In this document: positions 1 to 64,000 of the stretch, in pieces
Layout: each line of letters begins with the position of its first letter
Numbering within the stretch: the stretch's first letter is position 1
Source: Thermosediminibacter oceani DSM 16646
GTDB taxonomy: Bacteria > Bacillota > Thermosediminibacteria > Thermosediminibacterales > Thermosediminibacteraceae
NCBI RefSeq assembly: GCF_000144645.1
Contig: NC_014377.1
Location: 2,170,001 to 2,234,000 of the forward strand
Reading direction: 5' to 3'
DNA length: 64,000 nucleotides
Notes under the pieces: generated by a model
Database searches by the model: none
Seen by the model: only the letters and a program-made list of their open reading frames with translations
What the model was told of the DNA's origin: nothing
Made by a program: the position numbers and the translations under genes

Positions 1-759
1 AGGGATGCTGCCTCCACCGCTTACCGCAAGAGGTAGTTCCTTGATTTCGGATATATCCTTGAATTCCGAGATGCTCCTTATCAGGTACTCCCTTTTACCG
101 TAAGAAACAGCACCTCCCGGGAGGTTCAGGTTTTCCGCCTGCAGCGTCCTTATTACCGTATCCATCGTTATGCCGTACCGGACCAGTTTATCGGGGTCAA
201 CGATTATATGTATTTCCCTTTTCGTTCCCCCGAAAACCTGGACCATGCCCACGCCTTCAATCTGCAGGAGCCTGTTTTTTATTTTATCCTCGGCTATTTT
301 TTTCAGCTGGGAAAGGTCTTCACCGCCATAGACTGCAATCTCCATAACGGGAATCTGCGAGGCATCGTATTTATATATTTGCGGGGAACGGACGTCGGAA
401 GGGAGCGCATCTTTAATCAGGTCTATCTTTTCCCTGACATCCAGCACCGCAAAATCCATGTCGGTGCCCCAGTTAAACTCCACCGTTATATTGGAAACGC
501 CTTCGAGGGACGTGGACCTTATACTTTTTACGTTGCTGACGGTAGTCAGCACCTGTTCCAGGGGCTTTGTGACCAGATTTTCCACTTCCTCGGGCCCTGC
601 GCCGCTATATTCGGTAATGACCATCAGCGTCGGAAAGCTTATATCCGGCAAAAGGTCCGTGCCCAGCCTGTCGAGGGATACCGCACCCAGCACCAGCACG
701 ATGACAACTATCATCGTCATGGTAACGGGGTGCTTTATGGAAAACTTGGCAAGGCTCAT
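1..759 (-). CDS. RND-family efflux permease, N-terminal part (partial)
   Basis: The frame opens at ATG 759 and is still open at position 1, so about 253 N-terminal residues of a protein that is usually about 1000 residues long are visible. It begins with SLAKFSIKHPV and one hydrophobic helix, followed by DLLPDISFP and the start of a periplasmic porter domain (TEYSGAGPEEVENLVTKPLE), the arrangement of the HAE1/AcrB family of proton-driven drug exporters. Its ATG overlaps the TGA of the adaptor gene (ATGA), so the two are translationally coupled and should form one efflux complex in the cell envelope. Substrate cannot be told. Confidence 0.9.
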   Translation of the reverse strand, partial: MSLAKFSIKHPVTMTMIVVIVLVLGAVSLDRLGTDLLPDISFPTLMVITEYSGAGPEEVENLVTKPLEQVLTTVSNVKSIRSTSLEGVSNITVEFNWGTDMDFAVLDVREKIDLIKDALPSDVRSPQIYKYDASQIPVMEIAVYGGEDLSQLKKIAEDKIKNRLLQIEGVGMVQVFGGTKREIHIIVDPDKLVRYGITMDTVIRTLQAENLNLPGGAVSYGKREYLIRSISEFKDISEIKELPLAVSGGGSIP

Positions 760-2000
760 TTTCCTTCCTCCTTACCGACCACTTCCACCGGGGCCCCGTC
801 GTCCAGATATTCCTGGCCCTCTACCACAATCTCAAGGCCTTCCTCCAATCCTTCCCTGATCACCGTAAACCCGTCAACCGTAGGCCCGGTTACGACCTTC
901 ACCGCTTTTGCCTTCCCGCCTTCCACCAGGTAGATAATTTTATCCTCGCCTTTCGTGAGCACGCATTCCTCGGGAACGGCTAATACTTTGGGATATGTGG
1001 CGACGGCCAGCTTCACCCTGGCGAACATGCCGGGTTTTACGGTCTCGCCGGCACCGGATATATTCACCTCAACGGGGTAGGTACCGGTCCTCGCATCCTT
1101 GTAAGGGCTCACGCTTGTCACCGTGCCTTCCAGGTTCACCCCGGCGGCTTCGATGGCAACTTCGACCTTCTGTCCGGTTTTTACAGAATTTATAACATCT
1201 TCGCTCACGTTTATCTTAACGACCATGCTGCCGGTGTTACCCAAGGTGGCCACTGGTATGCCGGGAGTAATGAGCTGCCCCACCTTCACGTCTACGGCTC
1301 CTACTACGCCGTCGATGGGCGCTGTTATCAGCGTACTTTCCAGAGCACTCTGTGCGGCGGAAAGCGCAGCCTTAGCCTGCTCCACCTGGGCTTTTGCCGC
1401 CGCCACTGTCCCCGGCACCGCCTTTTCTTTTGTCATCTCAAGCTGCACCCTGGCAGACTCGTACTGCTCCTTCGCTATTTTGTACTGCAGTTCTATCCCT
1501 TCGAATTCACGCTTGGAAATGGCCCCGTCCTGATAGAGTCCGCTCATCCTCTCATAATTCTGAGCGGTGTTTTTGTAGTTTTCCTCGGCCTGTTTCAACG
1601 CCGACTCCAGCCTTTGGACCTCCTGTTCCAGCTGGCTGTTTATTTTATTGTAGTTGGCAAGGGCTGCTTCGTACCCCGCCTTGGCCTGGTCAACCTGGGA
1701 TTTTACGTCCTGCTGTTCGAGCCTTACCAGCACCTGGCCGGCCTTTACTTTTTCGCCGGCCTTCACCAGAACCGCTTCCACCCTGCCCGACATCTTGGCG
1801 GTAACGGTCACCTGGCCTGCAGCCTCTACCGTCCCGGGAAAGATACGGTATTCTGCCAAATCCCGCGCAGTTACCCGGTCCACCTTTACGGGAACGGACT
1901 CCTGTGTATCGGCGGCCTCCGGCGGCTTCCTTCCGCAGCCCGCTACGACCATTACGGGAATAAGAAAAAATATCAATGCCGCGAACCCTTTCCTAAGCAT
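756..2000 (-). CDS. RND efflux periplasmic adaptor (membrane fusion) lipoprotein
   Basis: 414 residues. The N-terminus is a lipoprotein signal (hydrophobic stretch ending VVAGC, Cys about residue 22). Then come a biotinyl-lipoyl-like half motif (SGRVEAVLVKAGEKVKAGQV), a long coiled-coil hairpin (about residues 95-200, many Q/E/K heptads), the second lipoyl half (APIDGVVGAVDVKVGQ) and beta-barrel/membrane-proximal domains. This is the HlyD/AcrA fold that links an inner-membrane RND pump to the outside. It is the first gene of the operon, with ribosome site GGGAGGGTG 8 nt before ATG 2000 and the permease directly downstream. In a Gram-positive the adaptor would work in the wall/S-layer space. 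Confidence 0.92.
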   Translation of the reverse strand: MLRKGFAALIFFLIPVMVVAGCGRKPPEAADTQESVPVKVDRVTARDLAEYRIFPGTVEAAGQVTVTAKMSGRVEAVLVKAGEKVKAGQVLVRLEQQDVKSQVDQAKAGYEAALANYNKINSQLEQEVQRLESALKQAEENYKNTAQNYERMSGLYQDGAISKREFEGIELQYKIAKEQYESARVQLEMTKEKAVPGTVAAAKAQVEQAKAALSAAQSALESTLITAPIDGVVGAVDVKVGQLITPGIPVATLGNTGSMVVKINVSEDVINSVKTGQKVEVAIEAAGVNLEGTVTSVSPYKDARTGTYPVEVNISGAGETVKPGMFARVKLAVATYPKVLAVPEECVLTKGEDKIIYLVEGGKAKAVKVVTGPTVDGFTVIREGLEEGLEIVVEGQEYLDDGAPVEVVGKEEGK

Positions 2001-2021
2001 CTGAACACCCTCCCATAACTT

Positions 2022-2037
2022 GACCGACCGGTCGGTC
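2022..2037. promoter_or_regulatory. TetR-type operator palindrome
   Basis: GACCGACCGGTCGGTC is a perfect 16-bp palindrome 22-37 nt upstream of the RND adaptor start. This sequence class is typical of TetR-family repressor operators at efflux genes. It lies just downstream of a possible -10, where a bound repressor would block initiation. No TetR gene is in the window; it may lie beyond position 1. Confidence 0.75.
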
Positions 2038-2048
2038 TATATAGGATA

Positions 2049-2079
2049 ATATTACCATAATCTGTGTCCAATATATCAA
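2049..2079 (-). promoter_or_regulatory. Possible promoter of the RND operon
   Basis: On the minus strand TTGATA (2074-2079) and TAATAT (2049-2054) are separated by 19 nt, slightly long; an alternative pair, TTGGAC with TATCCT at 17 nt, overlaps it. Either places transcription start at the 2022-2037 palindrome. Confidence 0.4.
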
Positions 2080-2207
2080 CAACTCTACAGAAAACGCCGG
2101 ATAGACTCAATATTCTTAAGATTGTTATCACAAATCTTACATATTTTTATAAACATTTACCGGTATAATATCTATAAAAAATTAAATACCGCGCGGAGGT
2201 GCTCTGT

Positions 2208-3824
2208 GTGAAGTATAAAAAACTTTTGGCGTTGATAATAATCGTCGCCGTCGCCGCAGTATGCTATTTTTTCTTCTCAGGTAGCCGCGAGAAAGCGGCA
2301 TCCACCACCCCTGCCATGACCGCCCGCGTGCAGAGAGGTAACCTCACCGTGAGCGTCAAGGCGAGCGGGGCGATACAGCCTTACGAACTTCACGAACTGC
2401 TGCCGAGGAGCGGCGGCAAAGTAGAGAAAATTTACGTAAAGGCTGGCGACCGAGTAAAAAAAGGCGACCCGCTGCTCGTATTGAGCAACGAGGAAACGGA
2501 CATCTCGCTGCAAAAGGCAAAAATAAACGTGTCCCAGCAGAAAACAGCACTGGATGAAGCGCTTTCTGCCCTGGAAAATACCGAGGTCAGGTCACCCGAT
2601 AAAGGCCTGGTGAAAGAGATTACCGTAAGGAAAGGCGAATCCGTAACAAAGGGGGCCGTGGTGGCAAGGCTCCAACTAAACCCCGGCAAAACCCTGGTCC
2701 GGGCCCCCTTTAACGGCCACCAGATTAAGTACATAAAACCGGGCCAGAAGGCGCAGGTACTGTTTCTGGATTCCCTCTTCACTACCGAAGGAGTCGTAAA
2801 GGAGGTAGAGGAAAGAGGCGCCGTACAGCCGAGCGGTGCCGTATTTTATTACGCCACCGTAGAAATTAGCGGTGATTACTACATTGAAGGCGAAGAAACC
2901 CCGGTTGACGTCAGCATATTTACGCAAAACGGAACCGAGCAGAGCCTTGAAAGTGTCCCCCTGGAGCCGCCGGAGCTTGTCGACGTCAAGGCCGAGGCTT
3001 CCGGGACGGTGAAGGAAATTTACGTAAAAGAAAATGCGGTCGTCGATGAAGGCGGGAGAATACTCTCCATAAGCTCCGAGGAAGTCGACCGGAATGTGGA
3101 AAACGCCCGCCAGTCCCTGGAGCAGGCGCAGCTGGACTACCAGTTGAGGCTCCGGCAAAAAGAGCAGCTGACATACACCGCTCCCTTCGACGGCACCATC
3201 GTCGAAGTGAACGCCAGCGAAGGCGAGGAACTGGTCCAATCGGGCAGCCAGGAAAGCCGCGACCCGCTGATAATAGTGGCGGATTACTCTAAGATGAAGG
3301 TCGTGGTGTCCGTCGACGAACTGGACGCAATCAAGATAAAGCCGGGAATGCCGGCAAAGATCACTTCCGACGCGCTGCCCGACAAGACCTGGGAGGGGAC
3401 CGTCGAACACGTAGCAGAAATCGGCACCGTGCAAAACGACGTCTCCACCTTCGACGTCACCGTCGTGACGAAACCCATTGAAGAACTCAGAGCCGGCATG
3501 ACTGTAAACGTGGAGATAGTCATGGAGACCAAAGAGAATGCGCTGATGGTGCCGGTATCGGCCGTGAGGCAGATGAACGGAAAAAGTTACGTCGTCCTGG
3601 CAGAAAAGAATCCCTCCACCCGGCAGAACGGCAACAGCCGCCAGAATCTCAAAGAAGTAAAGACGGGGATCTCCAACAGCGAATACATCGAAATTCTGGA
3701 GGGCCTGAACGAGGGCGATCTAGTCCTGCTGACTTCCGGCACCGGCAGGGCGGCAGGGACAACCGAGCGCTACCGGATGCGGCCACCGGGAATGTTCATG
3801 GGGCCGACCGGACCTGGGCGGTAA
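2208..3824 (+). CDS. HlyD/MacA-like efflux adaptor of an ABC exporter
   Basis: 538 residues from GTG 2208, chosen because GGAGG (2195-2199) lies 8 nt before it; an upstream GTG at 2199 overlaps the ribosome site. An uncleaved N-terminal helix (LLALIIIVAVAAVCYFF) anchors it. The protein carries two lipoyl/hairpin modules, one near residues 55-170 (LLPRSGGKVEKIYVKAGDRV) and one near 255-345 (AEASGTVKEIYVKENAVV, APFDGTIVEVNASEGEE), making it longer than a typical MacA (about 370). A beta-barrel domain and an R/P/G-rich tail follow. It is followed within 8 nt by an ABC ATPase and then a MacB-type permease, so it should be the adaptor of a tripartite-like ABC exporter. Confidence 0.88.
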   Translation: MKYKKLLALIIIVAVAAVCYFFFSGSREKAASTTPAMTARVQRGNLTVSVKASGAIQPYELHELLPRSGGKVEKIYVKAGDRVKKGDPLLVLSNEETDISLQKAKINVSQQKTALDEALSALENTEVRSPDKGLVKEITVRKGESVTKGAVVARLQLNPGKTLVRAPFNGHQIKYIKPGQKAQVLFLDSLFTTEGVVKEVEERGAVQPSGAVFYYATVEISGDYYIEGEETPVDVSIFTQNGTEQSLESVPLEPPELVDVKAEASGTVKEIYVKENAVVDEGGRILSISSEEVDRNVENARQSLEQAQLDYQLRLRQKEQLTYTAPFDGTIVEVNASEGEELVQSGSQESRDPLIIVADYSKMKVVVSVDELDAIKIKPGMPAKITSDALPDKTWEGTVEHVAEIGTVQNDVSTFDVTVVTKPIEELRAGMTVNVEIVMETKENALMVPVSAVRQMNGKSYVVLAEKNPSTRQNGNSRQNLKEVKTGISNSEYIEILEGLNEGDLVLLTSGTGRAAGTTERYRMRPPGMFMGPTGPGR

Positions 3825-3831
3825 AGGGAGG

Positions 3832-4521
3832 ATGGCAACGGTGATCGAGTTGATAGGCGTATCCAAGGTTTACGGAAAGGGAAAGAACCAGGTGCCCGTC
3901 CTCGACGACATAAACCTCAAAGTGGACGAAGGCGAATTCGTAGCTATCCTGGGACCTTCCGGGTCCGGAAAGACGACGCTGATGAACATCCTGGGCCTCA
4001 TCGATACCCCCACCTCGGGCAGCTACATCTTCGAGGGCAAACCCGTCAGCGAATTGAAGGATCGGGAACTGGCGAAGATAAGGAACAGGAAAATAGGCTT
4101 TGTATTCCAGAGCTTCAACCTCATCCCGGACCTGGACGCCCTGGAAAACGTCGAGCTGCCCCTCATATACGCCGGCGTAAAGCCCACCGAGAGGCAAAAG
4201 AGAGCCGCCGAACTTCTTGACCTCGTCGGCCTGTCGGACCGTACCCGCCACAGGCCTGCTGAAATGTCCGGCGGCCAGCAGCAGAGGGTGGCCATCGCCC
4301 GGGCTCTGGCCGCGGACCCGCCTCTCATCCTGGCCGATGAACCTACGGGCAACCTGGACTCCAGATCCGGCGCCGAAGTAATGAACATCCTTGAATCGCT
4401 GAACGTGTCCGGAAAAACCGTAATACTCATAACCCACGACAGGGAAATCGCCGCCAGGGCCAAGAGAAAAATCGAAATAAGGGACGGAAAAATAGTCCGC
4501 GACGAAAGGGTGAAGGATTAA
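3832..4521 (+). CDS. MacB/LolD-type ABC transporter ATPase
   Basis: 229 residues. Walker A GPSGSGKTT, Q-loop FVFQSFNL, signature MSGGQQQRVAIARAL, Walker B LILADEPTGNLDS and the switch His (LITHD) are all present, and the gap between Walker A and the signature fits the MacB/LolD/FtsE subclass. It energises the permease encoded next. ATG 3832 sits only 1 nt behind GGGAGG; GTG 3841 would give better spacing (10 nt) and may be the true start, losing three residues. The stop is 1 nt from the next ATG, indicating coupled translation. Confidence 0.93.
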   Translation: MATVIELIGVSKVYGKGKNQVPVLDDINLKVDEGEFVAILGPSGSGKTTLMNILGLIDTPTSGSYIFEGKPVSELKDRELAKIRNRKIGFVFQSFNLIPDLDALENVELPLIYAGVKPTERQKRAAELLDLVGLSDRTRHRPAEMSGGQQQRVAIARALAADPPLILADEPTGNLDSRSGAEVMNILESLNVSGKTVILITHDREIAARAKRKIEIRDGKIVRDERVKD

Positions 4522-4522
4522 A

Positions 4523-5698
4523 ATGCCTTTTTCCGCTTATATAAAGATGGCCCTAAGGAGCATCACCCGCAAAAAAATGCGTTCCTTCCTCACCATGCTC
4601 GGCGTAATCATAGGCGTCGCATCGGTAATTACCCTGGTGGCAATAACTCAGGGCACCGCATCTCAAATAGAAGAGAGCATTAAAAGCCTAGGCGCCAACC
4701 TAATCGCGGTGAACATTACGGGCCGCGGGCCCACGAATTCTCTGACCTACGAAGAATTCCAGGAGCTCTCGACCAAAAACCCGTTCATAGATTACGCAGC
4801 TCCGGTTTCCACCGCCAGGCTCAGGGCAATTTACAAAGGCGAGAGCATGGATGTAAACATCACCGGCACCAACGAAGCCTACGCAGCTATTAGAAACCTG
4901 AACATAGCCCGGGGAAGATTTTTTACCGTCGATGACGTCAGGCTCAGACGAAGCGTAGCGGTTATCGGTTCCACCGCGGCTGAAGAACTCTTCGGGAGCA
5001 ACAACCCCCTGGGCCAGGAAATACGGGTGAAAAACAGGATCTTCGAGGTAATCGGGGTCCTCGCACCCAAGGGCAACACAATGGGAGGCTCCGAAGATGA
5101 AATAATACTGATACCCATCACCGTGGCCCGTACCCTCACCGGCAGAAGCGGCATAAACCAGATTTACATGCAGGCCGGCTCCCCGGAAGTCGTACAGCCG
5201 GCGATCGACTACCTGACTTCGGAGCTCCTCAAAAAATTCAAAGGTGATGAAGACAGCTTCCGGATATTCGACCAGACCCAGGTGCTTGAAACGGTTAAAC
5301 AGACCACCGGCGCCATGTCGACCATGCTGGGAGGGATCGCCGCTATATCCCTCCTCGTCGGCGGCATCGGCATAATGAACATAATGCTGGTGTCGATAAC
5401 TGAAAGGACGAAAGAAATCGGCATTCGCAAGGCCCTGGGAGCCACGAAGCAGGATATACTCCTCCAGTTCCTCATTGAATCCATCATCCTCAGCGGCTCC
5501 GGCGGAGCAATCGGCGTGCTTTCGGGTTTCGCCGCCGCCTACGCCCTGAAGAGCGCCCTGGGCATAAGCGTAAAATTGGCGCCCCCCTTCGTGATTCTCG
5601 CCTTCAGCTTCTCGCTGCTGGTCGGTGTCTTCTTCGGCCTTTACCCCGCCAGCAGAGCTGCCAGCCTCAACCCCGTAGAGGCTTTGCGGTATGAGTAA
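4523..5698 (+). CDS. MacB-like ABC exporter permease
   Basis: 391 residues. One N-terminal transmembrane helix (about residues 20-42, MRSFLTMLGVIIGVASVITLVA), a large extracytoplasmic MacB-PCD domain (about 45-245), then three C-terminal helices with the FtsX-type core, including TERTKEIGIRKALGA and the ending YPASRAASLNPVEALRYE. This is a textbook MacB-type permease without the fused ATPase, which is encoded separately just upstream. With the adaptor at 2208 it forms a complete export operon for macrolide-, peptide- or lipoprotein-like substrates; the exact cargo is not visible. Confidence 0.92.
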   Translation: MPFSAYIKMALRSITRKKMRSFLTMLGVIIGVASVITLVAITQGTASQIEESIKSLGANLIAVNITGRGPTNSLTYEEFQELSTKNPFIDYAAPVSTARLRAIYKGESMDVNITGTNEAYAAIRNLNIARGRFFTVDDVRLRRSVAVIGSTAAEELFGSNNPLGQEIRVKNRIFEVIGVLAPKGNTMGGSEDEIILIPITVARTLTGRSGINQIYMQAGSPEVVQPAIDYLTSELLKKFKGDEDSFRIFDQTQVLETVKQTTGAMSTMLGGIAAISLLVGGIGIMNIMLVSITERTKEIGIRKALGATKQDILLQFLIESIILSGSGGAIGVLSGFAAAYALKSALGISVKLAPPFVILAFSFSLLVGVFFGLYPASRAASLNPVEALRYE

Positions 5699-5703
5699 TA
5701 GCA

Positions 5704-5730
5704 ACGCCCGGCGGTTAAACCGCCGGGCGT
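5704..5730 (+). terminator. Rho-independent terminator of the MacAB-like operon
   Basis: ACGCCCGGCGG (5704-5714) pairs with CCGCCGGGCGT (5720-5730) around a TTAAA loop, 6 nt after the permease stop. The T-run behind it is short (TAATATTTT). Confidence 0.8.
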
Positions 5731-5800
5731 AATATTTTGCCCATTCCCTTTCTCCTTCAGTTTAAAGTTAAAATTTTGTGGAAATAATTCCAGCGAAAAC

Positions 5801-5992
5801 TCAAGCCACCGATTCGCTTCTTTTATAAATAACCTTTCCTTCTTTCGAAATTTCTTCAATGAAAAATAAGCTTTCTTTTATTTCATCAAATTCTTTCGGA
5901 GTATATACAATAATATCAGCTCCAATACTTGGCTTTGCAACTTCAGCAACTTCCTCAAGCCTTTCGTAAAAACATTCGTGCCCTTCCTCCGC
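5801..5992 (-). pseudogene. Nucleotidyltransferase-domain protein, C-terminal remnant
   Basis: An open frame without a start reads EEGHECFYERLEEVAEVAK, then GADIIVYTPKEFDEIKE, and ends EGKVIYKRSESVA at TGA 5803-5801. The VYTPKEF and EGKVIY pieces match the C-terminal half of minimal nucleotidyltransferases of the MNT/MazG-neighbour type (known from the family). The catalytic GS-x10-DxD half is missing; upstream the sequence runs straight into a group II intron fragment. Boundary near 5992 is approximate. Confidence 0.6.
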
Positions 5993-6249
5993 CCCGCGCC
6001 TGCCCCATATACTCTACCGCCCCTCGGCAGCCTAGGATTTCGCTGTGTTATGCCAGCTCATCCGAGCGGTCCAGCCTCTTATGGGGTTCTTGTTCATCAG
6101 GCCGTGGCTTTGCCGCCGGCTTCCTTCGGCACCCACCTACGGTGGGTCCCCGACCTCGCGATGGACACCCTTGCCTTTGGCTAGCGGAGTAGTGTTGCCT
6201 CGCCTACAGTGGACTTTCACCACCGAGTTTACGCTCATACCGGGCGCAC
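5993..6249 (-). mobile_element. Group II intron, 5' (domain I) fragment
   Basis: Read on the minus strand from 6249, the sequence starts GTGCGCCCGG and contains GGTGAAAGTCC, GCTAGCCAAAGGCAAGGGTG, CATCGCGAGGTCGGGGACC and GGCAAAGCCACGGCCTGA, blocks I recognise from the 5' domain I of bacterial group II introns. The first intron base directly follows the T-run of the S-layer terminator (6251-6287), the insertion preference known for class C introns. Only about 260 nt remain; no reverse transcriptase or domains V/VI are present. It is transcribed, if at all, as the tail of read-through from the S-layer gene. Confidence 0.75.
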
Positions 6250-6250
6250 A

Positions 6251-6287
6251 TAAAAAACAGCTGGCAGGAATTTATCCTACCAGCTGT
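6251..6287 (-). terminator. Terminator of the S-layer gene
   Basis: Minus-strand ACAGCTGGTAGGA (6287-6275) pairs with TCCTGCCAGCTGT (6269-6257), one G-U pair, followed by TTTTTTAT. The group II intron begins at the next base. Confidence 0.92.
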
Positions 6288-6308
6288 TCTGTCGATTAAT
6301 TGCTGAAC

Positions 6309-7979
6309 TTACTGCAAATCTTCAGCATAGTATACGACGATAGCCCTTACTATACCATCCTCATCCAGCAACAGATGTACTTCGTCGCCACTGTCAATCT
6401 TAGATAGTCTTATCTTATCACCGAGTACCCAATCGTCACCGTCTTTCTCGATATTGTAAATTACAGCGTCACTTGCAACTTTGAAGGTACCCCTGTTTTC
6501 TGTTACTATGAAGGAGCCATCTACTTCATCTACAGTATCTACTATAATATAAGCATCGTCTGGTGTGTCTGGATCGCCATCGTCTGTTACATCAGCAGGA
6601 TCGTCGTTGATATCGTCATAAACGATCCATTCTGCTTTGTTCTTGCTGTTGAGTTCGAAAGCTACTAATGTGCCTTTGCCAAAGTATACTCTGTCTGCAA
6701 CTGTGAATTCTTTTTCGCCTTCTGTCGCTACATTAATCTTGGCAACATAGTTGCTTCCAACTTTCCACGGCGAATCGGTTACGACGCCAAAGTAGACATC
6801 GTCCTTAGTTCCCTCAAAATCATCCTCGATGAATACTATCATATCGGCATCTTTGCCAGCTTCACCGATCACAACAGCTTTAGCTCCGGTAAAGGCCATA
6901 TCTACGAAATCTTCATAAGAAATGACACTGGGATCCAATTCTCCCTCATCAAGAGCCTTCATTATTACTGTGTCTTCGCTTACATAGTACCTGTCGCTTC
7001 CAGCTGTGGCGTACTCTTTATCAGCTTCCTTAGTCAGGGATATTGCGTCAGCATCATCTTCTCCAGTTACGGTAACTATTGGATCGATTGAATCCTCGGC
7101 AATTTCACCATCGCTGTTGAGCTTGAATCCGATTACAGCATATTCTAAATTGTCATCTTCGATTGTTCCAAAATAGCCATCATCAATTGCTGCAAGCGGA
7201 GATACGTCTGTCCTGTCTTCAGCGGTATAGTCCACAACCTCACCATCTTTGGTGAAGACGGAAACCACACCGGTCTTATCCAGTTTCGCGTAAGTTACTA
7301 TACCATAGATTGTATCGCTGGTGGTCTGAACGTTAGCTAATACGGCAGCTATTTCTCCGTTATAGTCAAGTATCACTGTTGCCTTTTCATCAGTAAGATC
7401 GGCAACATTGTCTAATCCAGCCCATACATCATAGCTTTCACCATCATCCAGAGTTACAACTGCGTTCTCAGCTTTTACGTAGGTTTCTCCATCCACGGTA
7501 AGCCTATCGGCCTTGAGTTTCTCGACTTCACCGGTGACTTTCTCGCCGGCAACTACTACGTACAGATCATCATCATCGTTTACCCAGAAGTAAACCAGTG
7601 AGTCTTCAGCTATATCTTCTAGTTTAGCGGCAGTAAAGTCTTTATTGTATACGAAAATTTCGTCGTAGTCATCAAGCTCAAGGTCTTCATCGGTAGCTCC
7701 AGCAAGATCTACGTACTCAATTACATCATCTTCAACCTTTGTAACAAATCCAGTACCCTCGAAATCAAAGAGGTTAGCAAATACTATTTCGCCTTTTTCA
7801 AGAACTATCCGCCCATATAATGTATCGTAGTCATCCAAATCTGCTGCATCTACGGATTCAAAGTTTACATAAATGGTTGCGTCATCAGCTACATCGTATT
7901 CATCATCTTGATTATACAAATACAACTTTATGTCATCTTCGTCAGTAAAATCTGAGTCATCAATTACCACTGTATCCAT
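6309..7979 (-). CDS. S-layer protein, C-terminal part (frameshifted away from its SLH anchor)
   Basis: 556 residues, strongly acidic (many DD/DE pairs) and beta-rich, with recurring YFGxV/IYGIV-KD-x-V-x-A-D modules of about 60-80 residues, e.g. DVYFGVVTDSPWKVGSNYVAK and IYGIVTYAKLDKTGVVSVF. It has no signal peptide or ribosome site. Its ATG 7979 overlaps the stop of the SLH gene (TAATG), and the open frame continues upstream of that ATG as EIFFVNVQTEDKDKL inside the end of the SLH ORF. I therefore read it as the body of one S-layer protein whose frame was lost by a deletion or indel near 8005-8030. GC and codon use are lower than in the neighbours. An independent coupled gene is possible but less likely. 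Confidence 0.8.
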   Translation of the reverse strand: MDTVVIDDSDFTDEDDIKLYLYNQDDEYDVADDATIYVNFESVDAADLDDYDTLYGRIVLEKGEIVFANLFDFEGTGFVTKVEDDVIEYVDLAGATDEDLELDDYDEIFVYNKDFTAAKLEDIAEDSLVYFWVNDDDDLYVVVAGEKVTGEVEKLKADRLTVDGETYVKAENAVVTLDDGESYDVWAGLDNVADLTDEKATVILDYNGEIAAVLANVQTTSDTIYGIVTYAKLDKTGVVSVFTKDGEVVDYTAEDRTDVSPLAAIDDGYFGTIEDDNLEYAVIGFKLNSDGEIAEDSIDPIVTVTGEDDADAISLTKEADKEYATAGSDRYYVSEDTVIMKALDEGELDPSVISYEDFVDMAFTGAKAVVIGEAGKDADMIVFIEDDFEGTKDDVYFGVVTDSPWKVGSNYVAKINVATEGEKEFTVADRVYFGKGTLVAFELNSKNKAEWIVYDDINDDPADVTDDGDPDTPDDAYIIVDTVDEVDGSFIVTENRGTFKVASDAVIYNIEKDGDDWVLGDKIRLSKIDSGDEVHLLLDEDGIVRAIVVYYAEDLQ

Positions 7980-8404
7980 TAACTTATCTTTATCTTCTGT
8001 TTGGACATTAACAAAGAATATTTCATCTCGGCATATGTTACGTTATTATTGGGCTTGAAGGTGCCATCGGGATAACCTTTGAGGATGCCCTGCCCAACTC
8101 CCAGGTTTATGTAGCCAGTTGCCCAGTGAGTTGCAGGCACATCTTTAAACTTTGTCTGCCCCTTCATGAGGTTGGCAGAGCTCTCAAGCCCGCTAATTCT
8201 GATAATTAATGTGATTGCTTCTGCGCGGGTAATGGGTTTATCAAGGTTCAGGTTGCCCTTCTCGTCACCCTTCAGTATGCCGAGCGCTTTGGCCCTTACA
8301 ACCGAAGGCGACGTTTCGGTTGTTGCTGCGAACCCTACGCTCACTGTGCTGAGCACAAATGTGAGAACAAGCAGGGTCACTAAGAGCTTTTTGAATCGCT
8401 TCAT
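7979..8404 (-). CDS. S-layer protein, N-terminal SLH part (truncated by frameshift)
   Basis: 141 residues from ATG 8404 (GGAGG 8 nt upstream; a TTG two codons earlier is too close to it). A Sec signal peptide (LLVTLLVLTFVLSTVSVGFA-A) is followed by one full SLH domain (about residues 30-75, LNLDKPITRAEAITLIIR) and a second that breaks off after ITHWATGY-type and YPDGTFKPNNNVTYAEM sequences. The ORF then runs 14 unrelated residues to a stop. SLH domains normally come in threes and bind pyruvylated wall polymer, so the end of SLH2, all of SLH3 and a linker are missing here. Confidence 0.85.
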   Translation of the reverse strand: MKRFKKLLVTLLVLTFVLSTVSVGFAATTETSPSVVRAKALGILKGDEKGNLNLDKPITRAEAITLIIRISGLESSANLMKGQTKFKDVPATHWATGYINLGVGQGILKGYPDGTFKPNNNVTYAEMKYSLLMSKQKIKIS

Positions 8405-8518
8405 ACCCAAATCCTCCTTATTGTTTTTTATAATTTATTTATATTGACAAAGCTTAATAACTTCTTTATATCCCCCCTCTCAAATATATGAAAAAGTTAT
8501 ATCCTAAAGATTATCATA

Positions 8519-8548
8519 CGCAACACCACCCTGTAAGGTGATATTGCG
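8519..8548 (-). promoter_or_regulatory. Leader hairpin 2 of the S-layer mRNA
   Basis: As minus-strand RNA, CGCAAUAUCACC pairs with GGUGGUGUUGCG over 12 bp (two G-U pairs) around a 6-nt loop. The G-U pairs only form on this strand, which supports a role in the S-layer transcript leader. Confidence 0.6.
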
Positions 8549-8590
8549 CGTAATTGCCATATTAATATAAAAACTTCAAAAACTTTATTC

Positions 8591-8652
8591 AAATAATGAG
8601 CCTGGTCACTTTCCGATCATCGGATTTGAGTATGAGCTCAGGCTCATTATTT
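8591..8652 (-). promoter_or_regulatory. Leader hairpin 1 of the S-layer mRNA
   Basis: AAATAATGAGCCTG (8591-8604) and CAGGCTCATTATTT (8639-8652) are perfect 14-bp inverted repeats; the 34-nt loop holds a second small hairpin CCGAT-C-ATCGG (8613-8623). It begins about 20 nt into the predicted transcript. Confidence 0.65.
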
Positions 8653-8680
8653 AATTGTCAACGTTCAAAATTCTATTGCT

Positions 8681-8709
8681 ATTATAGCATCAGCCTGTTG
8701 GAGCGTCAA
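8681..8709 (-). promoter_or_regulatory. Sigma-A promoter of the S-layer gene
   Basis: TTGACG (8709-8704) and TATAAT (8686-8681) with a 17-nt spacer on the minus strand. Transcription would start near 8674, giving a leader of about 270 nt before ATG 8404. The rest of the 8411-8858 gap holds the two leader hairpins and otherwise only AT-rich sequence. Confidence 0.85.
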
Positions 8710-8858
8710 TATTATTCCAAAATTGTAATATAAATGTAACACTCCGGTAACATTCACGGTTTTCCTTAGTCTTGCATTGATTTGGTAAAATAGACATTTA
8801 GAGGTAATAATATATATTCTATATATCCCGGTAAATTCCTCCCTGTACACATAAAATT

Positions 8859-9623
8859 TTACCAAAAATTCCGCATCACCGGGACGAAAATTAAAAGTGT
8901 GAATACTACCATCATTATGACCAGCGCCGCCACCGCCAGAACGGGGGCGAAGTAGGCTAGAGCCGCGCGGCCGGTAGTGAGGCCGTGGGTTTCCCTCACG
9001 GCAATTATCTGGAGGATCATAACCCAGATCCAGAATATAAAGCCGAAAATGGGACTCAGGTTGAATTCCGTCAGCCTCACCAGTAAATTGACGGGGGCCA
9101 TGAACACCCGCGGCAGTGTCGCAAAGGCTAGAGCAGCGAACAGGGCTGGACCCGTCTTCAGTGGGAATATTGAGGCGGTTTCACCTTCGGACAGGGCCGT
9201 TACCCCCGAGCCTAGAAACTGCGCGGTAAGTTCCATCACGGCTGTGAAAATGAAATGCATCAGAGGACATATCAGCACTCCGAAGATTACGCTCATGGTT
9301 ACCAGGGATGGTACCATATTCTGAAGCCCGGGGAAAATATTTTCCACCGTCATGCCGCCGTACGCCGGAACGGCTATCTTTCCCAGGACGTCCGCACTGC
9401 CCGGGACGGCCGCCAGTGACGGCAGAAGATACGAGAGGATGAGCACTATAAAGCCCTGGGCGATTTTCCGCTCGAAGGATACCTTCCGGAGGGCCTGGGC
9501 CGGCGAAAAAAGCACGCCGGCGATGTTATCAATGAAGTCCCTAAAAAAACCCTTTTCAGTAAGTTCTCTTTTCTCCTCGTCACTCACACCCATTTTTTCA
9601 ACGGCGTTCTTTTCTTCTTCCAA
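8859..9623 (-). CDS. Yip1-domain membrane protein
   Basis: 254 residues from TTG 9623 (GGAGGTG 6 nt upstream). A charged N-terminal 30 residues precede KGFFRDFIDNIAGVLFSPAQALRKV, a motif seen at the start of bacterial Yip1-domain proteins, and then five hydrophobic helices (about residues 55-75, 105-130, 160-180, 190-215, 225-250). Function of bacterial Yip1 proteins is poorly known. It follows sppA by 19 nt and may share its transcript, consistent with an envelope role. Confidence 0.75.
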   Translation of the reverse strand: MEEEKNAVEKMGVSDEEKRELTEKGFFRDFIDNIAGVLFSPAQALRKVSFERKIAQGFIVLILSYLLPSLAAVPGSADVLGKIAVPAYGGMTVENIFPGLQNMVPSLVTMSVIFGVLICPLMHFIFTAVMELTAQFLGSGVTALSEGETASIFPLKTGPALFAALAFATLPRVFMAPVNLLVRLTEFNLSPIFGFIFWIWVMILQIIAVRETHGLTTGRAALAYFAPVLAVAALVIMMVVFTLLIFVPVMRNFW

Positions 9624-9642
9624 GTGTCACACCTCCGCCCGT

Positions 9643-10566
9643 TTATTTCATCTCAGGAGCCCGGAGAAGGCCTGCCGGATCGATCCCCCAGGGAAGTATT
9701 ATATTCCGGCTTTGCAGAAGGCCCGGTGCCCCGGTCATCAAAATTTCCAGGGGAGTTTTTCTGCCGTATTCTTTTATCTCGGGCTCGCCCTCGATGCCGG
9801 CAAGTTCGGCGGCGATTTTTAGTGCATCGTAAAAGTTGCCGAGTTCATCCACGAGCCCCAGCTCCTTCGCCTGCCTGCCGGTGAAGATCCTGCCGTCAGC
9901 GAGTTCTTTTACCTTTTCCCGGTCCATTTTCCGGCCTTTCGCCACAACGTCTATGAACTGGTTGTAGATGTCGTCCACCATCCCCTGGAATATGGCCCGC
10001 TCCTCCTCGGTCATGGGGCGGGTGGGGGAACCAATATCCTTGTGCTCGGCGCTCTTTATTACGTTGACCTTGAGGCCGAGCTTTTCAAAAAGTCCCTCCA
10101 CGTTTTGAAATTCCATTATAACCCCGATGCTCCCGGTGATGGTGGCGGGGTTGGCCACTATCTTATCGGCAGCGCTGGCCACCCAGTAGCCACCGGAGGC
10201 GGCCACGTCGCCCATGGATACAACTACCTTCTTACCGGCTTCCTTCACCTTAAGCACCTCTTGGTAGATCTCCTGGGAAGCCGCCGCCGAGCCGCCGGGG
10301 CTGTTTATCCTTATTACGAGGGCTTTTATGGAGGGGTCCTGAGATGCTTCGTGCAGCTGATGGACTATGTGGTCGCTGCCCGACGATAAAAACGCATCGC
10401 CGCTTCCCCCCGTTATGACGCCTTCCAGGTTTATGACTCCCACCATGTTATCCTCCGCAGCGGTTGAACCTTCCTCCCGCCCGGGGCCGAGCGCGAAGGC
10501 CGCTATGACGGAGGCTATGACAAGGACTATTAGGGCTATGGTTATGAGACGCTTATTTTGCTTCAT
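9643..10566 (-). CDS. sppA: Signal peptide peptidase SppA
   Basis: 307 residues from ATG 10566, chosen because GGGAGGGG lies 10 nt before it; an earlier in-frame start would extend into the upstream gene. One N-terminal membrane anchor (about residues 6-28) precedes a ClpP-like serine protease domain. The nucleophile Ser lies in DVAASGGYW and the general-base Lys in SAEHKDIGSPTR, the Ser/Lys dyad of short Gram-positive SppA. It degrades signal peptides left in the membrane and is linked to membrane stress. The start overlaps the end of the upstream nucleotidyltransferase gene by 14 nt. Confidence 0.95.
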   Translation of the reverse strand: MKQNKRLITIALIVLVIASVIAAFALGPGREEGSTAAEDNMVGVINLEGVITGGSGDAFLSSGSDHIVHQLHEASQDPSIKALVIRINSPGGSAAASQEIYQEVLKVKEAGKKVVVSMGDVAASGGYWVASAADKIVANPATITGSIGVIMEFQNVEGLFEKLGLKVNVIKSAEHKDIGSPTRPMTEEERAIFQGMVDDIYNQFIDVVAKGRKMDREKVKELADGRIFTGRQAKELGLVDELGNFYDALKIAAELAGIEGEPEIKEYGRKTPLEILMTGAPGLLQSRNIILPWGIDPAGLLRAPEMK

Positions 10567-10915
10567 GAAGTACTTTCCCCTCCCGAAGGGCCGGATACAG
10601 TACACTCCCCTTTACATTTCCCCACTCTTCCACATATTTTGAGGATACTACTATAATATCAACAGGTATCCTAAGGGGGCTCAAGAGCCTCCTGAGCCTA
10701 ACCATTTCTTTTCTTCTGTCCTCTACATTTTCTTTTATTACAAGAAAATCAATATCGCTGTCTTCATTCATATCTCCGCGGGCGTATGAGCCAAATAAAA
10801 TAATTTTAGCAGGTGAGGCTTCTTTTTTTAATATTTCAACCGCTCTGTCTATTTTTTCCTGAGGTATCATTAGTCTCACCATCCGTGTTTTTCTTTCATC
10901 ACTTATTTTCCCCAT
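10553..10915 (-). CDS. Minimal nucleotidyltransferase (MNT) domain protein
   Basis: Up to 120 residues. The core FGSYARGDMNEDSDIDFLVI has the GS-x-R-G-D-x-DSDID signature and VDIIVVS supplies the third acidic position, so the catalytic triad of a Pol-beta-like nucleotidyltransferase is intact. Such proteins usually pair with a HEPN protein as a toxin/antitoxin or AMPylation module; no HEPN gene is adjacent here. The gene is wedged between and overlaps both the Lon-like gene (17 nt) and sppA (14 nt). Several starts are possible: ATG 10915, or internal ATGs at MVRL/MIPQ; none has a strong ribosome site. Confidence 0.8.
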   Translation of the reverse strand: MGKISDERKTRMVRLMIPQEKIDRAVEILKKEASPAKIILFGSYARGDMNEDSDIDFLVIKENVEDRRKEMVRLRRLLSPLRIPVDIIVVSSKYVEEWGNVKGSVLYPALREGKVLHEAK

Positions 10916-13277
10916 CGAAAAATTCTTTAGCCTTATCCGCCATTTCTTTTAAAGATTCCATTACCTTCCTGTGAAATTCCTCGGGCTTTACTCCCGTCAT
11001 GATCTCTATGACGTCGTCGATGGTTTCGGCGGCGTATATGTGGAACCTGCCTTCCTTCACGGCGTCGATGACTTCCCGCTTCAGTATGAGGTTATCCAGG
11101 TTCCCGGAGGGTATCACCACACCCTGGGTACCCGTGAGCCCTTTTATCCTGCAGGTGTGGTAAAAGCCCTCCACCTTCTCGGTAACCCCGCCTACAGGCT
11201 GGACGTTGCCGTGCTGGTCCAGGGAACCGGTTACTGCCAGGTCCTGGCGCACCGGTATGCCGGAAATGCTGGAAAGCAGGGCCAAAAGCTCGGCGCAGGT
11301 GGCGCTGTCGCCCTCGACGCCGCCGTAGTTCTGCTCGAAGGTTATGCTGGCGGAGACGGCAAGGGGCATTTCTCTGGCGTATTTCTCGCCCAGGTAGCCG
11401 TAGAGGATCATCACCGCCTTGTCGTGGATTTTACCGGAAAGCTTCGCCTCCCGCTCGATGTTTACTACCCCTGCATCCCCCAGGAAGGTACGGGCGGTGA
11501 TACGGGAAGGTTGGCCGAAAACGTAGTCGCCGATATCTATTACGGAAAGGCCGTTCACCTGGCCCACCGCCTGCCCCTCGGTGCTTATTATGATCTCGCC
11601 CCGCTCGATCATGGAAAAAAGCTTTTCTTCTATCATGTTGGAGCGGTATACTTTTTCTTCAACGGCCTTATCCACGTGTTTCGCCGAGACTGACTCCGCA
11701 CCCTCCATGGCGGCCCAGGCGCCGGCTTCGTAGATTATTTCTGCAATTTCGTTAAACCTGGTGGAGAGCTTTTTCCTGTCCCCGGCCAGGCGGGAGCTGT
11801 AGTCGATTACCCTTGCCACAGCGGAAGGCTCGAAAGGCAGCAGCTTTTCATCCCTGCATATATGGCTTATGAAAGAGGCGTAATTTTTCATGTTGACCGG
11901 ATTTCTTTCCATCTCTACGTCGAAATCGACTTTTACCTTAAAGAGCTTACGGAAGTCCCCGTCGTAGTCGTGGAGTATGTAGTAGATGAAGGGGCTTCCT
12001 ATTATTATGACCTTGACATCCAGGGGTATGGGCTCCGGTTTCAGGGTAACCGTGGGCACGGTGCGGTACTGTTCCCCGATGTTTTCCACCCGGGCTTCGC
12101 CGGTTTTGAGGGTGCGCTTTAACGTATCCCAGGCAAAGGGGTCCATAAAAAGGTCCTCGGCGTGGAGCACCAGGTACCCGCCCCTGGCGCGGTGGATGGC
12201 ACCGCTTTTTATCATGGTAAAGTCGGTGACGACGGTGCCGAATAAGGCCCTGCCCTCGATTTTGCCGAAAAGGTTGTAATAGTTGGGGTTGGTCTCGAAA
12301 ACCACCGGGGCGCCCTTTGTGGCCCGGTTGTCGACGAACAGGTTTACCTTATAGCGGATGAAAAAGTCCTCCCGGGGCAAGCTCTGGCTTACCCCCATGG
12401 GCGCTTCCTGGCCTTCCCCCTTTTCCCTGTCACCGGCCCTTATCACCGCCAAGTTTTTGATTATGTCCTCCTTCACGGCCTTCACATAAGCTATTATATT
12501 TTCAAACTCCTCGTATTTAGAAGTTATTTCTTCGAAATAAGGGTCTATAGCCGTCAGCGCCGTCTTCCTTTCCAGCTCGGATAGCTCTTCCCTTATCTTT
12601 CTATCCAGGGCCCTCACTTTCCGGAGGGTCTCATCGATCCTGCTCTGAAGGGCCCGGCTCTTTTCTTCCAGCTGTTTTCTCTCCTCCTCGGTCAGGGCAT
12701 CGAATTCCTCCTGGTTCATGGGCCTGCCGTCCTTGAGCGGAACGGTTACAAAGCCCTGGGGAGTGCGCTGTACGGTAAAGCCGTCGGCTTTAGCTGACTG
12801 CTCCAGTTTCTCCAGGAGCTCCACCGACATTTTCTGGTACTTCTCCACCAGTTCCTGCCTCTGGTTTTCGAATTTCTCGTCGTCGAAGACCCTGGAGATC
12901 TCCCGCCGGATTTCTTCTATGAGCCTTTCCATATCCTTTGCGAATTCTGAGCCTCTGCCGGCGGGAAGGAATATGGCCAGGGGTTTTTCCGGTTTTGCGA
13001 AGTTGTATACGTAGAGGATGTCGTCGGGCACGGGCTTTTCCGCGGCGACCTTTGATACCGCCGCCTTTGTATATGTAGTCCTGCCGGTGCCTTTGGGCCC
13101 GGTCACGAATATATTGTACCCCTTGCGGTTTATCCTGAGACCAAATTCCATGGACCTTATGGCGCGCTCCTGGCCTATTATATCCGAAAGGGGCTCGATT
13201 TCTTCGGTAGACCTGAAATTAAAAATCGCCGGGTCGCACGTCGAAGAAAGTTCCCCGGCTGTGAGTTTTCTGAGCAT
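10899..13277 (-). CDS. Lon-family ATP-dependent protease (LonB/LonC-like)
   Basis: 792 residues from ATG 13277 (GAGGGG 7 nt upstream). Order: a short N-terminal segment, AAA+ core with Walker A GPKGTGRTT near residue 45-60, a long charged coiled-coil insert (about 100-260), the second half of the AAA module with FVDNRATKGAPVVFETNPNY, then the S16 protease domain from about 560. The catalytic Ser is in GGVEGDSATCAELLALLSS and the Lys in GGVTEKVEGF. It lacks the N-terminal LAN domain of LonA and resembles the AAA_32-type Lon proteins of clostridia, which degrade unfolded or regulatory proteins in the cytosol. Confidence 0.92.
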   Translation of the reverse strand: MLRKLTAGELSSTCDPAIFNFRSTEEIEPLSDIIGQERAIRSMEFGLRINRKGYNIFVTGPKGTGRTTYTKAAVSKVAAEKPVPDDILYVYNFAKPEKPLAIFLPAGRGSEFAKDMERLIEEIRREISRVFDDEKFENQRQELVEKYQKMSVELLEKLEQSAKADGFTVQRTPQGFVTVPLKDGRPMNQEEFDALTEEERKQLEEKSRALQSRIDETLRKVRALDRKIREELSELERKTALTAIDPYFEEITSKYEEFENIIAYVKAVKEDIIKNLAVIRAGDREKGEGQEAPMGVSQSLPREDFFIRYKVNLFVDNRATKGAPVVFETNPNYYNLFGKIEGRALFGTVVTDFTMIKSGAIHRARGGYLVLHAEDLFMDPFAWDTLKRTLKTGEARVENIGEQYRTVPTVTLKPEPIPLDVKVIIIGSPFIYYILHDYDGDFRKLFKVKVDFDVEMERNPVNMKNYASFISHICRDEKLLPFEPSAVARVIDYSSRLAGDRKKLSTRFNEIAEIIYEAGAWAAMEGAESVSAKHVDKAVEEKVYRSNMIEEKLFSMIERGEIIISTEGQAVGQVNGLSVIDIGDYVFGQPSRITARTFLGDAGVVNIEREAKLSGKIHDKAVMILYGYLGEKYAREMPLAVSASITFEQNYGGVEGDSATCAELLALLSSISGIPVRQDLAVTGSLDQHGNVQPVGGVTEKVEGFYHTCRIKGLTGTQGVVIPSGNLDNLILKREVIDAVKEGRFHIYAAETIDDVIEIMTGVKPEEFHRKVMESLKEMADKAKEFFDGENK

Positions 13278-13423
13278 ATGCCTTCCCCTCGCTTCCCTGA
13301 GATATATTTCCATATTCGGTTGAGTATATTATAAACTTTCAGGGGATTTTGTTCAATCTATATTTATGCATATTTTGCCCTTTGTGGTCACCTGTGCTAT
13401 TATGAACGTTAGGAGATGATCTT

Positions 13424-13546
13424 ATGATCAATGAATACGGGTTTACGGAGGCCAGAAACGATTTCTCGAGGGTTTTTAACACGGTTTACAATGAACTGAA
13501 ACCGGCGATAATTAAAAGAGAAGAAGAATTTTGGAAGGGTCTATAA
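13424..13546 (+). CDS. Truncated Phd/YefM-like antitoxin
   Basis: 40 residues starting MINEYGFTEARNDFSRVFN and ending IIKREEEFWKGL. The EYGFTEARNDFS-x-VFN piece resembles the N-terminal fold of Phd/YefM antitoxins, which normally run to about 80-120 residues and sit next to a RelE/Doc toxin. Ribosome site AGGAG is 8 nt upstream, and TATTAT preceded at 17 nt by TTGCCC could be a promoter. No toxin is nearby, so this is a remnant or a solo small protein. Confidence 0.45.
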   Translation: MINEYGFTEARNDFSRVFNTVYNELKPAIIKREEEFWKGL

Positions 13547-13577
13547 AAAAAGCTGGAGCATAGCGCTTCCAGCTTTT
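13546..13577. terminator. Bidirectional terminator between the small ORF and pyrG
   Basis: AAAAAAAGCTGGA and TCCAGCTTTTTT flank an ATAGCGC loop, giving an A-run on one side and a T-run on the other; it can end both the plus-strand small gene and pyrG. Confidence 0.85.
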
Positions 13578-15269
<1,692 letters not shown>

Positions 15270-15301
15270 TTAGTTGTCAATAGCCTTCCCAGCCCAAATA
15301 A

Positions 15302-15332
15302 AAAGCAGCGGTGATAGTATTCGCCACTGCTT
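15302..15332 (-). terminator. Terminator of the MBL hydrolase gene
   Basis: On the minus strand AAAGCAGTGGCGA pairs with TCACCGCTGCTTT (G-U pairs) and is followed by TTATTTGG. Confidence 0.75.
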
Positions 15333-15349
15333 TGGCATCCCAAAAAATT

Positions 15350-15991
15350 CTATTCATACTTGAGGACAAGAATCCTGCGTTCTACCGCATTCAGGTCCTC
15401 AGCGGTAAGCTCGAGGGTGTTGGCCTCCAGGTATTCTCCTCCGCCGACCTTTTCCAGGAATTTATCTACCGGGTCTATTGGCATGCTGACAGCCGGGGTC
15501 TTGAAGTGCATAGGGATGGTTATTTTCGGCGAGAGCTGCTCCATTACTGCAGCGGCGCCCTCGGCGTCCAGCGTGAACGTACCTCCGACCGGCAATAGCA
15601 GCACGTCAACCCTGCCGATTTCCTCCACCTGCAGTTTTGTGAGCAGGTGGCCCAGGTCGCCCACGTGGCAGATCCTGATACCGTCTATCTCGTACACGTA
15701 TATCACCACAGGGCCCCTTTTGGCACCCTTTACCTCGTCGTGAAAGGCGGGGATGCCTTTTATTGTCACACCTCCGGTGCTGTATTCTCCCGGGGCCTTT
15801 ATTATGGTCGGATCTCCCTGCACAGCCTCCACGTAATTGTGGTCGTAATGGTCGTGGCTTACGGTGACAACGTCGGCCTCGACTTTAGGTATTTTATAAC
15901 CCACACTTCCATCGAAGGGGTCGGTTACTATCTTGGTCCCGGTTTGGGATTCAAGAAGGAAGCACGCATGGCCGAACCACCGAATTTTCAC
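15350..15991 (-). CDS. UPF0173-type metal-dependent hydrolase (MBL fold)
   Basis: 213 residues from GTG 15991 (GGGAGG 7-8 nt upstream). The metallo-beta-lactamase fold is shown by MKIRWFGHACFLLE, the zinc motif SHDHYDHNY, GDLGH and the late IPMHFKTP. Length and motifs match the UPF0173/YtkL group, whose physiological substrate is not established. It is monocistronic with its own terminator. Confidence 0.9.
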   Translation of the reverse strand: MKIRWFGHACFLLESQTGTKIVTDPFDGSVGYKIPKVEADVVTVSHDHYDHNYVEAVQGDPTIIKAPGEYSTGGVTIKGIPAFHDEVKGAKRGPVVIYVYEIDGIRICHVGDLGHLLTKLQVEEIGRVDVLLLPVGGTFTLDAEGAAAVMEQLSPKITIPMHFKTPAVSMPIDPVDKFLEKVGGGEYLEANTLELTAEDLNAVERRILVLKYE

Positions 15992-16185
15992 AGTAAAACC
16001 TCCCTTTCTTTCAAGGCTTTCAAATAAACCTTGATTTGGAAAAACACGATCTATATCCTCTCCAGGTATTTTCGAGACTCAATTTGACCTTTTTACATAC
16101 ATATGGTTTAACACTATTTATATATTCTTGTAAAATCGTCAAATTCCTGCTCAACCTTATCTTATTTTAACCATTTCCAGCTAAG

Positions 16186-17625
16186 CTAATTCCTGGAAAA
16201 GCCGTCTTCCTCCACTTTTAGCTTTCGCAGTTTGTACTGCAGGGTCTGTCGCGGTACGCCCAGCATCCGGGCGGCTTTGGAGATGTTGCCCTCTGACTTT
16301 TCCAGGGCTTTTTTGATCAGGTCCGCCTCCACCCTCTCCAGGGCGTCGTTCAGGTTCAGGTCCTCGTAACAGGCGATACGCCCCTTTTGGGGTGAAAAAT
16401 GGACCTTTATCTGGATCGGAAGGTGAACAGGCTTTATTTCGTTTCCCTCCATTAGGACCAGCGCGCCTTCTATGGCGTTCTCCAGCTCTCTTACGTTGCC
16501 GGGCCAGGGGTAATCGAGGAAAATCTTCATTACTTCGTCGGAAACCCTGACTTCTCTATCTTCCTTTTGGGAGTACTTTTTTATGAAGTGATCCACCAGA
16601 AGGGGTATATCCTCCCTGCGCTCCCTCAGCGGCGGGATCCTGAGGGAGACCACGTTTATCCGGTAAAACAGGTCCTCCCTGAGTTTTTGCTTCCGAACGG
16701 CTTCCACCGGGTCCTCGCTGCAGGACGTTATAACCCGGGTATCGACAAAGCGCACTTTGGTGTCGCCCAGGCGGCGTATGGCCCCTTCCTGCAGCACCCT
16801 TAACAGCTTCGCCTGAAGCTCCAGGGGCATGGTGTCTATTTCGTCCAGAAATATGGTGCCCCCGTCGGCCAGTTCGAATAGGCCGGGCCGGTCTTCTGCT
16901 CCGGCGAATCCTCCCTTTATCGTCCCGAACAGGGTGCCCTCCAGCAGGGCCCCCGGCAGTGCCGCACAGTTCTGGGAGATAAAGGGTTTGTTTTTCCTGG
17001 GGCTCTCGTTGTGTATGGCCTGGACGAAGAGTTCCTTGCCGGTGCCGGTCTCTCCCCAGACCAGCACGGGTATGGAACTCTTTGCCGCCTTTATAGCCAG
17101 CTTTTTCAGTTCGACGATGGCCTCGCTCCTGCCAACTATATCGTCAAAGGTGTAACCGGAGGTGCCGTTTTCCTTGATGTCCGCATTTTCCTGCCGGCCG
17201 TACAGGATAGCCTGAAGGTCCGTTATCCGCTCGGACATGTCCCTTACCGAGGTCACATCCCTGGAAATCTCCATAGCGCCCGTCACCTTTCCGTTCACCT
17301 TTACCGGCAGGGTTGTGTTTATGGTGGTAATCTTTCTTCCTTTGTAGTTGGTGAAGGTCTGTTCCTGATCGTAAATCGGCTCTCCGGTCTTCAGCACCTT
17401 AAGTATCGTGCTGTTTTCTTCGGAGAGGGAGGGAAAAATGTCGAGCAGATGACGGCCCAGCACCTCCGAGGGCGAAAGGCCCTCGATCCTTGAAGCGGCT
17501 CTGTTGTAATATACGGTGACGCCCCTGTGGTCCACTATGTGGACCCCTTCTTCCACGTGGGAAAGCAGGAGCTCCAGCTGGGCTTTTACGACTTCAAGTT
17601 CGCTCAATTTCCCCCTCCCTTCCAA
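16186..17625 (-). CDS. PAS domain, AAA+ and Fis-HTH activator of the RocR/sigma-54 type
   Basis: 479 residues: PAS sensor (about residues 12-125, HIVDHRGVTVYYNRAASRI), AAA+ domain (about 160-390) and a Fis-type HTH at the end (ISKAARMLGVPRQTLQYKLRKL). Walker A is WGETGTGKE and Walker B GGTIFLDEID, so ATP hydrolysis looks intact. The loop that touches sigma-54 is normally GAFTGA; here it reads GGFAGA. The family activates catabolic genes at sigma-54 promoters; target and effector cannot be told because no catabolic operon is adjacent. The variant loop raises doubt about sigma-54 dependence. Confidence 0.9.
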   Translation of the reverse strand: MEGRGKLSELEVVKAQLELLLSHVEEGVHIVDHRGVTVYYNRAASRIEGLSPSEVLGRHLLDIFPSLSEENSTILKVLKTGEPIYDQEQTFTNYKGRKITTINTTLPVKVNGKVTGAMEISRDVTSVRDMSERITDLQAILYGRQENADIKENGTSGYTFDDIVGRSEAIVELKKLAIKAAKSSIPVLVWGETGTGKELFVQAIHNESPRKNKPFISQNCAALPGALLEGTLFGTIKGGFAGAEDRPGLFELADGGTIFLDEIDTMPLELQAKLLRVLQEGAIRRLGDTKVRFVDTRVITSCSEDPVEAVRKQKLREDLFYRINVVSLRIPPLRERREDIPLLVDHFIKKYSQKEDREVRVSDEVMKIFLDYPWPGNVRELENAIEGALVLMEGNEIKPVHLPIQIKVHFSPQKGRIACYEDLNLNDALERVEADLIKKALEKSEGNISKAARMLGVPRQTLQYKLRKLKVEEDGFSRN

Positions 17626-17712
17626 TTAGTTCGCAATAAGGATAATACTGCATACTAAATTTATGCTACCAACCTTCAGTCCCGGGCGGATGGGTAACAT
17701 CAAGGCCACCTT

Positions 17713-17862
17713 AGAATTCGACCGTTGCCGCTCCCGGCGAGGGGCGAGCGAAGCCGGGCCGGAGCGCAGGAGGCGCGGAGAGCGGGACGCGGCAAGGATG
17801 CCGCATTCCTGCGGTGCCCGGCGTAGCGCAGCACCGAGCCCTGGAGCGGCAGGGAGAATTCT
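17713..17862. repeat. GC-rich palindromic element of about 150 bp
   Basis: Imperfect inverted ends AGAATTCGACCGTTGCCGCTCC (17713-17734, split by two extra bases) and GGAGCGGC-AGGGAGAATTCT (17843-17862) bracket a very GC-rich core with further internal inversions (GATGCCGCATTCCTGCGGTG; GCCCGGCGTAGCGCAGCACC). Composition differs sharply from both flanks. No convincing protein is encoded. It resembles a dispersed palindromic repeat or folded RNA; copy number cannot be checked here. Confidence 0.55.
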
Positions 17863-17913
17863 CGGGTGCCGGATGCTACCCTCCGCTCAGGGGCGCTGAA
17901 GTGTTTTATTCTC

Positions 17914-19620
17914 CTACATCCGATCTGGGGCGGAAATGCCCAGGATCCTGAAGGCGTTCCTCAGGACCTGCTGCACCGCCTTTACCAGCATGAGCCTTGC
18001 TGCGGTCAGGTCCGGGTCGTCGGTCAGCACGCGGCATACGTTGTAAAAGGAGTGAAAAGCGGCTGCCAGTTCCAGCGTGTAATTGGCTATGCGGTAGGGC
18101 GAAAGGGTGGATGCAGCTACCCTTATCTCCCCCGGGAAATCAGCGAGTTTCTTAATAAGCTGGATCTCGGTTTCATCGGTCAGCTTGGAAAGGAGCTTCT
18201 CAAGGTCTTCGGGGGACCTATCCCGGACCTCGGGCACGGCAACGCCCTGCTCGGCGGCCTGCCTGAAGATGCTAGAAATGCGCGCGTGGGCGTACTGGAC
18301 GTAGTATACCGGGTTTTCCTCCGACTGCTTGACCGCCAGGTCCAGGTCGAAATCCAGGTGGGTATCGGCACCCCTCAGGTTGAAGAAGAACCGGGCAGCA
18401 TCCTTCCCTACTTCTTCCACCAGGTCCGCCAGCGTCACCGCCCGACCGGTGCGTTTGGACATGCGCGCGATTTCGCCGTTCCTGTAAAGCCGAACCAGCT
18501 GCATTATTATAATGGTGAGTTTTTCCGGGTCGTAACCGAGAGCCGCCAGGGCTCCCTTCATCCTGGCCACGTGACCGTGATGGTCGGCTCCCCAGATGTC
18601 TATGACCCATTCAAACCCCCGGTCGAATTTATCCTTGTGGTAAGCTATGTCCGAAGCGAAATACGTGGGTATTCCGTTCTGCCTTACGAGCACCTCGTCC
18701 TTGGGCACTCCGAATTCCGTCGCTTTAAACCACAATGCTCCGTCCTTTTCGTAGGTATATCCCCGTTCCGTAAGGAGCCTGATGACCTCTTGCACCTTGC
18801 CTTCATCGTGAAGGCTCCTTTCGGAAAACCATACGTCAAAGTGGACGCCGAAGTTTTCAAGGTCCCGTTTCATGCGATCTATGTTCTTTTTCAGGGCATA
18901 CTCTATAAAATAGGCTCTCCTTTCGGCCGGGTCCACGTGGAGGAAGCGGTCGCCTTCCTTCTCTATCAGTTCCCGCATGTGGTCTTTTATGTCCTCCCCG
19001 TGGTATCCCCCTTCGGGAATTCGACCTTCTAAGCCCAGAAGCTCCAGGTATCTTGCCTCCAGCGAGAGCCCGAAGTTTTCAATCTGGTTTCCGGCATCGT
19101 TTATATAAAATTCCCTGGTGACGTCGTAGCCGGCCATTTCCAGCACCGACGCCAGGGCGTCCCCCAGCGCGGCTCCCCTGGCGTTGCCCATGTGCATGGG
19201 GCCAGTTGGGTTGGCGCTGACGAACTCCACCTGCACCTTTTTGCCCTTCCCGATATCCTGGCGACCGTAAGCGTCGCCTTCGCTTAGAATTACCGGGATT
19301 ACACCGTGGGCCCAGGTGGGGGAAAGGTAAAAATTTATAAATCCCGATCCAGCCACTTCGATCCTCTCTATGCCGGTACCGGAGATTTCCATTCGCTCCT
19401 TTATTATCTCTGCGATCTTTCTGGGCGGCATTTTCGCCTCCCTCGCCGCCGTCATCGCCACATTGGCCGCAAAATCGCCGTGGGCTTCAGCCTGAGGCAC
19501 CTCTATGTTGAATTCCGGTATTTTAGTGAGGTTTATGACCCCGTCGTCAACGGCCTTCTTGAGAGCGGACACCGTCAGTTCCTTCAGCTTATCCTGTATC
19601 TGTGCCTTGACGTCCTTCAT
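17914..19620 (-). CDS. argS: Arginyl-tRNA synthetase
   Basis: 568 residues, normal for the family. Class I signature: SANPTGPMHMGNARG (HIGH-like HMGN) in the first third and MSKRTG (KMSKS-like) later; the N-terminal Add1 tRNA-binding domain and C-terminal DALR anticodon domain (VQYAHARISSIFRQA ... YNVCRVL) are present. It charges tRNA-Arg in the cytosol. The start ATG 19620 has AGGAGG 6 nt upstream. No T-box leader is visible before it. Confidence 0.98.
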   Translation of the reverse strand: MKDVKAQIQDKLKELTVSALKKAVDDGVINLTKIPEFNIEVPQAEAHGDFAANVAMTAAREAKMPPRKIAEIIKERMEISGTGIERIEVAGSGFINFYLSPTWAHGVIPVILSEGDAYGRQDIGKGKKVQVEFVSANPTGPMHMGNARGAALGDALASVLEMAGYDVTREFYINDAGNQIENFGLSLEARYLELLGLEGRIPEGGYHGEDIKDHMRELIEKEGDRFLHVDPAERRAYFIEYALKKNIDRMKRDLENFGVHFDVWFSERSLHDEGKVQEVIRLLTERGYTYEKDGALWFKATEFGVPKDEVLVRQNGIPTYFASDIAYHKDKFDRGFEWVIDIWGADHHGHVARMKGALAALGYDPEKLTIIIMQLVRLYRNGEIARMSKRTGRAVTLADLVEEVGKDAARFFFNLRGADTHLDFDLDLAVKQSEENPVYYVQYAHARISSIFRQAAEQGVAVPEVRDRSPEDLEKLLSKLTDETEIQLIKKLADFPGEIRVAASTLSPYRIANYTLELAAAFHSFYNVCRVLTDDPDLTAARLMLVKAVQQVLRNAFRILGISAPDRM

Positions 19621-19724
19621 AAAAAACCTCCTAAATTGTCAGAATAGTTATCGCCGCCGCATACTACTATTATATATTTTTGCGGAATTTTATGCAACAA
19701 AAAGAGTGGACGGGCCCTCACGGG

Positions 19725-20072
19725 TTACTTCCTGGTATGGGAGTCCCTTCTGGCCCTCTGCACCAGGGCTTCGGCCCTTATCATGGCCGTCTCCAGTTCC
19801 TCTTTTTTCGGCTTTCGCCCTAGATGTTTTTTAAATTCGTTGTTAAATATCTCTATGAACTTATCCATCTTGGCACTGCCCTTGAGGCCCCATTCCTTGT
19901 AGTGTTCTTCAATGTAGTCCACGATGTCCGCCGTCAGGTCCATTATGATGCGGTACCGCCGGTTTTTATTGTACACGCTTATGCCGTAGCCGATAACGGC
20001 CGCTATGAGGGGTTCCATAACCGCTTCGTTGGTGAGGATGTTCCCGATAAACCTGAGCCAGGCCCAGTTCAT
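19725..20072 (-). CDS. Small membrane-anchored protein, holin-LLH-like
   Basis: 115 residues. One hydrophobic segment (about residues 18-34, MEPLIAAVIGYGISVY) is followed by a charged helical tail VDYIEEHYKEWGLKGSAKMDKFIEIFNNEF. The layout of an N-terminal helix plus YxxxxxGxxKxxxVxxxLN-type tail recalls phage holins of the LLH family (Phage_holin_6), but no phage genes are nearby. The function is unknown; it could be a domesticated phage gene or an unrelated small membrane protein. Confidence 0.5.
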   Translation of the reverse strand: MNWAWLRFIGNILTNEAVMEPLIAAVIGYGISVYNKNRRYRIIMDLTADIVDYIEEHYKEWGLKGSAKMDKFIEIFNNEFKKHLGRKPKKEELETAMIRAEALVQRARRDSHTRK

Positions 20073-20171
20073 AAAAAATCCCCCCTCTTAATCTATATTA
20101 TGCAGGGAAGGGGGATTGGGGACCTGTGTATTTTGTTTATTCATAGGCTATTTAATTTCACTTTATGTATA

Positions 20172-20180
20172 TGTTATAAT
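20172..20180 (+). promoter_or_regulatory. Extended -10 promoter upstream of the busR-like gene
   Basis: TGT-TATAAT (TATAAT at 20175-20180) is an extended -10 element; no clear -35 is seen. It could drive the 31-codon ORF and the GntR-type gene. Confidence 0.5.
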
Positions 20181-20197
20181 ACTCGAGGTAATCGATC

Positions 20198-20293
20198 ATG
20201 AAAATCACTTTGTATGACCGAGACCATCGAGCTTGCTTGCAAGAGTTTGTGAGGAAAAAGCCCTTATCAGAGCTGAAACGCAACATAAAATAA
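20198..20293 (+). CDS. Possible 31-residue leader peptide
   Basis: MKITLYDRDHRACLQEFVRK and 11 more residues. GAGGT lies 8 nt upstream and a promoter-like TATAAT 18 nt before ATG, and it ends 17 nt before the next start. No homolog is recognised; it may be an upstream ORF of the regulator gene or a chance frame. Confidence 0.3.
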   Translation: MKITLYDRDHRACLQEFVRKKPLSELKRNIK

Positions 20294-20310
20294 AGCCGGA
20301 GGTATTTTAA

Positions 20311-20931
20311 ATGAATGAAGTGGTAAGACCCAGATACGAATATATCGCCCTTGATATAGCCAGGAGGATTGTCCAGGGGGAATTCAGCGAGGGTGAAAAG
20401 CTATACGGGAGGTCGAATCTGGCCGGGCTTTACAACGTTTCCCCCGAAACTATACGGCGGGCTGTTTCTCTGCTGGAGGATATGGGAGTGGTTTCTTCGG
20501 AGCAGGGTAGAGGTATAATAGTAAAATCGAGGGAGGCCGCGTATAAATACGTAGACCGTTTCAACGAAAAGCAAACTCTGGAATCCCTTAGAAATGAGTT
20601 AACCGAGCTCCTGGAAGCTCGAAGGCGGCTGGACGAAAGGTTCGAGCTAATTTTATTAAAGACCATTGAGTATGCCAACAGGCTGAGAAATATCAACGCC
20701 TTTAACCCGGCGGAGGTTCGGGTGAATGAAGAAAGCAGGGCGGTGGGAAAAACCATATCAGAATTGAAATTTTGGGAAAATACCGGCGCCACAATTATAG
20801 CCGTTAGAAGAGGAGAAGAGCTGTTTCTCTCACCGGGACCCCATTTCCAAATAAAAGGAGGAGATTTTCTGGTGCTGGTGGGAGATGAGGATGTCCTAAA
20901 GAAAACCGATGAATTCTTAAACACCCCATAA
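20311..20931 (+). CDS. busR: BusR-like GntR regulator with RCK_C (TrkA-C) domain
   Basis: 206 residues. An N-terminal GntR winged helix (about 8-75, YNVSPETIRRAVSLLEDMGVV), a coiled coil (about 85-125) and a C-terminal RCK_C domain (about 135-206, GKTISELKFWENTGATIIAVRRGEEL, GDFLVLVGDED). This domain order is that of BusR of streptococci and lactococci, a c-di-AMP-binding repressor of the betaine importer BusA. It lies directly upstream of an OpuC-type osmolyte transporter, and a perfect long inverted repeat covers the transporter promoter. I infer c-di-AMP-responsive repression of osmolyte uptake; ligand binding is not shown by sequence alone. Confidence 0.88.
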   Translation: MNEVVRPRYEYIALDIARRIVQGEFSEGEKLYGRSNLAGLYNVSPETIRRAVSLLEDMGVVSSEQGRGIIVKSREAAYKYVDRFNEKQTLESLRNELTELLEARRRLDERFELILLKTIEYANRLRNINAFNPAEVRVNEESRAVGKTISELKFWENTGATIIAVRRGEELFLSPGPHFQIKGGDFLVLVGDEDVLKKTDEFLNTP

Positions 20932-20944
20932 AATATGGGGTGTT
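20920..20944 (+). terminator. Terminator between busR and the transporter operon
   Basis: AACACCCCATA and TATGGGGTGTT form an 11-bp stem with an AAA loop, followed by ATTATTT. The stem includes the busR stop codon. It separates busR from the opu promoter. Confidence 0.85.
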
Positions 20945-20960
20945 ATTATTTGGCGCATAT

Positions 20961-21002
20961 TTGACTGCGTGACAACTCATATAGTATAATATAAGTTGTC
21001 AC
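20961..21002 (+). promoter_or_regulatory. Promoter and BusR-type operator of the osmolyte transporter
   Basis: TTGACT (20961-20966) and TATAAT (20985-20990) with an 18-nt spacer. A perfect inverted repeat GTGACAACT (20969-20977) and AGTTGTCAC (20994-21002), 16 nt apart, brackets the -10. A regulator bound there would occlude RNA polymerase. The long spacing fits a tetrameric GntR-RCK_C protein. Confidence 0.88.
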
Positions 21003-21025
21003 TAAACGGAAGGGGTGGGGATAGG

Positions 21026-22129
21026 ATGATCCGATTTGAAAATATCACTAAAAAGTACGGGGATACCGAGATAATCAAGGAAATAAATCTGGAGATAAAA
21101 GACAGCGAATTTGTCGTATTAATAGGACCCAGCGGCTGCGGGAAGACCACCTGTTTAAAGATGATAAATAGATTGATCGAACCCACTTCCGGTAGAATCT
21201 ACATAAATGACAAAGACATATCCGAAATGGATGTCATTGAACTCCGGCGGAATATCGGTTATGTCATTCAACAGATAGGTCTTTTTCCTCATATGACGGT
21301 GAGGCAGAATATAGAATTGGTACCGCTGCTTAAAAAATGGCCCAGGGAAAAGAGGGCCGAAAGGGTAAAGGAACTTTTGGATCTCGTAGGCATGCCCCCG
21401 GAAAAGTTTATGGACAGGTACCCAACGGAACTGTCGGGCGGCCAAAAACAGAGGATAGGTGTTGCCCGGGCTTTAGCCGCAGACCCGGATATTATTTTAA
21501 TGGATGAACCTTTCAGCGCTATCGACCCCATTGCGCGAACCCAGCTGCAGGATGAGCTTTACGAGTTACAGCAAAAACTTCATAAAACCATCGTTTTCGT
21601 AACCCATGATATAGACGAAGCATTAAAACTGGCCGATAGGATCTGTATAATGAAGGAAGGTACGGTGGTGCAGTTTGACACACCCGAAGCAATATTGAGA
21701 AACCCTGCCGATGATTTTGTGGAAAATCTTATAGGCAAAAAGCGCATATGGAAACAGCCCGAATACGTAATGGCAGGAGATATAATGATCACCAACCCTG
21801 TTAAAACCTTACCTTCCAGAACTCTGGCGCAGGCTGTCGAGATCATGAGTGAGAGCGGTGTTGATAGTATTCTCGTAGTTGATAAGGAGAACCGGCTTCT
21901 AGGTATAGTTACAGCCGAAGACATAAGAGCCGGTAGGGATAAAGCTAAAAAGCTGGAGGAAATTTATACTCGTAATGTTTTCACAGTAAAACCCGATGAT
22001 TCGATTTTAGACGTGTTGAGGCTGATGTCACAGAAAAATATAGGTTATGTCCCCGTAGTGGATGAAAATAACGTACTCAAGGGCTTGATAACCCGAAGCA
22101 CCTTTGTGAATGTATTGGGTGGGAATTAA
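21026..22129 (+). CDS. opuCA: Osmoprotectant ABC transporter ATPase with CBS pair (OpuCA-like)
   Basis: 367 residues from ATG 21026 behind a GGGGTGGGG ribosome site. ABC motifs: GPSGCGKTT, LSGGQKQRIGVARAL, IILMDEPFSAIDP, FVTHDIDEA. Residues about 255-365 form two CBS motifs (IMITNPVKTLPS ... GIVTAEDIRAG and TRNVFTVKPDD ... GLITRSTFV). In Listeria OpuCA the CBS pair binds c-di-AMP and lowers uptake. It powers import of betaine, carnitine or choline with the permease and binding protein that follow. Confidence 0.93.
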   Translation: MIRFENITKKYGDTEIIKEINLEIKDSEFVVLIGPSGCGKTTCLKMINRLIEPTSGRIYINDKDISEMDVIELRRNIGYVIQQIGLFPHMTVRQNIELVPLLKKWPREKRAERVKELLDLVGMPPEKFMDRYPTELSGGQKQRIGVARALAADPDIILMDEPFSAIDPIARTQLQDELYELQQKLHKTIVFVTHDIDEALKLADRICIMKEGTVVQFDTPEAILRNPADDFVENLIGKKRIWKQPEYVMAGDIMITNPVKTLPSRTLAQAVEIMSESGVDSILVVDKENRLLGIVTAEDIRAGRDKAKKLEEIYTRNVFTVKPDDSILDVLRLMSQKNIGYVPVVDENNVLKGLITRSTFVNVLGGN

Positions 22130-22153
22130 AGGAATAGAGAGGGTGAAACTAAG

Positions 22154-22795
22154 ATGCCGGTAGCAGAATATATAAACTTCATGCTCGAAAGAATGGACGA
22201 TATTATAGTTTTGACCGGACAGCACATTCAACTGTCTTTTATAGCTATAGTGGTTGCCATAGCCATAGGGGTACCGCTGGGCATTCTGATGACAAGGTTC
22301 CCATCAATTTCGTCTTTTATCCTGGGATTAGCCAACGCGGTTCAGGCGATACCGAGCCTGGCATTTCTGGGGTTCCTGGTGCCGATTTTTGGAATCGGAT
22401 CGACTCCCTCGATAGTCATGGTCTCCGCATATGCTTTGCTGCCGATTGTAAAGAACACTTATACGGGCCTCACTGGTATAGATAAAGCCATCGTTGAGGC
22501 CGGCTTGGGTATGGGCATGACCGAACAGCAGTTGATGACTATGGTACGGATACCGATGGCTTTACCCGTTATCATGGCAGGCGTCAGAATTGCAGTCGTA
22601 ATGGCTGTAGGTTTCACCACTTTGGCGGCATTGATTGGTGCGGGCGGCCTCGGCCAGCTTATATACAGAGGAATATCTATGGTCAATAGCCGTATGATCG
22701 TGGCAGGTGCCGTGCCGGCGATGATTTTAGCCCTGGCGATAGATAAAATTTTCTATTTTTTGGAAAAAGCGGTCACCCCAAAGGGAATAAGATAA
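22154..22795 (+). CDS. opuCB: Osmoprotectant ABC transporter permease (OpuCB-like)
   Basis: 213 residues, five to six transmembrane helices and the EAA-type loop ([29 protein letters not shown]). It is a BPD_transp_1 permease matching OpuCB/YehW. Many OpuC systems have two different permeases (CB and CD); only one is encoded here, so it probably forms a homodimer. It starts 24 nt after the ATPase. Confidence 0.92.
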
Positions 22796-22832
22796 AATTC
22801 AATCTTTTATAAATGAGTGGGGAGGCGATTTT

Positions 22833-23753
22833 ATGAAGAGAAATTTACTGATGGGAATTTCGGCTGTTTTAATTACGGTTTTGATCGCATCTTGCGGTTT
22901 GGGTGGTGGAGCGAGACGGGGGGCTTCCGGCGATACCATCGTAGTTGGGTCAAAGAATTTTACCGAACAGATCATCGTGGGTAATATGGTAGCTGATTTG
23001 ATCGAAGCCCATACCGACCTTAAGGTAGTAAGGAAAATGAATCTCGGCGGCACCAGCGTATGTTTTGAAGCACTAAAAAGGGGCGGTGCTAATAACGGAA
23101 TAGATGTTTATGTTGAGTACACCGGAACGGGTCTGGTAAATATCCTCGGGATGGAAGCCATAACCGATCCTGACAAGGCTTATGAAACGGTCGCGAAAGA
23201 ATTCAAAGACAGGTGGAATATAGTTTGGCTGGAGCCCTTGGGCTTTAACAACACTTTTACGCTGGCTGTTAAGGAAGATTTTGCAAGAGAACATAAAATT
23301 GAAACCTTTTCGGACCTCGAGAAGATTAGCGATCAGCTGGTACTTGGGGGTACAATGGAATTTATGGAAAGACCCGACGGTTATCCGGGGTTAAAAGAAA
23401 AATACGGTTTTAAATTTAAGGAAACAAAATCCATGGATATAGGGCTAAGATATACGGCGATAGCCAACGATGAAGTTCAAGTGATCGATGCTTTTGCCAC
23501 CGACGGTCTACTGGTCCGCCACAATCTAAAAATACTTCAAGACGATAAACATTTCTTCCCTCCCTATTACGCTGCACCGGTTATCAGGCAGGATGTTCTG
23601 GAAAAATATCCCCAGTTGAAAGATATTCTTAACCAACTGGCCAGCCAGATTTCCGACGAAGAAATGCAGAAGTTAAATTACCTGGTCGATGGAGAAGGTA
23701 AGGAGGCGGCAGAAGTAGCAAAGGAATTTTTAAAAGAAAAAGGATTGATTTAA
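22833..23753 (+). CDS. opuCC: Osmoprotectant-binding lipoprotein (OpuCC/OsmF-like)
   Basis: 306 residues. Lipoprotein signal ending LIASC (Cys about 21), then the type II binding-protein fold with [24 protein letters not shown], the hallmark of OpuAC/OsmF-type proteins, and [14 protein letters not shown]. It captures quaternary ammonium osmolytes outside the membrane. It is the last gene of the opu operon; the metN promoter follows immediately. Confidence 0.93.
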
Positions 23754-23761
23754 AGAAAGCA

Positions 23762-23790
23762 TTGACAGGACAAAAAAACCATGTTAATAT
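23762..23790 (+). promoter_or_regulatory. metN: Promoter of the SAM riboswitch/metNIQ operon
   Basis: TTGACA (23762-23767), 17-nt spacer, TAATAT (23785-23790), 27 nt before the aptamer. Confidence 0.9.
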
Positions 23791-23816
23791 TTTTATCAAC
23801 AAAAGTGAATAAAAAA

Positions 23817-23933
23817 CTCTTATCAAGAGCAGGTGGAGGGACTGGCCCGATGAAACCCGGCAACCGGCAGCCTAATTTTTCCGGCTGCAGCGGTGCTAAT
23901 TCCAGCAGAACGTTAAGTTCTGGCAGATAAGAG
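23817..23933 (+). promoter_or_regulatory. SAM-I (S-box) riboswitch aptamer
   Basis: CTCTTATC (23817-23824) pairs with GATAAGAG (23926-23933) as P1. Inside are the S-box core AGAGCAGGTGGAGGGA, TGGCCCGATGAAACCCGGCA, the P3 hairpin CAGCCTAATTTTTCCGGCTG and the P4 hairpin TTAAGTTCTGGCAG region. With SAM bound the downstream terminator should form and shut off methionine uptake. Confidence 0.96.
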
Positions 23934-23940
23934 GATTTTC

Positions 23941-23975
23941 AACCCTCTTCGCGCTGTCAGAAGGGGGTTTTTTAT
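23941..23975 (+). terminator. Riboswitch-controlled terminator
   Basis: AACCCTCTTC and GAAGGGGGTT pair (one G-U) and are followed by TTTTTTATTTT, directly after the SAM-I aptamer and 28 nt before metN. Confidence 0.93.
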
Positions 23976-24002
23976 TTTCATTTTGGGAAAGGAGGGTCTT
24001 TA

Positions 24003-25037
24003 TTGATCCGCATCAGAAATCTGACAAAAGTTTACCGCTCGGCTTCGGGGAATGTCAGGGCGCTGGACAACGTCAACCTGGACATAGAAAGAGGCGATAT
24101 TTTCGGTGTTATAGGCCTCAGCGGCGCCGGCAAGAGTACCCTGCTAAGATGCATCAATATGCTCGAAAAACCCACGTCCGGCTCGATAGAGATAGACGGC
24201 GTTGAGATGACCAGGCTTTCCCCCAACGAATTGAAGGAAATGCGGAAAAAAATAGGCATGATATTCCAGCATTTTAACCTGTTGTCATCCAGGACCGTCC
24301 GGGGCAATGTGGCCTTCCCCCTGGAGATTGCGGGCCTTGACAGGGAGACGATCAACAAAAAAGTGGAAAATCTTTTAAAACTGGTGGGGCTTTCCGATAA
24401 GGCGGAAAGCTACCCGTCCCAGCTATCAGGCGGTCAGAAACAGCGGGTGGGCATAGCCCGGGCCCTGGCCAACGATCCAAAGGTCCTGCTTTGCGATGAG
24501 GCGACTTCCGCCCTGGACCCGGAGACGACTCTATCCATTTTGAACCTTTTGAAAGATATCAACAGGCAGCTGGGAATCACAATTGTGCTGATAACTCACG
24601 AGATGAACGTCATCAAACAAATCTGCAACAAAGTGGCAGTAATCGAAAAAAGCCGCGTGGTGGAACAGGGGCCCCTTCTCGAAGTATTTTCAAACCCCAA
24701 GACGGAAACCGCCCGCAATTTTCTGAAATCCATCACTTTATCTCAACTTCCCGAAGATTTAAAAGATAGGATCAGGAACCTGAACCACGGGCACCTGGAA
24801 GGGAAGATTGTCAAAGTCGGCTTTTTCGGGGAAATCACTGCTCAGCCCGTCATATCCGATATCGTAAGAAAATTTGACGTAGACGCGAATATACTCTACG
24901 GAAATATCGACCACATCCAGGGTACCCCCTACGGCACTCTCGTGATGGAGCTGCGGGGGAAGAACGGCGGAGTAGGCGAGGCTCTAAAATACCTGAAAGA
25001 GCTGAGGCTCGACGTGGAGGTGGTTGAAAATGTCTGA
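24003..25037 (+). CDS. metN: Methionine ABC transporter ATPase with NIL domain
   Basis: 344 residues from TTG 24003 (AGGAGG 7-8 nt upstream). ABC motifs GLSGAGKST, LSGGQKQRVGIARAL, VLLCDEATSALDP, LITHEM. The C-terminal 80 residues (about 262-344, GKIVKVGFFGEITAQPVISDIV) are the NIL domain that binds methionine and inhibits the transporter. Under SAM-I control; metI overlaps its end by 8 nt. Confidence 0.96.
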   Translation: MIRIRNLTKVYRSASGNVRALDNVNLDIERGDIFGVIGLSGAGKSTLLRCINMLEKPTSGSIEIDGVEMTRLSPNELKEMRKKIGMIFQHFNLLSSRTVRGNVAFPLEIAGLDRETINKKVENLLKLVGLSDKAESYPSQLSGGQKQRVGIARALANDPKVLLCDEATSALDPETTLSILNLLKDINRQLGITIVLITHEMNVIKQICNKVAVIEKSRVVEQGPLLEVFSNPKTETARNFLKSITLSQLPEDLKDRIRNLNHGHLEGKIVKVGFFGEITAQPVISDIVRKFDVDANILYGNIDHIQGTPYGTLVMELRGKNGGVGEALKYLKELRLDVEVVENV

Positions 25038-25683
25038 AACTCTCAATCTGCTGCTTTTAGCCACATGGCAGACCGTATACATGGTGGCGGTGTCGGTGCT
25101 CATAGCAACGTTCTTCGGGATTCCGCTGGGCGTCCTGCTGATGGTGACCGACAGGGGCCAGATACTGCAAAACGGCCTTTTAAACAAAATCCTGGGCACC
25201 GTCGTTAATATCTTTCGCTCCGTGCCCTTTGTAATACTTTTGATAGTGCTCATACCTTTCACGCGTTGGCTGGTAGGAAAGGCCATAGGGACCACCGCGG
25301 CCATCGTTCCCCTTTCGGTGGCGGCCATTCCCTTCATGGGCAGGCTCATCGAAACGGCATTGAGAGAGGTAGACCGCGGCGTCATTGAAGCGGCCCAGGC
25401 TATGGGGGCTTCACCCTTTCAGATAATAACAAGGGTGCTGATTCCGGAGGCCCTGCCTTCAATAGCCGCGGGAATTACCATAACCACCATAAATCTGGTG
25501 GGATATTCCGCCATGGCAGGCGTAATAGGAGGTGGTGGACTGGGAGACCTGGCAGTCAGATACGGATATCAGCGGTTTATGCTCGATATCATGCTTTACA
25601 CCGTAGCGATTCTGGTTGTTATGGTACAGCTTATCCAGGTTGCGGGAGATTTGTTTGTAAAAAGGCTTTCTAAAAACCGGTAA
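25030..25683 (+). CDS. metI: Methionine ABC transporter permease
   Basis: 217 residues from ATG 25030 (GTGGAGGTGG upstream, inside the end of metN). Five hydrophobic helices and the coupling loop EAAQAMGASPFQIITRVLIPEALPS. It forms the MetI homodimer that moves D/L-methionine across the membrane. Confidence 0.96.
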   Translation: MSETLNLLLLATWQTVYMVAVSVLIATFFGIPLGVLLMVTDRGQILQNGLLNKILGTVVNIFRSVPFVILLIVLIPFTRWLVGKAIGTTAAIVPLSVAAIPFMGRLIETALREVDRGVIEAAQAMGASPFQIITRVLIPEALPSIAAGITITTINLVGYSAMAGVIGGGGLGDLAVRYGYQRFMLDIMLYTVAILVVMVQLIQVAGDLFVKRLSKNR

Positions 25684-25716
25684 ATCCTATAATTTTCAAA
25701 CAGGGAGGAGATTGGC

Positions 25717-26553
25717 ATGAAAAAGATTCTGGCAACGGTTTTAATACTGGGCCTAATAGCAGCCCTGGTGGCGGGTTGCGGTGCGAAACAGGGGACCGCT
25801 CCCGGACAGTCCCAAAGTCAGGGGGGCGATGCAAAAACCACAATAAAAGTAGGCGCTTCACCGGTACCCCATGCTGAGATTCTAAATGTGGTAAAACCCA
25901 TTCTCGAAAAAGAGGGGATCACCCTGGAGATCGTGGAGTTTACGGATTATGTGCAGCCCAACCTCAAGCTGGCGGAAAAAGAGCTGGACGGAAACTTCTT
26001 CCAGCACATTCCGTATCTTGAGGACTTTTCAAACGAGCATAACCTGGATTTAACGTATATTGCTAAAGTGCATATAGAGCCCATGGGAATATACTCGCAG
26101 AAGATTAAAAACCTCGCCGAGTTAAAAGAAGGAGCTACCATTGCCATACCCAACGACGCTACCAACGGCGGGAGAGCCCTGCTGCTCCTGCAGTCGGCCG
26201 GATTAATAAAGCTGAAGCCGGATGCCGGCATCAAAGCCACGGTAGCCGACATCGCCGAAAATCCTAAAAATATCAGGATCTCCGAACTCGAAGCCGCCAC
26301 TCTTCCGAGGGTACTGCCGGATGTGGATGCGGCGGTTATAAACACCAACTACGCCCTGGAAGCGGGACTTGTACCCACTAAAGACGCGCTCTTTATCGAA
26401 TCGGCGGATTCCCCCTATGTCAACATACTGGCGGTACGCAAGGGTGATGAATCGAGGCCCGAACTCAAAAAATTGGCCGAAGCCCTGAATTCACCGGAAG
26501 TCAAAAAATTTATCGAGGAGAAGTACCAGGGCGCCGTCGTGCCCGCTTTTTGA
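25717..26553 (+). CDS. metQ: Methionine-binding lipoprotein
   Basis: 278 residues. Signal peptide with lipobox LVAGC (Cys about 21), a Q/G/S-rich linker, then the NlpA/MetQ fold (VGASPVPHAEILNVVKPIL, EFTDYVQPNLKL, DGNFFQHIPYLEDF). It captures methionine outside the cell for MetNI. Ribosome site GGGAGGAG precedes ATG 25717. Confidence 0.96.
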   Translation: MKKILATVLILGLIAALVAGCGAKQGTAPGQSQSQGGDAKTTIKVGASPVPHAEILNVVKPILEKEGITLEIVEFTDYVQPNLKLAEKELDGNFFQHIPYLEDFSNEHNLDLTYIAKVHIEPMGIYSQKIKNLAELKEGATIAIPNDATNGGRALLLLQSAGLIKLKPDAGIKATVADIAENPKNIRISELEAATLPRVLPDVDAAVINTNYALEAGLVPTKDALFIESADSPYVNILAVRKGDESRPELKKLAEALNSPEVKKFIEEKYQGAVVPAF

Positions 26554-26568
26554 GGCGGGGTGATTTCA

Positions 26569-27228
26569 TTGTCGGTGCTTTACAGCGCCTTCGGCGTTAT
26601 CGCCGGCACCCCGCTAGATACAAAGATGGGGGTCGATTTCATAAGAAAAAGGGGGTTTGAAGCGGTGGGGAAACCTGCCGCTTCAAACCCCGAAGAACAA
26701 AGCATGCTCCAGTTTCTGAATGCTGATGCTCTTACTCGAAAAGTGATCGCCATCATAGGCGATTTCCAAAAACTTGATATAAAAAATGTAATGATTTACT
26801 GCAATTCCCTTTCGGCGGCAATAGACCTCGAACTTGTAAAGCATGAATGTTCAGCTGTCAATATTGTAACACCGCTTCAAGTATACCGCAACCTGGCGTC
26901 AAGGTACAGGAGGCTGGTGGTCTGGGCAGCCAACGGCCGGTGCCTCCAGACCATTGAAAAAATCCTTTACGAGAATAACCCGGCAATTCAGATCATCGGC
27001 GTTTCCTTGCTGCCGGTAATCGTTGCAATTGAAAACCTTGAACGCCCGGAAACTATCGTTAAAAAATTCGATCTTGCGGATCTGGTATTCAAAGGCTTCA
27101 ACCCGGAGGGGCTGGTTCTGGGCTGCACCCATCTGCCCTATTTGAAAGAAAAGCTTGAAGAAATATTTAGCGCGCCCGTCATCGACCCGGCGGAGGAAAT
27201 GCTAAGAGATCCGGTTTTTGCAGGTTAA
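26569..27228 (+). CDS. Asp/Glu racemase-superfamily protein
   Basis: 219 residues from TTG 26569 (GGGGTG 8 nt upstream); GTG 26560 is a less likely alternative. The two cysteine motifs of the Asp/Glu/hydantoin racemase fold are present: MIYCNSLSAA and LGCTHLPY. The typical N-terminal GxxAGxxxA region is shortened (YSAFGVIAGTPLDTKMG). It is only 15 nt behind metQ with no terminator between, so it is probably the last gene of the SAM-controlled operon. Substrate is not evident; a racemase or sulfur-amino-acid-related lyase are options. Confidence 0.75.
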   Translation: MSVLYSAFGVIAGTPLDTKMGVDFIRKRGFEAVGKPAASNPEEQSMLQFLNADALTRKVIAIIGDFQKLDIKNVMIYCNSLSAAIDLELVKHECSAVNIVTPLQVYRNLASRYRRLVVWAANGRCLQTIEKILYENNPAIQIIGVSLLPVIVAIENLERPETIVKKFDLADLVFKGFNPEGLVLGCTHLPYLKEKLEEIFSAPVIDPAEEMLRDPVFAG

Positions 27229-28235
27229 ATACACTTCAGCATTAATTTAACCAGGGCGGCTTCCCGGGTATCGGTTCCAGTAGATATTGCCCCAGCCTCT
27301 AGTGCTTTCCTTCCGACCTCGTACAGCGTGAGGTCCACCCCTTCGAAGGGCACCTGGGTGGTGACTGCAACGGTAATACCCGAATCGATGAGCTCCCGGA
27401 TGGCAGGCAGCAGGTTGCGGGGATTGCGGAAGGTTACGCCGCCGGCTCCGAAGCTCTCGATCAGCACCGAATGGTATCCCTTTTCTTTTGCTACGAGCAG
27501 CACTTCGGGCTCTATGCCCGGGTATAGCTTGATGAGAAGCACCCTCGGGTCCGGCTCGCCGCAGAGGGCCACCGGCCCACCGGCTGCTTTTTCCCGGCTC
27601 CTTCCGGCTTTTTGCGCCAGCAAATCCCAAACCTCTGAAATGCGCCTTGCTTCGGCGGCGAGGGCCTCCTCGTCCCATTCGATGATGTCCCCCACGACCC
27701 TGCCGGCTAAAGGGGCGTTAACGCTGTGGAAAGCGTCGAAGCTCTTGGACTTCAGCTTTGCAGCCCTGTCGCCGAAGATTATCCTGCCGTCGAACACCAC
27801 GAAGACTCCGGGCCTGCCGGAGGCAGCCACCCTGAAGCTGTCCATCAGGTTTTTCCCGGCGTCGCTGTTTTCCTCGCCTATGGACTTTTGGGCGCCGGTC
27901 AGCACCACCGGTTTCTTCAGGTATGTAAGCATGTATGTCAAAGCCGCCGAAGTATAGGCCATGGTATCGGTGCCGTGGGAGACCACCACGCCGTCGAATT
28001 CAAAAAGCGTTCTTTCGACTTCCCGGGCAATGGTAACCCAGTCTTCGGGCTGCATGTTGGAGCTGTCTATGTTCATTATCAGCCTGCCCTCGATGTCGGC
28101 AAGTGAAGAAAGGCCCGGCACCAGCTCCAGCATTTCCCTTTCGGTGAAGGCGGGCCTAAGACCCTCGGGGCCGGGGACCGATGCGATGGTGCCGCCCGTG
28201 GCAAGAAACGCAATCTTTTTCTTTTGTCCGTTCAA
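27225..28235 (-). CDS. L-asparaginase (type I/II family)
   Basis: 336 residues from TTG 28235 (GGAGG 9 nt upstream). Active-site threonine motif FLATGGTIAS near the N-terminus and the second motif VVSHGTDTMAYTSAAL are intact; Lys of the catalytic set is in LTGAQKSIG. It hydrolyses asparagine to aspartate and ammonia. No signal peptide, so cytosolic. It overlaps the convergent racemase gene by 4 nt. Confidence 0.95.
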   Translation of the reverse strand: MNGQKKKIAFLATGGTIASVPGPEGLRPAFTEREMLELVPGLSSLADIEGRLIMNIDSSNMQPEDWVTIAREVERTLFEFDGVVVSHGTDTMAYTSAALTYMLTYLKKPVVLTGAQKSIGEENSDAGKNLMDSFRVAASGRPGVFVVFDGRIIFGDRAAKLKSKSFDAFHSVNAPLAGRVVGDIIEWDEEALAAEARRISEVWDLLAQKAGRSREKAAGGPVALCGEPDPRVLLIKLYPGIEPEVLLVAKEKGYHSVLIESFGAGGVTFRNPRNLLPAIRELIDSGITVAVTTQVPFEGVDLTLYEVGRKALEAGAISTGTDTREAALVKLMLKCI

Positions 28236-28275
28236 GCCCGATTACCTCCTTTTTGTAATCTATTATACCGCAATT

Positions 28276-28308
28276 AAGCCGCCGGATGTAACCGGCGGCT
28301 TTTTTTTT
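28276..28308 (+). terminator. Plus-strand terminator behind the asparaginase gene
   Basis: AAGCCGCCGG and CCGGCGGCTT (10-bp stem, ATGTAA loop) followed by nine Ts on the plus strand. Both flanking genes are on the minus strand, where the hairpin is followed only by AATTGCGG. It can end transcripts coming through from the met operon. Confidence 0.85.
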
Positions 28309-28347
28309 ATTATTTCGCTATCTTTAAACCGCAAAGGTGACCTGACT

Positions 28348-29598
28348 TTATTTTGTCTCATCTACTCTTTTCTTCCCGTAGAATATATCCCTATCCAGTT
28401 CGCCCAGTGCATTTGCCGCGATCACACCACCCAAGGGATCGCCGACGACGTTGAGCATGGTGTTGGGCATGTCTATAAGCCTGTATATACCGGCTATCCA
28501 GGGTACGACGGTCATGGGCAGGCCCATTGTTTGCAGGAGAGTCGCCGCCAGCACCACAGCTCCGCCGGGCACCGAGGCGCCTCCGGACCCCAATATCATT
28601 CCCATGACAATCGTCGTTACCAGCGTAACGGGTGTGAGCTCCATTCCGTACATCTGAGAAACCCAAAGGACGTAGATCGGCAATTCGGCGGCTATGGCGT
28701 GCTGGTTAATTGCGGCCCCAATGGGCATGATGAGGTTCACCATATCTTCAGGCACACCGAGGCGCTTTTTGCTGACTTCCATGGCAACCGGAAGCGTAGC
28801 GGCGGAAGAACAGGTGGTGAATGCTACCACCATGGCCGGGTATACGTTCCTGTAGTATTGAATCGGGTTCAGTCTTAGATAGAAGATCAGTATCAACGGG
28901 TAAATCACAAACATGATCGTGGCGTAGGTAATGTACTGGGTAAGCACCATTTTGGCAAGGGACCCGAGAACAGTGGTACCCGTCGTCCCGGTAATGGCCG
29001 CCATCAGGGCGAAGACGCCGTATGGGGTGAATTCCATGATCATGCTCGTTAATTTCATACTAAGCTCGGCACCGGATTGGAAGAAATTCCTCATGAACCT
29101 GCCCGCATCAGTCTCGCCCATGAAAGCTGCGGCGATGCCGACAAGGATAGCGAGAATTACTACCTGGATCATTTCGTAGTTGGCAAAGGCCGCTACCACG
29201 TTGTCGGGAATCCATTTGACAAACGCCTGCAGGATATCAACTTGACCAAATTCAGCGGGTTTTTCCGCCAGCTTGATACCTGCGCCGGGTTTGATTATCG
29301 CAGCCCACGTCAAACCCGTAGCAGCTGACAACAACGTGGATAAGGCCCAGTACATTAGGAAAATACTCCCTATTTTCTTGAACCTGGACAGGTTAACGAT
29401 ACCAGAGGCCCCCGTGGTGATGGAGAAGAATATCACAGGCAAAGCCACCATTTTTAAGAGCCTGATGAAAATGGTTCCGATCGGTTCCAGGACCGCAATT
29501 TCGGGCCCCACAATAAAACCTATGAGTGCGCCGAGAATCATGGCAATGGTGATTTTGTTGGCAAGGCTTACCCTGCCGTACCAGGATCTAAAACCCAT
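28348..29598 (-). CDS. Dicarboxylate/glutamate:cation symporter (DAACS family)
   Basis: 416 residues with about eight transmembrane helices and two re-entrant loops. Family motifs: the serine-rich AFTTCSSAATLPVAM and the later IMGMILGSGGASVPGGAVVLAA, with GVIAANALGELDRDIF at the end. GltP/GltT-type proteins import glutamate, aspartate or C4-dicarboxylates with protons or sodium. Neighbours (asparaginase, racemases) fit amino-acid use. Confidence 0.95.
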   Translation of the reverse strand: MGFRSWYGRVSLANKITIAMILGALIGFIVGPEIAVLEPIGTIFIRLLKMVALPVIFFSITTGASGIVNLSRFKKIGSIFLMYWALSTLLSAATGLTWAAIIKPGAGIKLAEKPAEFGQVDILQAFVKWIPDNVVAAFANYEMIQVVILAILVGIAAAFMGETDAGRFMRNFFQSGAELSMKLTSMIMEFTPYGVFALMAAITGTTGTTVLGSLAKMVLTQYITYATIMFVIYPLILIFYLRLNPIQYYRNVYPAMVVAFTTCSSAATLPVAMEVSKKRLGVPEDMVNLIMPIGAAINQHAIAAELPIYVLWVSQMYGMELTPVTLVTTIVMGMILGSGGASVPGGAVVLAATLLQTMGLPMTVVPWIAGIYRLIDMPNTMLNVVGDPLGGVIAANALGELDRDIFYGKKRVDETK

Positions 29599-29740
29599 AA
29601 TAAAAACCCCCCTTCATTAATATTCATATAATATAATAATTATTATATCACAATTTAAGCAAAATCCTCAATTTCCAGAGAATTATTTTTAAAACCTTTC
29701 TAAGGGGGTCTTCATTGAAAAGACTTTAAAGTTGTCGTTA

Positions 29741-30562
29741 TTATCTACCCGCTCCCGTTTCCGGGTCTATGACGCTTATGGGGTCGATGGAGCGATTGAG
29801 AAACCTTTCCCCCACTTCTTTAAATTTTGCCGGATTGTCGCTCACAAAATAGCGGTAAGTTGCAGGACCACCTCCGGTTCTCGCCAGGGATTTCTCCCGG
29901 AGCAAGCGGGCCACTTCCCTGGCCGTCTCCATGGCGGAATCCACCAAAAAAACTTGATCGCCCATCACCTTTCTAAGGGTGGGTTTCAAAAGAGGGTAGT
30001 GGGTGCAGGCCAGAACCAGCGTATCTATGCCCTCTTTTTTTAGCGGCCCCAGATAAGTGCGGGCGGCAAAAACTGCGGCTTCGTTGTCCAGCCATCCCTC
30101 TTCCACCAGGGGTACGAACATGGGGCAGGCCCGGGAAAAAATCTTTATGCTACTGTTGAGACGGTGAATCGCTTTTATGTACGCCCCGCTGTTGATGGTC
30201 CGTTCGGTGCCTATAACTCCCACTACGCCGTTAACTGTAGCGTTTACGGCCGCCCTGGCACCGGGCTCTATTACCCCCACCACCGGCACCGGCACGGCCT
30301 GCTGGAGCTCGTCAAGACAGGTAGCGCTCACCGTGTTGCAGGCGATAACTATCATCTTCACTGCCTGCTTCATGAGAAAATTGACGCCCTCGAAGGCAAA
30401 TCGGGTTATGGTCTCTTTTGACTTGGAGCCGTATGGAACCCTCGCCGTATCTCCGAAGTACACCAGGTTCTCGCCGGGCAAATGGTTCATTATTTCCCGC
30501 GCTACGGTAAGGCCCCCGATACCGGAATCAAAAATTCCTATGGGCCTTTCGTTTGTATCCAT
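29741..30562 (-). CDS. murI: Glutamate racemase
   Basis: 273 residues from ATG 30562 (GAGGTG 6 nt upstream). IGIFDSGIGGLTVAREI, the first catalytic Cys in VIACNTVSATC, and the second in LVLACTHYPLL are intact. It makes D-glutamate for peptidoglycan in the cytosol. Monocistronic or with the propeller protein gene downstream. Confidence 0.97.
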   Translation of the reverse strand: MDTNERPIGIFDSGIGGLTVAREIMNHLPGENLVYFGDTARVPYGSKSKETITRFAFEGVNFLMKQAVKMIVIACNTVSATCLDELQQAVPVPVVGVIEPGARAAVNATVNGVVGVIGTERTINSGAYIKAIHRLNSSIKIFSRACPMFVPLVEEGWLDNEAAVFAARTYLGPLKKEGIDTLVLACTHYPLLKPTLRKVMGDQVFLVDSAMETAREVARLLREKSLARTGGGPATYRYFVSDNPAKFKEVGERFLNRSIDPISVIDPETGAGR

Positions 30563-30622
30563 CGTTCCCACCTCTTTGCATGCCTGTAAATATATTTACA
30601 GTTTACACCAAAAATAAAATGA

Positions 30623-31864
30623 TTACAACGGCGAAAGCTCCCATAAGGAGTCCCCGGTGGCCACGTAAAGGTTCAGCCGGGCCTGAGCAAGACAAGTTAT
30701 TTTTTCCCCTTCGAAGTATGTCTTCGCTTCCCGCCCGGCGGGGTCCAGCGCAAAGAGACCGGAGTCGGTTCCTATAAATACCGCATCTTTACAGACAATG
30801 GGCGGCATTGTGGGAGCGGCTTTTATTTCTTTTTCCCACTTCAACCTCCCGTCGTTGGGGTCCAGGGCCATGATTATGCCGCTTAAGGTTACTGTTATCA
30901 AGCTGTCTTTACAAAAAGCCGGCGGCATTATTTCCTCCGCAAACTTTTTCTTCCACAGGATTTGACCGGTGAGGGCGTTTAAGGCGTAAAGGCCCGCATC
31001 CCGGGTTACCGCAAATACTCTGCCCTCGAAGACCGCCGTCGGGTCCTTGACCGGTTCGGCGGTCCTTGCTTTCCAGTAGAGCAGGCCCTTTCCGTCCAGG
31101 CAGTAAATGTGCCGGTCGTAAGAGCCGAAATAAACCAGGTCGTAGGCCGCGGCCGGGGGCGAACATACGGCGCTGCCGGTCCTGTAGCGCCAGAGCGTCT
31201 CTCCCCTTCCGTCTAAGGCGTAAATCGATCCGCCGGTTGAAGCTGCGTAGATGATACCCCGGCATACCGCCACCGGGGAGGCGAAGTGATCCCGGTCTAT
31301 CTTATTTTGTATTTTGCCGGAATGGGCGTCGACCACAACCAGCTCGCCGGCGGGAATCAGAATAAAGTCGGAGGTCACCGTAGCGCATGAGAGGGGTGTG
31401 AAATCCTTATTTCTCCAGAGCACTTTTCTTTTCTGCAGGTCCAAGGCTTCAAGGTAACCTCCGGCGGCGATATAAAGCACATTCCTGCGGGCGCTGAGGC
31501 TCACCGGTTCCTGTATTTTTCGTATTCTCGAGACTTTTAGATTATTTGACAGGGGAACGGGGGCGTAACCGGTATGGCAAAAATCCTTCTGGTACGTTAG
31601 CCATTCGCCGGCACCGCCTTTTTCAATTTCGCTCAAAATCTTAAAAAACTTTTCGCCGGCGATACCGGTGGGTTTATCTTTAAAATGGTGCTGAAACATC
31701 CTAACGGCGCGCTCGGTCTCCGGCCCGAATACGCCGTCCACCCTGCCGCAGTAAAGGCCCAACCACTTTAGGCCCTGCTGCAGCCGCCTTACATCGGTGC
31801 CCCTGATGTAAGGCTTCTTTTTTTTAAGTTCCCTGCTGCCCAGATCGACCTGAGGCAGCCTCAC
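30623..31864 (-). CDS. Peptidoglycan-binding domain fused to a PQQ-like beta-propeller
   Basis: 413 residues from GTG 31864, picked because AGGTGG lies 7-10 nt before it; ATG 31942 would add 26 residues but has no ribosome site. Residues about 20-78 are a PG_binding_1 domain (YIRGTDVRRLQQGLKWLGLYCGRVDGVFGPETERAV). The rest is a seven- to eight-bladed propeller with repeats such as YIAAGGYLEALDLQKRKVLW, IYALDGRGETLWRYRTG, IYCLDGKGLLYWKARTA. No signal peptide is visible, which is odd for a wall-binding protein. Possibly a spore or envelope assembly factor; function unknown. Confidence 0.82.
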   Translation of the reverse strand: MRLPQVDLGSRELKKKKPYIRGTDVRRLQQGLKWLGLYCGRVDGVFGPETERAVRMFQHHFKDKPTGIAGEKFFKILSEIEKGGAGEWLTYQKDFCHTGYAPVPLSNNLKVSRIRKIQEPVSLSARRNVLYIAAGGYLEALDLQKRKVLWRNKDFTPLSCATVTSDFILIPAGELVVVDAHSGKIQNKIDRDHFASPVAVCRGIIYAASTGGSIYALDGRGETLWRYRTGSAVCSPPAAAYDLVYFGSYDRHIYCLDGKGLLYWKARTAEPVKDPTAVFEGRVFAVTRDAGLYALNALTGQILWKKKFAEEIMPPAFCKDSLITVTLSGIIMALDPNDGRLKWEKEIKAAPTMPPIVCKDAVFIGTDSGLFALDPAGREAKTYFEGEKITCLAQARLNLYVATGDSLWELSPL

Positions 31865-31965
31865 GCTATCACCACCTTCCGGCCGGAAAACGTGCATCCA
31901 GCCTTTGACGCAAGTTTTTTCCCATACTCTTAGCTTATTCATTGATAAATTATTTGGTGAAAAAT

Positions 31966-31993
31966 AGAAAACCAGGGTTAAAAAACCCTGGTT
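31966..31993 (-). terminator. Terminator of the SASP gene
   Basis: AACCAGGGTT and AACCCTGGTT with a four-base loop; T-run TTTTCTATTTTT on the minus strand. Confidence 0.85.
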
Positions 31994-32016
31994 GTGCGCC
32001 TTTTTCGGGAGTTCCG

Positions 32017-32211
32017 TTATTGGGTGTTGTTTCTGGCGTAGTCTTCCATGAGCATCCTCTCGGCTCGCTCAATGGCAAGTCTTACCAGGTTGCCGCAGTT
32101 TCTGGAAGACACGCCGCCCCAGCCCTCTCTCGCGACGATATCCGCCACCCCCATTTCTTTTGCAAGTTCGTACTTGAGGGCCTCAGACATCACGCCGCGT
32201 CGACGGGCCAT
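32017..32211 (-). CDS. Small acid-soluble spore protein, alpha/beta type
   Basis: 64 residues: LKYELAKEMGV and WGGVSSRNCGNLVRLAIERAE are the conserved blocks of alpha/beta SASPs, which coat spore DNA and protect it from UV. The ribosome site AAGGAGGG is strong. Own terminator; expected to be made in the forespore under sigma-G. Confidence 0.95.
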   Translation of the reverse strand: MARRRGVMSEALKYELAKEMGVADIVAREGWGGVSSRNCGNLVRLAIERAERMLMEDYARNNTQ

Positions 32212-32325
32212 AAAACTCCCTCCTTAAAATTTTTTACGCACACTATTATATTGCATTTTAACACAAAAATTTATGTTGCAAAAAATCAAGCATAATATCC
32301 ATTTTTTTCTAAATATATAAGATAT

Positions 32326-32350
32326 AAGCCTCTCAATCCTGGAGAGGCTT
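32326..32350 (-). terminator. Terminator of the decarboxylase gene
   Basis: AAGCCTCTC and GAGAGGCTT around ATCCTGG's complement; weak T-rich tail on the minus strand. Confidence 0.7.
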
Positions 32351-32358
32351 TAAGACTT

Positions 32359-33867
32359 TCATCTTGCCTGTCCGACCGTGCGGTAATACTTAACTTCCAT
32401 GCCTTCCCGGTCGGCCAGCACTTTTATGAAGTTGGCCTCCGGGTCCTCGGTGCCCTGCAGGTGGCAGCCTTCGGCCTTCAAAGCTTTGGCGTATTCTATT
32501 ATTTCCGCGGTTATGCGCTCGCCCGGGCATACTATTGGGATACCCGGCGGGTAGGCCATCAGCATTTCGGCGCTTATCTCGCCCTCGGACTCCTCCAGAG
32601 GCACCACCCTCTTGTCGCTGTAGAAGGCGAATCTGGGCGAAACCACCAGCTCCTGGTTTTCCGGCAGGCTGGCAGCTATTTTGATGACGTTCTTGCGCCC
32701 GTATTTTTGAGCTATATCCCTGATTGCATTGACGAGGGCTGTGAGGCTCTCCTCGTTGTCGCCAATGGCGCCAACCGCCAGCACGTTGTAAAGGTCCGAC
32801 AGCTCCACCTGGATGTGGTATTCGTACTTGAGGATCTTTTCGACTTCAAAGCCGGAAAGCCCCAGCTCGCGCACGTTTATGGCAAGTTTGGTGGGATCGT
32901 AGGCGAAGCACCCTTCGGTGCCTTCCACTTCCCTTCCCACTACGTATATCCCTTCGATCCTGTTCATCTCCCGCCGGGCCCCTTCGCAGAGTTTTATGGT
33001 CCTGTCCAGCATTTCCCTGCCTTGGAGGGCGATCTGCTTGCGGGCCACGTCCAGCGAAGCCATCAGCGGGTAGGAAGGGCTCGTAGTCTGGGTCAGGTTC
33101 ATGGCGGCCTTCACCCTCTTGTCGTCCACCAGCTTGCTCTTGACCAGGAGTATGGAGCTTTGGGTCATGGAGCCCACCAGTTTATGGACGCTGGCGGCGC
33201 TCATGTCGGCCCCGGCTTCCATGGCCGAAAGCGGCAGATCAGGGTGGAAGGCGAAATGAGCTCCGTGGGCCTCGTCCACTAGCACGGGCTTGCCGAAGGA
33301 ATGAGCGATTTCGACGATTTCCCTCAGGTTCGAGGCAACCCCGTAATAGGTGGGATTTATTACAAAAACGGCTTTTGCGTTGGGGTGCTCCACCAAAGCA
33401 CGCCTCACGCTTTCTGGCGTTATGCCCATTGCTATGCCAAGGTAGTCGTCGATAACCGGCTTTATATAAACTGGCCTCGCACCGCTGAGTATCAAAGCTC
33501 CCACCACCGAGCGGTGGGCGTTGCGCGGGATTATTATCTCGTCGCCGGGCCCGGCCACCGATAGTATCATGGCCTGAATGCCCGAAGTGGTGCCGTTTAC
33601 CAGGAAGTGGGCGTGGTCGGCGCCGAAAGCGTCGGCTGCCAGTTCTTCCGCCCTCTTGATGACACCTAACGGATTGCACACATTGTCTAGTTCCAGGATA
33701 CCTGCGGTGACGTCAATGGCCAGGATATTGTCTCCCACAAATTCCCTGAATTCGGGTATTCCCCTGCCGCCCTTGTGTCCGGGTACATGGAAGGATATGG
33801 TCCTGTCCTGTACGTATTTTTTCAGTGCGGTAAAAAGCGGCGTTTCCTGCTGCTCTTCTCTTTTCAT
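32359..33867 (-). CDS. Orn/Lys/Arg decarboxylase (SpeA/YaaO-like)
   Basis: 502 residues from ATG 33867 (GGGAGGGTG upstream). Fold I PLP enzyme: SFHVPGHKGG at the start, VNGTTSGIQAM, DEAHGAHFAFHP, and PLP lysine in ASVHKLVGSMTQ; the C-terminal domain has YPPGIPIVCPGERI. The size and motifs match the Gram-positive arginine/lysine decarboxylases that lack the N-terminal wing of enterobacterial enzymes. It would give agmatine or cadaverine; substrate is not decided by sequence alone. Confidence 0.92.
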   Translation of the reverse strand: MKREEQQETPLFTALKKYVQDRTISFHVPGHKGGRGIPEFREFVGDNILAIDVTAGILELDNVCNPLGVIKRAEELAADAFGADHAHFLVNGTTSGIQAMILSVAGPGDEIIIPRNAHRSVVGALILSGARPVYIKPVIDDYLGIAMGITPESVRRALVEHPNAKAVFVINPTYYGVASNLREIVEIAHSFGKPVLVDEAHGAHFAFHPDLPLSAMEAGADMSAASVHKLVGSMTQSSILLVKSKLVDDKRVKAAMNLTQTTSPSYPLMASLDVARKQIALQGREMLDRTIKLCEGARREMNRIEGIYVVGREVEGTEGCFAYDPTKLAINVRELGLSGFEVEKILKYEYHIQVELSDLYNVLAVGAIGDNEESLTALVNAIRDIAQKYGRKNVIKIAASLPENQELVVSPRFAFYSDKRVVPLEESEGEISAEMLMAYPPGIPIVCPGERITAEIIEYAKALKAEGCHLQGTEDPEANFIKVLADREGMEVKYYRTVGQAR

Positions 33868-34113
33868 CGCAGTCACCCTCCCTTCATTAATCGAACATAC
33901 TAATTAAAGCACAGAATCTGTTGAAATTCAATAAGAAAAGCAAAACAATATGTTAATTTTTTGTTAAGAAATAGAGAAAAAATGAACAATCCTTTTAAAG
34001 AACGATGTATAAGCACCATATTGGGTATAACGGAGGATACCGAGGTTATACGCCGGATAAAAGCCTTTAACGGGTGCAGGTACCCGGCTGCGAAGGATAC
34101 CGTCCGGTATGAG
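33868..34113. other. Intergenic stretch without recognisable genes
   Basis: AT-rich upstream region of the decarboxylase gene, then unclassified sequence up to the spoIIR terminator. A 62-codon plus-strand frame here lacks a ribosome site and runs through that terminator. Confidence 0.5.
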
Positions 34114-34140
34114 AAAAAGCCCGCGGCTCTGGGCCGGGGC
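34114..34140 (-). terminator. Terminator of spoIIR
   Basis: Minus-strand GCCCCGGC and GCCGCGGGC pair (one bulged C), followed by TTTTTCTC, about 45 nt after the spoIIR stop. Confidence 0.8.
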
Positions 34141-34183
34141 CTTGGTTAATGGCAGCCAAAGGCGCTTTTTAGCTATCCCTCGA

Positions 34184-35131
34184 TCAATTTTTAAAAGCGA
34201 GATTGAAGTTTTGCTGGATCCTGCTCCAAGCGGCCTGGAACCACTCTACAACTTTGAATCTCACCACTACCCGCTCGTGTTTTGGATTTTGGATGTCATC
34301 TGCGGCCGCCTTTTCATCCAGATTTTGGTTGTTATCTCCAGGCGACTCCTCTGCAAGATTTTGAGTGTTATCTATAGCCGTCACCTCTTCCCGATTTTGG
34401 ATGATAATTCTTTTCGTTTTCCCTTCCCCATTTTGGATGTTTTTTCTGGTTGGCTTGTTTTCTATAACTGGTTCTTTTTCCCGATCTTGGGTACTTTCTG
34501 TGGCCGGTTCGTCTTTTCGATTTTGGGTATTATCTATGGCCGCCATTTCTTCCGGTGTCAAAGTGCTGCTCAGTTTAATCTTTGCCTCTTCCCTGGCAAC
34601 CGCGTGGGTTATATCCACGAAGCAAAGCGGCGGAAACAGCACGCACCACCAGTTCTTGCCTTCCCCTCTTCCTATTATAATACGCAGGGCCTCGTATTCG
34701 CCCGCCGGCAGAGTAATAAATCCGTAAGTCTTCACGGGAAACGGGAACCTGCCGAAAAGCACCCTTACGCTGTGGTCCCTTCCGCTCTTTTTTATCTCCT
34801 TCCTTGCGATTTCCTCTATATCCTTCAGGTGAGCTTTAATATACTCCCTGCTGAGGTCAATATCCTCGACTTTCGAGAGGTCATTCTCAAGGGCCTTTAT
34901 AACCGCATCCCTGACCCTGAGCTTCAGTTCCTGGTCTTCCGGGGAATCGCTGTTGGCTACGACGTGCAGCCTGATTATCTTCGACGAGAGGTCCTCCACA
35001 TCTATCCCTGAAACCGCTTTTTCCCCCTCCAATCTACCTCCGGCGATTCCCGAACCGCCTACGACCGCGGCGAACAGGGCGAGAAGAATTATAGCGGTTG
35101 ATGCTATAACAGTTTTTCTGAAGAGCCCCAT
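34184..35131 (-). CDS. spoIIR: Stage II sporulation protein R with a repeat-rich C-terminal insert
   Basis: 315 residues; SpoIIR is usually about 200-230. N-terminal helix (about 8-28), then the conserved IIRLHVVANSDSPEDQELKLRVRDAV and the WWCVLFPPLCFVD block with its CVLFPPLC core. SpoIIR is secreted by the forespore to trigger SpoIIGA processing of pro-sigma-E. After residue 190 follows a low-complexity stretch of degenerate units like AIDNTQN-x5-EPA, TESTQDREKEPV, AIDNTQNLAEESP, GDNNQNLDEK, before the usual end VRFKVVEWFQ. The unit array is the reason for the extra length. Confidence 0.93.
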   Translation of the reverse strand: MGLFRKTVIASTAIILLALFAAVVGGSGIAGGRLEGEKAVSGIDVEDLSSKIIRLHVVANSDSPEDQELKLRVRDAVIKALENDLSKVEDIDLSREYIKAHLKDIEEIARKEIKKSGRDHSVRVLFGRFPFPVKTYGFITLPAGEYEALRIIIGRGEGKNWWCVLFPPLCFVDITHAVAREEAKIKLSSTLTPEEMAAIDNTQNRKDEPATESTQDREKEPVIENKPTRKNIQNGEGKTKRIIIQNREEVTAIDNTQNLAEESPGDNNQNLDEKAAADDIQNPKHERVVVRFKVVEWFQAAWSRIQQNFNLAFKN

Positions 35132-35179
35132 GGGTCCTCCCCCTTTATTGATAAGTTTTCATTCATCTAGATTATTCCC

Positions 35180-36316
35180 CTATTTGGAAGCACCTATTCC
35201 TCCTATCTTGACTTTTGTTTCAACATTTATTTCGGCTTCGGGGAAAATGTTCTCCCAGTCCTTTTCATACTCTTCCCATACCTCAGGCTTGTATTTGGAA
35301 AGGTACTCGCCGAATCCCAGCAAATCCACCTGGTATTCCTGCTGCAGCTTTTTTATACTTGCTAAGACCAGCTGGTTTATCCTTTCTTCCAGCATTTTTT
35401 CTATTATCTTTAACTTTTCCGGGTCGAGCTCGATCTGATCCGGCGTCTCCGCTATCTCCCCTTTTACTTCCAGTTTTACCCTGAATTTGGGGTAATCGCC
35501 CGCCTCCAGCAGTTCCTTGGCAGTCTTATTATGGATAACCGTGAAGACAACCGGGTATTTGTAGCCCTGGATGTCAATCATAATATCGGCTCCCCTGATT
35601 TCTTCCAGGACAAAGTTGGCGCCCAGAGTCTCGTTTTCTTCCAGCCATCCCACCAGCTTGTATTTTTTTATGACCGCCGCCCCGCCTATCTTAACGTCCG
35701 TCTTCCCCGGCGTCAGCCGCGGCAGGAGGGCGTTACCGTGCATGGAATGGACCTCCTTCATGAATTCGTCTACATCCACCTGTACGAACCTGCCGCATAT
35801 GTCTTGGTTTTCGAAAATGTTTGAGATATAGAGCGCCGGCAGCACCTCGATCTCGTTTTTGAAGTTCATGACATCTTTGGCCTTCCCCCTGACGACGATG
35901 ACCCTGCTTCGCCGGTTGATCTCGGAGTTTCTCTCCAGGAAGTTTACGATTTCCTCAATGCCGTCCCTTGCCAGTTCTTCGCCTATGAGTATTACTCTGG
36001 TGTGCTCGAAAAAAAGCCGCCGGCTGAGGCGCATTGCCACCTGGCGGGCGGCGGCGTGGATGGAATCCGCCACGGTGCTGACGGAAACTATCGGGGAACC
36101 TCCGCCGCCCCCCTGACTGCCCCCCTGGCCGCCCGCAATCTTCCTCACAATCGCAAAAGAGAAGGAGACCAGCATCTGTTCCCCGTCTTCAGCCCTGTCG
36201 ACACCTATCTTGCCCACAAAAAACCGCCTGTCGATATCGATCATGTCCCAGCACCCGGTGGTATAAAAAATGGATAATACGGCGACGGTTATCAAAAAAA
36301 TTTTCTTTAATTTCAT
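35180..36316 (-). CDS. gerAC: Spore germination lipoprotein, Ger(x)C family
   Basis: 378 residues from ATG 36316 (GGGGG upstream; the longer frame lies inside gerAB). Lipoprotein signal with Cys in YTTGCWD, then the Ger(x)C pattern DIDRRFFVGKIGVDRAEDG and the C-terminal HNKTAKELLEAGDY domain. It is the C-subunit of a GerA-type nutrient receptor in the spore inner membrane. A GGQGGSQGGGGG linker near residue 65 is unusual. Overlaps gerAB by 4 nt. Confidence 0.95.
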   Translation of the reverse strand: MKLKKIFLITVAVLSIFYTTGCWDMIDIDRRFFVGKIGVDRAEDGEQMLVSFSFAIVRKIAGGQGGSQGGGGGSPIVSVSTVADSIHAAARQVAMRLSRRLFFEHTRVILIGEELARDGIEEIVNFLERNSEINRRSRVIVVRGKAKDVMNFKNEIEVLPALYISNIFENQDICGRFVQVDVDEFMKEVHSMHGNALLPRLTPGKTDVKIGGAAVIKKYKLVGWLEENETLGANFVLEEIRGADIMIDIQGYKYPVVFTVIHNKTAKELLEAGDYPKFRVKLEVKGEIAETPDQIELDPEKLKIIEKMLEERINQLVLASIKKLQQEYQVDLLGFGEYLSKYKPEVWEEYEKDWENIFPEAEINVETKVKIGGIGASK

Positions 36317-37416
36317 TCTGATTTCCCCCACTTTGCCTTTACAGAACCTGCTATAAGCAGAATAAAGGGTATTATGAAACCGAAACCAATGGAGAGATTC
36401 CCGGCAAATTTGGCCCAGTTTTCCAGCTCCAGCACGTTCTGCGGCATCATGGATAAAAAGTAGATCCACGGAAAAAGCAGCGGAGCGAAAATTTTGAACT
36501 CTTTCGCCTTAAAGATGTTTGCAAAAGTTATCGCGGCGGAAAAGTAATAGGGGCTCAACGTGGTAAATACCATTATAACCCATACGATAATGATGGGTGC
36601 TTCTATCCTCTCCAGAATACCTCCCGGAACCGTTATGCTTCTTAAAACGGCCATGGTCGGCCACAGCAGCCTCCCGGTCTCGTGGACTCCCAGCACGGAT
36701 ACTACAATCACAACTAAATAGAGGTAGAAAGCCGTAACGGTAGCGATGGATACCGCTGCAATTTTGTAAACGTGCCTGGTGGTCTTCAGCCCCTGGCCGG
36801 CGACCATTAACACCTCGAAACCGGCCATGCTGATGGCTGCACTTACGGTCCCGAAAAGTATTTTATCAGGAGGGGTCCTGAAAAAGGGAAGGAGTTCCGA
36901 AAAGTCAACCTTGCTAAAAGTAAAGAGAAAAGCGGCTGCCGCCGTTATTAACCAGATGGGAGTATTTATAACCATGAACCTTACCATGGGTTCCAGGCCG
37001 TGACGGATCAGATAAAACGAAAGCAAAAGCAGGGTTATTATGACGAACTCCCGCGGCGTCGACTCCAACACGAAGTTTTTTAATACTTCGGCGAAGACCC
37101 GGAGCACTACGGCGCAGACGATGACGAAATAAAAGGAGTATAAGGCTCCCACTAGAAAACCTACAGGCCTCCCCAGGACGAAAGAGGTATATTCGATGAA
37201 GGTCTTGCCGTTGAATCGGGTTATAACCGCAGCTATTATCAACGCTGCTATGAGGGCAATCACGCCGCCCAGTATAACCAAAATCCAGCAGTCGGGACCC
37301 GCGGCCTCTGCCAAATCCCCCGGCAGAGTCGTAAGGCTGATTCCCAAGATCGTGTTTATGATAAGGGCTATGGCCTGTCCTGTTGATATCCTATCGTCGT
37401 CCATCAGCATCTTCAT
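36313..37416 (-). CDS. gerAB: Spore germination permease-like protein, GerAB family
   Basis: 367 residues, about ten transmembrane helices, APC-superfamily fold (ISTGQAIALIINTILGISLTTLPG at the start). B-subunits are thought to bind the germinant amino acid. Start is ATG 37416, 5 nt after GAGG; other in-frame ATGs at 37410 and 37404 are possible. It overlaps gerAA by 26 nt, so the three genes are translationally coupled. Confidence 0.95.
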   Translation of the reverse strand: MKMLMDDDRISTGQAIALIINTILGISLTTLPGDLAEAAGPDCWILVILGGVIALIAALIIAAVITRFNGKTFIEYTSFVLGRPVGFLVGALYSFYFVIVCAVVLRVFAEVLKNFVLESTPREFVIITLLLLSFYLIRHGLEPMVRFMVINTPIWLITAAAAFLFTFSKVDFSELLPFFRTPPDKILFGTVSAAISMAGFEVLMVAGQGLKTTRHVYKIAAVSIATVTAFYLYLVVIVVSVLGVHETGRLLWPTMAVLRSITVPGGILERIEAPIIIVWVIMVFTTLSPYYFSAAITFANIFKAKEFKIFAPLLFPWIYFLSMMPQNVLELENWAKFAGNLSIGFGFIIPFILLIAGSVKAKWGKSE

Positions 37417-39010
37417 CACCGCCTCTGCCTTCCTGGTCCTGCCTCAGATCCCGCATCATCTGCCGGTCAAGAGGTTTGGTGTAATCGGGCCTCTCTTTGA
37501 GCGAGGGAAACGGAGGCCTCACGAAGATATCCCTGGCCTTTTTCATTTTAAAGGAGACCAGGGGCGAGAGATAATTTGAGCCGAAGCTCTTGAGCGTTAC
37601 CAGGTGGATGACCAAGCCCAGATATCCAAGAATTATGCCGTACAGGCCAGCTACCGAAGCCAAAAAAAGAAATACGAACGCCAGCAAACGGAATCCCACC
37701 GCTAAACTGAAATTGGGTATCGCAAAGGATGATATGGCGTTTATGGCTAGCAATATTACCATTATGGGGCTCACTATGCCCGCCCTGACGGCAGCTTCTC
37801 CTACTACGAGACCTCCCACGATACCTATCGTCTGGCCGATGGGGCCGGGCAGCCTGATGCCCGCCTCTCTCAGTATTTCCAGGGCAAGCATCATGATGAG
37901 GGCTTCCACGGTAGCGGAAAAGGGCACGCCCTCCCTGGTGGCGCCTATGGACAGGGCCAGGTCGGTGGGCAGCATACCCGGGTGAAAGGCGGTCATAGCC
38001 ACGTAAAGGGCCGGCGCGGTAACGGAAAGAAAAGCAGCGCTCATGCGAAGTATCCTGATAAGGGAAGCTATATACCACCTTTCGTAGTAATCTTCCGGCG
38101 ACTGGAAGAGGCTGAAAAAGGTGGCGGGGGCTATCAGTACGAAGGGGGTGTTGTCGCATATTATGACCACGTTGCCCTCAATCAGGGACGCCGCCGCCAC
38201 GTCAGGCCTTTCCGTCCTCCTGAACTGGGGAAAAAACGAAAGCCAGTTGTCCTCTATCATCTGCTCGATGTAACCGCTCTCCATCACCTTGGAAATGTCT
38301 ATCGAGTTGAGCCTCTTCAGGACTTCCTCGACGATGGAGGGGTTTGCAATTCCTTTGATGTAAAGAACGCCGACGTCGGTCCTGGTGTGCCTTCCCAGCT
38401 TTACGGTCTGGACCTTGAGATTCGGATCCTTTATCCTACGGCGCACCAGAGCCACGTTTACGCGGTAGGTCTCGGTGAAGCCTTCCCGCGGGCCCCTTAT
38501 GACGGCTTCCGTGGCGGGCTCCTGTACAGACCTTTTTTCCCAGCCCCTGGTGTTCAGAATAAGACCCCGGTCTAATTTATCTATAAAAAGGGCGGTGTCG
38601 CCCGACAGTACCGCCAGTACCGCTTCCCCGAAATTGTCCGTTTCCTTAACTTCGGCCACCGTTAGCAGGCCGTCCTTGACGAGCTGAAAAAACTTGTCTC
38701 CAACGCTGTACTCTAAAGGGGCCTGCCTGGCAAAAAGCATGAGCGACTTCATGATTTCCTCGTGCACGACCCTTTTGTCGGCGAGCCCGTCGATGTTGAA
38801 TAGGACCATCCTGTGCTTGAGCCCGCCGGGGTTCCCCACGACGAATTCCCTGGATATAAGGTCGTCGCAGTCGGCGAGGTACTCGTTAAAAATCTTTATA
38901 TTTTCGTCTATGTCTTTATAAAGCTTCCTGCTTTTGTCGGGAGTCGTGTCCCTTTCGAAGAATATCTCGGTTTTTCGCCTTCTAAAAAGCGTATCGAATA
39001 TTTTTCCCAT
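37391..39010 (-). CDS. gerAA: Spore germination receptor protein, GerAA family
   Basis: 539 residues. Large soluble N-terminal domain (about 1-260), then five or six membrane segments with the signature GPIGQTIGIVGGLVVGEAAVRAGIVSP. A-subunits form the channel-like part of the germinant receptor. First gene of the A-B-C operon, ATG 39010 behind GGGAGG. Confidence 0.96.
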   Translation of the reverse strand: MGKIFDTLFRRRKTEIFFERDTTPDKSRKLYKDIDENIKIFNEYLADCDDLISREFVVGNPGGLKHRMVLFNIDGLADKRVVHEEIMKSLMLFARQAPLEYSVGDKFFQLVKDGLLTVAEVKETDNFGEAVLAVLSGDTALFIDKLDRGLILNTRGWEKRSVQEPATEAVIRGPREGFTETYRVNVALVRRRIKDPNLKVQTVKLGRHTRTDVGVLYIKGIANPSIVEEVLKRLNSIDISKVMESGYIEQMIEDNWLSFFPQFRRTERPDVAAASLIEGNVVIICDNTPFVLIAPATFFSLFQSPEDYYERWYIASLIRILRMSAAFLSVTAPALYVAMTAFHPGMLPTDLALSIGATREGVPFSATVEALIMMLALEILREAGIRLPGPIGQTIGIVGGLVVGEAAVRAGIVSPIMVILLAINAISSFAIPNFSLAVGFRLLAFVFLFLASVAGLYGIILGYLGLVIHLVTLKSFGSNYLSPLVSFKMKKARDIFVRPPFPSLKERPDYTKPLDRQMMRDLRQDQEGRGGDEDADGRR

Positions 39011-39041
39011 GCCGCGGTATCCTCCCGTACATAGAACACCC

Positions 39042-39251
39042 CTATCCTAAAAATATAAACAGTGCCAGGCTGCCTATTATGTAAAAGATTCCTGCCGCTT
39101 TAAGCATAATGGCCTCGGTCCTCAACTTCTTTTCTTCCATGCTGGGGGAATCTATAAAAATCAAAAAGAGGCCGCTCACGATGAAGACTATAGCGGTGGT
39201 GGGCGTGAAGGCATCTTTGACGTGTTCGAGAACGGCATTTAATATCTGCAA
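39042..39251 (-). CDS. Small two-helix membrane protein next to gerA (CLC_0170-like)
   Basis: 69 residues with two hydrophobic helices (about 20-35 and 50-68) split by DSPSMEEKKLRTEAIMLKA. Similar small proteins accompany gerA operons in thermophilic clostridia. It lies 31 nt upstream of gerAA on the same strand and is likely cotranscribed; a GerD/GerX-like accessory role is a guess. Confidence 0.7.
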   Translation of the reverse strand: MQILNAVLEHVKDAFTPTTAIVFIVSGLFLIFIDSPSMEEKKLRTEAIMLKAAGIFYIIGSLALFIFLG

Positions 39252-39496
39252 TTCCGATACCCCTTTTCTTCAATTTTCCCGCTCTTGCTTTTTATTTTCC
39301 GCAAAATGCAAGTTTTTATTCTCCAAAGCCCCGTCGGCCGTTAAAAAAGGCACCGATTATCCGCTCCCGGAAGTCCCACCGGAGATCATGCTGCATCAAA
39401 AATGCGGCGGATTCGGCTTCAGTTAACGGGCGATCGGACTCACAAAGGTCCTGTTGGGCCTTCCTGGGTGATTTGTCGCATAAAAATTTAGTTCAT

Positions 39497-39618
39497 TTAT
39501 CCACTTTATCCACAAAGTTATCCACAGGTGTTGATAAGTGGATTGCCCTGTCTTCGGCGAAATACATAAATTCGAGGCATTTATCCCCATTGGGGATAAC
39601 TTATCCACATTAACCACA
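39497..39618. other. DnaA-box cluster
   Basis: Three perfect TTATCCACA boxes (39506-39514, 39518-39526, 39601-39609), TTATCCACT (39497-39505), a TTATCCCCA/TGGGGATAA inverted pair (39581-39599), TTAACCACA (39610-39618) and reverse TGTTGATAA (39529-39537) within 122 bp, all in the gap between the gerA-linked gene and pdxS. dnaA/dnaN are not in the window, so this may be an origin part or a DnaA-titration/regulatory site. The rest of the 39252-39721 gap shows nothing else. Confidence 0.85.
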
Positions 39619-39664
39619 GTCTTTTGTGAATTGTGACTCGAGCCTTAATACCGGGGTTTTGGGA

Positions 39665-39694
39665 CAAAAAAATACCGCCCTCAATTGCGGCGGT
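39665..39694 (-). terminator. Terminator of pdxS
   Basis: ACCGCC (39674-39679) and GGCGGT (39689-39694); the minus-strand RNA continues ATTTTTTTG. Confidence 0.85.
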
Positions 39695-39721
39695 CAAAAC
39701 TTAATGCATTCTTTCCTCATA

Positions 39722-40591
39722 CTACCACCCGCGCTCGGCATAGCGATCCGTGAGCCTTTCTATCTCCAGGCCGGGCATGGCTTCCCCCAGGTCCTCGGAA
39801 ACTTCGGCCAGCACTTCGGGGTCGTCGTAGTGGGCCACCGCCTTTACTATGGCCTTAGCCCTTTTGGCCGGATTTTCGGACTTGAAAATCCCCGACCCCA
39901 CGAAAACTCCGTCGCACCCGAGCTGCATCAGCAGGGCCGCATCGGCGGGCGTGGCCACTCCTCCCGCGGCAAAATTTACAACGGGCAGCCGGCCGTGCTC
40001 GGCCACGTAGAGCACCAGTTCGTAAGGTGCTCCCATCTCCTTGGCGGCAGTAATCAGTTCTTCCCGCGGCATGTTCTGGAGCTTCCTTATCTCACCCATG
40101 ATCGTCCGTATGTGGCGCACCGCCTCCACCACGTTGCCGGTGCCCGCCTCGCCCTTGGTCCTAATCATGGATGCTCCTTCCGCTATACGGCGCAGGGCTT
40201 CTCCCAGACTTCTGGCACCGCAGACGAAAGGCACTTTGAATTTTTTCTTGTCTATATGGCAGAACTCGTCGGCGGGCGTCAACACCTCACTCTCATCGAT
40301 GAAGTCCACTCCCAGCGCCTCCAGGATCTGGGCCTCCACAAAATGCCCGATCCGGCACTTGGCCATGACCGGAATGCTCACCGCCTGCTTTATGGCTTTT
40401 ATCACCTTGGGGTCGGACATGCGCGCCACACCGCCCTGTTTCCGTATATCCGCCGGCACCCTCTCCAGAGCCATGACTGCTACGGCTCCGGCTTCTTCAG
40501 CAATTCTGGCCTGCTCGGGCGTGGTGACGTCCATTATAACCCCGCCCTTTAGCATTTCCGCAAGGTTTTTGTTGTTTTTTTCCCGTGACAT
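39722..40591 (-). CDS. pdxS: Pyridoxal 5'-phosphate synthase, PdxS subunit
   Basis: 289 residues, TIM barrel: MKGGVIMDV-type start ([23 protein letters not shown]), Lys in [14 protein letters not shown] and the second active-site Lys in [16 protein letters not shown]. It joins ribose 5-phosphate, glyceraldehyde 3-phosphate and ammonia. The glutaminase partner PdxT, usually the next gene, is absent: pdxS ends in a terminator. Divergent from a pdxR-like regulator. Confidence 0.97.
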
Positions 40592-40644
40592 AATCTTGCC
40601 TCCTTTTAAATTATCAGTTTCAGGATCGGTACATTTGTGGTATA

Positions 40645-40775
40645 ATTGTATCGTAACAATATTTTGAAACGGGTAAAATTGTATGTACTTATTATGCCAT
40701 TACCGGCAATTGTATGTCAATACAATTTTTGTTATACTCGGGAGGTTGTTTAATGGATAAATATGTATCGATACA
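40645..40775. promoter_or_regulatory. PdxR-type operator array between pdxS and pdxR
   Basis: ATTGTAT-C/G units at 40645-40653, 40678-40686 and 40709-40717, the last forming a perfect AATTGTAT-N4-ATACAATT palindrome (40708-40727), plus TGTATCGATACA inside the pdxR start (40764-40775). Direct and inverted copies of one motif are typical of MocR/PdxR operators. Confidence 0.75.
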
Positions 40776-42276
40776 ATTAGACCGCAGCTCCTCTAAGCCC
40801 CTATACGCGCAGGTCTACGAAGACATGGTCCATCTGATTAAGGAGGGAAAGCTGGCACCCGGCGAAAAGCTTCCCCCCATCCGCAAACTGGCATCGATGC
40901 TCGGTGTGAATACCGTGACTATAATAAACGCCTACAGATTGCTGGAAAGGGAAGGCTACGCCGTTTCGCGCGTAGGGAGCGGCACTTATGTGAGGCCTGC
41001 CGGCAGCGCCGTCGATGAAGAAGGCATAAAGGTGGAGGGCGACGGCACCGGCAAAACCCCCGACCCGGGGGAAGACTCCGCCTTTGCGGCGGGCACCGCG
41101 CAGCCCGGAGGCGGCAGGTCTCAAAAGATCGACTTTGATTTTGCCGGCGCTTCGGTTTCTCCGGAATACTTTCCGGTGAAAATCTTTAAAGAAGCCCTGA
41201 ACCGGGTGCTGGACCGGGAAGGAGGGTATGCTTTCGTCTACAGCGAAAGCCCGGGATACCTCCCCTTTAGGCAGTCCCTGGGGGAATACCTCGCCCGGGA
41301 GTACGGTATAGAAGCTCCGGTGGACTCCATCCACGTGGTTTCGGGAGCCCAGCAGGGCATCGACATTATATCGAAGGCCTTTCTTGACTTCGGCGACGTG
41401 GTGTACGTGGAAAGCCCCACCTACCCGGGGGCTATCGACGCTTTTAAGTCCAGAGGGGCCAGAATAGTGGAGGTTCCCATGGCACAAGACGGTATCGACC
41501 TGGAGGACTTACACGCAAAACTCCGCTCGAAACCGCCGAAACTGTTTTATACTATGCCCAACTTTCAAAACCCCACCGGACGTTCCTATTCAGAACAAAA
41601 AAAGAAAGAGCTCCTGGCTCTTTCTCACAAATACGATTTCCTCATAGTAGAAGATGACCACATGAACGACCTTTATTACGTGGAAAAACCCGTACCTTTA
41701 AAGACCCTGGACGGGGACGGCCGTGTTTTTTATATCAAGAGTTTTTCGAAACACTTTATGCCCGGTCTCAGGCTGGGGTTTATCGTGGCGCCCGCCCGTT
41801 TCTCGAAAAAGATAGCTGAAGTCAAGTACTTTTCGGACATCACTTCTTCAGGCCTGACCCAGAGGGCACTGGACGTTATGCTTCGGGACGGCACTTTTTG
41901 CGAACACATGAAAAAGCTAAGAGGCCTTTTCCGGGAAAAGTGGGACCTCATGAGGCAAGCCCTGAAAAAACACATGCACCCCGGGATATCCTGGACCGAG
42001 CCGCAGGGAGGGCTGTTTTTCTGGGCTACACTTCCCGACGGATACTATTCGATGAACCTCTACAGTAAGGCTCTCAGAAGAGGGCTCATCATAACGGCCG
42101 GGGACTTTTTTTACCCCGACCGTCTGCCATCGCCCTGCTTCAGACTCAGCATAGCTCAAGTGCCGGCGGACAAATTAGAAGAAGGCATAAAACTGCTTTC
42201 CGGGATCGTCAGCGAGATGCTAGAAGAATTCGGCGTGTACTCCGTCAGGAATAACAGATACCAGCCGCTGCTTTAA
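40753..42276 (+). CDS. pdxR: PdxR-like MocR regulator (GntR HTH + aminotransferase)
   Basis: 507 residues from ATG 40753 (GGGAGG 7 nt upstream; an earlier in-frame start lies inside the operators). GntR-type winged helix (about 10-75, [20 protein letters not shown]), a linker of about 50 residues rich in G/D/P, and a fold I aminotransferase domain with PLP-lysine in [18 protein letters not shown]. MocR proteins of this type sense PLP and control pdxST. Divergent from pdxS across a repeat-rich gap; its stop overlaps the convergent glnA stop by 4 nt. Confidence 0.92.
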
Positions 42277-43607
42277 AATATACCTAGATACTGATCCAAT
42301 TCCCACTGGTGAACCTGGGTCCTGTAGGTATCCCATTCGATAAGTTTGGCCTTAACGAAATGCTCGTATACGTGGGGGCCGAGGGCTGCCTTGATCACTT
42401 CATCCTTTGACAGATACTCCAGCGCTTCCTTCAGGCTGCCGGGCAGGTCTTCTATCCCCGCCGCCATCCTTTCAGCCGGCGTCATCTCGTAAATATTGTC
42501 GAAGGTCTGGGGACCTGGGTCAATCCTGTTCTTAATGCCATCAAGGCCCGCCGCCAGAATTACGGCCAGCGCCAGATACGGGTTGGCCGCCGGGTCCGGA
42601 CTCCTGAGCTCTATTCGGGTGGCGATTCCCCGGGCTGCCGGTATCCTGACGAGAGCACTCCGGTTTTTGCTGGACCAGGAGATGTACACGGGTGCCTCGT
42701 ATCCGGGGACCAGCCGCTTGTAGGAATTCACCGTCGGATTGGTAACCGCAGTGAAACCCTTTACGTGGTGCAGTATGCCTCCGATGAAGTACATGGCCAC
42801 TTCCGAAAGGCCGGTTTCTTTGTTGCTCTCATCGTAGAAAGCGTTTACTCCGTCTTTAAACAGCGACATGTTCAGGTGCATGCCCGAACCGTTTTCGCCG
42901 AATATGGGCTTCGGCATGAAGGTGGCGTAAAGCCCGTGTTCCATGGCAATGGCCTTGGTGACGAACTTGAAGGTGACTATGTTATCGGCGGTCCTCAGTG
43001 CCGGTGCGTATTTAAAGTCGATCTCGTGCTGCCCCGGCGCCACTTCGTGATGGGATGCCTCCACCTCAAATCCCATTTCCTCCAGGGCCAGCGTTATGTC
43101 CCTTCGGGCATTTTCGCCCAGGTCCACCGGCGAAAGGTCGAAGTAACTGCCTTTATCGTTGGTCTTTATCGTGGGTTTGCCGTCTTCATCCATCTCGAAG
43201 AGGAAGAACTCCGGCTCAGGGCCCACTAAAAATTCGTAACCCATTTCCCTGGCTTCCTCGCACACTTTCTTTAATATCCCCCTGGGGCAGCCGATGAAGG
43301 GTTCGCCGTCGTGAGTATAGATGTCGCACATGAGCCTGGCTTCAGCGCCTTTCCTGGGCTTCCAGGGCAGTATGGTGAAGGTGTCGTAATCGGGCATCAG
43401 GTACATGTCTGACTCCTGAATCCTGGTAAATCCTTCTATGGAAGAACCATCGAACATGATCTTTCCGTCAAGAGCTTCCTCCAGCCGCTCTACGGTAATA
43501 GTCACGTTCTTAATTATACCAAGGATGTCGGTAAACTGAAGGCGCACAAACTTGACATCCAGCTCCTGGGCTTTTCTCAGGATATCGCTCTTGGTGTATT
43601 TCGGCAT
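42273..43607 (-). CDS. glnA: Glutamine synthetase, type I (Firmicute alpha form)
   Basis: 444 residues. [46 protein letters not shown] and [13 protein letters not shown] match GSI-alpha, which lacks the adenylylation loop and is instead feedback-inhibited and bound by GlnR. It makes glutamine from glutamate and ammonia. A MerR-type glnR-like gene is divergent, sharing a control region. Confidence 0.98.
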
Positions 43608-43642
43608 TAAAGCTCCTCCTCCGCGTTCTTTATTTTACTGAA

Positions 43643-43672
43643 ATAGTACCACAGCCGGAATGTCCATGTCAA
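43643..43672 (-). promoter_or_regulatory. glnA: glnA promoter
   Basis: TTGACA (43672-43667) and TACTAT (43648-43643), 18-nt spacer. Confidence 0.8.
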
Positions 43673-43677
43673 ATGTT

Positions 43678-43714
43678 TGTAAGGTTTTTCGTATTTATCC
43701 AAAAAAACCTTACA
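43678..43714. promoter_or_regulatory. Inverted repeat between glnA and glnR-like promoters
   Basis: TGTAAGGTTTTT (43678-43689) and AAAAACCTTACA (43703-43714) are a perfect 12-bp inverted repeat directly upstream of both -35 elements. The outer TGTAA/TTACA ends resemble GlnR half-sites, though the spacing differs from the Bacillus consensus. Confidence 0.7.
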
Positions 43715-43720
43715 TGACCG

Positions 43721-43749
43721 TTGACTGTTGTATTAGTTTTTGTTAGAAT
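43721..43749 (+). promoter_or_regulatory. glnR-like gene promoter
   Basis: TTGACT (43721-43726), 17-nt spacer, TAGAAT (43744-43749). Confidence 0.8.
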
Positions 43750-43776
43750 AACGTTAAAAATGGGGAGGTAAAATCC

Positions 43777-44124
43777 ATGGCTTCTGCGGAAAAGGGACTT
43801 TACCCGATAGGCACCGTTGAGAAAAAGACGGGGCTCTCCGCCAGGCAGATCAGGTACTACGAGAGCATGGGGCTCGTCAATCCGGTTCGCACCAGCGGCG
43901 GGCAGAGGCGTTACACGGAAAACGATGTAATAAGGCTCATCCGGATAAAGCAGATGAAGGACAGCGGTTTTGACCTCAAAACCATAAAGGAGAAAATCCT
44001 GGTCTTCGAGCAGAAGCTGGAGGAAATTTCCCTTTCCGACATTAATCCCGCCCAAGTGAAGCTCTCTTCACTTTACCCAGTTTCCAACAGGGCAGTGTTG
44101 ATGAAGCTGCTGGAAGAAAAATAA
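43777..44124 (+). CDS. glnR: GlnR-like MerR-family regulator
   Basis: 115 residues. MerR HTH (YPIGTVEKKTGLSARQIRYYESMGLVNPVRTSGGQRRYTENDV), a short dimer helix and a C-terminal tail, the length and layout of GlnR/TnrA. These repress glnA when bound to feedback-inhibited glutamine synthetase. Position next to and divergent from glnA supports GlnR. Confidence 0.88.
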   Translation: MASAEKGLYPIGTVEKKTGLSARQIRYYESMGLVNPVRTSGGQRRYTENDVIRLIRIKQMKDSGFDLKTIKEKILVFEQKLEEISLSDINPAQVKLSSLYPVSNRAVLMKLLEEK

Positions 44125-44150
44125 AATCCTTGCTTTTTTTGCAAGGATTT
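44124..44150. terminator. Bidirectional terminator between glnR-like and GntR genes
   Basis: AAATCCTTGC and GCAAGGATTT around a T7 loop; the stop of the GntR gene lies in the stem. Confidence 0.85.
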
Positions 44151-44820
44151 AATAAACCTTATGACCTGCCAGATAAGGGTGAAGGTTAGACTTTGCCTTT
44201 TCTACGTGTCTTATCATGGCTTTTTCCGCCGCATTGGGGTCTCGCACCGCCAAAGCGTTGTAAATTTCTTTATGCTCTTCCAGCGAAATCGGCGCCCTGC
44301 CGCTGCTTTTGATGGATACCAGCCGGGCTCTTTGGATAAAATGGTGAAAATTGGTGAGAACCGATTCCAGGGGCCTGCTCTTGCACGCTCTAAAGATGAT
44401 GTCGTGGAACCGGGTATCCAGTTCCGAAACTTTATCTATTTCTCCTTTTCCCGTGTAAAATTCCATAAGGTCAAGCACGTCCTTAAGTTCTTTGAGCTGC
44501 TCCGGGGTTATCTTTTCAGCGGCCCACCGGGCAGCCAGTCCCTCGATCATTTTTCTAATAGTGTATATGTCTTCCACGTCCTGTTCGGTAATACCCTCAA
44601 CTATTACCCCCTTGTTAGGGATGCTCGATACCAGCCCTTCCAGCTCCAGCTGCCTTATAGCCTCCCTCACCGGCGTGCGGCTCACGCCCAGTTCCCTAGC
44701 TATCTTCAACTCTATAAGGCTTTCACCGGGCTTATACACACCGTTGAGAATGGCGTTTTTCAGGTGCTGGTATATTTTGTTTCGGAGGGAAGACCCCCCT
44801 TCCTGGGTTTGGCTGAACAT
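44149..44820 (-). CDS. GntR-family regulator, FadR/FCD subgroup
   Basis: 223 residues: winged helix (about 12-75, LIELKIARELGVSRTPVREAIRQLELEGLV) and an all-helical FCD domain with metal-binding positions in ELDTRFHDIIF and late EEHKEIYNAL/RHVEKAK. FCD members sense organic acids. No catabolic partner gene is adjacent, so the target is unknown. Confidence 0.92.
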   Translation of the reverse strand: MFSQTQEGGSSLRNKIYQHLKNAILNGVYKPGESLIELKIARELGVSRTPVREAIRQLELEGLVSSIPNKGVIVEGITEQDVEDIYTIRKMIEGLAARWAAEKITPEQLKELKDVLDLMEFYTGKGEIDKVSELDTRFHDIIFRACKSRPLESVLTNFHHFIQRARLVSIKSSGRAPISLEEHKEIYNALAVRDPNAAEKAMIRHVEKAKSNLHPYLAGHKVY

Positions 44821-44909
44821 AAAATTTGCCCTCCTCGCTCCACGCCTTCTATGTTTATTTTACTATAGGTTTTTTGATTTTGAAAGCAGGGATTTTCCAG
44901 GGCCCAAAA

Positions 44910-44953
44910 TGGTATAATTATAAAGGCATGTGCTGGCGGTCGTGCCGGCACAT
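44910..44953 (+). promoter_or_regulatory. Extended -10 promoter and leader hairpin of the EamA gene
   Basis: TGG-TATAAT (TATAAT 44913-44918) is followed by a hairpin ATGTGCTGGC (44928-44937)/GCCGGCACAT (44944-44953) near the transcript start, one G-U pair. Confidence 0.5.
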
Positions 44954-44990
44954 AAACATCCCATGAACATATCTATAAGGAGGATACGAC

Positions 44991-45407
44991 ATGAAATCCT
45001 ATATATTTGCTCTACTCACGGCTTTATTCTGGGGAGCCGCACCAATTCTGGGCAAAATGGGTCTTGCAAAGCTGCCGCCCTTCCTGGCCCTGTCGCTGCG
45101 TTCCTTTACGATAAGCGCCGTCCTGCTCGCTACCGGTTTGCTTTCGGGCAGTTTTAAAAACCTCTCAATAGAAACTAGATCCTTCCTCTTTATCGCCGGG
45201 GAGGGTTTAATGGCATCATTGCTCGGACAGCTGGCCTATTATTACGCCCTCAAGTACAGCGAAGCTTCAAAGGTCGTCCCCATAAGTTCTGCTTTTCCGC
45301 TGGTCACGGTTGCTCTGGCCTTTCTCTTCCTGCGCGAGAGCCTGACGCTTAAAAAATTTTTCGGCACCCTGCTGGTCATTCTGGGAATTATATTGATAAG
45401 GGGTTAG
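44991..45407 (+). CDS. EamA/DMT-family transporter, single-domain
   Basis: 138 residues with about four to five helices (LLTALFWGAAPILGKMGL start; ALKYSEASKVVPISSAFPLVTVALAFLFLRE). It is a half-size EamA protein of the YdcZ/GRP type, likely working as a dimer; substrate unknown. GGAGG precedes ATG 44991; the stop overlaps the convergent gene by 4 nt. Confidence 0.9.
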   Translation: MKSYIFALLTALFWGAAPILGKMGLAKLPPFLALSLRSFTISAVLLATGLLSGSFKNLSIETRSFLFIAGEGLMASLLGQLAYYYALKYSEASKVVPISSAFPLVTVALAFLFLRESLTLKKFFGTLLVILGIILIRG

Positions 45408-45916
45408 TCCTCATCCCTCATCCTGACAGCCAGTATCTCCCCAAAATACAGGACGTGATAATCCCCGGTGCCGTAGTATAATGCCTTTACCTCGGCCGGA
45501 ATCTGCTCGGGGTGAAGGGGAGATTTGTAAATGATGCCGCATTCAAAGTGTATATCGCACCCGTCTATTACCGGGGTGTCCACCGTCTTGCCCGGCAGGA
45601 GTGAAAGGCCGCATTCCTTGAACTTGTCTACGTCTCTTCCCGATTTGGTGCCGCATATTTTCAGTGCGTCCTTCATCCGATCGTTCAGGGGAAAACTGAC
45701 GGTGAAACTCGAGGCCTTTTCTATTAGGTCGAAGGTATATCTGGAAGGCCTGACCATTGCCATGAAAACCGGCCTGTGCCACACGTAGCCAAGGGTCCCC
45801 CAGGCAATCGTCATTGTGTTTATCGTGTCGCCGCTTTTTACGGTCAAAAAAGCGCCCTTTTTCAGCTGTTCCAGGACTTTTTCGGCTACTTCTTCGATAC
45901 GAACGTCTTTATACAC
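45404..45916 (-). CDS. Flavin reductase-like FMN-binding protein
   Basis: 170 residues from GTG 45916 (GGAGGG 8 nt upstream). Split-barrel fold of the flavin reductase/Flavoredoxin group: GAFLTVKSGDTINTMTIAWGTLGYVWHRP, SSFTVSFPLND, CGTKSGRDVDKF. Likely an FMN-dependent redox protein. It is the first gene behind the c-di-GMP riboswitch on this strand, after about 170 nt with two terminators. Confidence 0.88.
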   Translation of the reverse strand: MYKDVRIEEVAEKVLEQLKKGAFLTVKSGDTINTMTIAWGTLGYVWHRPVFMAMVRPSRYTFDLIEKASSFTVSFPLNDRMKDALKICGTKSGRDVDKFKECGLSLLPGKTVDTPVIDGCDIHFECGIIYKSPLHPEQIPAEVKALYYGTGDYHVLYFGEILAVRMRDED

Positions 45917-46092
45917 AGCTCATTCCCTCCAGTAAATTCAAGTTTTGATTTAATAACGCCCCCGCAAAAGCTTAATGCGGGCTTTCTATATAGATTGTAG
46001 CATTTTTTTGAAAATAATACAAATAATACGTTGCGGTTTACGGTGTTACTGTTTTAAGTTATCACATAGCCGATCTTTGTCATCGGGCATAT

Positions 46093-46120
46093 AAAAACCC
46101 GACTGGAAATCATGTCGGGT
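46093..46120 (-). terminator. Second terminator behind the c-di-GMP aptamer
   Basis: ACCCGAC and GTCGGGT with a 10-nt loop, minus-strand tail TTTTTATAT. Confidence 0.85.
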
Positions 46121-46151
46121 CGGCCCATATATTGAATTTCCCTCGAAAGAC

Positions 46152-46180
46152 AAAAAATCCCCGAGCTGCCGAAGGGGGAT
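46152..46180 (-). terminator. First terminator behind the c-di-GMP aptamer
   Basis: ATCCCC(C) and GGGGAT around CTTCGGCAGCTC, followed by TTTTTTG on the minus strand. It begins about 16 nt after the aptamer, the position of a riboswitch-controlled terminator. Confidence 0.85.
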
Positions 46181-46196
46181 GTGGATTTGCTTTAAA

Positions 46197-46285
46197 AGCA
46201 CCATCGGCAGCCCGGCTACCATAGCATTAAAAGCTTTATATCCGCAGCTTGGCACTCCAGCTTTTCGGCTGGTTTGCACTTTGGT
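46197..46285 (-). promoter_or_regulatory. c-di-GMP-I (GEMM) riboswitch aptamer
   Basis: Minus-strand GTGCAAACCAGCC-GAAA-AGCTGG, then AGTGCCAAGCTGCGG, ATATAAAGC and TATGGTAGCCGGGCTGCCGA. These are the conserved GEMM blocks: GCAAACC, GNRA tetraloop hairpin, the A/G-rich joining strand before AAGC, and the GGUAGCCGGG-UGCCG second hairpin with its tetraloop receptor. A promoter precedes it and terminators follow. Whether it prefers c-di-GMP or cGAMP cannot be told by eye. Confidence 0.88.
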
Positions 46286-46306
46286 ATACTTGTTCATTTC
46301 AGGTTA

Positions 46307-46335
46307 ATTATCCCATATATTTTATATTTTGTCAA
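46307..46335 (-). promoter_or_regulatory. Promoter of the riboswitch transcript
   Basis: TTGACA (46335-46330), 17-nt spacer, GATAAT (46312-46307), ending about 20 nt before the aptamer. Confidence 0.88.
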
Positions 46336-46383
46336 TAATGAATTGTTCAACCAAAAAGCCTTTAGCACCTTTCTGATCACTTG

Positions 46384-48378
46384 TTAAGGGCTTACGGCCC
46401 TTATGCCCACCTTAACATCGTATAGCGCAGCGCACGCCCCCATTTCGGTGGTGCGGGAAGGTATGAGGAAATTGGGACATGCACCGCTTTCCACGTTCCA
46501 GCCCGACTCCAGACTGACGGTGTCCTTTCTCATGCCGCGTTCGAAATACACCCTGGCTCTTATGCTACCCATGTCGTTGTAAATTTCTACTTCCTGCCCT
46601 TCTTTTAATCCCAGCCGGATCCCCTCTTCGGCACTGATATACACTTTTGGAAAGGGATTTAATTTTCTAATATATTCGGCCACTTGGAATTGAGAGTGTA
46701 TACGGTACCGGGAATGGGGGGTTATGAAGTGGTACGGGTAGCCGTCGTCCTCGCAAGCAGGAGCCACGTAGGTGGCCGTGGGAGGCTGGCCTTCGGCCAG
46801 GGCTTTTTCTGAATAAAATTCGAATTTGCCCGACGGCGTGCGGAATTTTTTATCCTGCCAGGCCACATCCGGCACGAAGGAGTTTTTTATATGCCCCTTT
46901 TCTCTTAGAACGGAAAGGTCCACCCCGAATTTTCCAAAAGCCCCGGTGGCGTATTCCAAAAATTCCTCCCGGCTCTTCCAGGGGAAATCCTCAAGTCCGA
47001 TTCTCCTTGCAAGCTCAATGAAGATCTCCTCGTCGGGCCTTGCCTCCCCGACGGGCTCGATGACTTTGGGGCAGTAAAAAATCCAGGGGCTCCAGGAGCT
47101 TACCTTGACGTTTTCCTCCTCGAAAAAGGTGGTGCACGGCAGCACCACGTCGGCCTCTTTTGCCGTGTCTGTCATGAACATGTCTATAACGACAACGGTT
47201 TCGATATTGTTCAGGGCCTTTCTCGTCATGGCCGTGTCCGGCACGTTTACGACGGGGTTTGCGTTTGTTATGAACGCTATTTTAACGGGCGGGTCCTGGG
47301 CCTTCAAAATTCCGCGGGCCATGCTGGACAGGTCCATGAGCCGCCCGGTCCCGACCGGTGCCGCTCCCTTCACGAAACTTCCTACGTACCAGTATGTATC
47401 GATACAGTAGGATACCCCGGCCCCCGGCTTTCCGATGTTGCCCGTAACTGCCGCCAGGGCGTCGACAGCTCTTACGGCGTTGCCGCCTCCCCTGTACCTC
47501 TGCAGTCCAAATCCGAGCAGGGTGGTGACGGGGGTATTTTCCGCGTAGAAAAGAGCAAGGCGCACTATATCATCAACATCCACCCCGGTGATCTCCGAAA
47601 CCCTCCCGAGCGGGTAGTTTTCCAGGGTCCTCCGGAATTCTTCAAACCCATAAGTGTATTTTTCTATGAATTCGCGGTCGATTTTACCCCATTCTACGAG
47701 GTACCGGCACGCCCCCAGGGCCAGGGCTGCATCGGTACCCGGCTTCGGACTTATCACCAGTTCGGCCATGCCCTCCATTCCGGTGGTGAGCGGGTTTACT
47801 ACGGCGATCTTCCCTCCCCTTTCCCTGCACTCCAAAATAAAGGGCATGGAGTGGACATTCGTTGATTTCACGTTTCTGCCCCAGAGGACGCAGCCTCTGG
47901 CGTTGGGCAGGTCTTCTATGCTGTTTTGTAAAAGACCTCCGAAGTCGTAAATCTGTGCAACCAGGCCGGCGCTCAAGCATAAGTCTCCCGAGACCCTGGT
48001 AATACCGCCCAGGGCGTTGAAAAACCTGGTGTCAAGGTGTTTTGTTGTGACTTCCGACCCGCTGTAGTGGTAGTGAAGCACTGCCAGAGGGCCGTATGTA
48101 TCCACGACCTCGGTAAGCCTCGCGGCTATGAAATTCAGGGCTTCATCCCAGGTTACCCGCTTGAATTCACCGTTCTTTTTCATAAGGGGATAACGGAGCC
48201 GCTCCGGGTGGTAGACCAATTCCACGTAGGAATTTCCCTTGGGACAGAGGTAACCCCGGGTAACCGGATGGTCCGGGTCTCCCTTAACCCCGGTCAGCCT
48301 TCCGTTTTCATCCACGTAAGCCAGGAGGGAGCAGCAGTCGATGCAGTCCCGCGGGCACGCAGTGCGGTAAACTTTCAT
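46384..48378 (-). CDS. Molybdopterin-dependent oxidoreductase (DMSO reductase family)
   Basis: 664 residues. N-terminal 4Fe-4S motif CPRDCIDCC ... GYLCPKG, then the molybdopterin domain (RVTWDEALNFIAARL, VLWGRNVKSTNVHSM, TDTAKEADVVLPCTTFFEEENV) and the C-terminal molydop-binding domain (VYISAEEGIRLGLKEGQEVEIYNDMG). No Tat signal, so cytosolic. The active-site ligand region reads GDLCLSAG. It stands alone without ferredoxin or membrane subunits; the substrate (thiosulfate, formate, aldehyde-type) is not evident. Confidence 0.9.
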   Translation of the reverse strand: MKVYRTACPRDCIDCCSLLAYVDENGRLTGVKGDPDHPVTRGYLCPKGNSYVELVYHPERLRYPLMKKNGEFKRVTWDEALNFIAARLTEVVDTYGPLAVLHYHYSGSEVTTKHLDTRFFNALGGITRVSGDLCLSAGLVAQIYDFGGLLQNSIEDLPNARGCVLWGRNVKSTNVHSMPFILECRERGGKIAVVNPLTTGMEGMAELVISPKPGTDAALALGACRYLVEWGKIDREFIEKYTYGFEEFRRTLENYPLGRVSEITGVDVDDIVRLALFYAENTPVTTLLGFGLQRYRGGGNAVRAVDALAAVTGNIGKPGAGVSYCIDTYWYVGSFVKGAAPVGTGRLMDLSSMARGILKAQDPPVKIAFITNANPVVNVPDTAMTRKALNNIETVVVIDMFMTDTAKEADVVLPCTTFFEEENVKVSSWSPWIFYCPKVIEPVGEARPDEEIFIELARRIGLEDFPWKSREEFLEYATGAFGKFGVDLSVLREKGHIKNSFVPDVAWQDKKFRTPSGKFEFYSEKALAEGQPPTATYVAPACEDDGYPYHFITPHSRYRIHSQFQVAEYIRKLNPFPKVYISAEEGIRLGLKEGQEVEIYNDMGSIRARVYFERGMRKDTVSLESGWNVESGACPNFLIPSRTTEMGACAALYDVKVGIRAVSP

Positions 48379-48408
48379 TTTTGCATTCCCCCTGTATTAT
48401 TTTGAACC

Positions 48409-49323
48409 TCACTCGACACTGTTTACGGTCACTTTCCCGCCGATGACGTTTACCGTATGCTCGCCCTTCCCGAATATTACTTCTCCGAAAAGGCTTTTCT
48501 GCAGGAACGTATCTTTTTCGCTTTCGCCAATCACCTTCCAGTCCGTATTACCCCCCAACAAATATTTACTATCGACCATGGCCTTTACTTTCACATCGGC
48601 GCTGTCTTTAACAATTACATCCACATGCCCGGAGTTTTCTATCAGCCAGTTGCTGTTGATTTTGTCGAGCCGAATCTTTAGCGAACCGCGGTTAATCACT
48701 TCCACATCTATATTTTCAGGCACGTGGAGGGTATAACTGGTCATTTCGGCGTAAAATCCGAAGCTTTTGTGCCGGCGAGGAGTGTCGAAGGAGATCCGGA
48801 GGATTTCGCCGGACCTGTCAAAGACTACATCGCTGGCCGATAAAAGTTCTTCGGCCCTCTCCCTGGAATCCGCCACCACGCTGGCGGACCCGAAAACCGT
48901 GACAGCCTTTTCGCTGACCGGTCGGAGGGTTAGTTCGCAGGCCGGACCTTCTATTATTATTTTAGCAACTGTACCGTCGATTTGCATCTTTTCCGGCTCC
49001 GCCGCCAGGACAAAATTTTGGGACGATATCGTCTGATTAATGGCCGGAATAATCCCCGTCTCCCACAGACCGTAAAGGCCCAGGGTGAAAAGTCCTGCGA
49101 AGCAGATTACCAGTATGCTGAAAAAGTCGAAATCTACCGGTTCCCCCTTATTCAAAAAGGAGTACAGGAGCACTTCCGCTCCCAGCACTATCGGCACCAG
49201 CGGCCACCATTTGACGGCATTGAACGCAGCGTCCCTGCCGAAGATCTCGGACGCAAGCAGAGTCACCCCCGCGGCTACCAGTAGTGTGCCCAATGATATG
49301 GAACCTACCTTCCACTTTCTCAC
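48409..49323 (-). CDS. LiaF/DUF5668-type membrane protein with beta-helix C-terminus
   Basis: 304 residues from GTG 49323, which overlaps the previous stop (GTGA). Three helices (about 8-28, 38-58, 68-90) of the LiaF-TM type, then an extracytoplasmic beta-rich domain (AKIIIEGPACELTLRP ... VEVINRGSLKIRLDKINSNWLIENSGHVDVIVKDSADVKV). Last gene of the ECF sigma operon; probably an envelope stress sensor or effector. Confidence 0.75.
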   Translation of the reverse strand: MRKWKVGSISLGTLLVAAGVTLLASEIFGRDAAFNAVKWWPLVPIVLGAEVLLYSFLNKGEPVDFDFFSILVICFAGLFTLGLYGLWETGIIPAINQTISSQNFVLAAEPEKMQIDGTVAKIIIEGPACELTLRPVSEKAVTVFGSASVVADSRERAEELLSASDVVFDRSGEILRISFDTPRRHKSFGFYAEMTSYTLHVPENIDVEVINRGSLKIRLDKINSNWLIENSGHVDVIVKDSADVKVKAMVDSKYLLGGNTDWKVIGESEKDTFLQKSLFGEVIFGKGEHTVNVIGGKVTVNSVE

Positions 49324-50111
49324 GGCTCCGAATCTCCCCCTTTTTCTTTAGTTTTTAATCCCGCGCCACCAGTCGTTATCAACTTTATTCCGGCGAAAAT
49401 CAATATGAAAGAAACCAGCCCCGTGTAAAAGTAGCTGCGCATCCGCCATTCGATGAGCGGGAAAATTATCCTATCCAGAACCGCCAGGCACCCCAGCAGT
49501 ATGAGGCCGGCACCCGTGAGCCGTGGGTTGCGGTTTATCCACGAGAGCGGAGAATCTTCCAGGTTATCCGGGGGGACATTCCCCTCCGCCCGGTGGATGG
49601 CGTCGAAGAGGCTGTAAAACCAGATGATCGGCAGCAAGAAAAGGAAAAAAGACATGTTCAGCCATCCCATCAGGAAGAGGGCCATGAAGAAGGTCCCCAT
49701 CAGTTCGGCCCCGTACCTCATAAAACCGAGATACATGTGCCCTGCGCCCGGTACCAGCGACAGGGCGGCGGCGATTACAGTCCGGTTGGAAACGCACCTC
49801 GGCGCGCTCCGGGCGGGATTTTCGACAGCTCCCTCACCTTCGGCGCCCTTAAGGTATTCTTCCGTTGCTGGCAGATCCACCAGCGATATGGCGTCAACCA
49901 TGGAGATAAACCAGATCACCAGCAGCGCAAAGGGTAAAAGCATGAAAAATTCATTTTCTCCGGTAATCACGGCTAACCCCATGCCGCCAAAGAGAGCCCC
50001 CAGATAAAGCCCCAGGAATATAAATCCCCTAGCGCTGAATCCAAGATAAAAATGGCCCAGTCCCGGTATGAAGGACAGCAAAAATGCAGCAAACCTGCTC
50101 TTTTTATTCAA
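49320..50111 (-). CDS. TM2/DUF5683-like multi-spanning membrane protein
   Basis: 263 residues from TTG 50111 (GGGAGG 8 nt upstream). Two repeats of the small motif FIPGLGHFYLGF / LVPGAGHMYLGF with paired helices, a loop of about 30 residues between them, and a C-terminal LiaF-like helix pair (LTGAGLILLGCLAVLDRIIFPLIEWR). Encoded between the anti-sigma factor and the LiaF-like protein. Function unknown. Confidence 0.72.
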   Translation of the reverse strand: MNKKSRFAAFLLSFIPGLGHFYLGFSARGFIFLGLYLGALFGGMGLAVITGENEFFMLLPFALLVIWFISMVDAISLVDLPATEEYLKGAEGEGAVENPARSAPRCVSNRTVIAAALSLVPGAGHMYLGFMRYGAELMGTFFMALFLMGWLNMSFFLFLLPIIWFYSLFDAIHRAEGNVPPDNLEDSPLSWINRNPRLTGAGLILLGCLAVLDRIIFPLIEWRMRSYFYTGLVSFILIFAGIKLITTGGAGLKTKEKGGDSEP

Positions 50112-50586
50112 TACCAAAACCTCCCTTTCCCGTTTCAAAGTTTATTATCCACTCATTGGCCTTTTTTGCAACTTTTGTCGGCCAGTTCAGGCTGACGCCC
50201 TGTTCAATTCTATTTCCCCAGGCTGTGTTCGCCAGCATCCCTAGCTTCTCCGCCACCTTCAGGGACAATCCGGCGGTCATCAGCATAATGGTGATCATGG
50301 CGCAGGCCGTGTAATAGGCGATCAATTTATTAAATCCCGGCGTTCGCAAAACCCGTTTCCGGCCAAACTCCAAGAATTCCTTTTTTGCGGCGGCCAACAC
50401 CTTTTTATCGAAATCCGGCGATATTTTTCGGCTCGCATCGCGCATCTCATCGTCGCCGATCTCGGAAAGAAACAATTCCAAACAGCAGTCACACCGGTAA
50501 AGATGCTCTTCCATGTTGCGAAGCTTTTCCGGGGTCCCGCAGCCGTTTTTAAAAAGCATCCATTCCTCTTTGCTGTAGTGCCTCAC
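50104..50586 (-). CDS. Anti-sigma factor with zinc-finger-like N-terminus
   Basis: 160 residues from GTG 50586, overlapping the sigma stop (GTGA). EEHLYRCDCCLELF is an HxxxCxxC zinc-binding anti-sigma (ZAS) motif; one transmembrane helix lies near 90-110 and a short outer domain follows. It should hold the ECF factor at the membrane until an envelope signal arrives. Confidence 0.82.
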   Translation of the reverse strand: MRHYSKEEWMLFKNGCGTPEKLRNMEEHLYRCDCCLELFLSEIGDDEMRDASRKISPDFDKKVLAAAKKEFLEFGRKRVLRTPGFNKLIAYYTACAMITIMLMTAGLSLKVAEKLGMLANTAWGNRIEQGVSLNWPTKVAKKANEWIINFETGKGGFGIE

Positions 50587-51134
50587 CCTTTTTCCCTCCC
50601 CCACCTTTTCTTAAACAGGGCTCTCGCCCGACTCAAGCGGGACTCAACCGTCTTAACGCTGATTCCTTCCTCCACTGCGATCTCCCGGCAGCTCTTGCCT
50701 TCGAAATAATATTTTGCCAGAGTCCTCCCGTAAATCTCCGGCAGCTCCCCCGCCACATGCTGCACTCTCTGCCAGTCTTCCTTCGCCAGGTACAGTTCTT
50801 CCGGCGAAGGGGCCTGCTCCGTTCGCAGTACCGATTCTCCGGCCTTTTCTTCCGGCACAATTCGCGAAAGATGCTCCGCCTTTCTCCGGTGGTCTATGGC
50901 CTTGTTCACGGCGATTCTCCCGATCCAGGACTTGAAATTATCGAAACGGCACCGGGGAAGGGAGCGGTAAACCTGTAAGAATACCTCCTGGGCTATATCT
51001 TCGGCCTCAGCGCTGTCGCTCACGAAATTAAATATTATTGCAAAGACGTAGCCCTTGTACCGTTCCAACAGTTCTTCTAATGCTTCCTGATCGCCGGCAA
51101 GGCATCTTTTTGCCAGCTGTTCATCGGACAGCAT
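50583..51134 (-). CDS. ECF sigma factor
   Basis: 183 residues: region 2 (LAKRCLAGDQEALEELLERYKGYVFAIIFNFVSDSAEAEDIAQEVFLQVYRSLPR) and region 4 (LPEIYGRTLAKYYFEGKSCREIAVEEGISVKTVESRLSRARALFKK), no region 3. First gene of a four-gene coupled operon with its anti-sigma factor and two membrane proteins; likely responds to cell-envelope stress. Confidence 0.95.
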   Translation of the reverse strand: MLSDEQLAKRCLAGDQEALEELLERYKGYVFAIIFNFVSDSAEAEDIAQEVFLQVYRSLPRCRFDNFKSWIGRIAVNKAIDHRRKAEHLSRIVPEEKAGESVLRTEQAPSPEELYLAKEDWQRVQHVAGELPEIYGRTLAKYYFEGKSCREIAVEEGISVKTVESRLSRARALFKKRWGREKG

Positions 51135-51201
51135 CGCTCCCCTCCTTTCCCTTTCGTCAATAATATAGACGAAAAATCTTCCCGATACCCTTCAAAAATT
51201 T

Positions 51202-51223
51202 AAGCACTCCCGAAAGAGTGCTT
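51202..51223 (-). terminator. Terminator upstream of the ECF operon
   Basis: AAGCACTC and GAGTGCTT, six-base loop, minus-strand tail AAATTTTTG. It isolates the ECF operon from the degenerate genes above it. Confidence 0.75.
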
Positions 51224-51270
51224 CACCAACCGGCGCCATTTAAATTTACCGCAATCGCGCACGCGATATT

Positions 51271-51540
51271 TTAACCGCCTGAAGCATTATTTGAAACTCC
51301 TCTTTTCAATTGTCCTGCAGCTTTTTCCAAATTCCAATCGATGAAGGGAGATTCCGGAGCCCCTAACAGTTCATTAATTTCCCTATCATTCAGCCCACCC
51401 ACCTGCTGGGTGATAAAAACCCCTTCAGCCTTTAAAAGCGGCCCGGGCAGCAGCGCCGGCTGCACCATGGACCGGTTTTTCGTGCGGTCGCGTGGGCGGC
51501 AAGCCATTCCCCAATTATTCAAAAGTCCATTTTCCATCAT
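51271..51540 (-). CDS. Hypothetical protein, possibly a gene fragment
   Basis: Up to 89 residues; the part from MVQPALLPGPLLKAEGVFIT to IDWNLEKAAGQLKRG looks protein-like, the first 25 residues less so. Not recognised. It overlaps the end of the DUF4932 pseudogene by 26 nt and has no convincing ribosome site, so it may be more debris. Confidence 0.3.
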   Translation of the reverse strand: MMENGLLNNWGMACRPRDRTKNRSMVQPALLPGPLLKAEGVFITQQVGGLNDREINELLGAPESPFIDWNLEKAAGQLKRGVSNNASGG

Positions 51541-52810
51541 TTTTTATATAATCTCCTGATTTTAATACCTTCTTCCCATCTGCTATCACATAATCGGTTG
51601 GACCATGGAAAAGTTCATTAATATTTAAAACATCCTCTGCCTTCAATGCAGTATATATTATAAGTGCCCTATCGTGATTCTGAGGATTGGGAAGGGCCGA
51701 AATAAACCTCAGATGCTTCCCACTATATTCGGTATCAGCAATTATCCTCCCGGATTCTATCCTAAAAGGAAATTCGGATTTATATTTTGAAAGCCATAGA
51801 TTCCCATCAATTGTACCGTAAACTATAATATTATAATCGGATAGGTCCATATTTAGAGCCTCGGTATCGGTTAATATTTCGGCATCCTCAATAAGATTAA
51901 ACATATTTTTTATCTCTTTTACGTAATTCAAAATCTTGCTTTCGATTAAATCATTTTTTTCGTTAGTAGGCACTATTAAAACTTTTTTGTACTTCTCAAA
52001 AAAACCGAAATTTATAGGTCCCTCAAATTTAATCGAATAAAAATCTTCCCCAAGATTTTTCTGAGAAAGCTCTTTGAAAACTTCAATGAGCTCGGGATAA
52101 CAGGACCGATAATAGCATAGACATCAAAGGTTCCGTCATCTTTCTTAATTTGTGGTCCATAGCCGCCGGCATGAAACAAGGGTGCAAGAATTATGTTATA
52201 GCTATTCTTTTTAATTCCAAAATACTCTTCCAAATCATTTACAACGTCAAAATCCTTAATGTCATCCGATACTTTCTTGACCAATCTATTATAAAAACCC
52301 ATATTATTATTATAAAACTTTTGAAAATCGGTTTCTAACGCATATTTTTGGAGTTCCAAAACAAATAGATCCATTTCATTGTCATTCGCTCCACTATATC
52401 TTATGGTATCCATGTAAGGAAAAACCTTTTTGAGCTCCGGCGGATTCGTAAGATGGAGCATAAGCGCAGGGGGTACATCATAAGCAAATCCGTTCCGTCT
52501 CAATCTGCTAAACATCCTGACGGCTTCGTGATTTTTGAATTTATCGAAATATTTTCCCATATTTCTTTTATAACTAAAATCCAGTTTCGTTAAACGTGAA
52601 TATCCCGAATTTAGCTGAACCGATGAAAGCAATTCTATGCGGGGGTCTATCATTATATTCAATTTACCCTTTGTAATTTTTACGGGTTCAAGTTTGGTTA
52701 ACCCTTAATTCTCATTGGCCTTTTTGACTAATGAATCATTAAATATAGCTGCAAGAATAACCAAAAGCACCAAAATCCCCACAAAAATAAATGCTTTCTT
52801 TTTTTGACAT
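51515..52810 (-). pseudogene. DUF4932 metallopeptidase-like pseudogene
   Basis: A GGGAGGAGG ribosome site and ATG 52810 start MSKK, after which an A7 run is one base short: the signal peptide (KKAFIFVGILVLLVILAAIF) lies in another frame. That frame has a TAA (NDSLVKKANEN-stop) and continues in phase as KLNIMIDPRIELLSSVQLNSGYSRL, the DUF4932 start. After YAIIGP (near 52100) the frame shifts again to CYPELIEVFKELSQKN, and the C-terminus runs to 51515. The HExxH zinc site expected between these parts is missing, implying an internal deletion. At least three lesions. Confidence 0.82.
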
Positions 52811-52948
52811 AAAGCCTCCTCCCTAACTAAAAATTACATTTGATAAACTATTATACTTTAAAATGTATGATTTACAATTTATTAAATTAAAAAAAGTGGG
52901 ACAAGAAAAGATCCCTTGCACACTTATTCATAAAATAAACATCAATTT

Positions 52949-53260
52949 TTACTTCTTTCTTCCGTGAATAAAATAATACCAGCTGCTCGCATTATTAAAA
53001 AAGTCCGGTATATGCCCTATCCTAATCAATTCAAATCCATCAAAACAAAAATAATTCCAATATCGTTATAATCCATATAAAAATGTGGAACGTTAACTTA
53101 CGGTTCTTCAGTCTTGATAATGGTATTTTCATCTATTTTGAGATTATTATTTTTATAAAAAGATGGGCTACTTTTTGAACATAAAGTAACAAAAAATTCA
53201 TGTTAATTTCGCTCATAATAATTTTTATGGCTTATGAATCTATATGGGATGTCACGTGAT
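52949..53260 (-). pseudogene. Degenerate coding remnant
   Basis: Minus-strand frames contain protein-like pieces split by stops and shifts: HEFFVTLCSKSSPSFYKNNN, VNVPHFYMDYNDIGII, and FDGFELIRIGHIPDFFNNAS ending in YYFIHGRKK-stop at 52949. The last piece resembles C-termini of GNAT acetyltransferases. The area is AT-rich. No intact gene lies between 52811 and 53284. Confidence 0.35.
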
Positions 53261-53284
53261 AGGCTAATAAACCGTCACCGATTG

Positions 53285-53764
53285 TCATTTGTGGTAGGTT
53301 TCCCCCCGGATTATTTTGAACCAGCGATAAATCTGCTCCAAAAGCAGAAGGCGCATGAGTTGGTGAGGAAGGGTAAAATCGGAAAAAGAAAGTCTCATGT
53401 CGCAGGTTTTCTTAACCTCATCAGAAAGACCTAAAGAGCCGCCTATTACGAAGGTTATATCCGAAATACCGTAAAGGACAAGGTCTTTAACTTTCTCTGC
53501 CATCCCTTCCGACGAAAATCTCTCTCCCTCGATGCAAAGGGCGATTTTAAAGCCTTGCCGGGGGATTTTAGCCAAAATTAGCTCCCCTTCCCTTTTCAGC
53601 ACCCTTTCTTTTTGCGCCGGTGATGGATTGTCCGGCGCCCTTTCTTCGTCTACTTCTATTATCCGGAGGGTGCAGTAAGGTTTGAGCCTTTTTTCATATT
53701 CTTTTATGCCTTCCCTTAAATAGCTTTCTTTAATTTTTCCTACAGCTATTATTGTGATGTTCAT
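53285..53764 (-). CDS. rlmH: 23S rRNA (pseudouridine-1915-N3)-methyltransferase RlmH
   Basis: 159 residues, the usual length. SPOUT knot: MNITIIAVGKIKESYLREGIKEYEKRLKPY, ITFVIGGSLGLSDEV and the C-terminal LSFSDFTLPHQLMRLLLLEQIYRWFKI-type end. It methylates helix 69 of 23S rRNA on assembled ribosomes. In many Firmicutes it lies near oriC by walRK-yycHIJ. Confidence 0.97.
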   Translation of the reverse strand: MNITIIAVGKIKESYLREGIKEYEKRLKPYCTLRIIEVDEERAPDNPSPAQKERVLKREGELILAKIPRQGFKIALCIEGERFSSEGMAEKVKDLVLYGISDITFVIGGSLGLSDEVKKTCDMRLSFSDFTLPHQLMRLLLLEQIYRWFKIIRGETYHK

Positions 53765-53834
53765 AGCCCTTGCCTTTCTTCTGGATTTTTAGCCCTATAT
53801 TAATCTACAAAACACTATACCACAAAAATTGCCG

Positions 53835-53867
53835 CAAAAAAAACATCTCCGCTTTAACGGAGATGTT
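53835..53867 (-). terminator. Terminator of the DUF362 gene
   Basis: AACATCTCCG and CGGAGATGTT, six-base loop, followed by TTTTTTTTGC on the minus strand. Confidence 0.88.
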
Positions 53868-53929
53868 CGGGGCATTCCAACCGCTATAATGGAATCACCG
53901 GCACCAATGAATTCTAATGATGCTTTATC

Positions 53930-55081
53930 CTAGTCTTTCTTCTCTTCTTCCGGAACCTCTTTTTCGGTCACCCGTATCAGTTCGTACTCCTTGCTTCCCA
54001 TTCCAAGCTCGTAGGCCGCGTCTATATGAAGCTGCGCATCCTTCCCGGTCACGGCTTTGAGTATATTTTCGCCCTTTTTCACGTTTTTATCCGCCGCCTT
54101 TGATCCGGGAAGGGGATCGGCGCCGTTTATGATATCCAGGGACGCCTGGTCTATCGCCACTATGTCGTGGGACACCAGCACGCCCTGATCCTGCACCAGC
54201 GGGGTGTCGGCCATGGGCATGCAGTCGCACTCGGGCTGGACCTCGGTGATGAAGTTTATGTAAAGGATCCTGCCCTTTTCGAAGGTGGAGACCACCGCGT
54301 AAGCCGATTCGGCGAGGCCCCTCTGGAAGGTCTCTTCATCGATGGGCACCACCAGGGCCTTTTCCGGACAGACTCTGGCGCACCTGCCGCACTTGACGCA
54401 AACGGTTTTATCTATGACGATGCTGTCGTCAACAAGCTGCAATGACTTGTGCGGGCAGACGTCCACGCACTGTCCGCACCGGATGCACCGGGCTTTTATC
54501 CATTCCAGGTGCTTGCCTTCATAAAAGTGGATCCTGCCCCTCTCGGCCTTACCGTGGTGATCCTTGCAGCTTATGCAGCCCATCGCCAGGTTCTTTATGG
54601 CTCCTCCGAAGCCGGAACCGATATGCCCCTTGCAGTGGGATACGACGATCATAGCCGGGGCGTAGTATATGGCTGATGCCACCCCTATCTCTCCCAGGAT
54701 TGGTCCCGCCTTGACCCTGATCTGGTCCCTGCCGAAAATTCCGTCGGCCAGCACCACCGGGGCCCCTACCGAGAGATGGTTGATGCCTTCCATATTGGCC
54801 ACTTCCAGGTACTCGAGGCCCGGTATCCTCACCGTATCGGTGACAAAGGGCTGCCCGCCTGCTTCTTTTACCCTTTCAACTACTTTCCTCAAAAAGATAG
54901 GCCGTACTATGCGGTGGGCTCCCTGAGACCCGAAATGGGTCTTTATAGCTACGTAATCTCCCTTTTCGATGAACGAATTGAAGTCCACCATCTGCAGTAT
55001 TTGTTCAAACTTGGCCACAAAGCTGTACTTGTAGTCATAGCTTTTAACTCTGGCATCGGCAAAATAGATTTTACTCTTCAT
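53930..55081 (-). CDS. DUF362 protein with two 4Fe-4S clusters
   Basis: 383 residues. The DUF362 domain (about 30-190, YVAIKTHFGSQGAHRIVRPIFLR; VSHCKGHIGSGFGGAIKNLAMGC) is followed by a bacterial-ferredoxin pair CIRCGQCVDVCPHKS and CVKCGRCARVCPEKA, then a C-terminal part of the same domain and a charged tail. Such proteins are common in anaerobes; their redox role is not settled. Own terminator; leader carries two small palindromes. Confidence 0.9.
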   Translation of the reverse strand: MKSKIYFADARVKSYDYKYSFVAKFEQILQMVDFNSFIEKGDYVAIKTHFGSQGAHRIVRPIFLRKVVERVKEAGGQPFVTDTVRIPGLEYLEVANMEGINHLSVGAPVVLADGIFGRDQIRVKAGPILGEIGVASAIYYAPAMIVVSHCKGHIGSGFGGAIKNLAMGCISCKDHHGKAERGRIHFYEGKHLEWIKARCIRCGQCVDVCPHKSLQLVDDSIVIDKTVCVKCGRCARVCPEKALVVPIDEETFQRGLAESAYAVVSTFEKGRILYINFITEVQPECDCMPMADTPLVQDQGVLVSHDIVAIDQASLDIINGADPLPGSKAADKNVKKGENILKAVTGKDAQLHIDAAYELGMGSKEYELIRVTEKEVPEEEKKD

Positions 55082-55244
55082 TATTCGAACCTCCCCGTGT
55101 GATTCTGGATTTCAGCTTAGCACCGAAATTCGGTTCTTCCACCGATTTTCGGTGTTTGCCAGAGATTCTCCCTTTATTATCTGTAAGTTTAATTCCACCG
55201 TATACTTCCACGGCTTTTGAATTTCTCAAGTCCACTCCCGTCAT
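55071..55244 (-). CDS. Possible 57-residue leader ORF upstream of the DUF362 gene
   Basis: MTGVDLRNSKAVEVYGGIKL continuing to ITRGGSNNEE, ending 11 nt inside the DUF362 gene. Its ATG lies about 10 nt from an extended -10 (TGG-TATAAT, minus strand 55263-55255), so it would be almost leaderless. No ribosome site or homolog is seen. May be chance. Confidence 0.25.
   Translation of the reverse strand: MTGVDLRNSKAVEVYGGIKLTDNKGRISGKHRKSVEEPNFGAKLKSRITRGGSNNEE
55122..55153. promoter_or_regulatory. Tandem palindromes upstream of the DUF362 gene
   Basis: ACCGAAATTCGGT (55122-55134) and ACCGATTTTCGGT (55141-55153), starts 19 bp apart, 40-72 nt before the DUF362 start and downstream of the likely -10. 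They look like two copies of one operator. The remaining 55082-55383 gap shows nothing else firm. Confidence 0.5.
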
Positions 55245-55383
55245 TCTGCTTTTATTATACCATACGTTTCCATCTTAAAAGAAAAAGAGGATTTTTAACA
55301 TCCCCTTTTAAAAATTTATTTTATTCCGCCTGAAAACATTCTATAATTCAACAAATACTTATTTCCCGGGAAATATTTCGTTT

Positions 55384-56679
55384 TTATCCGACAAGAACGG
55401 GGACAACGGTTGACGCTGCAGGCACCACATAGGCCCTGAAATCTTCCCCGAGCATGTTGCGTACAATTTGTAGCGCCAGGCTTGCGTCGGCTGCGGGCAC
55501 CATTCCCATTTCGGAGACCATTCCGGCGTCGAGTTTCGACACCAGCACCACCCGGAACCTCTCCAGAGTCAGGGTGAGCATGTAGCCTACGCCCTTGGCT
55601 ATGGTAAATTCCCTCCAGAGTTCCTCTTCCCTCATCCGGCGGGTGGGGAAGTCTTTTATAATCCTGTAAAAGTCGCCGTTGCCCACTCCCTCGGGGCACT
55701 CCGCTACCAATACTATTACACCGCCGTCCTTCAGTACCCCCTGGCAGTTTTCTACGGCCTTTGTGGCCTGGTAAAGATCGATATCCTTTGGAAATCCGCC
55801 GCAGGAGAGGATCAAAGCGTCGGCGCACTTCTCCACCTCAATGCTGAAGAACTCCCGGACAGAGCGGCAGCCTTCTTTGAAGGCCTCCCTGTAATCTCCT
55901 GCCACGACCCGGGCGATTTTCCCTTCATCGTTCAGGATTACGTTGACCATGAAGGTGGGATTTACCATCGCCGCAATTTCGGCCATGTCCTGGGCCATGG
56001 GATTATCGGATACCCTTCCGGGTCCAACAAAGGGGTTTATGCCCCCACCCTTGTCTGGCGGGTTGAGCATCAGCTTGTGATTGTGTTGAATCGTCTCGTA
56101 GCCCGAAACACCCGGGCAGACGGCCTTTCGTCCGCCCCCGAATCCGGCCATCGAATGGTACACAATGCCGCCGGTTATTATCACTTTATCAGCTCCGGCT
56201 ACCAACCGGTTGACCCACACCGGCGTTCCCGAAGAAGTGGTGCCGAGGTAGACCAGCGATTCCCGGTCCCTGCAGTTGTGGTCGACCACCCGGACCCTTC
56301 CCAGGACTTCCCGACCGAACATGTACTCGAGCTCCTGCTCGGTATGACCTCTATGGGTGCCCGTTGCCACCACTACGGTGATGTCTTCGTAAGGAATTCC
56401 CGATTCCCGGAGCTCCTCCAGCAGAACGGGGATTACTCTCGAGTTCCTGACGCTCCTTGTTATATCGCTGGCTATTATGACGACTGAATCGCCTTTTTTA
56501 ACCAGCCCGGAAAGCGGAGGTGAACCGATGGGGTTTCGCACCGCCTCCACTACAGCCTCTTTTTCGTCGGGTACCGCCGGTACATCCCGGGCTTTTAGGA
56601 CGCCAAGGACATTTTTCGCGGGGATTTTAAGCGTCATCATCCCCCTGCCGTATTTTAAATTAAAGGTTTTTATCTTCAT
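55384..56679 (-). CDS. LarA-type nickel-dependent racemase family protein
   Basis: 431 residues from ATG 56679 (GGGAGATGG upstream). LarA landmarks: SDITR near residue 70, ATGTHRGHT, and the cofactor segment HSMAGFGGGRKAVCPGV, followed by HNHKLM. LarA enzymes use a nickel-pincer nucleotide to racemise 2-hydroxy acids. The cofactor makers LarB/C/E are not in the window. Many paralogs act on substrates other than lactate, so I leave it unspecific. Confidence 0.88.
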   Translation of the reverse strand: MKIKTFNLKYGRGMMTLKIPAKNVLGVLKARDVPAVPDEKEAVVEAVRNPIGSPPLSGLVKKGDSVVIIASDITRSVRNSRVIPVLLEELRESGIPYEDITVVVATGTHRGHTEQELEYMFGREVLGRVRVVDHNCRDRESLVYLGTTSSGTPVWVNRLVAGADKVIITGGIVYHSMAGFGGGRKAVCPGVSGYETIQHNHKLMLNPPDKGGGINPFVGPGRVSDNPMAQDMAEIAAMVNPTFMVNVILNDEGKIARVVAGDYREAFKEGCRSVREFFSIEVEKCADALILSCGGFPKDIDLYQATKAVENCQGVLKDGGVIVLVAECPEGVGNGDFYRIIKDFPTRRMREEELWREFTIAKGVGYMLTLTLERFRVVLVSKLDAGMVSEMGMVPAADASLALQIVRNMLGEDFRAYVVPAASTVVPVLVG

Positions 56680-56856
56680 GAAGCCATCTCCCAAATATTT
56701 TTTATATTTTATTTTATCGCGCGGGTTTTAACAATACTGCACCTTAAAGTAAAATAAAGGTGTTAATATACTATGATAGTCTGGGTGCCACTATATTCTA
56801 GAAGTTTAAATCTGCCCATTGACAAAATGTGGTAGGTTTTTTTGTCATCTTTGGAG

Positions 56857-57117
56857 GTGACAAAGCTTACAAAGAAAGCTGAAACTCCGAGAACTGATTG
56901 CTACAGCGAAAAATGGTGATGAGGAAGCTATGACCTACGTCGTTAAGCACTTCATTCCAATTGTTAAGAAATACAGCCGTCAACTGGATTACGAGGAAGC
57001 CTGCTCCGATTTAGTTACTTGATAATTGAAGCCGTTCACCGCTACCACCCTAATATCACCTTGGGTAGAGATGAGATAAACCGGTACTTCTCCCATAAAA
57101 GCAGTGACCGAGATTGA
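56857..57117 (+). pseudogene. Sigma-factor region-2-like gene (RsoA-like), damaged
   Basis: GGAGG and GTG 56857 open MTKLTKK, but the conserved part KLRELIATAKNGDEEAMTYV ... KKYSRQLDYEEACSDLVT is in another frame, and after SDLVT two stops appear while LIIEAVHRYHPNITLGRDEINRYF continues one frame over to TGA 57117. The composite is about 80 residues, matching sigma-70 region 2 proteins such as RsoA/UviA. It lies before the IS1182 insertion. A TGACAAAA/TTTTGTCA inverted repeat sits just upstream (56820-56847). Confidence 0.6.
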
Positions 57118-57136
57118 CTCCAGAAAATTTTTCGGT

Positions 57137-57160
57137 AGGGGGTTATTAAAATAACCCCCT
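57137..57160. repeat. Left 24-bp target duplication of the IS1182 element (palindrome)
   Basis: AGGGGGTTATTA-AAATAACCCCCT in full; identical to 61239-61262. The palindrome looks like a terminator stem and served as the insertion target. Confidence 0.95.
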
Positions 57161-57161
57161 C

Positions 57162-57192
57162 AGACTGTCGACAAAGTAACTGTCGACAGTCT
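57162..57192 (+). terminator. Terminator-like hairpin at the left IS1182 end
   Basis: AGACTGTCGACA and TGTCGACAGTCT with a 7-nt loop, then TTTTTTT. It would stop outside transcription from reading into the transposase gene. Confidence 0.85.
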
Positions 57193-57272
57193 TTTTTTGC
57201 AAAAGCTAGTACAAAAATCATCAGCTTTTTAGTAAAATTAAAGAAGATACAAAAATATTGTGGGGCGATGAA

Positions 57273-57709
57273 ATGTTAACGAAGAAAAATCGAGAAATAA
57301 TAGAGCAGGTAGAATTAGTAAGCATCGATAGCTTAGTACCTCAAGACCATCTCCTTAGGGCAGTAGAAGAAAGCATCGACTTTAATTTCATTTATGATGA
57401 AGTAAAAGACCTATATAGCGAAAATACAGGAAGACCTAGTATTGACCCGGTAGTGTTAATTAAGCTACTCATGCTCCAAGCATTGTATGGAATCCGCTCC
57501 ATGCGCCAAACCATCAGAGAAGTAGAAGTCAATGTAGCTTACCGTTGGTTTTTAGGCTATGGATTACAAGAAAAAATACCTCACTTTTCAACTTTTGGAA
57601 AAAACTATGAACGGCGGTTTAAGGAAAGTGATCTATTTGAAAAGATATTCGAGCGGGTGTTGATGGAAGCAATAGAATGCGGGTTTGTTAAAACAGATGC
57701 AGTATTTAT
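57273..57709 (+). pseudogene. IS1182 transposase, N-terminal part
   Basis: ATG 57273 opens LTKKNREIIEQVELVSIDSL and continues with GRPSIDPVVLIKLLMLQALYG and FSTFGKNYERRF, the N-terminal DUF772 domain of IS1182/IS5-like transposases. It reads KTDAVFI to the IS21 insertion point at 57709. Joined to 60193-61216 the frame is continuous (1461 nt, 486 residues), so the gene was intact when IS21 arrived. Confidence 0.93.
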
Positions 57710-57864
57710 TGTTTATTGCATAATTAAAATGGACAGAGTTGCAAAATAAAATCCCCACTTTTGCAACTCAAAAATCCCCAAATTTGCAAAGGTCATTGCA
57801 GGCACCCCTAAAAACCTTTACCCTTGTAGTTAGGGAAATCTTAACTGCAAGGGAGGATTGGAGG

Positions 57865-59388
57865 ATGCTCACAATGACCCATATTGATAATATCAGAAAA
57901 GCGTTCTTTATGAAAGGGCAAAATATCAGCGAGATAGCCCGGGAATTCCAAAAAGACCGAAAAACTATACGCAAGTATATTTATCAAGAAGACTGGAACA
58001 CCAGGGTTAAAGTTGAAGAAGTTAAACATACCTTCCCAAAACTCGACCCTTTCAAGGCGGATATAGATCAGTGGCTTGAAGAAGATAAAAAAGCTCGCAA
58101 AAAGCAGAGGCATACCGCCAAAAGGATTTATGACAGGCTCTGTGAAAAATACCAAGATAAGTTTAACTGTTCTTACCGCACCGTAGCAGGCTACGTAGCC
58201 ATGAGAAAAAAAGAATTGTACCAGGACAACTCATGTCGTCTGCCGCTGGAACATATCCCGGGTGAAGCGCAGGTGGATTTCGGTGAGGCAGACTTTTACG
58301 AAAACGGGACGCTGCATCACGGATTTTATCTGAACCTGTCGTTTCCCTACAGTAACGTAGGATATACCCAGCTTTTCAAGGGAGAAAACCAGGAATGCCT
58401 GTTTCAGGGACTTAAGGACATATTTGAACACTTGGGGGGAGTACCCCGTAAGCTATGGTTTGATAACGCCAGCACTATCGTGAAACTCTCGAAAAATGGA
58501 GAGCGCAAACTAACCGACGCCTTCCTGAGGTTCAAGCAGCACTATGGTTTTGAAGCGGTATTCTGTAACCCTGCTTCCGGCCATGAAAAGGGTAATGTGG
58601 AAAACAAGGTGGGATACCACCGGCGCAACTTCCTTGTCCCGGTCCCCAGGTTTGAAAAGCTGGAGGATTTTAACCGCGAACTTTTACGATTGTGCGACCG
58701 GGACATGCACCGCGAACACTACCGGAAGGAGGCATCCATAGCCGAACTTTTTAATGAAGACCGTAAGGCTCTGCTTGAGCTGCCTACCGTTCCTTACGAG
58801 GTAGCCGGTTACATAACAGTCAAAACCAACGCCTACGCCAAATTCAGCTTGAACGGTGGAAAGCACCTATACTCTACCGCCCCCAAATACGCCAACAGCC
58901 GGGTGCTTGTAAAGATAACAGCCCATGAGGTCATACCGCTGGATGAGAGCCACCGGGAAATCGTGCGCCACCGGCGGCTTTACGGGGACAACAAGCAAGA
59001 AAGCATGGACTGGCTGCCATATCTTACCCAGCTTTCCCGCTGTCCGGGAGCCCTTAAGTATTCGGGAATATACAGCATGCTGCCGGACCCACTCCGGGAA
59101 TACCTCGACGGCTTAAGCAAAAGTGAGCGCGGCAAAGCGCTCAAGGCTTTGGCTGTGCTTTGTACCAAAAGCAGTTTTGAACAGGCTGTGAACGCTGTAG
59201 CCGAGGCTCTCCTTTACGGAGTGCAGGATTTAGACAGCCTCGTAGCCATCCATAACAGGATAACGGGTATAACCCCGCAGTTGGAGCCGGTAAAGATTCC
59301 GGAAGGGGTTCCTGAACTCACTGCATTCCGCTTCAATGCAGAAGACTATGACAAAGCCTTTCTGAAAGGCGGTGCCAATTTATGCTGA
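57865..59388 (+). CDS. istA: IS21-family transposase IstA
   Basis: 507 residues from ATG 57865 (GGGAGG 8 nt upstream; the longer frame runs through the IS end repeats). N-terminal HTH (GQNISEIAREFQKDRKTIRKYI), DDE core with EAQVDFGEADFY, KLWFDNAST and ...ASGHEKGNVENKVGYHRRN (glutamate), and a C-terminal beta-barrel domain. Appears intact and overlaps istB by 7 nt. Confidence 0.96.
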   Translation: MLTMTHIDNIRKAFFMKGQNISEIAREFQKDRKTIRKYIYQEDWNTRVKVEEVKHTFPKLDPFKADIDQWLEEDKKARKKQRHTAKRIYDRLCEKYQDKFNCSYRTVAGYVAMRKKELYQDNSCRLPLEHIPGEAQVDFGEADFYENGTLHHGFYLNLSFPYSNVGYTQLFKGENQECLFQGLKDIFEHLGGVPRKLWFDNASTIVKLSKNGERKLTDAFLRFKQHYGFEAVFCNPASGHEKGNVENKVGYHRRNFLVPVPRFEKLEDFNRELLRLCDRDMHREHYRKEASIAELFNEDRKALLELPTVPYEVAGYITVKTNAYAKFSLNGGKHLYSTAPKYANSRVLVKITAHEVIPLDESHREIVRHRRLYGDNKQESMDWLPYLTQLSRCPGALKYSGIYSMLPDPLREYLDGLSKSERGKALKALAVLCTKSSFEQAVNAVAEALLYGVQDLDSLVAIHNRITGITPQLEPVKIPEGVPELTAFRFNAEDYDKAFLKGGANLC

Positions 59389-60113
59389 AGGACGAAATCG
59401 CCGCCTGCTGTAAAGCATTAAAACTCAGCCGCAATCTAGTGGAAAACTGCGACAAGATCGAGGCTCAAAGCCATGAAGAATACCTGCTGAAGCTGCTAAG
59501 ATTAGAACTGGAGCACAGAGACGCAAGTCGAAAGGACAGGCTTTTGAAAAATGCGGGCTTTTACACGATAAAGACCTTTGCCGGCTACATATTCGATGAA
59601 ATCAAACTCCCGCAGGGGCTTACACCGCAGGACCTAAAAGATTGCAAATTTCTCGAAGAAAAGAAAAACCTGATCCTTTACGGCAACGTGGGAACCGGCA
59701 AAACCCATCTTGCCACCGCCATCGGTGTGGAGGCCTGTAAAAAAGGCTACAACGTAAAGTTTTTCCGCACTGCAGCGCTGGTAAACCGGCTGGTGGAAGC
59801 CCGGAAGGGAGGTGAACTTTCCGGGTTACTGAAACAGCTTTCCAAACCAGATCTTCTGATCTGCGACGAATGGGGCTATGTTCCTTTGGACCGCGAAGGA
59901 GCGCAGCTACTTTTTCAGGTGATTTCGGACTGCTATGAACGTCGCAGTGTAGTAATTACCACTAACCTGGAATTCAGCCGCTGGGCGAGCATTTTCTACG
60001 ATGAGCAGATGACAGCAGCAATGATTGACCGGCTAATACACCACAGTTACCTATTGATCTTTGATGGTCAAAGCTACCGGATGAGGCAATCACTCATGAG
60101 GCAATTAAGTTAA
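59382..60113 (+). CDS. istB: IS21-family helper ATPase IstB
   Basis: 243 residues, AAA+ (DnaA/DnaC-like): Walker A GNVGTGKTHLA, Walker B LLICDEWGYVP, sensor ITTNLEFSRW, arginine finger MIDRLIHHS. IstB selects target DNA and remodels it for IstA. Intact. Confidence 0.97.
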   Translation: MLKDEIAACCKALKLSRNLVENCDKIEAQSHEEYLLKLLRLELEHRDASRKDRLLKNAGFYTIKTFAGYIFDEIKLPQGLTPQDLKDCKFLEEKKNLILYGNVGTGKTHLATAIGVEACKKGYNVKFFRTAALVNRLVEARKGGELSGLLKQLSKPDLLICDEWGYVPLDREGAQLLFQVISDCYERRSVVITTNLEFSRWASIFYDEQMTAAMIDRLIHHSYLLIFDGQSYRMRQSLMRQLS

Positions 60114-60184
60114 CATAAAAATTCCCCACCGGTGCCTGGGGAAAAACCTTTGCAAAAATGGGGAATTTCCTCTTGCAAAAAACA

Positions 60185-61216
60185 GTATTTATCGATGCTA
60201 CTCACATAAAAGCCAGTGCCAATAAGAATAAATATATCGAGAAAGTCGCTAAGCAACGGACTCAAAAATATAAGAAAGAACTTTTAAAAGAAATCAACGC
60301 CGAACGGGAAGCAAACGGTAAAAAGCCCTTTGAAGAAGAAGATGATGATGACGATAACAACAAAGGAGAAAATAGCTCTAAAAAAGTCAGGGTAAGCACC
60401 ACAGATCCTGAAAGTGGGATGTTTCAAAAAGGGGAAAAAGAGCGCTGCTTTGCCTACACAGCTTCTGTAGCCTGTGACCGGAACAACTTTGTCCTTGGTG
60501 TCAAAATAGCACCTGGAAATGTTCATGACAGCCAGGTATTCTCCGATTTATTTCAAGAAGTAAACGATAAATTTTCTAAAATAGAGGCGGTAGTGGTTGA
60601 TGCAGGCTACAAAACCCCCGGGATATGCAGAGAAATCATTGAGGCAGGAGCGCTTCCCGTTATGCCCTACAAGAGGCCGATGACCAAAGATGGCTACTTT
60701 AAAAAACGCGAATACGTCTATGACGAATATTATGATTGTTACATATGCCCCAACAACCAAATATTAGAATACAGCACCACCAACCGGGCGGGATACCGGG
60801 AATATAGGAGCAACCCCCAAATATGCTGTAAATGTCCCATGCGCCTACAGTGCACCAAAAGTAAAAATTACACAAAAATCATAACTCGGCATATATGGGA
60901 GCATTACATAGAAATAGCGGAAGATATAAGACACACCCAATGGGGTAAAGAACTATACAAAATGCGCGGCCAGACCATCGAGCGGGTATTTGCCGATGCG
61001 AAGGAAAAGCATGGCATGCGCTATACAAATCTACGAGGCTTGAGGAAAGTTGGACATTACCTCACGCTTCTTTTCGCATGCATGAATTTAAAAAAGCTGG
61101 CTTTATGGAAGAAAAGACGGGGAACGTTTCCGCCAACAGTCCCCGCTTTACATTCGTTTTTCTTAAAAATTTTCTTCGCCTTCAACAAAAAGCCGCTTTT
61201 AGGTTATGCATCCTAA
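60185..61216 (+). pseudogene. IS1182 transposase, C-terminal part
   Basis: Resumes VFIDATHIKASANKNKYIE right after the IS21 element, with the first catalytic Asp in FIDATHIKA, the second in VVVDAGYKTPG and the Glu in QTIERVFADAKEKHGMRY; a Cys-rich insert (CPNNQ ... CCKCPMRLQC) lies between. The K/D/E-rich stretch EEEDDDDDNNKGENS near the start is a normal linker in this family. Split by IS21, so non-functional as it stands. Confidence 0.93.
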
Positions 61217-61224
61217 AAGCGGCT
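61191..61224 (+). terminator. Hairpin at the end of the IS1182 transposase gene
   Basis: AGCCGCTTTTAGG and CCTAAAAGCGGCT around TTATGCAT, covering the stop codon; short T-run (TTTG). Confidence 0.7.
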
Positions 61225-61238
61225 TTGTCTACAAGCTG

Positions 61239-61262
61239 AGGGGGTTATTAAAATAACCCCCT
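61239..61262. repeat. Right 24-bp target duplication of the IS1182 element (palindrome)
   Basis: Identical to 57137-57160, immediately after the right inverted repeat. Confidence 0.95.
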
Positions 61263-61318
61263 ATTTTCTCTTATATATATAGAGAGGGCTAAATATACAA
61301 GCTGGAAGGAGGTGGATA

Positions 61319-61787
61319 ATGATGATTCCCTCCACTTAACGCCTATACAAGTTATATTAAAAAAGCTCGTATTATGGCTTGGTTTATTACCGGTTTGCGT
61401 CACGAGGCTATCTGGCTAGCGAAGAAGCATAGGCGGCTAAAAGAGCACGAACTGCTAATCCTCAACAACCTAATCAGTCAAGACGCCAAAAATGATGAAA
61501 CTGAAAGGCTGGATACTGTAGCCGCCACAGATAACATCCTTGCAGAAGTAGAAGAAATGGTTTTCCTCCAGGAGACCCTCTCGTTGCTAACACCGCAATA
61601 ACAGAAAGTTATTACAGCAACAGTCCTTGAGGAACGCATAGAGCAGGATGTGGCTAAAGAACTTGGGATGTCACAACTAGCAGTACACCAGATGAAAGAA
61701 CGAGCGTTGAAAATATTGCGGAAACATTTTGCAAGGTGGAGCCCACCGCCAAGTAGAGCCTCATCCAGAACGGATAATGACCCCTAA
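61319..61787 (+). pseudogene. Sigma-factor region-4-like gene (SigO-like), damaged
   Basis: AAGGAGGTGG and ATG 61319 start MMIPST-stop, but one frame over FPPLNAYTSYIKKARIMAWF ... RRLKEHELLILNNLISQDAKN runs on to LSLLTPQ, where TAA (61599-61601) replaces an expected Gln codon, and resumes in phase as QKVITATVLEERIEQDVAKELGMSQLAVHQMKERALKILRKHFA to TAA 61787. The end is a sigma region 4 HTH. With the region-2 gene at 56857 it recalls the split SigO/RsoA pair. One frameshift and one nonsense codon. Confidence 0.6.
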
Positions 61788-61851
61788 ATCTTCTTCTGAG
61801 GATATCTTCTTAAACTATCAAAAACTATCAAATTAAAAGGAGTGAATATCT

Positions 61852-62484
61852 ATGGCTTATGATTTTGCTTATCGCAGAATAAAAACTTCTTCGACTGGTT
61901 ATCGTAAAATTGAAGCAACGATCACGTTACCATCTCTAAATGATATAAATATTGAAAGTGGTGCTGCATTGTATGAATACCTTGGTTGTGATGGTTCAAC
62001 ATTTGATTTTGAATTTGGTTTTGGTTTAGCGCCATCTGATGGTTATAGCACAAAATATGGAATCTATCGCAGTATTAATGTAGGTGGAAGTGATTGGCAA
62101 TGGATACCAGGGTATACCTTTGATCCAGGTTCAACTTATAGACTTCTAATTGCTGCCGAAAATGGATACATTAAATGTTACGTTTATAATGCAAGTGGTA
62201 CACTCTTATACTCCAACAATTTTACCGTTAGTGGAATTAGATTTGATGGTTCAGGGCAAAGAGTTCGTCGGGTATCTACTTTATTAGTACCTTCAGGTGG
62301 TTCAGCAAATGTTAATAATAACCGATGGATAACCACATTGGTAGGAACACCGACAACTTTTGTTAATGCTACAAGTTCTAACTGCACGGCAACGAATGAA
62401 ACAAATCCATCTGGACAACCCTGGATTTCTGTAACCACATTTAACACTTACTATAATGAGAATATAAATCTAGACATTCGTTAA
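61852..62484 (+). CDS. Unknown beta-rich protein (lectin/laminin-G-like look)
   Basis: 210 residues, no signal peptide, rich in S/T/N/G/Y, with alternating strands such as RKIEATITLPSLNDINIESG, FDFEFGFGLAPSDG, TYRLLIAAENGYIKCYVYNAS. It suggests a jelly-roll or laminin-G-like sandwich, but I do not recognise the family. GC is far below the chromosomal genes. AAAGGAG precedes ATG 61852; a direct repeat AAACTATCAA lies 20-40 nt upstream. It sits directly behind the sigma-like fragment and has its own terminator, so it could be that sigma factor's target. Confidence 0.75.
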   Translation: MAYDFAYRRIKTSSTGYRKIEATITLPSLNDINIESGAALYEYLGCDGSTFDFEFGFGLAPSDGYSTKYGIYRSINVGGSDWQWIPGYTFDPGSTYRLLIAAENGYIKCYVYNASGTLLYSNNFTVSGIRFDGSGQRVRRVSTLLVPSGGSANVNNNRWITTLVGTPTTFVNATSSNCTATNETNPSGQPWISVTTFNTYYNENINLDIR

Positions 62485-62492
62485 AAACATCT

Positions 62493-62522
62493 AGCGCACC
62501 GTTTTTCGGTGCGCTCCTTTTT
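62493..62522 (+). terminator. Terminator of the 61852 gene
   Basis: AGCGCACCG and CGGTGCGCT with a T5 loop, then CCTTTTTAG. Confidence 0.9.
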
Positions 62523-62559
62523 AGTGTGCAGAATCATTTTACCGTGTTCATTTTATGTC

Positions 62560-63333
62560 CTATTTTGACCATAGCTGGAAAGACTGAGCTATCTTTTGAA
62601 GTTCTTCAGGAGCAGCAGGATTATCGTAAATAATAGCATTAGCTACTGTATGGTACCCCATATACTTTATAGCTTGCTGATAATTATTGTTAACTGCCTG
62701 CAATAAAGTGTCATTATGTATTTGAGTACCCCACTCTTTTATGAAGAACTGATAATGATTCTGGATAGCTTTACAAGAACCTTCGACTTGTCTATTTCGT
62801 TCGGCTATCCATTTATTGGCAGCTTCAGGGTTTGGCTCACCTTTATATATTGCGTCAACCCACTTAATAAAATTCTTTATATTAGAAGCTGAATTTGCTA
62901 ATAAACTTTTTAAATGAGTAATTGTAACATTATTTTTTTCCGCATCCCAATGTACACTTGAACCAAATGTTTCTGAAACGAACCTTACAGGTACCAATAT
63001 TCTACCTTTAACTACTTTAGCTGGAACGTCGATTTCCACGGATACCCCGTTTTTATAGGCTGTCTTTTTACCAATGGCTAATTTGACAGCTTCATTACCT
63101 CTAATTGCCATTACTGATTTAGTAACGCCATCCCACTCTACAGTTGCTCCTAAAGCCTCAAAGATAGCTCGGAGTGGCACTAGCACCCGACCGTTTTCAA
63201 GAACCGGTGGAACATCAAATTGAAGATGCTCGCCATTAAGAATTATATCAATTGGTTGAGCCGCCATAATACTAGTTGGTAAACTAACTATAAGAAATAT
63301 TGCAAACACTAAAGATAATAAGCACTTATTCAC
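62560..63333 (-). CDS. Secreted protein with copper amine oxidase-N (stalk) domain
   Basis: 257 residues from GTG 63333 (GGGAGG 8 nt upstream). Signal peptide ends near SIMAAQP. Residues about 30-145 are a CuAO_N1 domain with the repeated ENGRVLVPLRAIFEALGATVEWDG and VKGRILVPVRFVSETFGSSVHWD blocks, common in surface proteins of thermophilic Firmicutes. The C-terminal 110 residues are helical and unassigned. Confidence 0.88.
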   Translation of the reverse strand: MNKCLLSLVFAIFLIVSLPTSIMAAQPIDIILNGEHLQFDVPPVLENGRVLVPLRAIFEALGATVEWDGVTKSVMAIRGNEAVKLAIGKKTAYKNGVSVEIDVPAKVVKGRILVPVRFVSETFGSSVHWDAEKNNVTITHLKSLLANSASNIKNFIKWVDAIYKGEPNPEAANKWIAERNRQVEGSCKAIQNHYQFFIKEWGTQIHNDTLLQAVNNNYQQAIKYMGYHTVANAIIYDNPAAPEELQKIAQSFQLWSK

Positions 63334-63434
63334 TTTTAGAACCTCCCTCAAGAAATTTTTCTAAAGTGTATAGATGAAGGGGACCACTATAACTATGACG
63401 GCAAAGAACGAAATATATTCAAACTCGATTAACT

Positions 63435-64000
63435 CTACCTCTCCATTTCTCCGGTATAGGCATTTACGTAATAGATCTCGCCGTTTTCCAGTTCCACCTT
63501 CCAGACCGGGGCCGCCTGCCAGCGGTCGGCGTTGTAAAATTGCGAGTAAAATCCCTGTTCCACCTTTTCTATTACCACCGGTTCCCCGGATTTTCTTTCG
63601 GCATCCACCCTCAATATTGCCGTTATGGGCGGTATTACCTCCCGCTTCTTTCCCCTGAACTCCAGGGGTTTGAGCCAGTTCATAGAAAAATTCGTGACGC
63701 CGCAGGGTGTAACCATGATGTCTATGTAACTGTTGGCTATAAAAAATCCTTTGTAATCCCTCACGTATTCGATCAGATACCCTTTTCTCTTGGGGTCGTA
63801 TGTGACGGTGTTCAGCCTTGCGTCTTCCGGGAAAACGCCGTGGGTTTTTAGAAAGCTTTCTGCCACCTCAAGGGCCTTTTGTTCATCCAGGTTTTTAAAA
63901 ATCTGCTCGGACCTTTTGTCTTGGTACGTAACGGTGCCATTATCCATCACCACCAGCTGCCGCTTATCCAGCAGAAATTTTTTTCCTCCGCTTATCACCT
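63435..64000 (-). CDS. yycI: YycI-like regulatory protein, C-terminal part (partial)
   Basis: About 188 residues to the window edge; the real start lies beyond 64000. Two PepSY/YycI-like repeats (LEVAESFLKTHGVFPEDARLNTV; GYLIEYVRDYKGFFIANSYIDI) and the end WQAAPVWKVELENGEIYYVNAYTGEMER, a typical YycI finish. YycI with YycH tunes the WalK sensor kinase at the membrane. Its presence suggests walRK lie just outside. Assignment rests mainly on the C-terminal motif. Confidence 0.72.
   Translation of the reverse strand, partial: VISGGKKFLLDKRQLVVMDNGTVTYQDKRSEQIFKNLDEQKALEVAESFLKTHGVFPEDARLNTVTYDPKRKGYLIEYVRDYKGFFIANSYIDIMVTPCGVTNFSMNWLKPLEFRGKKREVIPPITAILRVDAERKSGEPVVIEKVEQGFYSQFYNADRWQAAPVWKVELENGEIYYVNAYTGEMER

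Follow-up and report, generated by a model that had tools for sequence, protein, structure and literature searches.

A conserved DnaA-box cluster near oriC of Thermosediminibacter oceani, probably a control site for chromosome copying separate from the origin

The genome of Thermosediminibacter oceani DSM 16646 consists of a single contig of 2,280,035 bp, and the window analysed here is the 64-kb stretch G000:C1:2170001-2234000. In this window, an intergenic region between pdxS and the spore germination genes gerA-gerB-gerC, which are preceded by a small ORF near 39255, contains a 122-bp cluster of DnaA boxes that is referred to as element A. The features of the locus are as follows (window positions):

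34184..35131, minus strand: spoIIR, 4.4 kb from element A (HMM)
35180..39010, minus strand: gerA-gerB-gerC, spore germination genes, left neighbours (HMM)
39497..39618, plus strand: element A as a whole, oriC-proximal DnaA-box cluster (motif scan, conservation, single copy in 22/22 genomes of the order)
39497..39505, plus strand: outer box TTATCCACT, one mismatch; retained in genomes of its own family, degenerate in those of the other
39506..39514, plus strand: box 1, TTATCCACA; unchanged across all 20 genomes of the alignment
39518..39526, plus strand: box 2, TTATNCACA, in this genome TTATCCACA; 3 bp past box 1 in every aligned genome
39529..39537, minus strand: box 3, inverted, TTATCAACA (TGTTRATAA on the plus strand); 2 bp past box 2 in every aligned genome
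39538..39580, no strand: spacer, 41-43 bp long in 20/20, its sequence largely unconserved apart from a degenerate C-WTGTCC motif in most genomes
39581..39599, no strand: palindrome TTATCCCCA-T-TGGGGATAA, formed by a pair of weak boxes in opposite orientation with 1 bp between them, TTATCCCCA at 39581 (plus) and 39591 (minus)
39601..39609, plus strand: box 4, TTATCCACA; 1 bp past the palindrome in every aligned genome
39610..39618, plus strand: terminal box TTAACCACA; in other genera TTATCCACA or an inverted box
39666..39695, minus strand: GC-rich hairpin with a T-run, 3' of pdxS and outside element A, a terminator as read by eye
39722..40591, minus strand: pdxS, right neighbour of element A (HMM)

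A motif scan of 39497-39618 identified eight DnaA boxes, three of them perfect and five with one mismatch, and recovered every motif that a sequence-only reading of this DNA had placed there. The only three perfect TTATCCACA boxes of the whole window all lie inside this stretch, as do eight of the 25 sites in the window with at most one mismatch to TTATCCACA. In 150 dinucleotide shuffles of the window, the densest 122-bp stretch never held more than two boxes with up to one mismatch (observed, eight) or more than one perfect box (observed, three), which bears out the earlier claim that the cluster exceeds chance. It is also non-coding as proposed, with the end of pdxS at 39722 on one side and the start of the small ORF on the other, and HMM searches confirmed that PdxS, RlmH and YycI are encoded in the window. 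The distance from rlmH to element A is 13.7 kb.

GerA of this genome is 92% identical to GerA of T. litoriperuensis, the nearest named relative. In that species, pdxT sits between the element and pdxS, corresponding to window positions 39619-39721; pdxS is intact in T. oceani. No PdxT passed the family cut-off of 105 bits across the whole genome, the best match reaching 22 bits, and the PLP synthase of T. oceani would accordingly be without a glutaminase subunit. Elsewhere in the window (57739-61216), insertion-sequence genes encode an IstB-type ATPase and transposases. IstB-like copies occur at many sites of the genome and give false DnaA matches; the one extra DnaA-like match that was examined proved to be an IstB transposition ATPase.

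When 458 bp comprising the cluster and its flanks were used as a BLASTN query, matches outside the genus were almost confined to the cluster. Aligned across 20 genomes of two families, the element shows a common layout, consisting of box 1 TTATCCACA, 3 bp, box 2 TTATNCACA, 2 bp, inverted box 3 TGTTRATAA, the spacer, the palindrome TTNTCCCCA-W-TGGGGATAA, 1 bp, box 4, and a variable terminal box. The palindrome has two changes in one of these genomes. The short gaps of 3, 2 and 1 bp are invariant and the spacer measures 41-43 bp in all 20 genomes despite its diverged sequence, which argues for selection on the geometry. A sequence-only model of element A (R1) found exactly one strong copy in each of 22/22 genomes of the order, at 86-109 bits; in T. 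oceani the element scored 103 bits and the next best site 24. Outside the order, a search of the remaining class genomes and of about 290 from the phylum detected nothing comparable (best match, 36.6 bits), and as many of these weaker matches adjoin dnaA, they are regarded as ordinary box arrays. Element and dnaA lie on one contig in six genomes, in all of which the element is found upstream, oriented like dnaA, at 70.5 kb (this genome), 63.5 kb (G001), 67.7 kb (G005), 113.5 kb (G009), 176.0 kb (G011) and 119.5 kb (G012). Conservation in sister species, which had been suggested as a check, thus extends to sequence, spacing, orientation and, in the six genomes that allow placement, side of oriC.

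This conservation contradicts the notion of a functionless box cluster that arose by chance or was carried in by a mobile element. Insertion-sequence copies are indeed common in the genome, but the element occurs as a single copy with invariant spacing in every genome of the order, so that we regard such an origin as extremely improbable. A plasmid or phage origin was likewise rejected, as no plasmid match was found and two phage matches, 32-44 bases long, cover the box triad only, which is likeness at the level of boxes. A structured RNA was rejected as well, the best Rfam match reaching 15.6 bits with a cut-off of 37.

The sequence-only reading had considered that the cluster could be part of oriC or a secondary origin. 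In T. oceani, dnaA is located at 126-1439, and the dnaA-dnaN gap contains boxes at 1569, 1599, 1612 and 1620, followed by the DnaA-trio run CTACTACTACTGCTA. GC skew, sampled from stretches of the genome, is mostly negative to the left of dnaA and positive to the right. As dnaA, the trio run and the skew switch coincide there, the dnaA-dnaN gap is oriC. Element A ends 70.5 kb upstream of dnaA, equivalent to 3.1% of the genome and about 6% along the left replication arm, and the skew is negative on either side of it. It is therefore near oriC on the chromosome, as expected for a cluster of the B. subtilis type, and the idea that it is part of oriC is refuted. A role as secondary or back-up origin could be read from the dense boxes, including a triad that resembles those of some oriCs. 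However, a trio motif was present in 0/18 element A regions, taken with 150 bp on each side of the element, whereas 14/19 dnaA loci were positive with the same regular expression, (CT[AG])3+, which misses diverged trios. Together with the skew, which switches at dnaA, this makes a second origin very unlikely.

The genes around the element change from genome to genome. In T. litoriperuensis, it is flanked by pdxT/pdxS and a giant S-layer-like gene, whereas neighbours elsewhere include ilvD (G002, G012), a polysaccharide deacetylase gene (G005), a flavoprotein gene (G013) and nucleotidyltransferase genes (G009, G021). These differences bear on the possibility that element A is a DnaA-controlled promoter region of a neighbour, namely the gerA operon or the small ORF in T. 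oceani and, among relatives, the giant S-layer-like gene. In B. subtilis, genes close to several of the clusters are repressed or activated by DnaA (PMC4447404; PMC8203912), and in T. oceani and several relatives the gene on the left starts about 200-330 bp away, reading outward. However, the identity of this gene differs between genomes. Moreover, convergent genes, one of them encoding a DUF711 protein, flank the element in G011, G014, G018 and G020 (in G011, the DUF711 gene is on the left and an SLH-domain gene on the right), so that no start faces away from it. In T. oceani, the element has remained intact although pdxT and the giant S-layer-like gene are gone from the locus, which speaks against a promoter role for one gene and favours the view that the element itself is under selection. 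A promoter function is therefore considered unlikely.

Pairs of perfect or near-perfect boxes within 30 bp are rare, and only two places in this genome have them, element A and a second cluster at G000:C1:1901471-1901598 (minus strand), located between rimI and tsaD, whose 3' ends converge. Conserved copies of the second cluster score 90-109 bits in 12 genomes, and weaker relatives occur at tsaD elsewhere in the class as well as in Caldalkalibacillus. By position, the second cluster corresponds to the gcp/ydiF DnaA region of B. subtilis, of which counterparts also exist in other Firmicutes genomes. The 3' end of B. subtilis gcp (tsaD) carries a cluster of 10 sites to which DnaA binds in vitro and in vivo (PMC4447404). 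Since both clusters share this gene, clusters recognized from such sequence evidence match, in one case, a proven DnaA-bound region. One orthologue, in G016, has TATCCACA where the others read TATCCCCA, so that TATCCCCA may itself represent a weak DnaA box. Several further box groups were noticed. A weaker one at G000:C1:36262-36310 has similar groups at G014:C33:8202, G005:C2:168160 and G003:C29:7848; wherever its location could be established, it is on the right arm, and in several genomes of the order it is beside what seems to be the same gene, CAP/SCP-type by eye. A further [+]3bp[+]2bp[-] triad, more degenerate, is found 34 kb upstream of dnaA (G000:C1:2245939-2245970), and in Fervidicola three perfect DnaA boxes arranged in tandem, 3 bp apart (G004:C13:49726-49757), occupy a place at which a pattern search found none in relatives.

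The explanation that we favour, and hold to be likely though well short of certain, is that element A constitutes a regulatory locus at which DnaA binds the chromosome, in the form of a DnaA-box cluster close to oriC but separate from it. Rather than being an origin, it would probably be a separate control site that helps to time chromosome copying. A titration or timing site like the clusters of B. subtilis had been among the earlier suggestions, and it gains support from the order-wide sequence, spacing, side and orientation and from the second cluster at tsaD. Briefly, DnaA would load on the tandem boxes at their 3-bp interval, and the inverted box 3 would cap the loaded protein. The spacer of roughly four turns may then be bridged to the second group, comprising the palindrome and tandem boxes, resulting in one defined nucleoprotein complex. 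Owing to its position about 6% along the arm, the element would be duplicated soon after initiation. This early duplication could double the capacity for holding DnaA, limit free DnaA and restrain immediate re-initiation, so that the predicted effect on timing is a negative one. As simple titration requires no fixed spacing and the geometry is nevertheless invariant, something more specific than titration is suggested. In the palindrome, the half-site TTATCCCCA departs from the DnaA consensus TTWTNCACA and may be the target of another protein.

The fixed geometry, which exceeds the needs of simple titration, also leaves room for a DnaA nucleotide-switch element, in which a fixed arrangement of bound DnaA would bring about either exchange of ADP for ATP, as at DARS, or hydrolysis of ATP, as at datA. 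In E. coli K-12, DARS1 and DARS2, which we take to sit at bioD-uvrB and rppH-mutH, respectively, have boxes at + 208, - 222 and - 234 of L210 and at + 1136, - 1150 and - 1162 of L208, as read from the genome. When reversed, both cores read [+]3bp[+]5bp[-], and the left triad of element A reads [+]3bp[+]2bp[-]. Thus, three boxes, two in tandem at 3 bp and one opposed, are shared in order and orientation, but the opposed gap is 2 bp instead of 5 bp in 20/20 genomes. In addition, element A has a second half with a palindrome and is far closer to oriC than DARS1 and DARS2. It resembles datA in being non-coding and multi-box with conserved spacing and distance from oriC, but datA needs an IHF site and its box order and spacing differ. 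The E. coli elements, too, keep their spacing and their location with respect to oriC (PMC4585315). Intervals of 2-3 bp favour head-to-tail assembly of DnaA, and the opposed DARS boxes I and II support a head-to-head pair of ADP-DnaA (PMC8682772). Against a nucleotide switch, triads of the same type occur at oriC of other clostridia and are hence unspecific to reactivation, so that likeness to DARS is by itself no proof of DARS activity. Moreover, an unsystematic look at element A noticed no IHF or Fis site, and datA and DARS are reported to be absent from B. subtilis (PMC13220808; PMC5295017). On balance, a nucleotide-switch role is doubtful, if the least improbable of the alternatives. Somewhat less probable still is a specific form of it, in which element A would be the functional equivalent, in a Firmicute, of DARS or datA, with a fixed-geometry complex that changes the nucleotide state of DnaA, perhaps opposing the tandem-array cluster at tsaD. 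The B. subtilis positional counterpart of the latter prefers ATP-DnaA 16-fold. If true, a Firmicute lineage would possess DNA elements of the nucleotide-switch kind, which B. subtilis is reported to lack.

Within the papers searched on this genus and DnaA, no description of element A was found. Among known systems, Firmicute oriCs in the dnaA-dnaN intergenic region have dense DnaA boxes in common with it, and the triad arrangement recurs at some of them, but element A has no trio motif, is not next to dnaA and shows no skew switch. A search of Bacillus-type genomes yielded nothing that could be aligned with element A and would make the yydA (rlmH) or the ywlC/spoIIR cluster its counterpart, and no orthologue emerged in B. 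subtilis. The closeness of element A to spoIIR, which in Caldalkalibacillus adjoins a threonylcarbamoyl-AMP synthase (ywlC-type) cluster, is no more than suggestive. The B. subtilis clusters in the gcp/ydiF, ywlC, yydA, ywcI/vpr, sda and trmE regions are likewise composed of several boxes, intergenic and away from oriC. According to reviews, they act, if at all, by holding DnaA, and deletion of the six leads to early initiation (PMC5295017; PMC13220808), which implies that in B. subtilis they limit free DnaA once initiation has occurred. Element A differs from the B. subtilis clusters in having one architecture with fixed spacing through two families. Spacing, orientation, side of oriC and copy number kept throughout the order amid changing neighbours suggest a specific DnaA complex rather than a loose sink, and element A offers a short, well-defined DNA for telling titration from nucleotide switching in vitro.

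Follow-up and report, generated by a model that had tools for sequence, protein, structure and literature searches.

On the minus strand of the window, a 64 kb stretch of the Thermosediminibacter oceani genome (searched as a single contig of 2,280,035 bases), lie a promoter, a c-di-GMP-I (GEMM-I) aptamer and two successive terminators with no adjoining gene, a set of parts that a first-pass annotation made from the sequence alone had placed correctly throughout (Table 1). The promoter carries 11/12 consensus letters, and the covariance-model search proposed there recovers the aptamer above the gathering score of 35 (E 3.4e-7 in the 64 kb window, E 2.9e-9 genome-wide), with RF01051 as its best-scoring family, at a score below the best RF01051 copies of the same genome; the same model found nothing above cut-off in 14 control genomes. 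The next gene, encoding a flavin reductase-like protein, starts 177 nt past T2, close to the announced distance of about 170 nt. Absent from that annotation were an altered ligand pocket, a promoter between T2 and the flavin reductase (P2, which is not among the promoters listed by the consensus scan) and a PfpI gene seen in relatives. An 83-codon open frame (46297-46046) was considered as a leader peptide and discarded, as the corresponding frame of the sister species is broken by indels and stops after 19 codons, and no Shine-Dalgarno sequence is present. Elsewhere, the window contains a SAM riboswitch (23817-23933, +; RF00162, 89.8 bits) and a group II intron match (5980-6146, -; RF02001, 118.9 bits).

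Table 1. Features of the riboswitch locus, in window coordinates.
Feature	Position	Strand	Evidence
Promoter P1	46307..46335	-	TTGACA (46335-46330), 17 nt, GATAAT (46312-46307), extended -10 TG
c-di-GMP-I (GEMM-I) aptamer	46203..46288	-	RF01051, 51.7 bits; comparison with family aptamers
Terminator T1	46152..46217	-	Long hairpin and U run, MFE -29.3 kcal/mol; covariance model R1
Terminator T2	46093..46121	-	Hairpin and U run, -13.4 kcal/mol
Promoter P2	45994..46022	-	TTGTAT-17-TACAAT, extended -10 TG; interspecies conservation
DJ-1/PfpI gene position in relatives	45917..45993	-	Alignment with T. litoriperuensis, ORF table there, no PfpI match in T. oceani
Flavin reductase-like protein, 170 aa	45404..45916	-	PF01613, 56.8 bits

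In the Rfam alignment, the position of Vc2 G20 (model position 11) is occupied by U (46278) and that of A47 (model position 38) by C (46251), while the C92 equivalent is retained (C at 46207) and the GAAA loop is present with a C-A closing pair; the three contacts correspond to positions 11/38/81 of Bc1 (G11, A38, C81) (PMC11218506). The base at the G20 position is thus not the A of the cGAMP-type (G20A) GEMM variants. Alignment of 32 RF01051 hits from nine family genomes shows that G20 and A47 are kept in all other family aptamers above 60 bits (26/26, with GGCAAA and GCAAAG), GUGCAAA and UGCCAAG being found in the window copy alone. The U20/C47 pocket was recovered only from T. oceani, both by a strict pattern in 398 genomes of the phylum and by a looser one in 26 genomes of the class, and was not found in viral contigs. 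The same G-to-U change lowers c-di-GMP binding and removes regulation in Vc1, where altering the A47 equivalent abolishes binding, and mutation of G20 cost 30,000-fold in Vc2 (PMC4744006). U20 by itself is not proof of loss, because the G20 equivalent of Cd1 can be changed to A or C without large effect (PMC9262584). Judged by its two altered contacts, the T. oceani aptamer has probably lost c-di-GMP binding. Signalling by c-di-GMP itself seems still to be kept, since the genome still encodes two GGDEF proteins and has canonical-pocket aptamer copies elsewhere.

In T. litoriperuensis, the syntenic region (L033) consists of a molybdopterin oxidoreductase, a MazG-like ORF (L033:1441-1890, present neither in T. 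oceani nor in G003), P1, the aptamer, T1, T2, P2, a DJ-1/PfpI gene and the flavin reductase (88% identical to that of T. oceani), so that pfpI separates the RNA from the flavin reductase. PfpI is 87-100% identical across six family genomes and lies behind the same T1 hairpin in other members of the family, and the T. oceani genome has no match to it at E <= 1e-20. Homology between the two species ends after P2 and resumes at the Shine-Dalgarno region of the flavin reductase, P2 facing pfpI in T. litoriperuensis and the flavin reductase in T. oceani. T2 is also present in T. litoriperuensis (-14.9 kcal/mol), and the remaining family genomes have no such terminator between T1 and pfpI. Three options had been offered for the missing target, of which its deletion is the best supported. 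That the flavin protein would be a new kind of target agrees poorly with its place as second gene after pfpI in relatives (T. litoriperuensis and G003) and with its own conserved promoter downstream of T2 in T. oceani. The T. litoriperuensis aptamer (63.4 bits) has the canonical G20/A47/C92 pocket, and is damaged too, its GAAA loop being one base short although pfpI is kept; decay may therefore predate the loss of pfpI.

T1 is more widely distributed than the aptamer with which it overlaps. The 3' end of the aptamer serves as the 5' strand of T1 (CCGGGCUGCCGA), which also has an inner hairpin, a U run and, on its 3' side, a conserved bulge (AAAUCCACAUCC). A covariance model built from T1 (R1) identifies one locus per genome in 8/9 genomes of the family, upstream of pfpI or the flavin reductase, although six of these 8 sequences served to build it, leaving G006 and, weakly, G008 as independent finds; a weak additional antisense echo occurs in G004, and no match was obtained in the 13 other genomes of the order. 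Covariation is weak, with six sequences, one pair changed on both sides and 36/500 shuffles reaching the score, and the structure of T1 thus rests on stability and sequence conservation. G003 displays P1, a leader where no more than the 3' half of the aptamer can be recognised, T1 and pfpI, while the four genomes of genus g4 (G004, G005, G007 and G008) have P1, no aptamer, T1 and pfpI; RF01051 gave no match in the leaders of these five genomes (cmscan E <= 5). In G006, pfpI is deleted down to its last codons, T1 is present with its U run removed as well (L163:1501-2130), and the flavin reductase carries an in-frame TAA, a second, independent loss of pfpI. G002 has pfpI in a different setting and without T1. 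None of the genomes searched has pfpI directly behind an intact aptamer, and the ancestral target is for this reason reconstructed from remnants. An Rfam scan of the pfpI loci in the order's other family revealed no aptamer belonging to pfpI, the sole c-di-GMP-I hit (L102) lying on the opposite strand, downstream of the gene.

Rates of change differ among the parts of the element. With respect to fourfold-degenerate sites of five neighbouring genes, which are 362/475 identical (76%) between T. oceani and T. litoriperuensis, the aptamer upstream of T1 shows the same identity (55/71, 77%; p 0.88), as opposed to 338/362 for four other orthologous aptamers (88-100% each; Fisher p 1.4e-4), the loop and 3' arm of T1 (46191-46152) are more conserved (37/40, 93%; p 0.017), and so is P2 (34/36 positions; binomial p 0.004), p values that are descriptive, sites being taken as independent in one species pair and segments picked after alignment. 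The -35 box of P1 is identical in T. litoriperuensis and its -10 box reads CATAAT there, the whole segment being 79% identical, about the neutral level. Overall, the aptamer, P1 and the T1-T2 spacer show identity at or below neutral.

These results suggest with good probability that the element is a decaying, orphaned relic of a c-di-GMP-I riboswitch whose former target was a pfpI-flavin reductase operon, a view for which the parts, pocket changes, synteny, absence of pfpI and rates of change can all be read from the DNA. The ancestral switch was probably of the ON type, ligand binding preventing termination at T1; aptamer and T1 are mutually exclusive because the 5' arm of the latter is the 3' strand of the former, and the terminator fold is favoured over enforced aptamer helices by 13-18 kcal/mol without ligand (secondary structure alone), the present T. 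oceani RNA being predicted to terminate by default. An OFF arrangement through a competing short T1 stem (AUCCCC/GGGGAU) was considered and set aside, as this stem is confined to T. oceani, with no conservation among its relatives. The switch would have become uncoupled from pfpI in the Thermosediminibacter lineage, where an additional terminator and promoter came to stand between the two; pfpI would then have been lost in T. oceani, leaving P2 facing the flavin reductase, and an aptamer no longer needed may have gathered changes, including those of the pocket from G20 to U and from A47 to C. P1 now most likely yields a short RNA that ends at T1 or T2 and no longer reports c-di-GMP. Against a relic speaks an aptamer score that is still well above the Rfam cut-off.

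Other explanations were weighed against the same data. The flavin reductase might still be controlled by read-through, T1 and T2 acting jointly as in Bc1 of Bacillus thuringiensis, whose tandem terminators lie 28 bp apart (PMC11218506); it is the first gene to follow on the strand, and T1 still adjoins it in G006, also without pfpI. We regard a working switch of this sort as quite improbable in view of the conserved P2 after T2 and the changed pocket bases, the second place of the flavin reductase after pfpI in relatives and the in-frame TAA that it carries in G006. The possession of its own promoter and two terminators, in the same layout in both Thermosediminibacter species, together with the conservation of the 3' part of T1 above fourfold sites, could also indicate a free-standing short RNA kept for a function of its own, either in trans or as a ligand sponge. 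Such an RNA is distinctly unlikely when the aptamer, P1 and the T1-T2 spacer evolve as they do and T1 directly precedes pfpI in other genera, so that cis control of the pfpI operon accounts for its conservation; a sponge would in addition require a working pocket, and the c-di-GMP sponge put forward in the first-pass annotation is rendered doubtful by the U20 and C47 changes, mutations of a kind that weaken or abolish binding in Vc1 and Vc2 (PMC4744006).

A very improbable alternative is that U20/C47/C92 forms a new pocket for another cyclic dinucleotide or nucleotide: two of the three contact positions are altered in a fold that still scores 51.7 bits, and a single pocket change can switch ligand in the GEMM family, G20A giving cGAMP binding (PMC7288161), but the combination is confined to T. 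oceani in both pattern searches, outside the pocket the aptamer has diverged at the neutral rate and the switch is without a coupled gene. That an unrelated sequence resembles RF01051 by chance, in favour of which the score below the genome's best copies might be invoked, can be practically dismissed given the genome-wide E value, the promoter upstream and a hairpin that overlaps the 3' strand, as published for the pilM switch, and is refuted by synteny with a canonical aptamer in the sister species. Finally, T1 may be an attenuator of the pfpI-flavin reductase operon in its own right, a former GEMM expression platform whose aptamer was lost in several lineages and which now answers another signal (a protein, temperature, or a small RNA bound at the invariant 3' bulge). 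We consider this possible, if rather unlikely; were it true, the window copy would be the version remaining after the loss of pfpI.

Read as a decaying relic of a pfpI switch, the element belongs to a known riboswitch family, as a degenerate and orphaned member, and does not represent a novel type of control. The bacterial family documents successive stages of riboswitch loss at a single locus, from a full aptamer with an intact pocket, through an altered pocket without target and a half aptamer, to a terminator only, and illustrates that a good Rfam hit need not mean a working switch. Its most interesting residue is T1 persisting without an aptamer, which raises the question of why a terminator hairpin stays conserved once the sensor is gone. 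The remnants also suggest that c-di-GMP formerly regulated a DJ-1/PfpI-flavin reductase operon, a kind of target other than motility, pili and surface genes.

Two further c-di-GMP-I copies of T. oceani may be mentioned. One (L007:1501-1586; 1072310-1072395, +) precedes a flagellar rod gene (flgB-like, PF00460) and scores 33 bits, as opposed to 86.7 bits for the switch before the same gene in T. litoriperuensis (L132), and is a second decaying switch; flagella have been described in T. oceani, with no motility reported, only tumbling (PMC3035372). The other, a weak copy (L006:1501-1589; 1606665-1606753, -; 39.6 bits) resembling L001, is 88/89 identical in both Thermosediminibacter species and is followed by a transposase-like (IS21-type) ORF.

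Compared with known systems, the window copy shares with RF01051 (GEMM-I) the full-length model match, the P2/P3 fold, the GAAA loop, the C92 equivalent, a 5' position after a promoter and a terminator that uses the aptamer 3' strand, and differs from it in the bases at G20 and A47, the C-A loop-closing pair and the lack of a gene coupled to its expression platform, T1, T2 and then P2 preceding the first gene. The sister family c-di-GMP-I-GGC (RF03167), of the same Rfam clan, is the best family for some other copies in these genomes. With the pilM cGAMP riboswitch of Geobacter metallireducens the window copy has in common an ON logic in which terminator and aptamer are mutually exclusive (PMC9262584), but pilM responds to cGAMP and its target is live, whereas the window copy has U at the selectivity position and no coupled target. 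As in Bc1 of Bacillus thuringiensis, two intrinsic terminators follow the aptamer a few tens of bases apart (PMC11218506); in contrast, Bc1 retains G11/A38/C81 and its gene mcpE, while T. oceani has a second promoter past T2.
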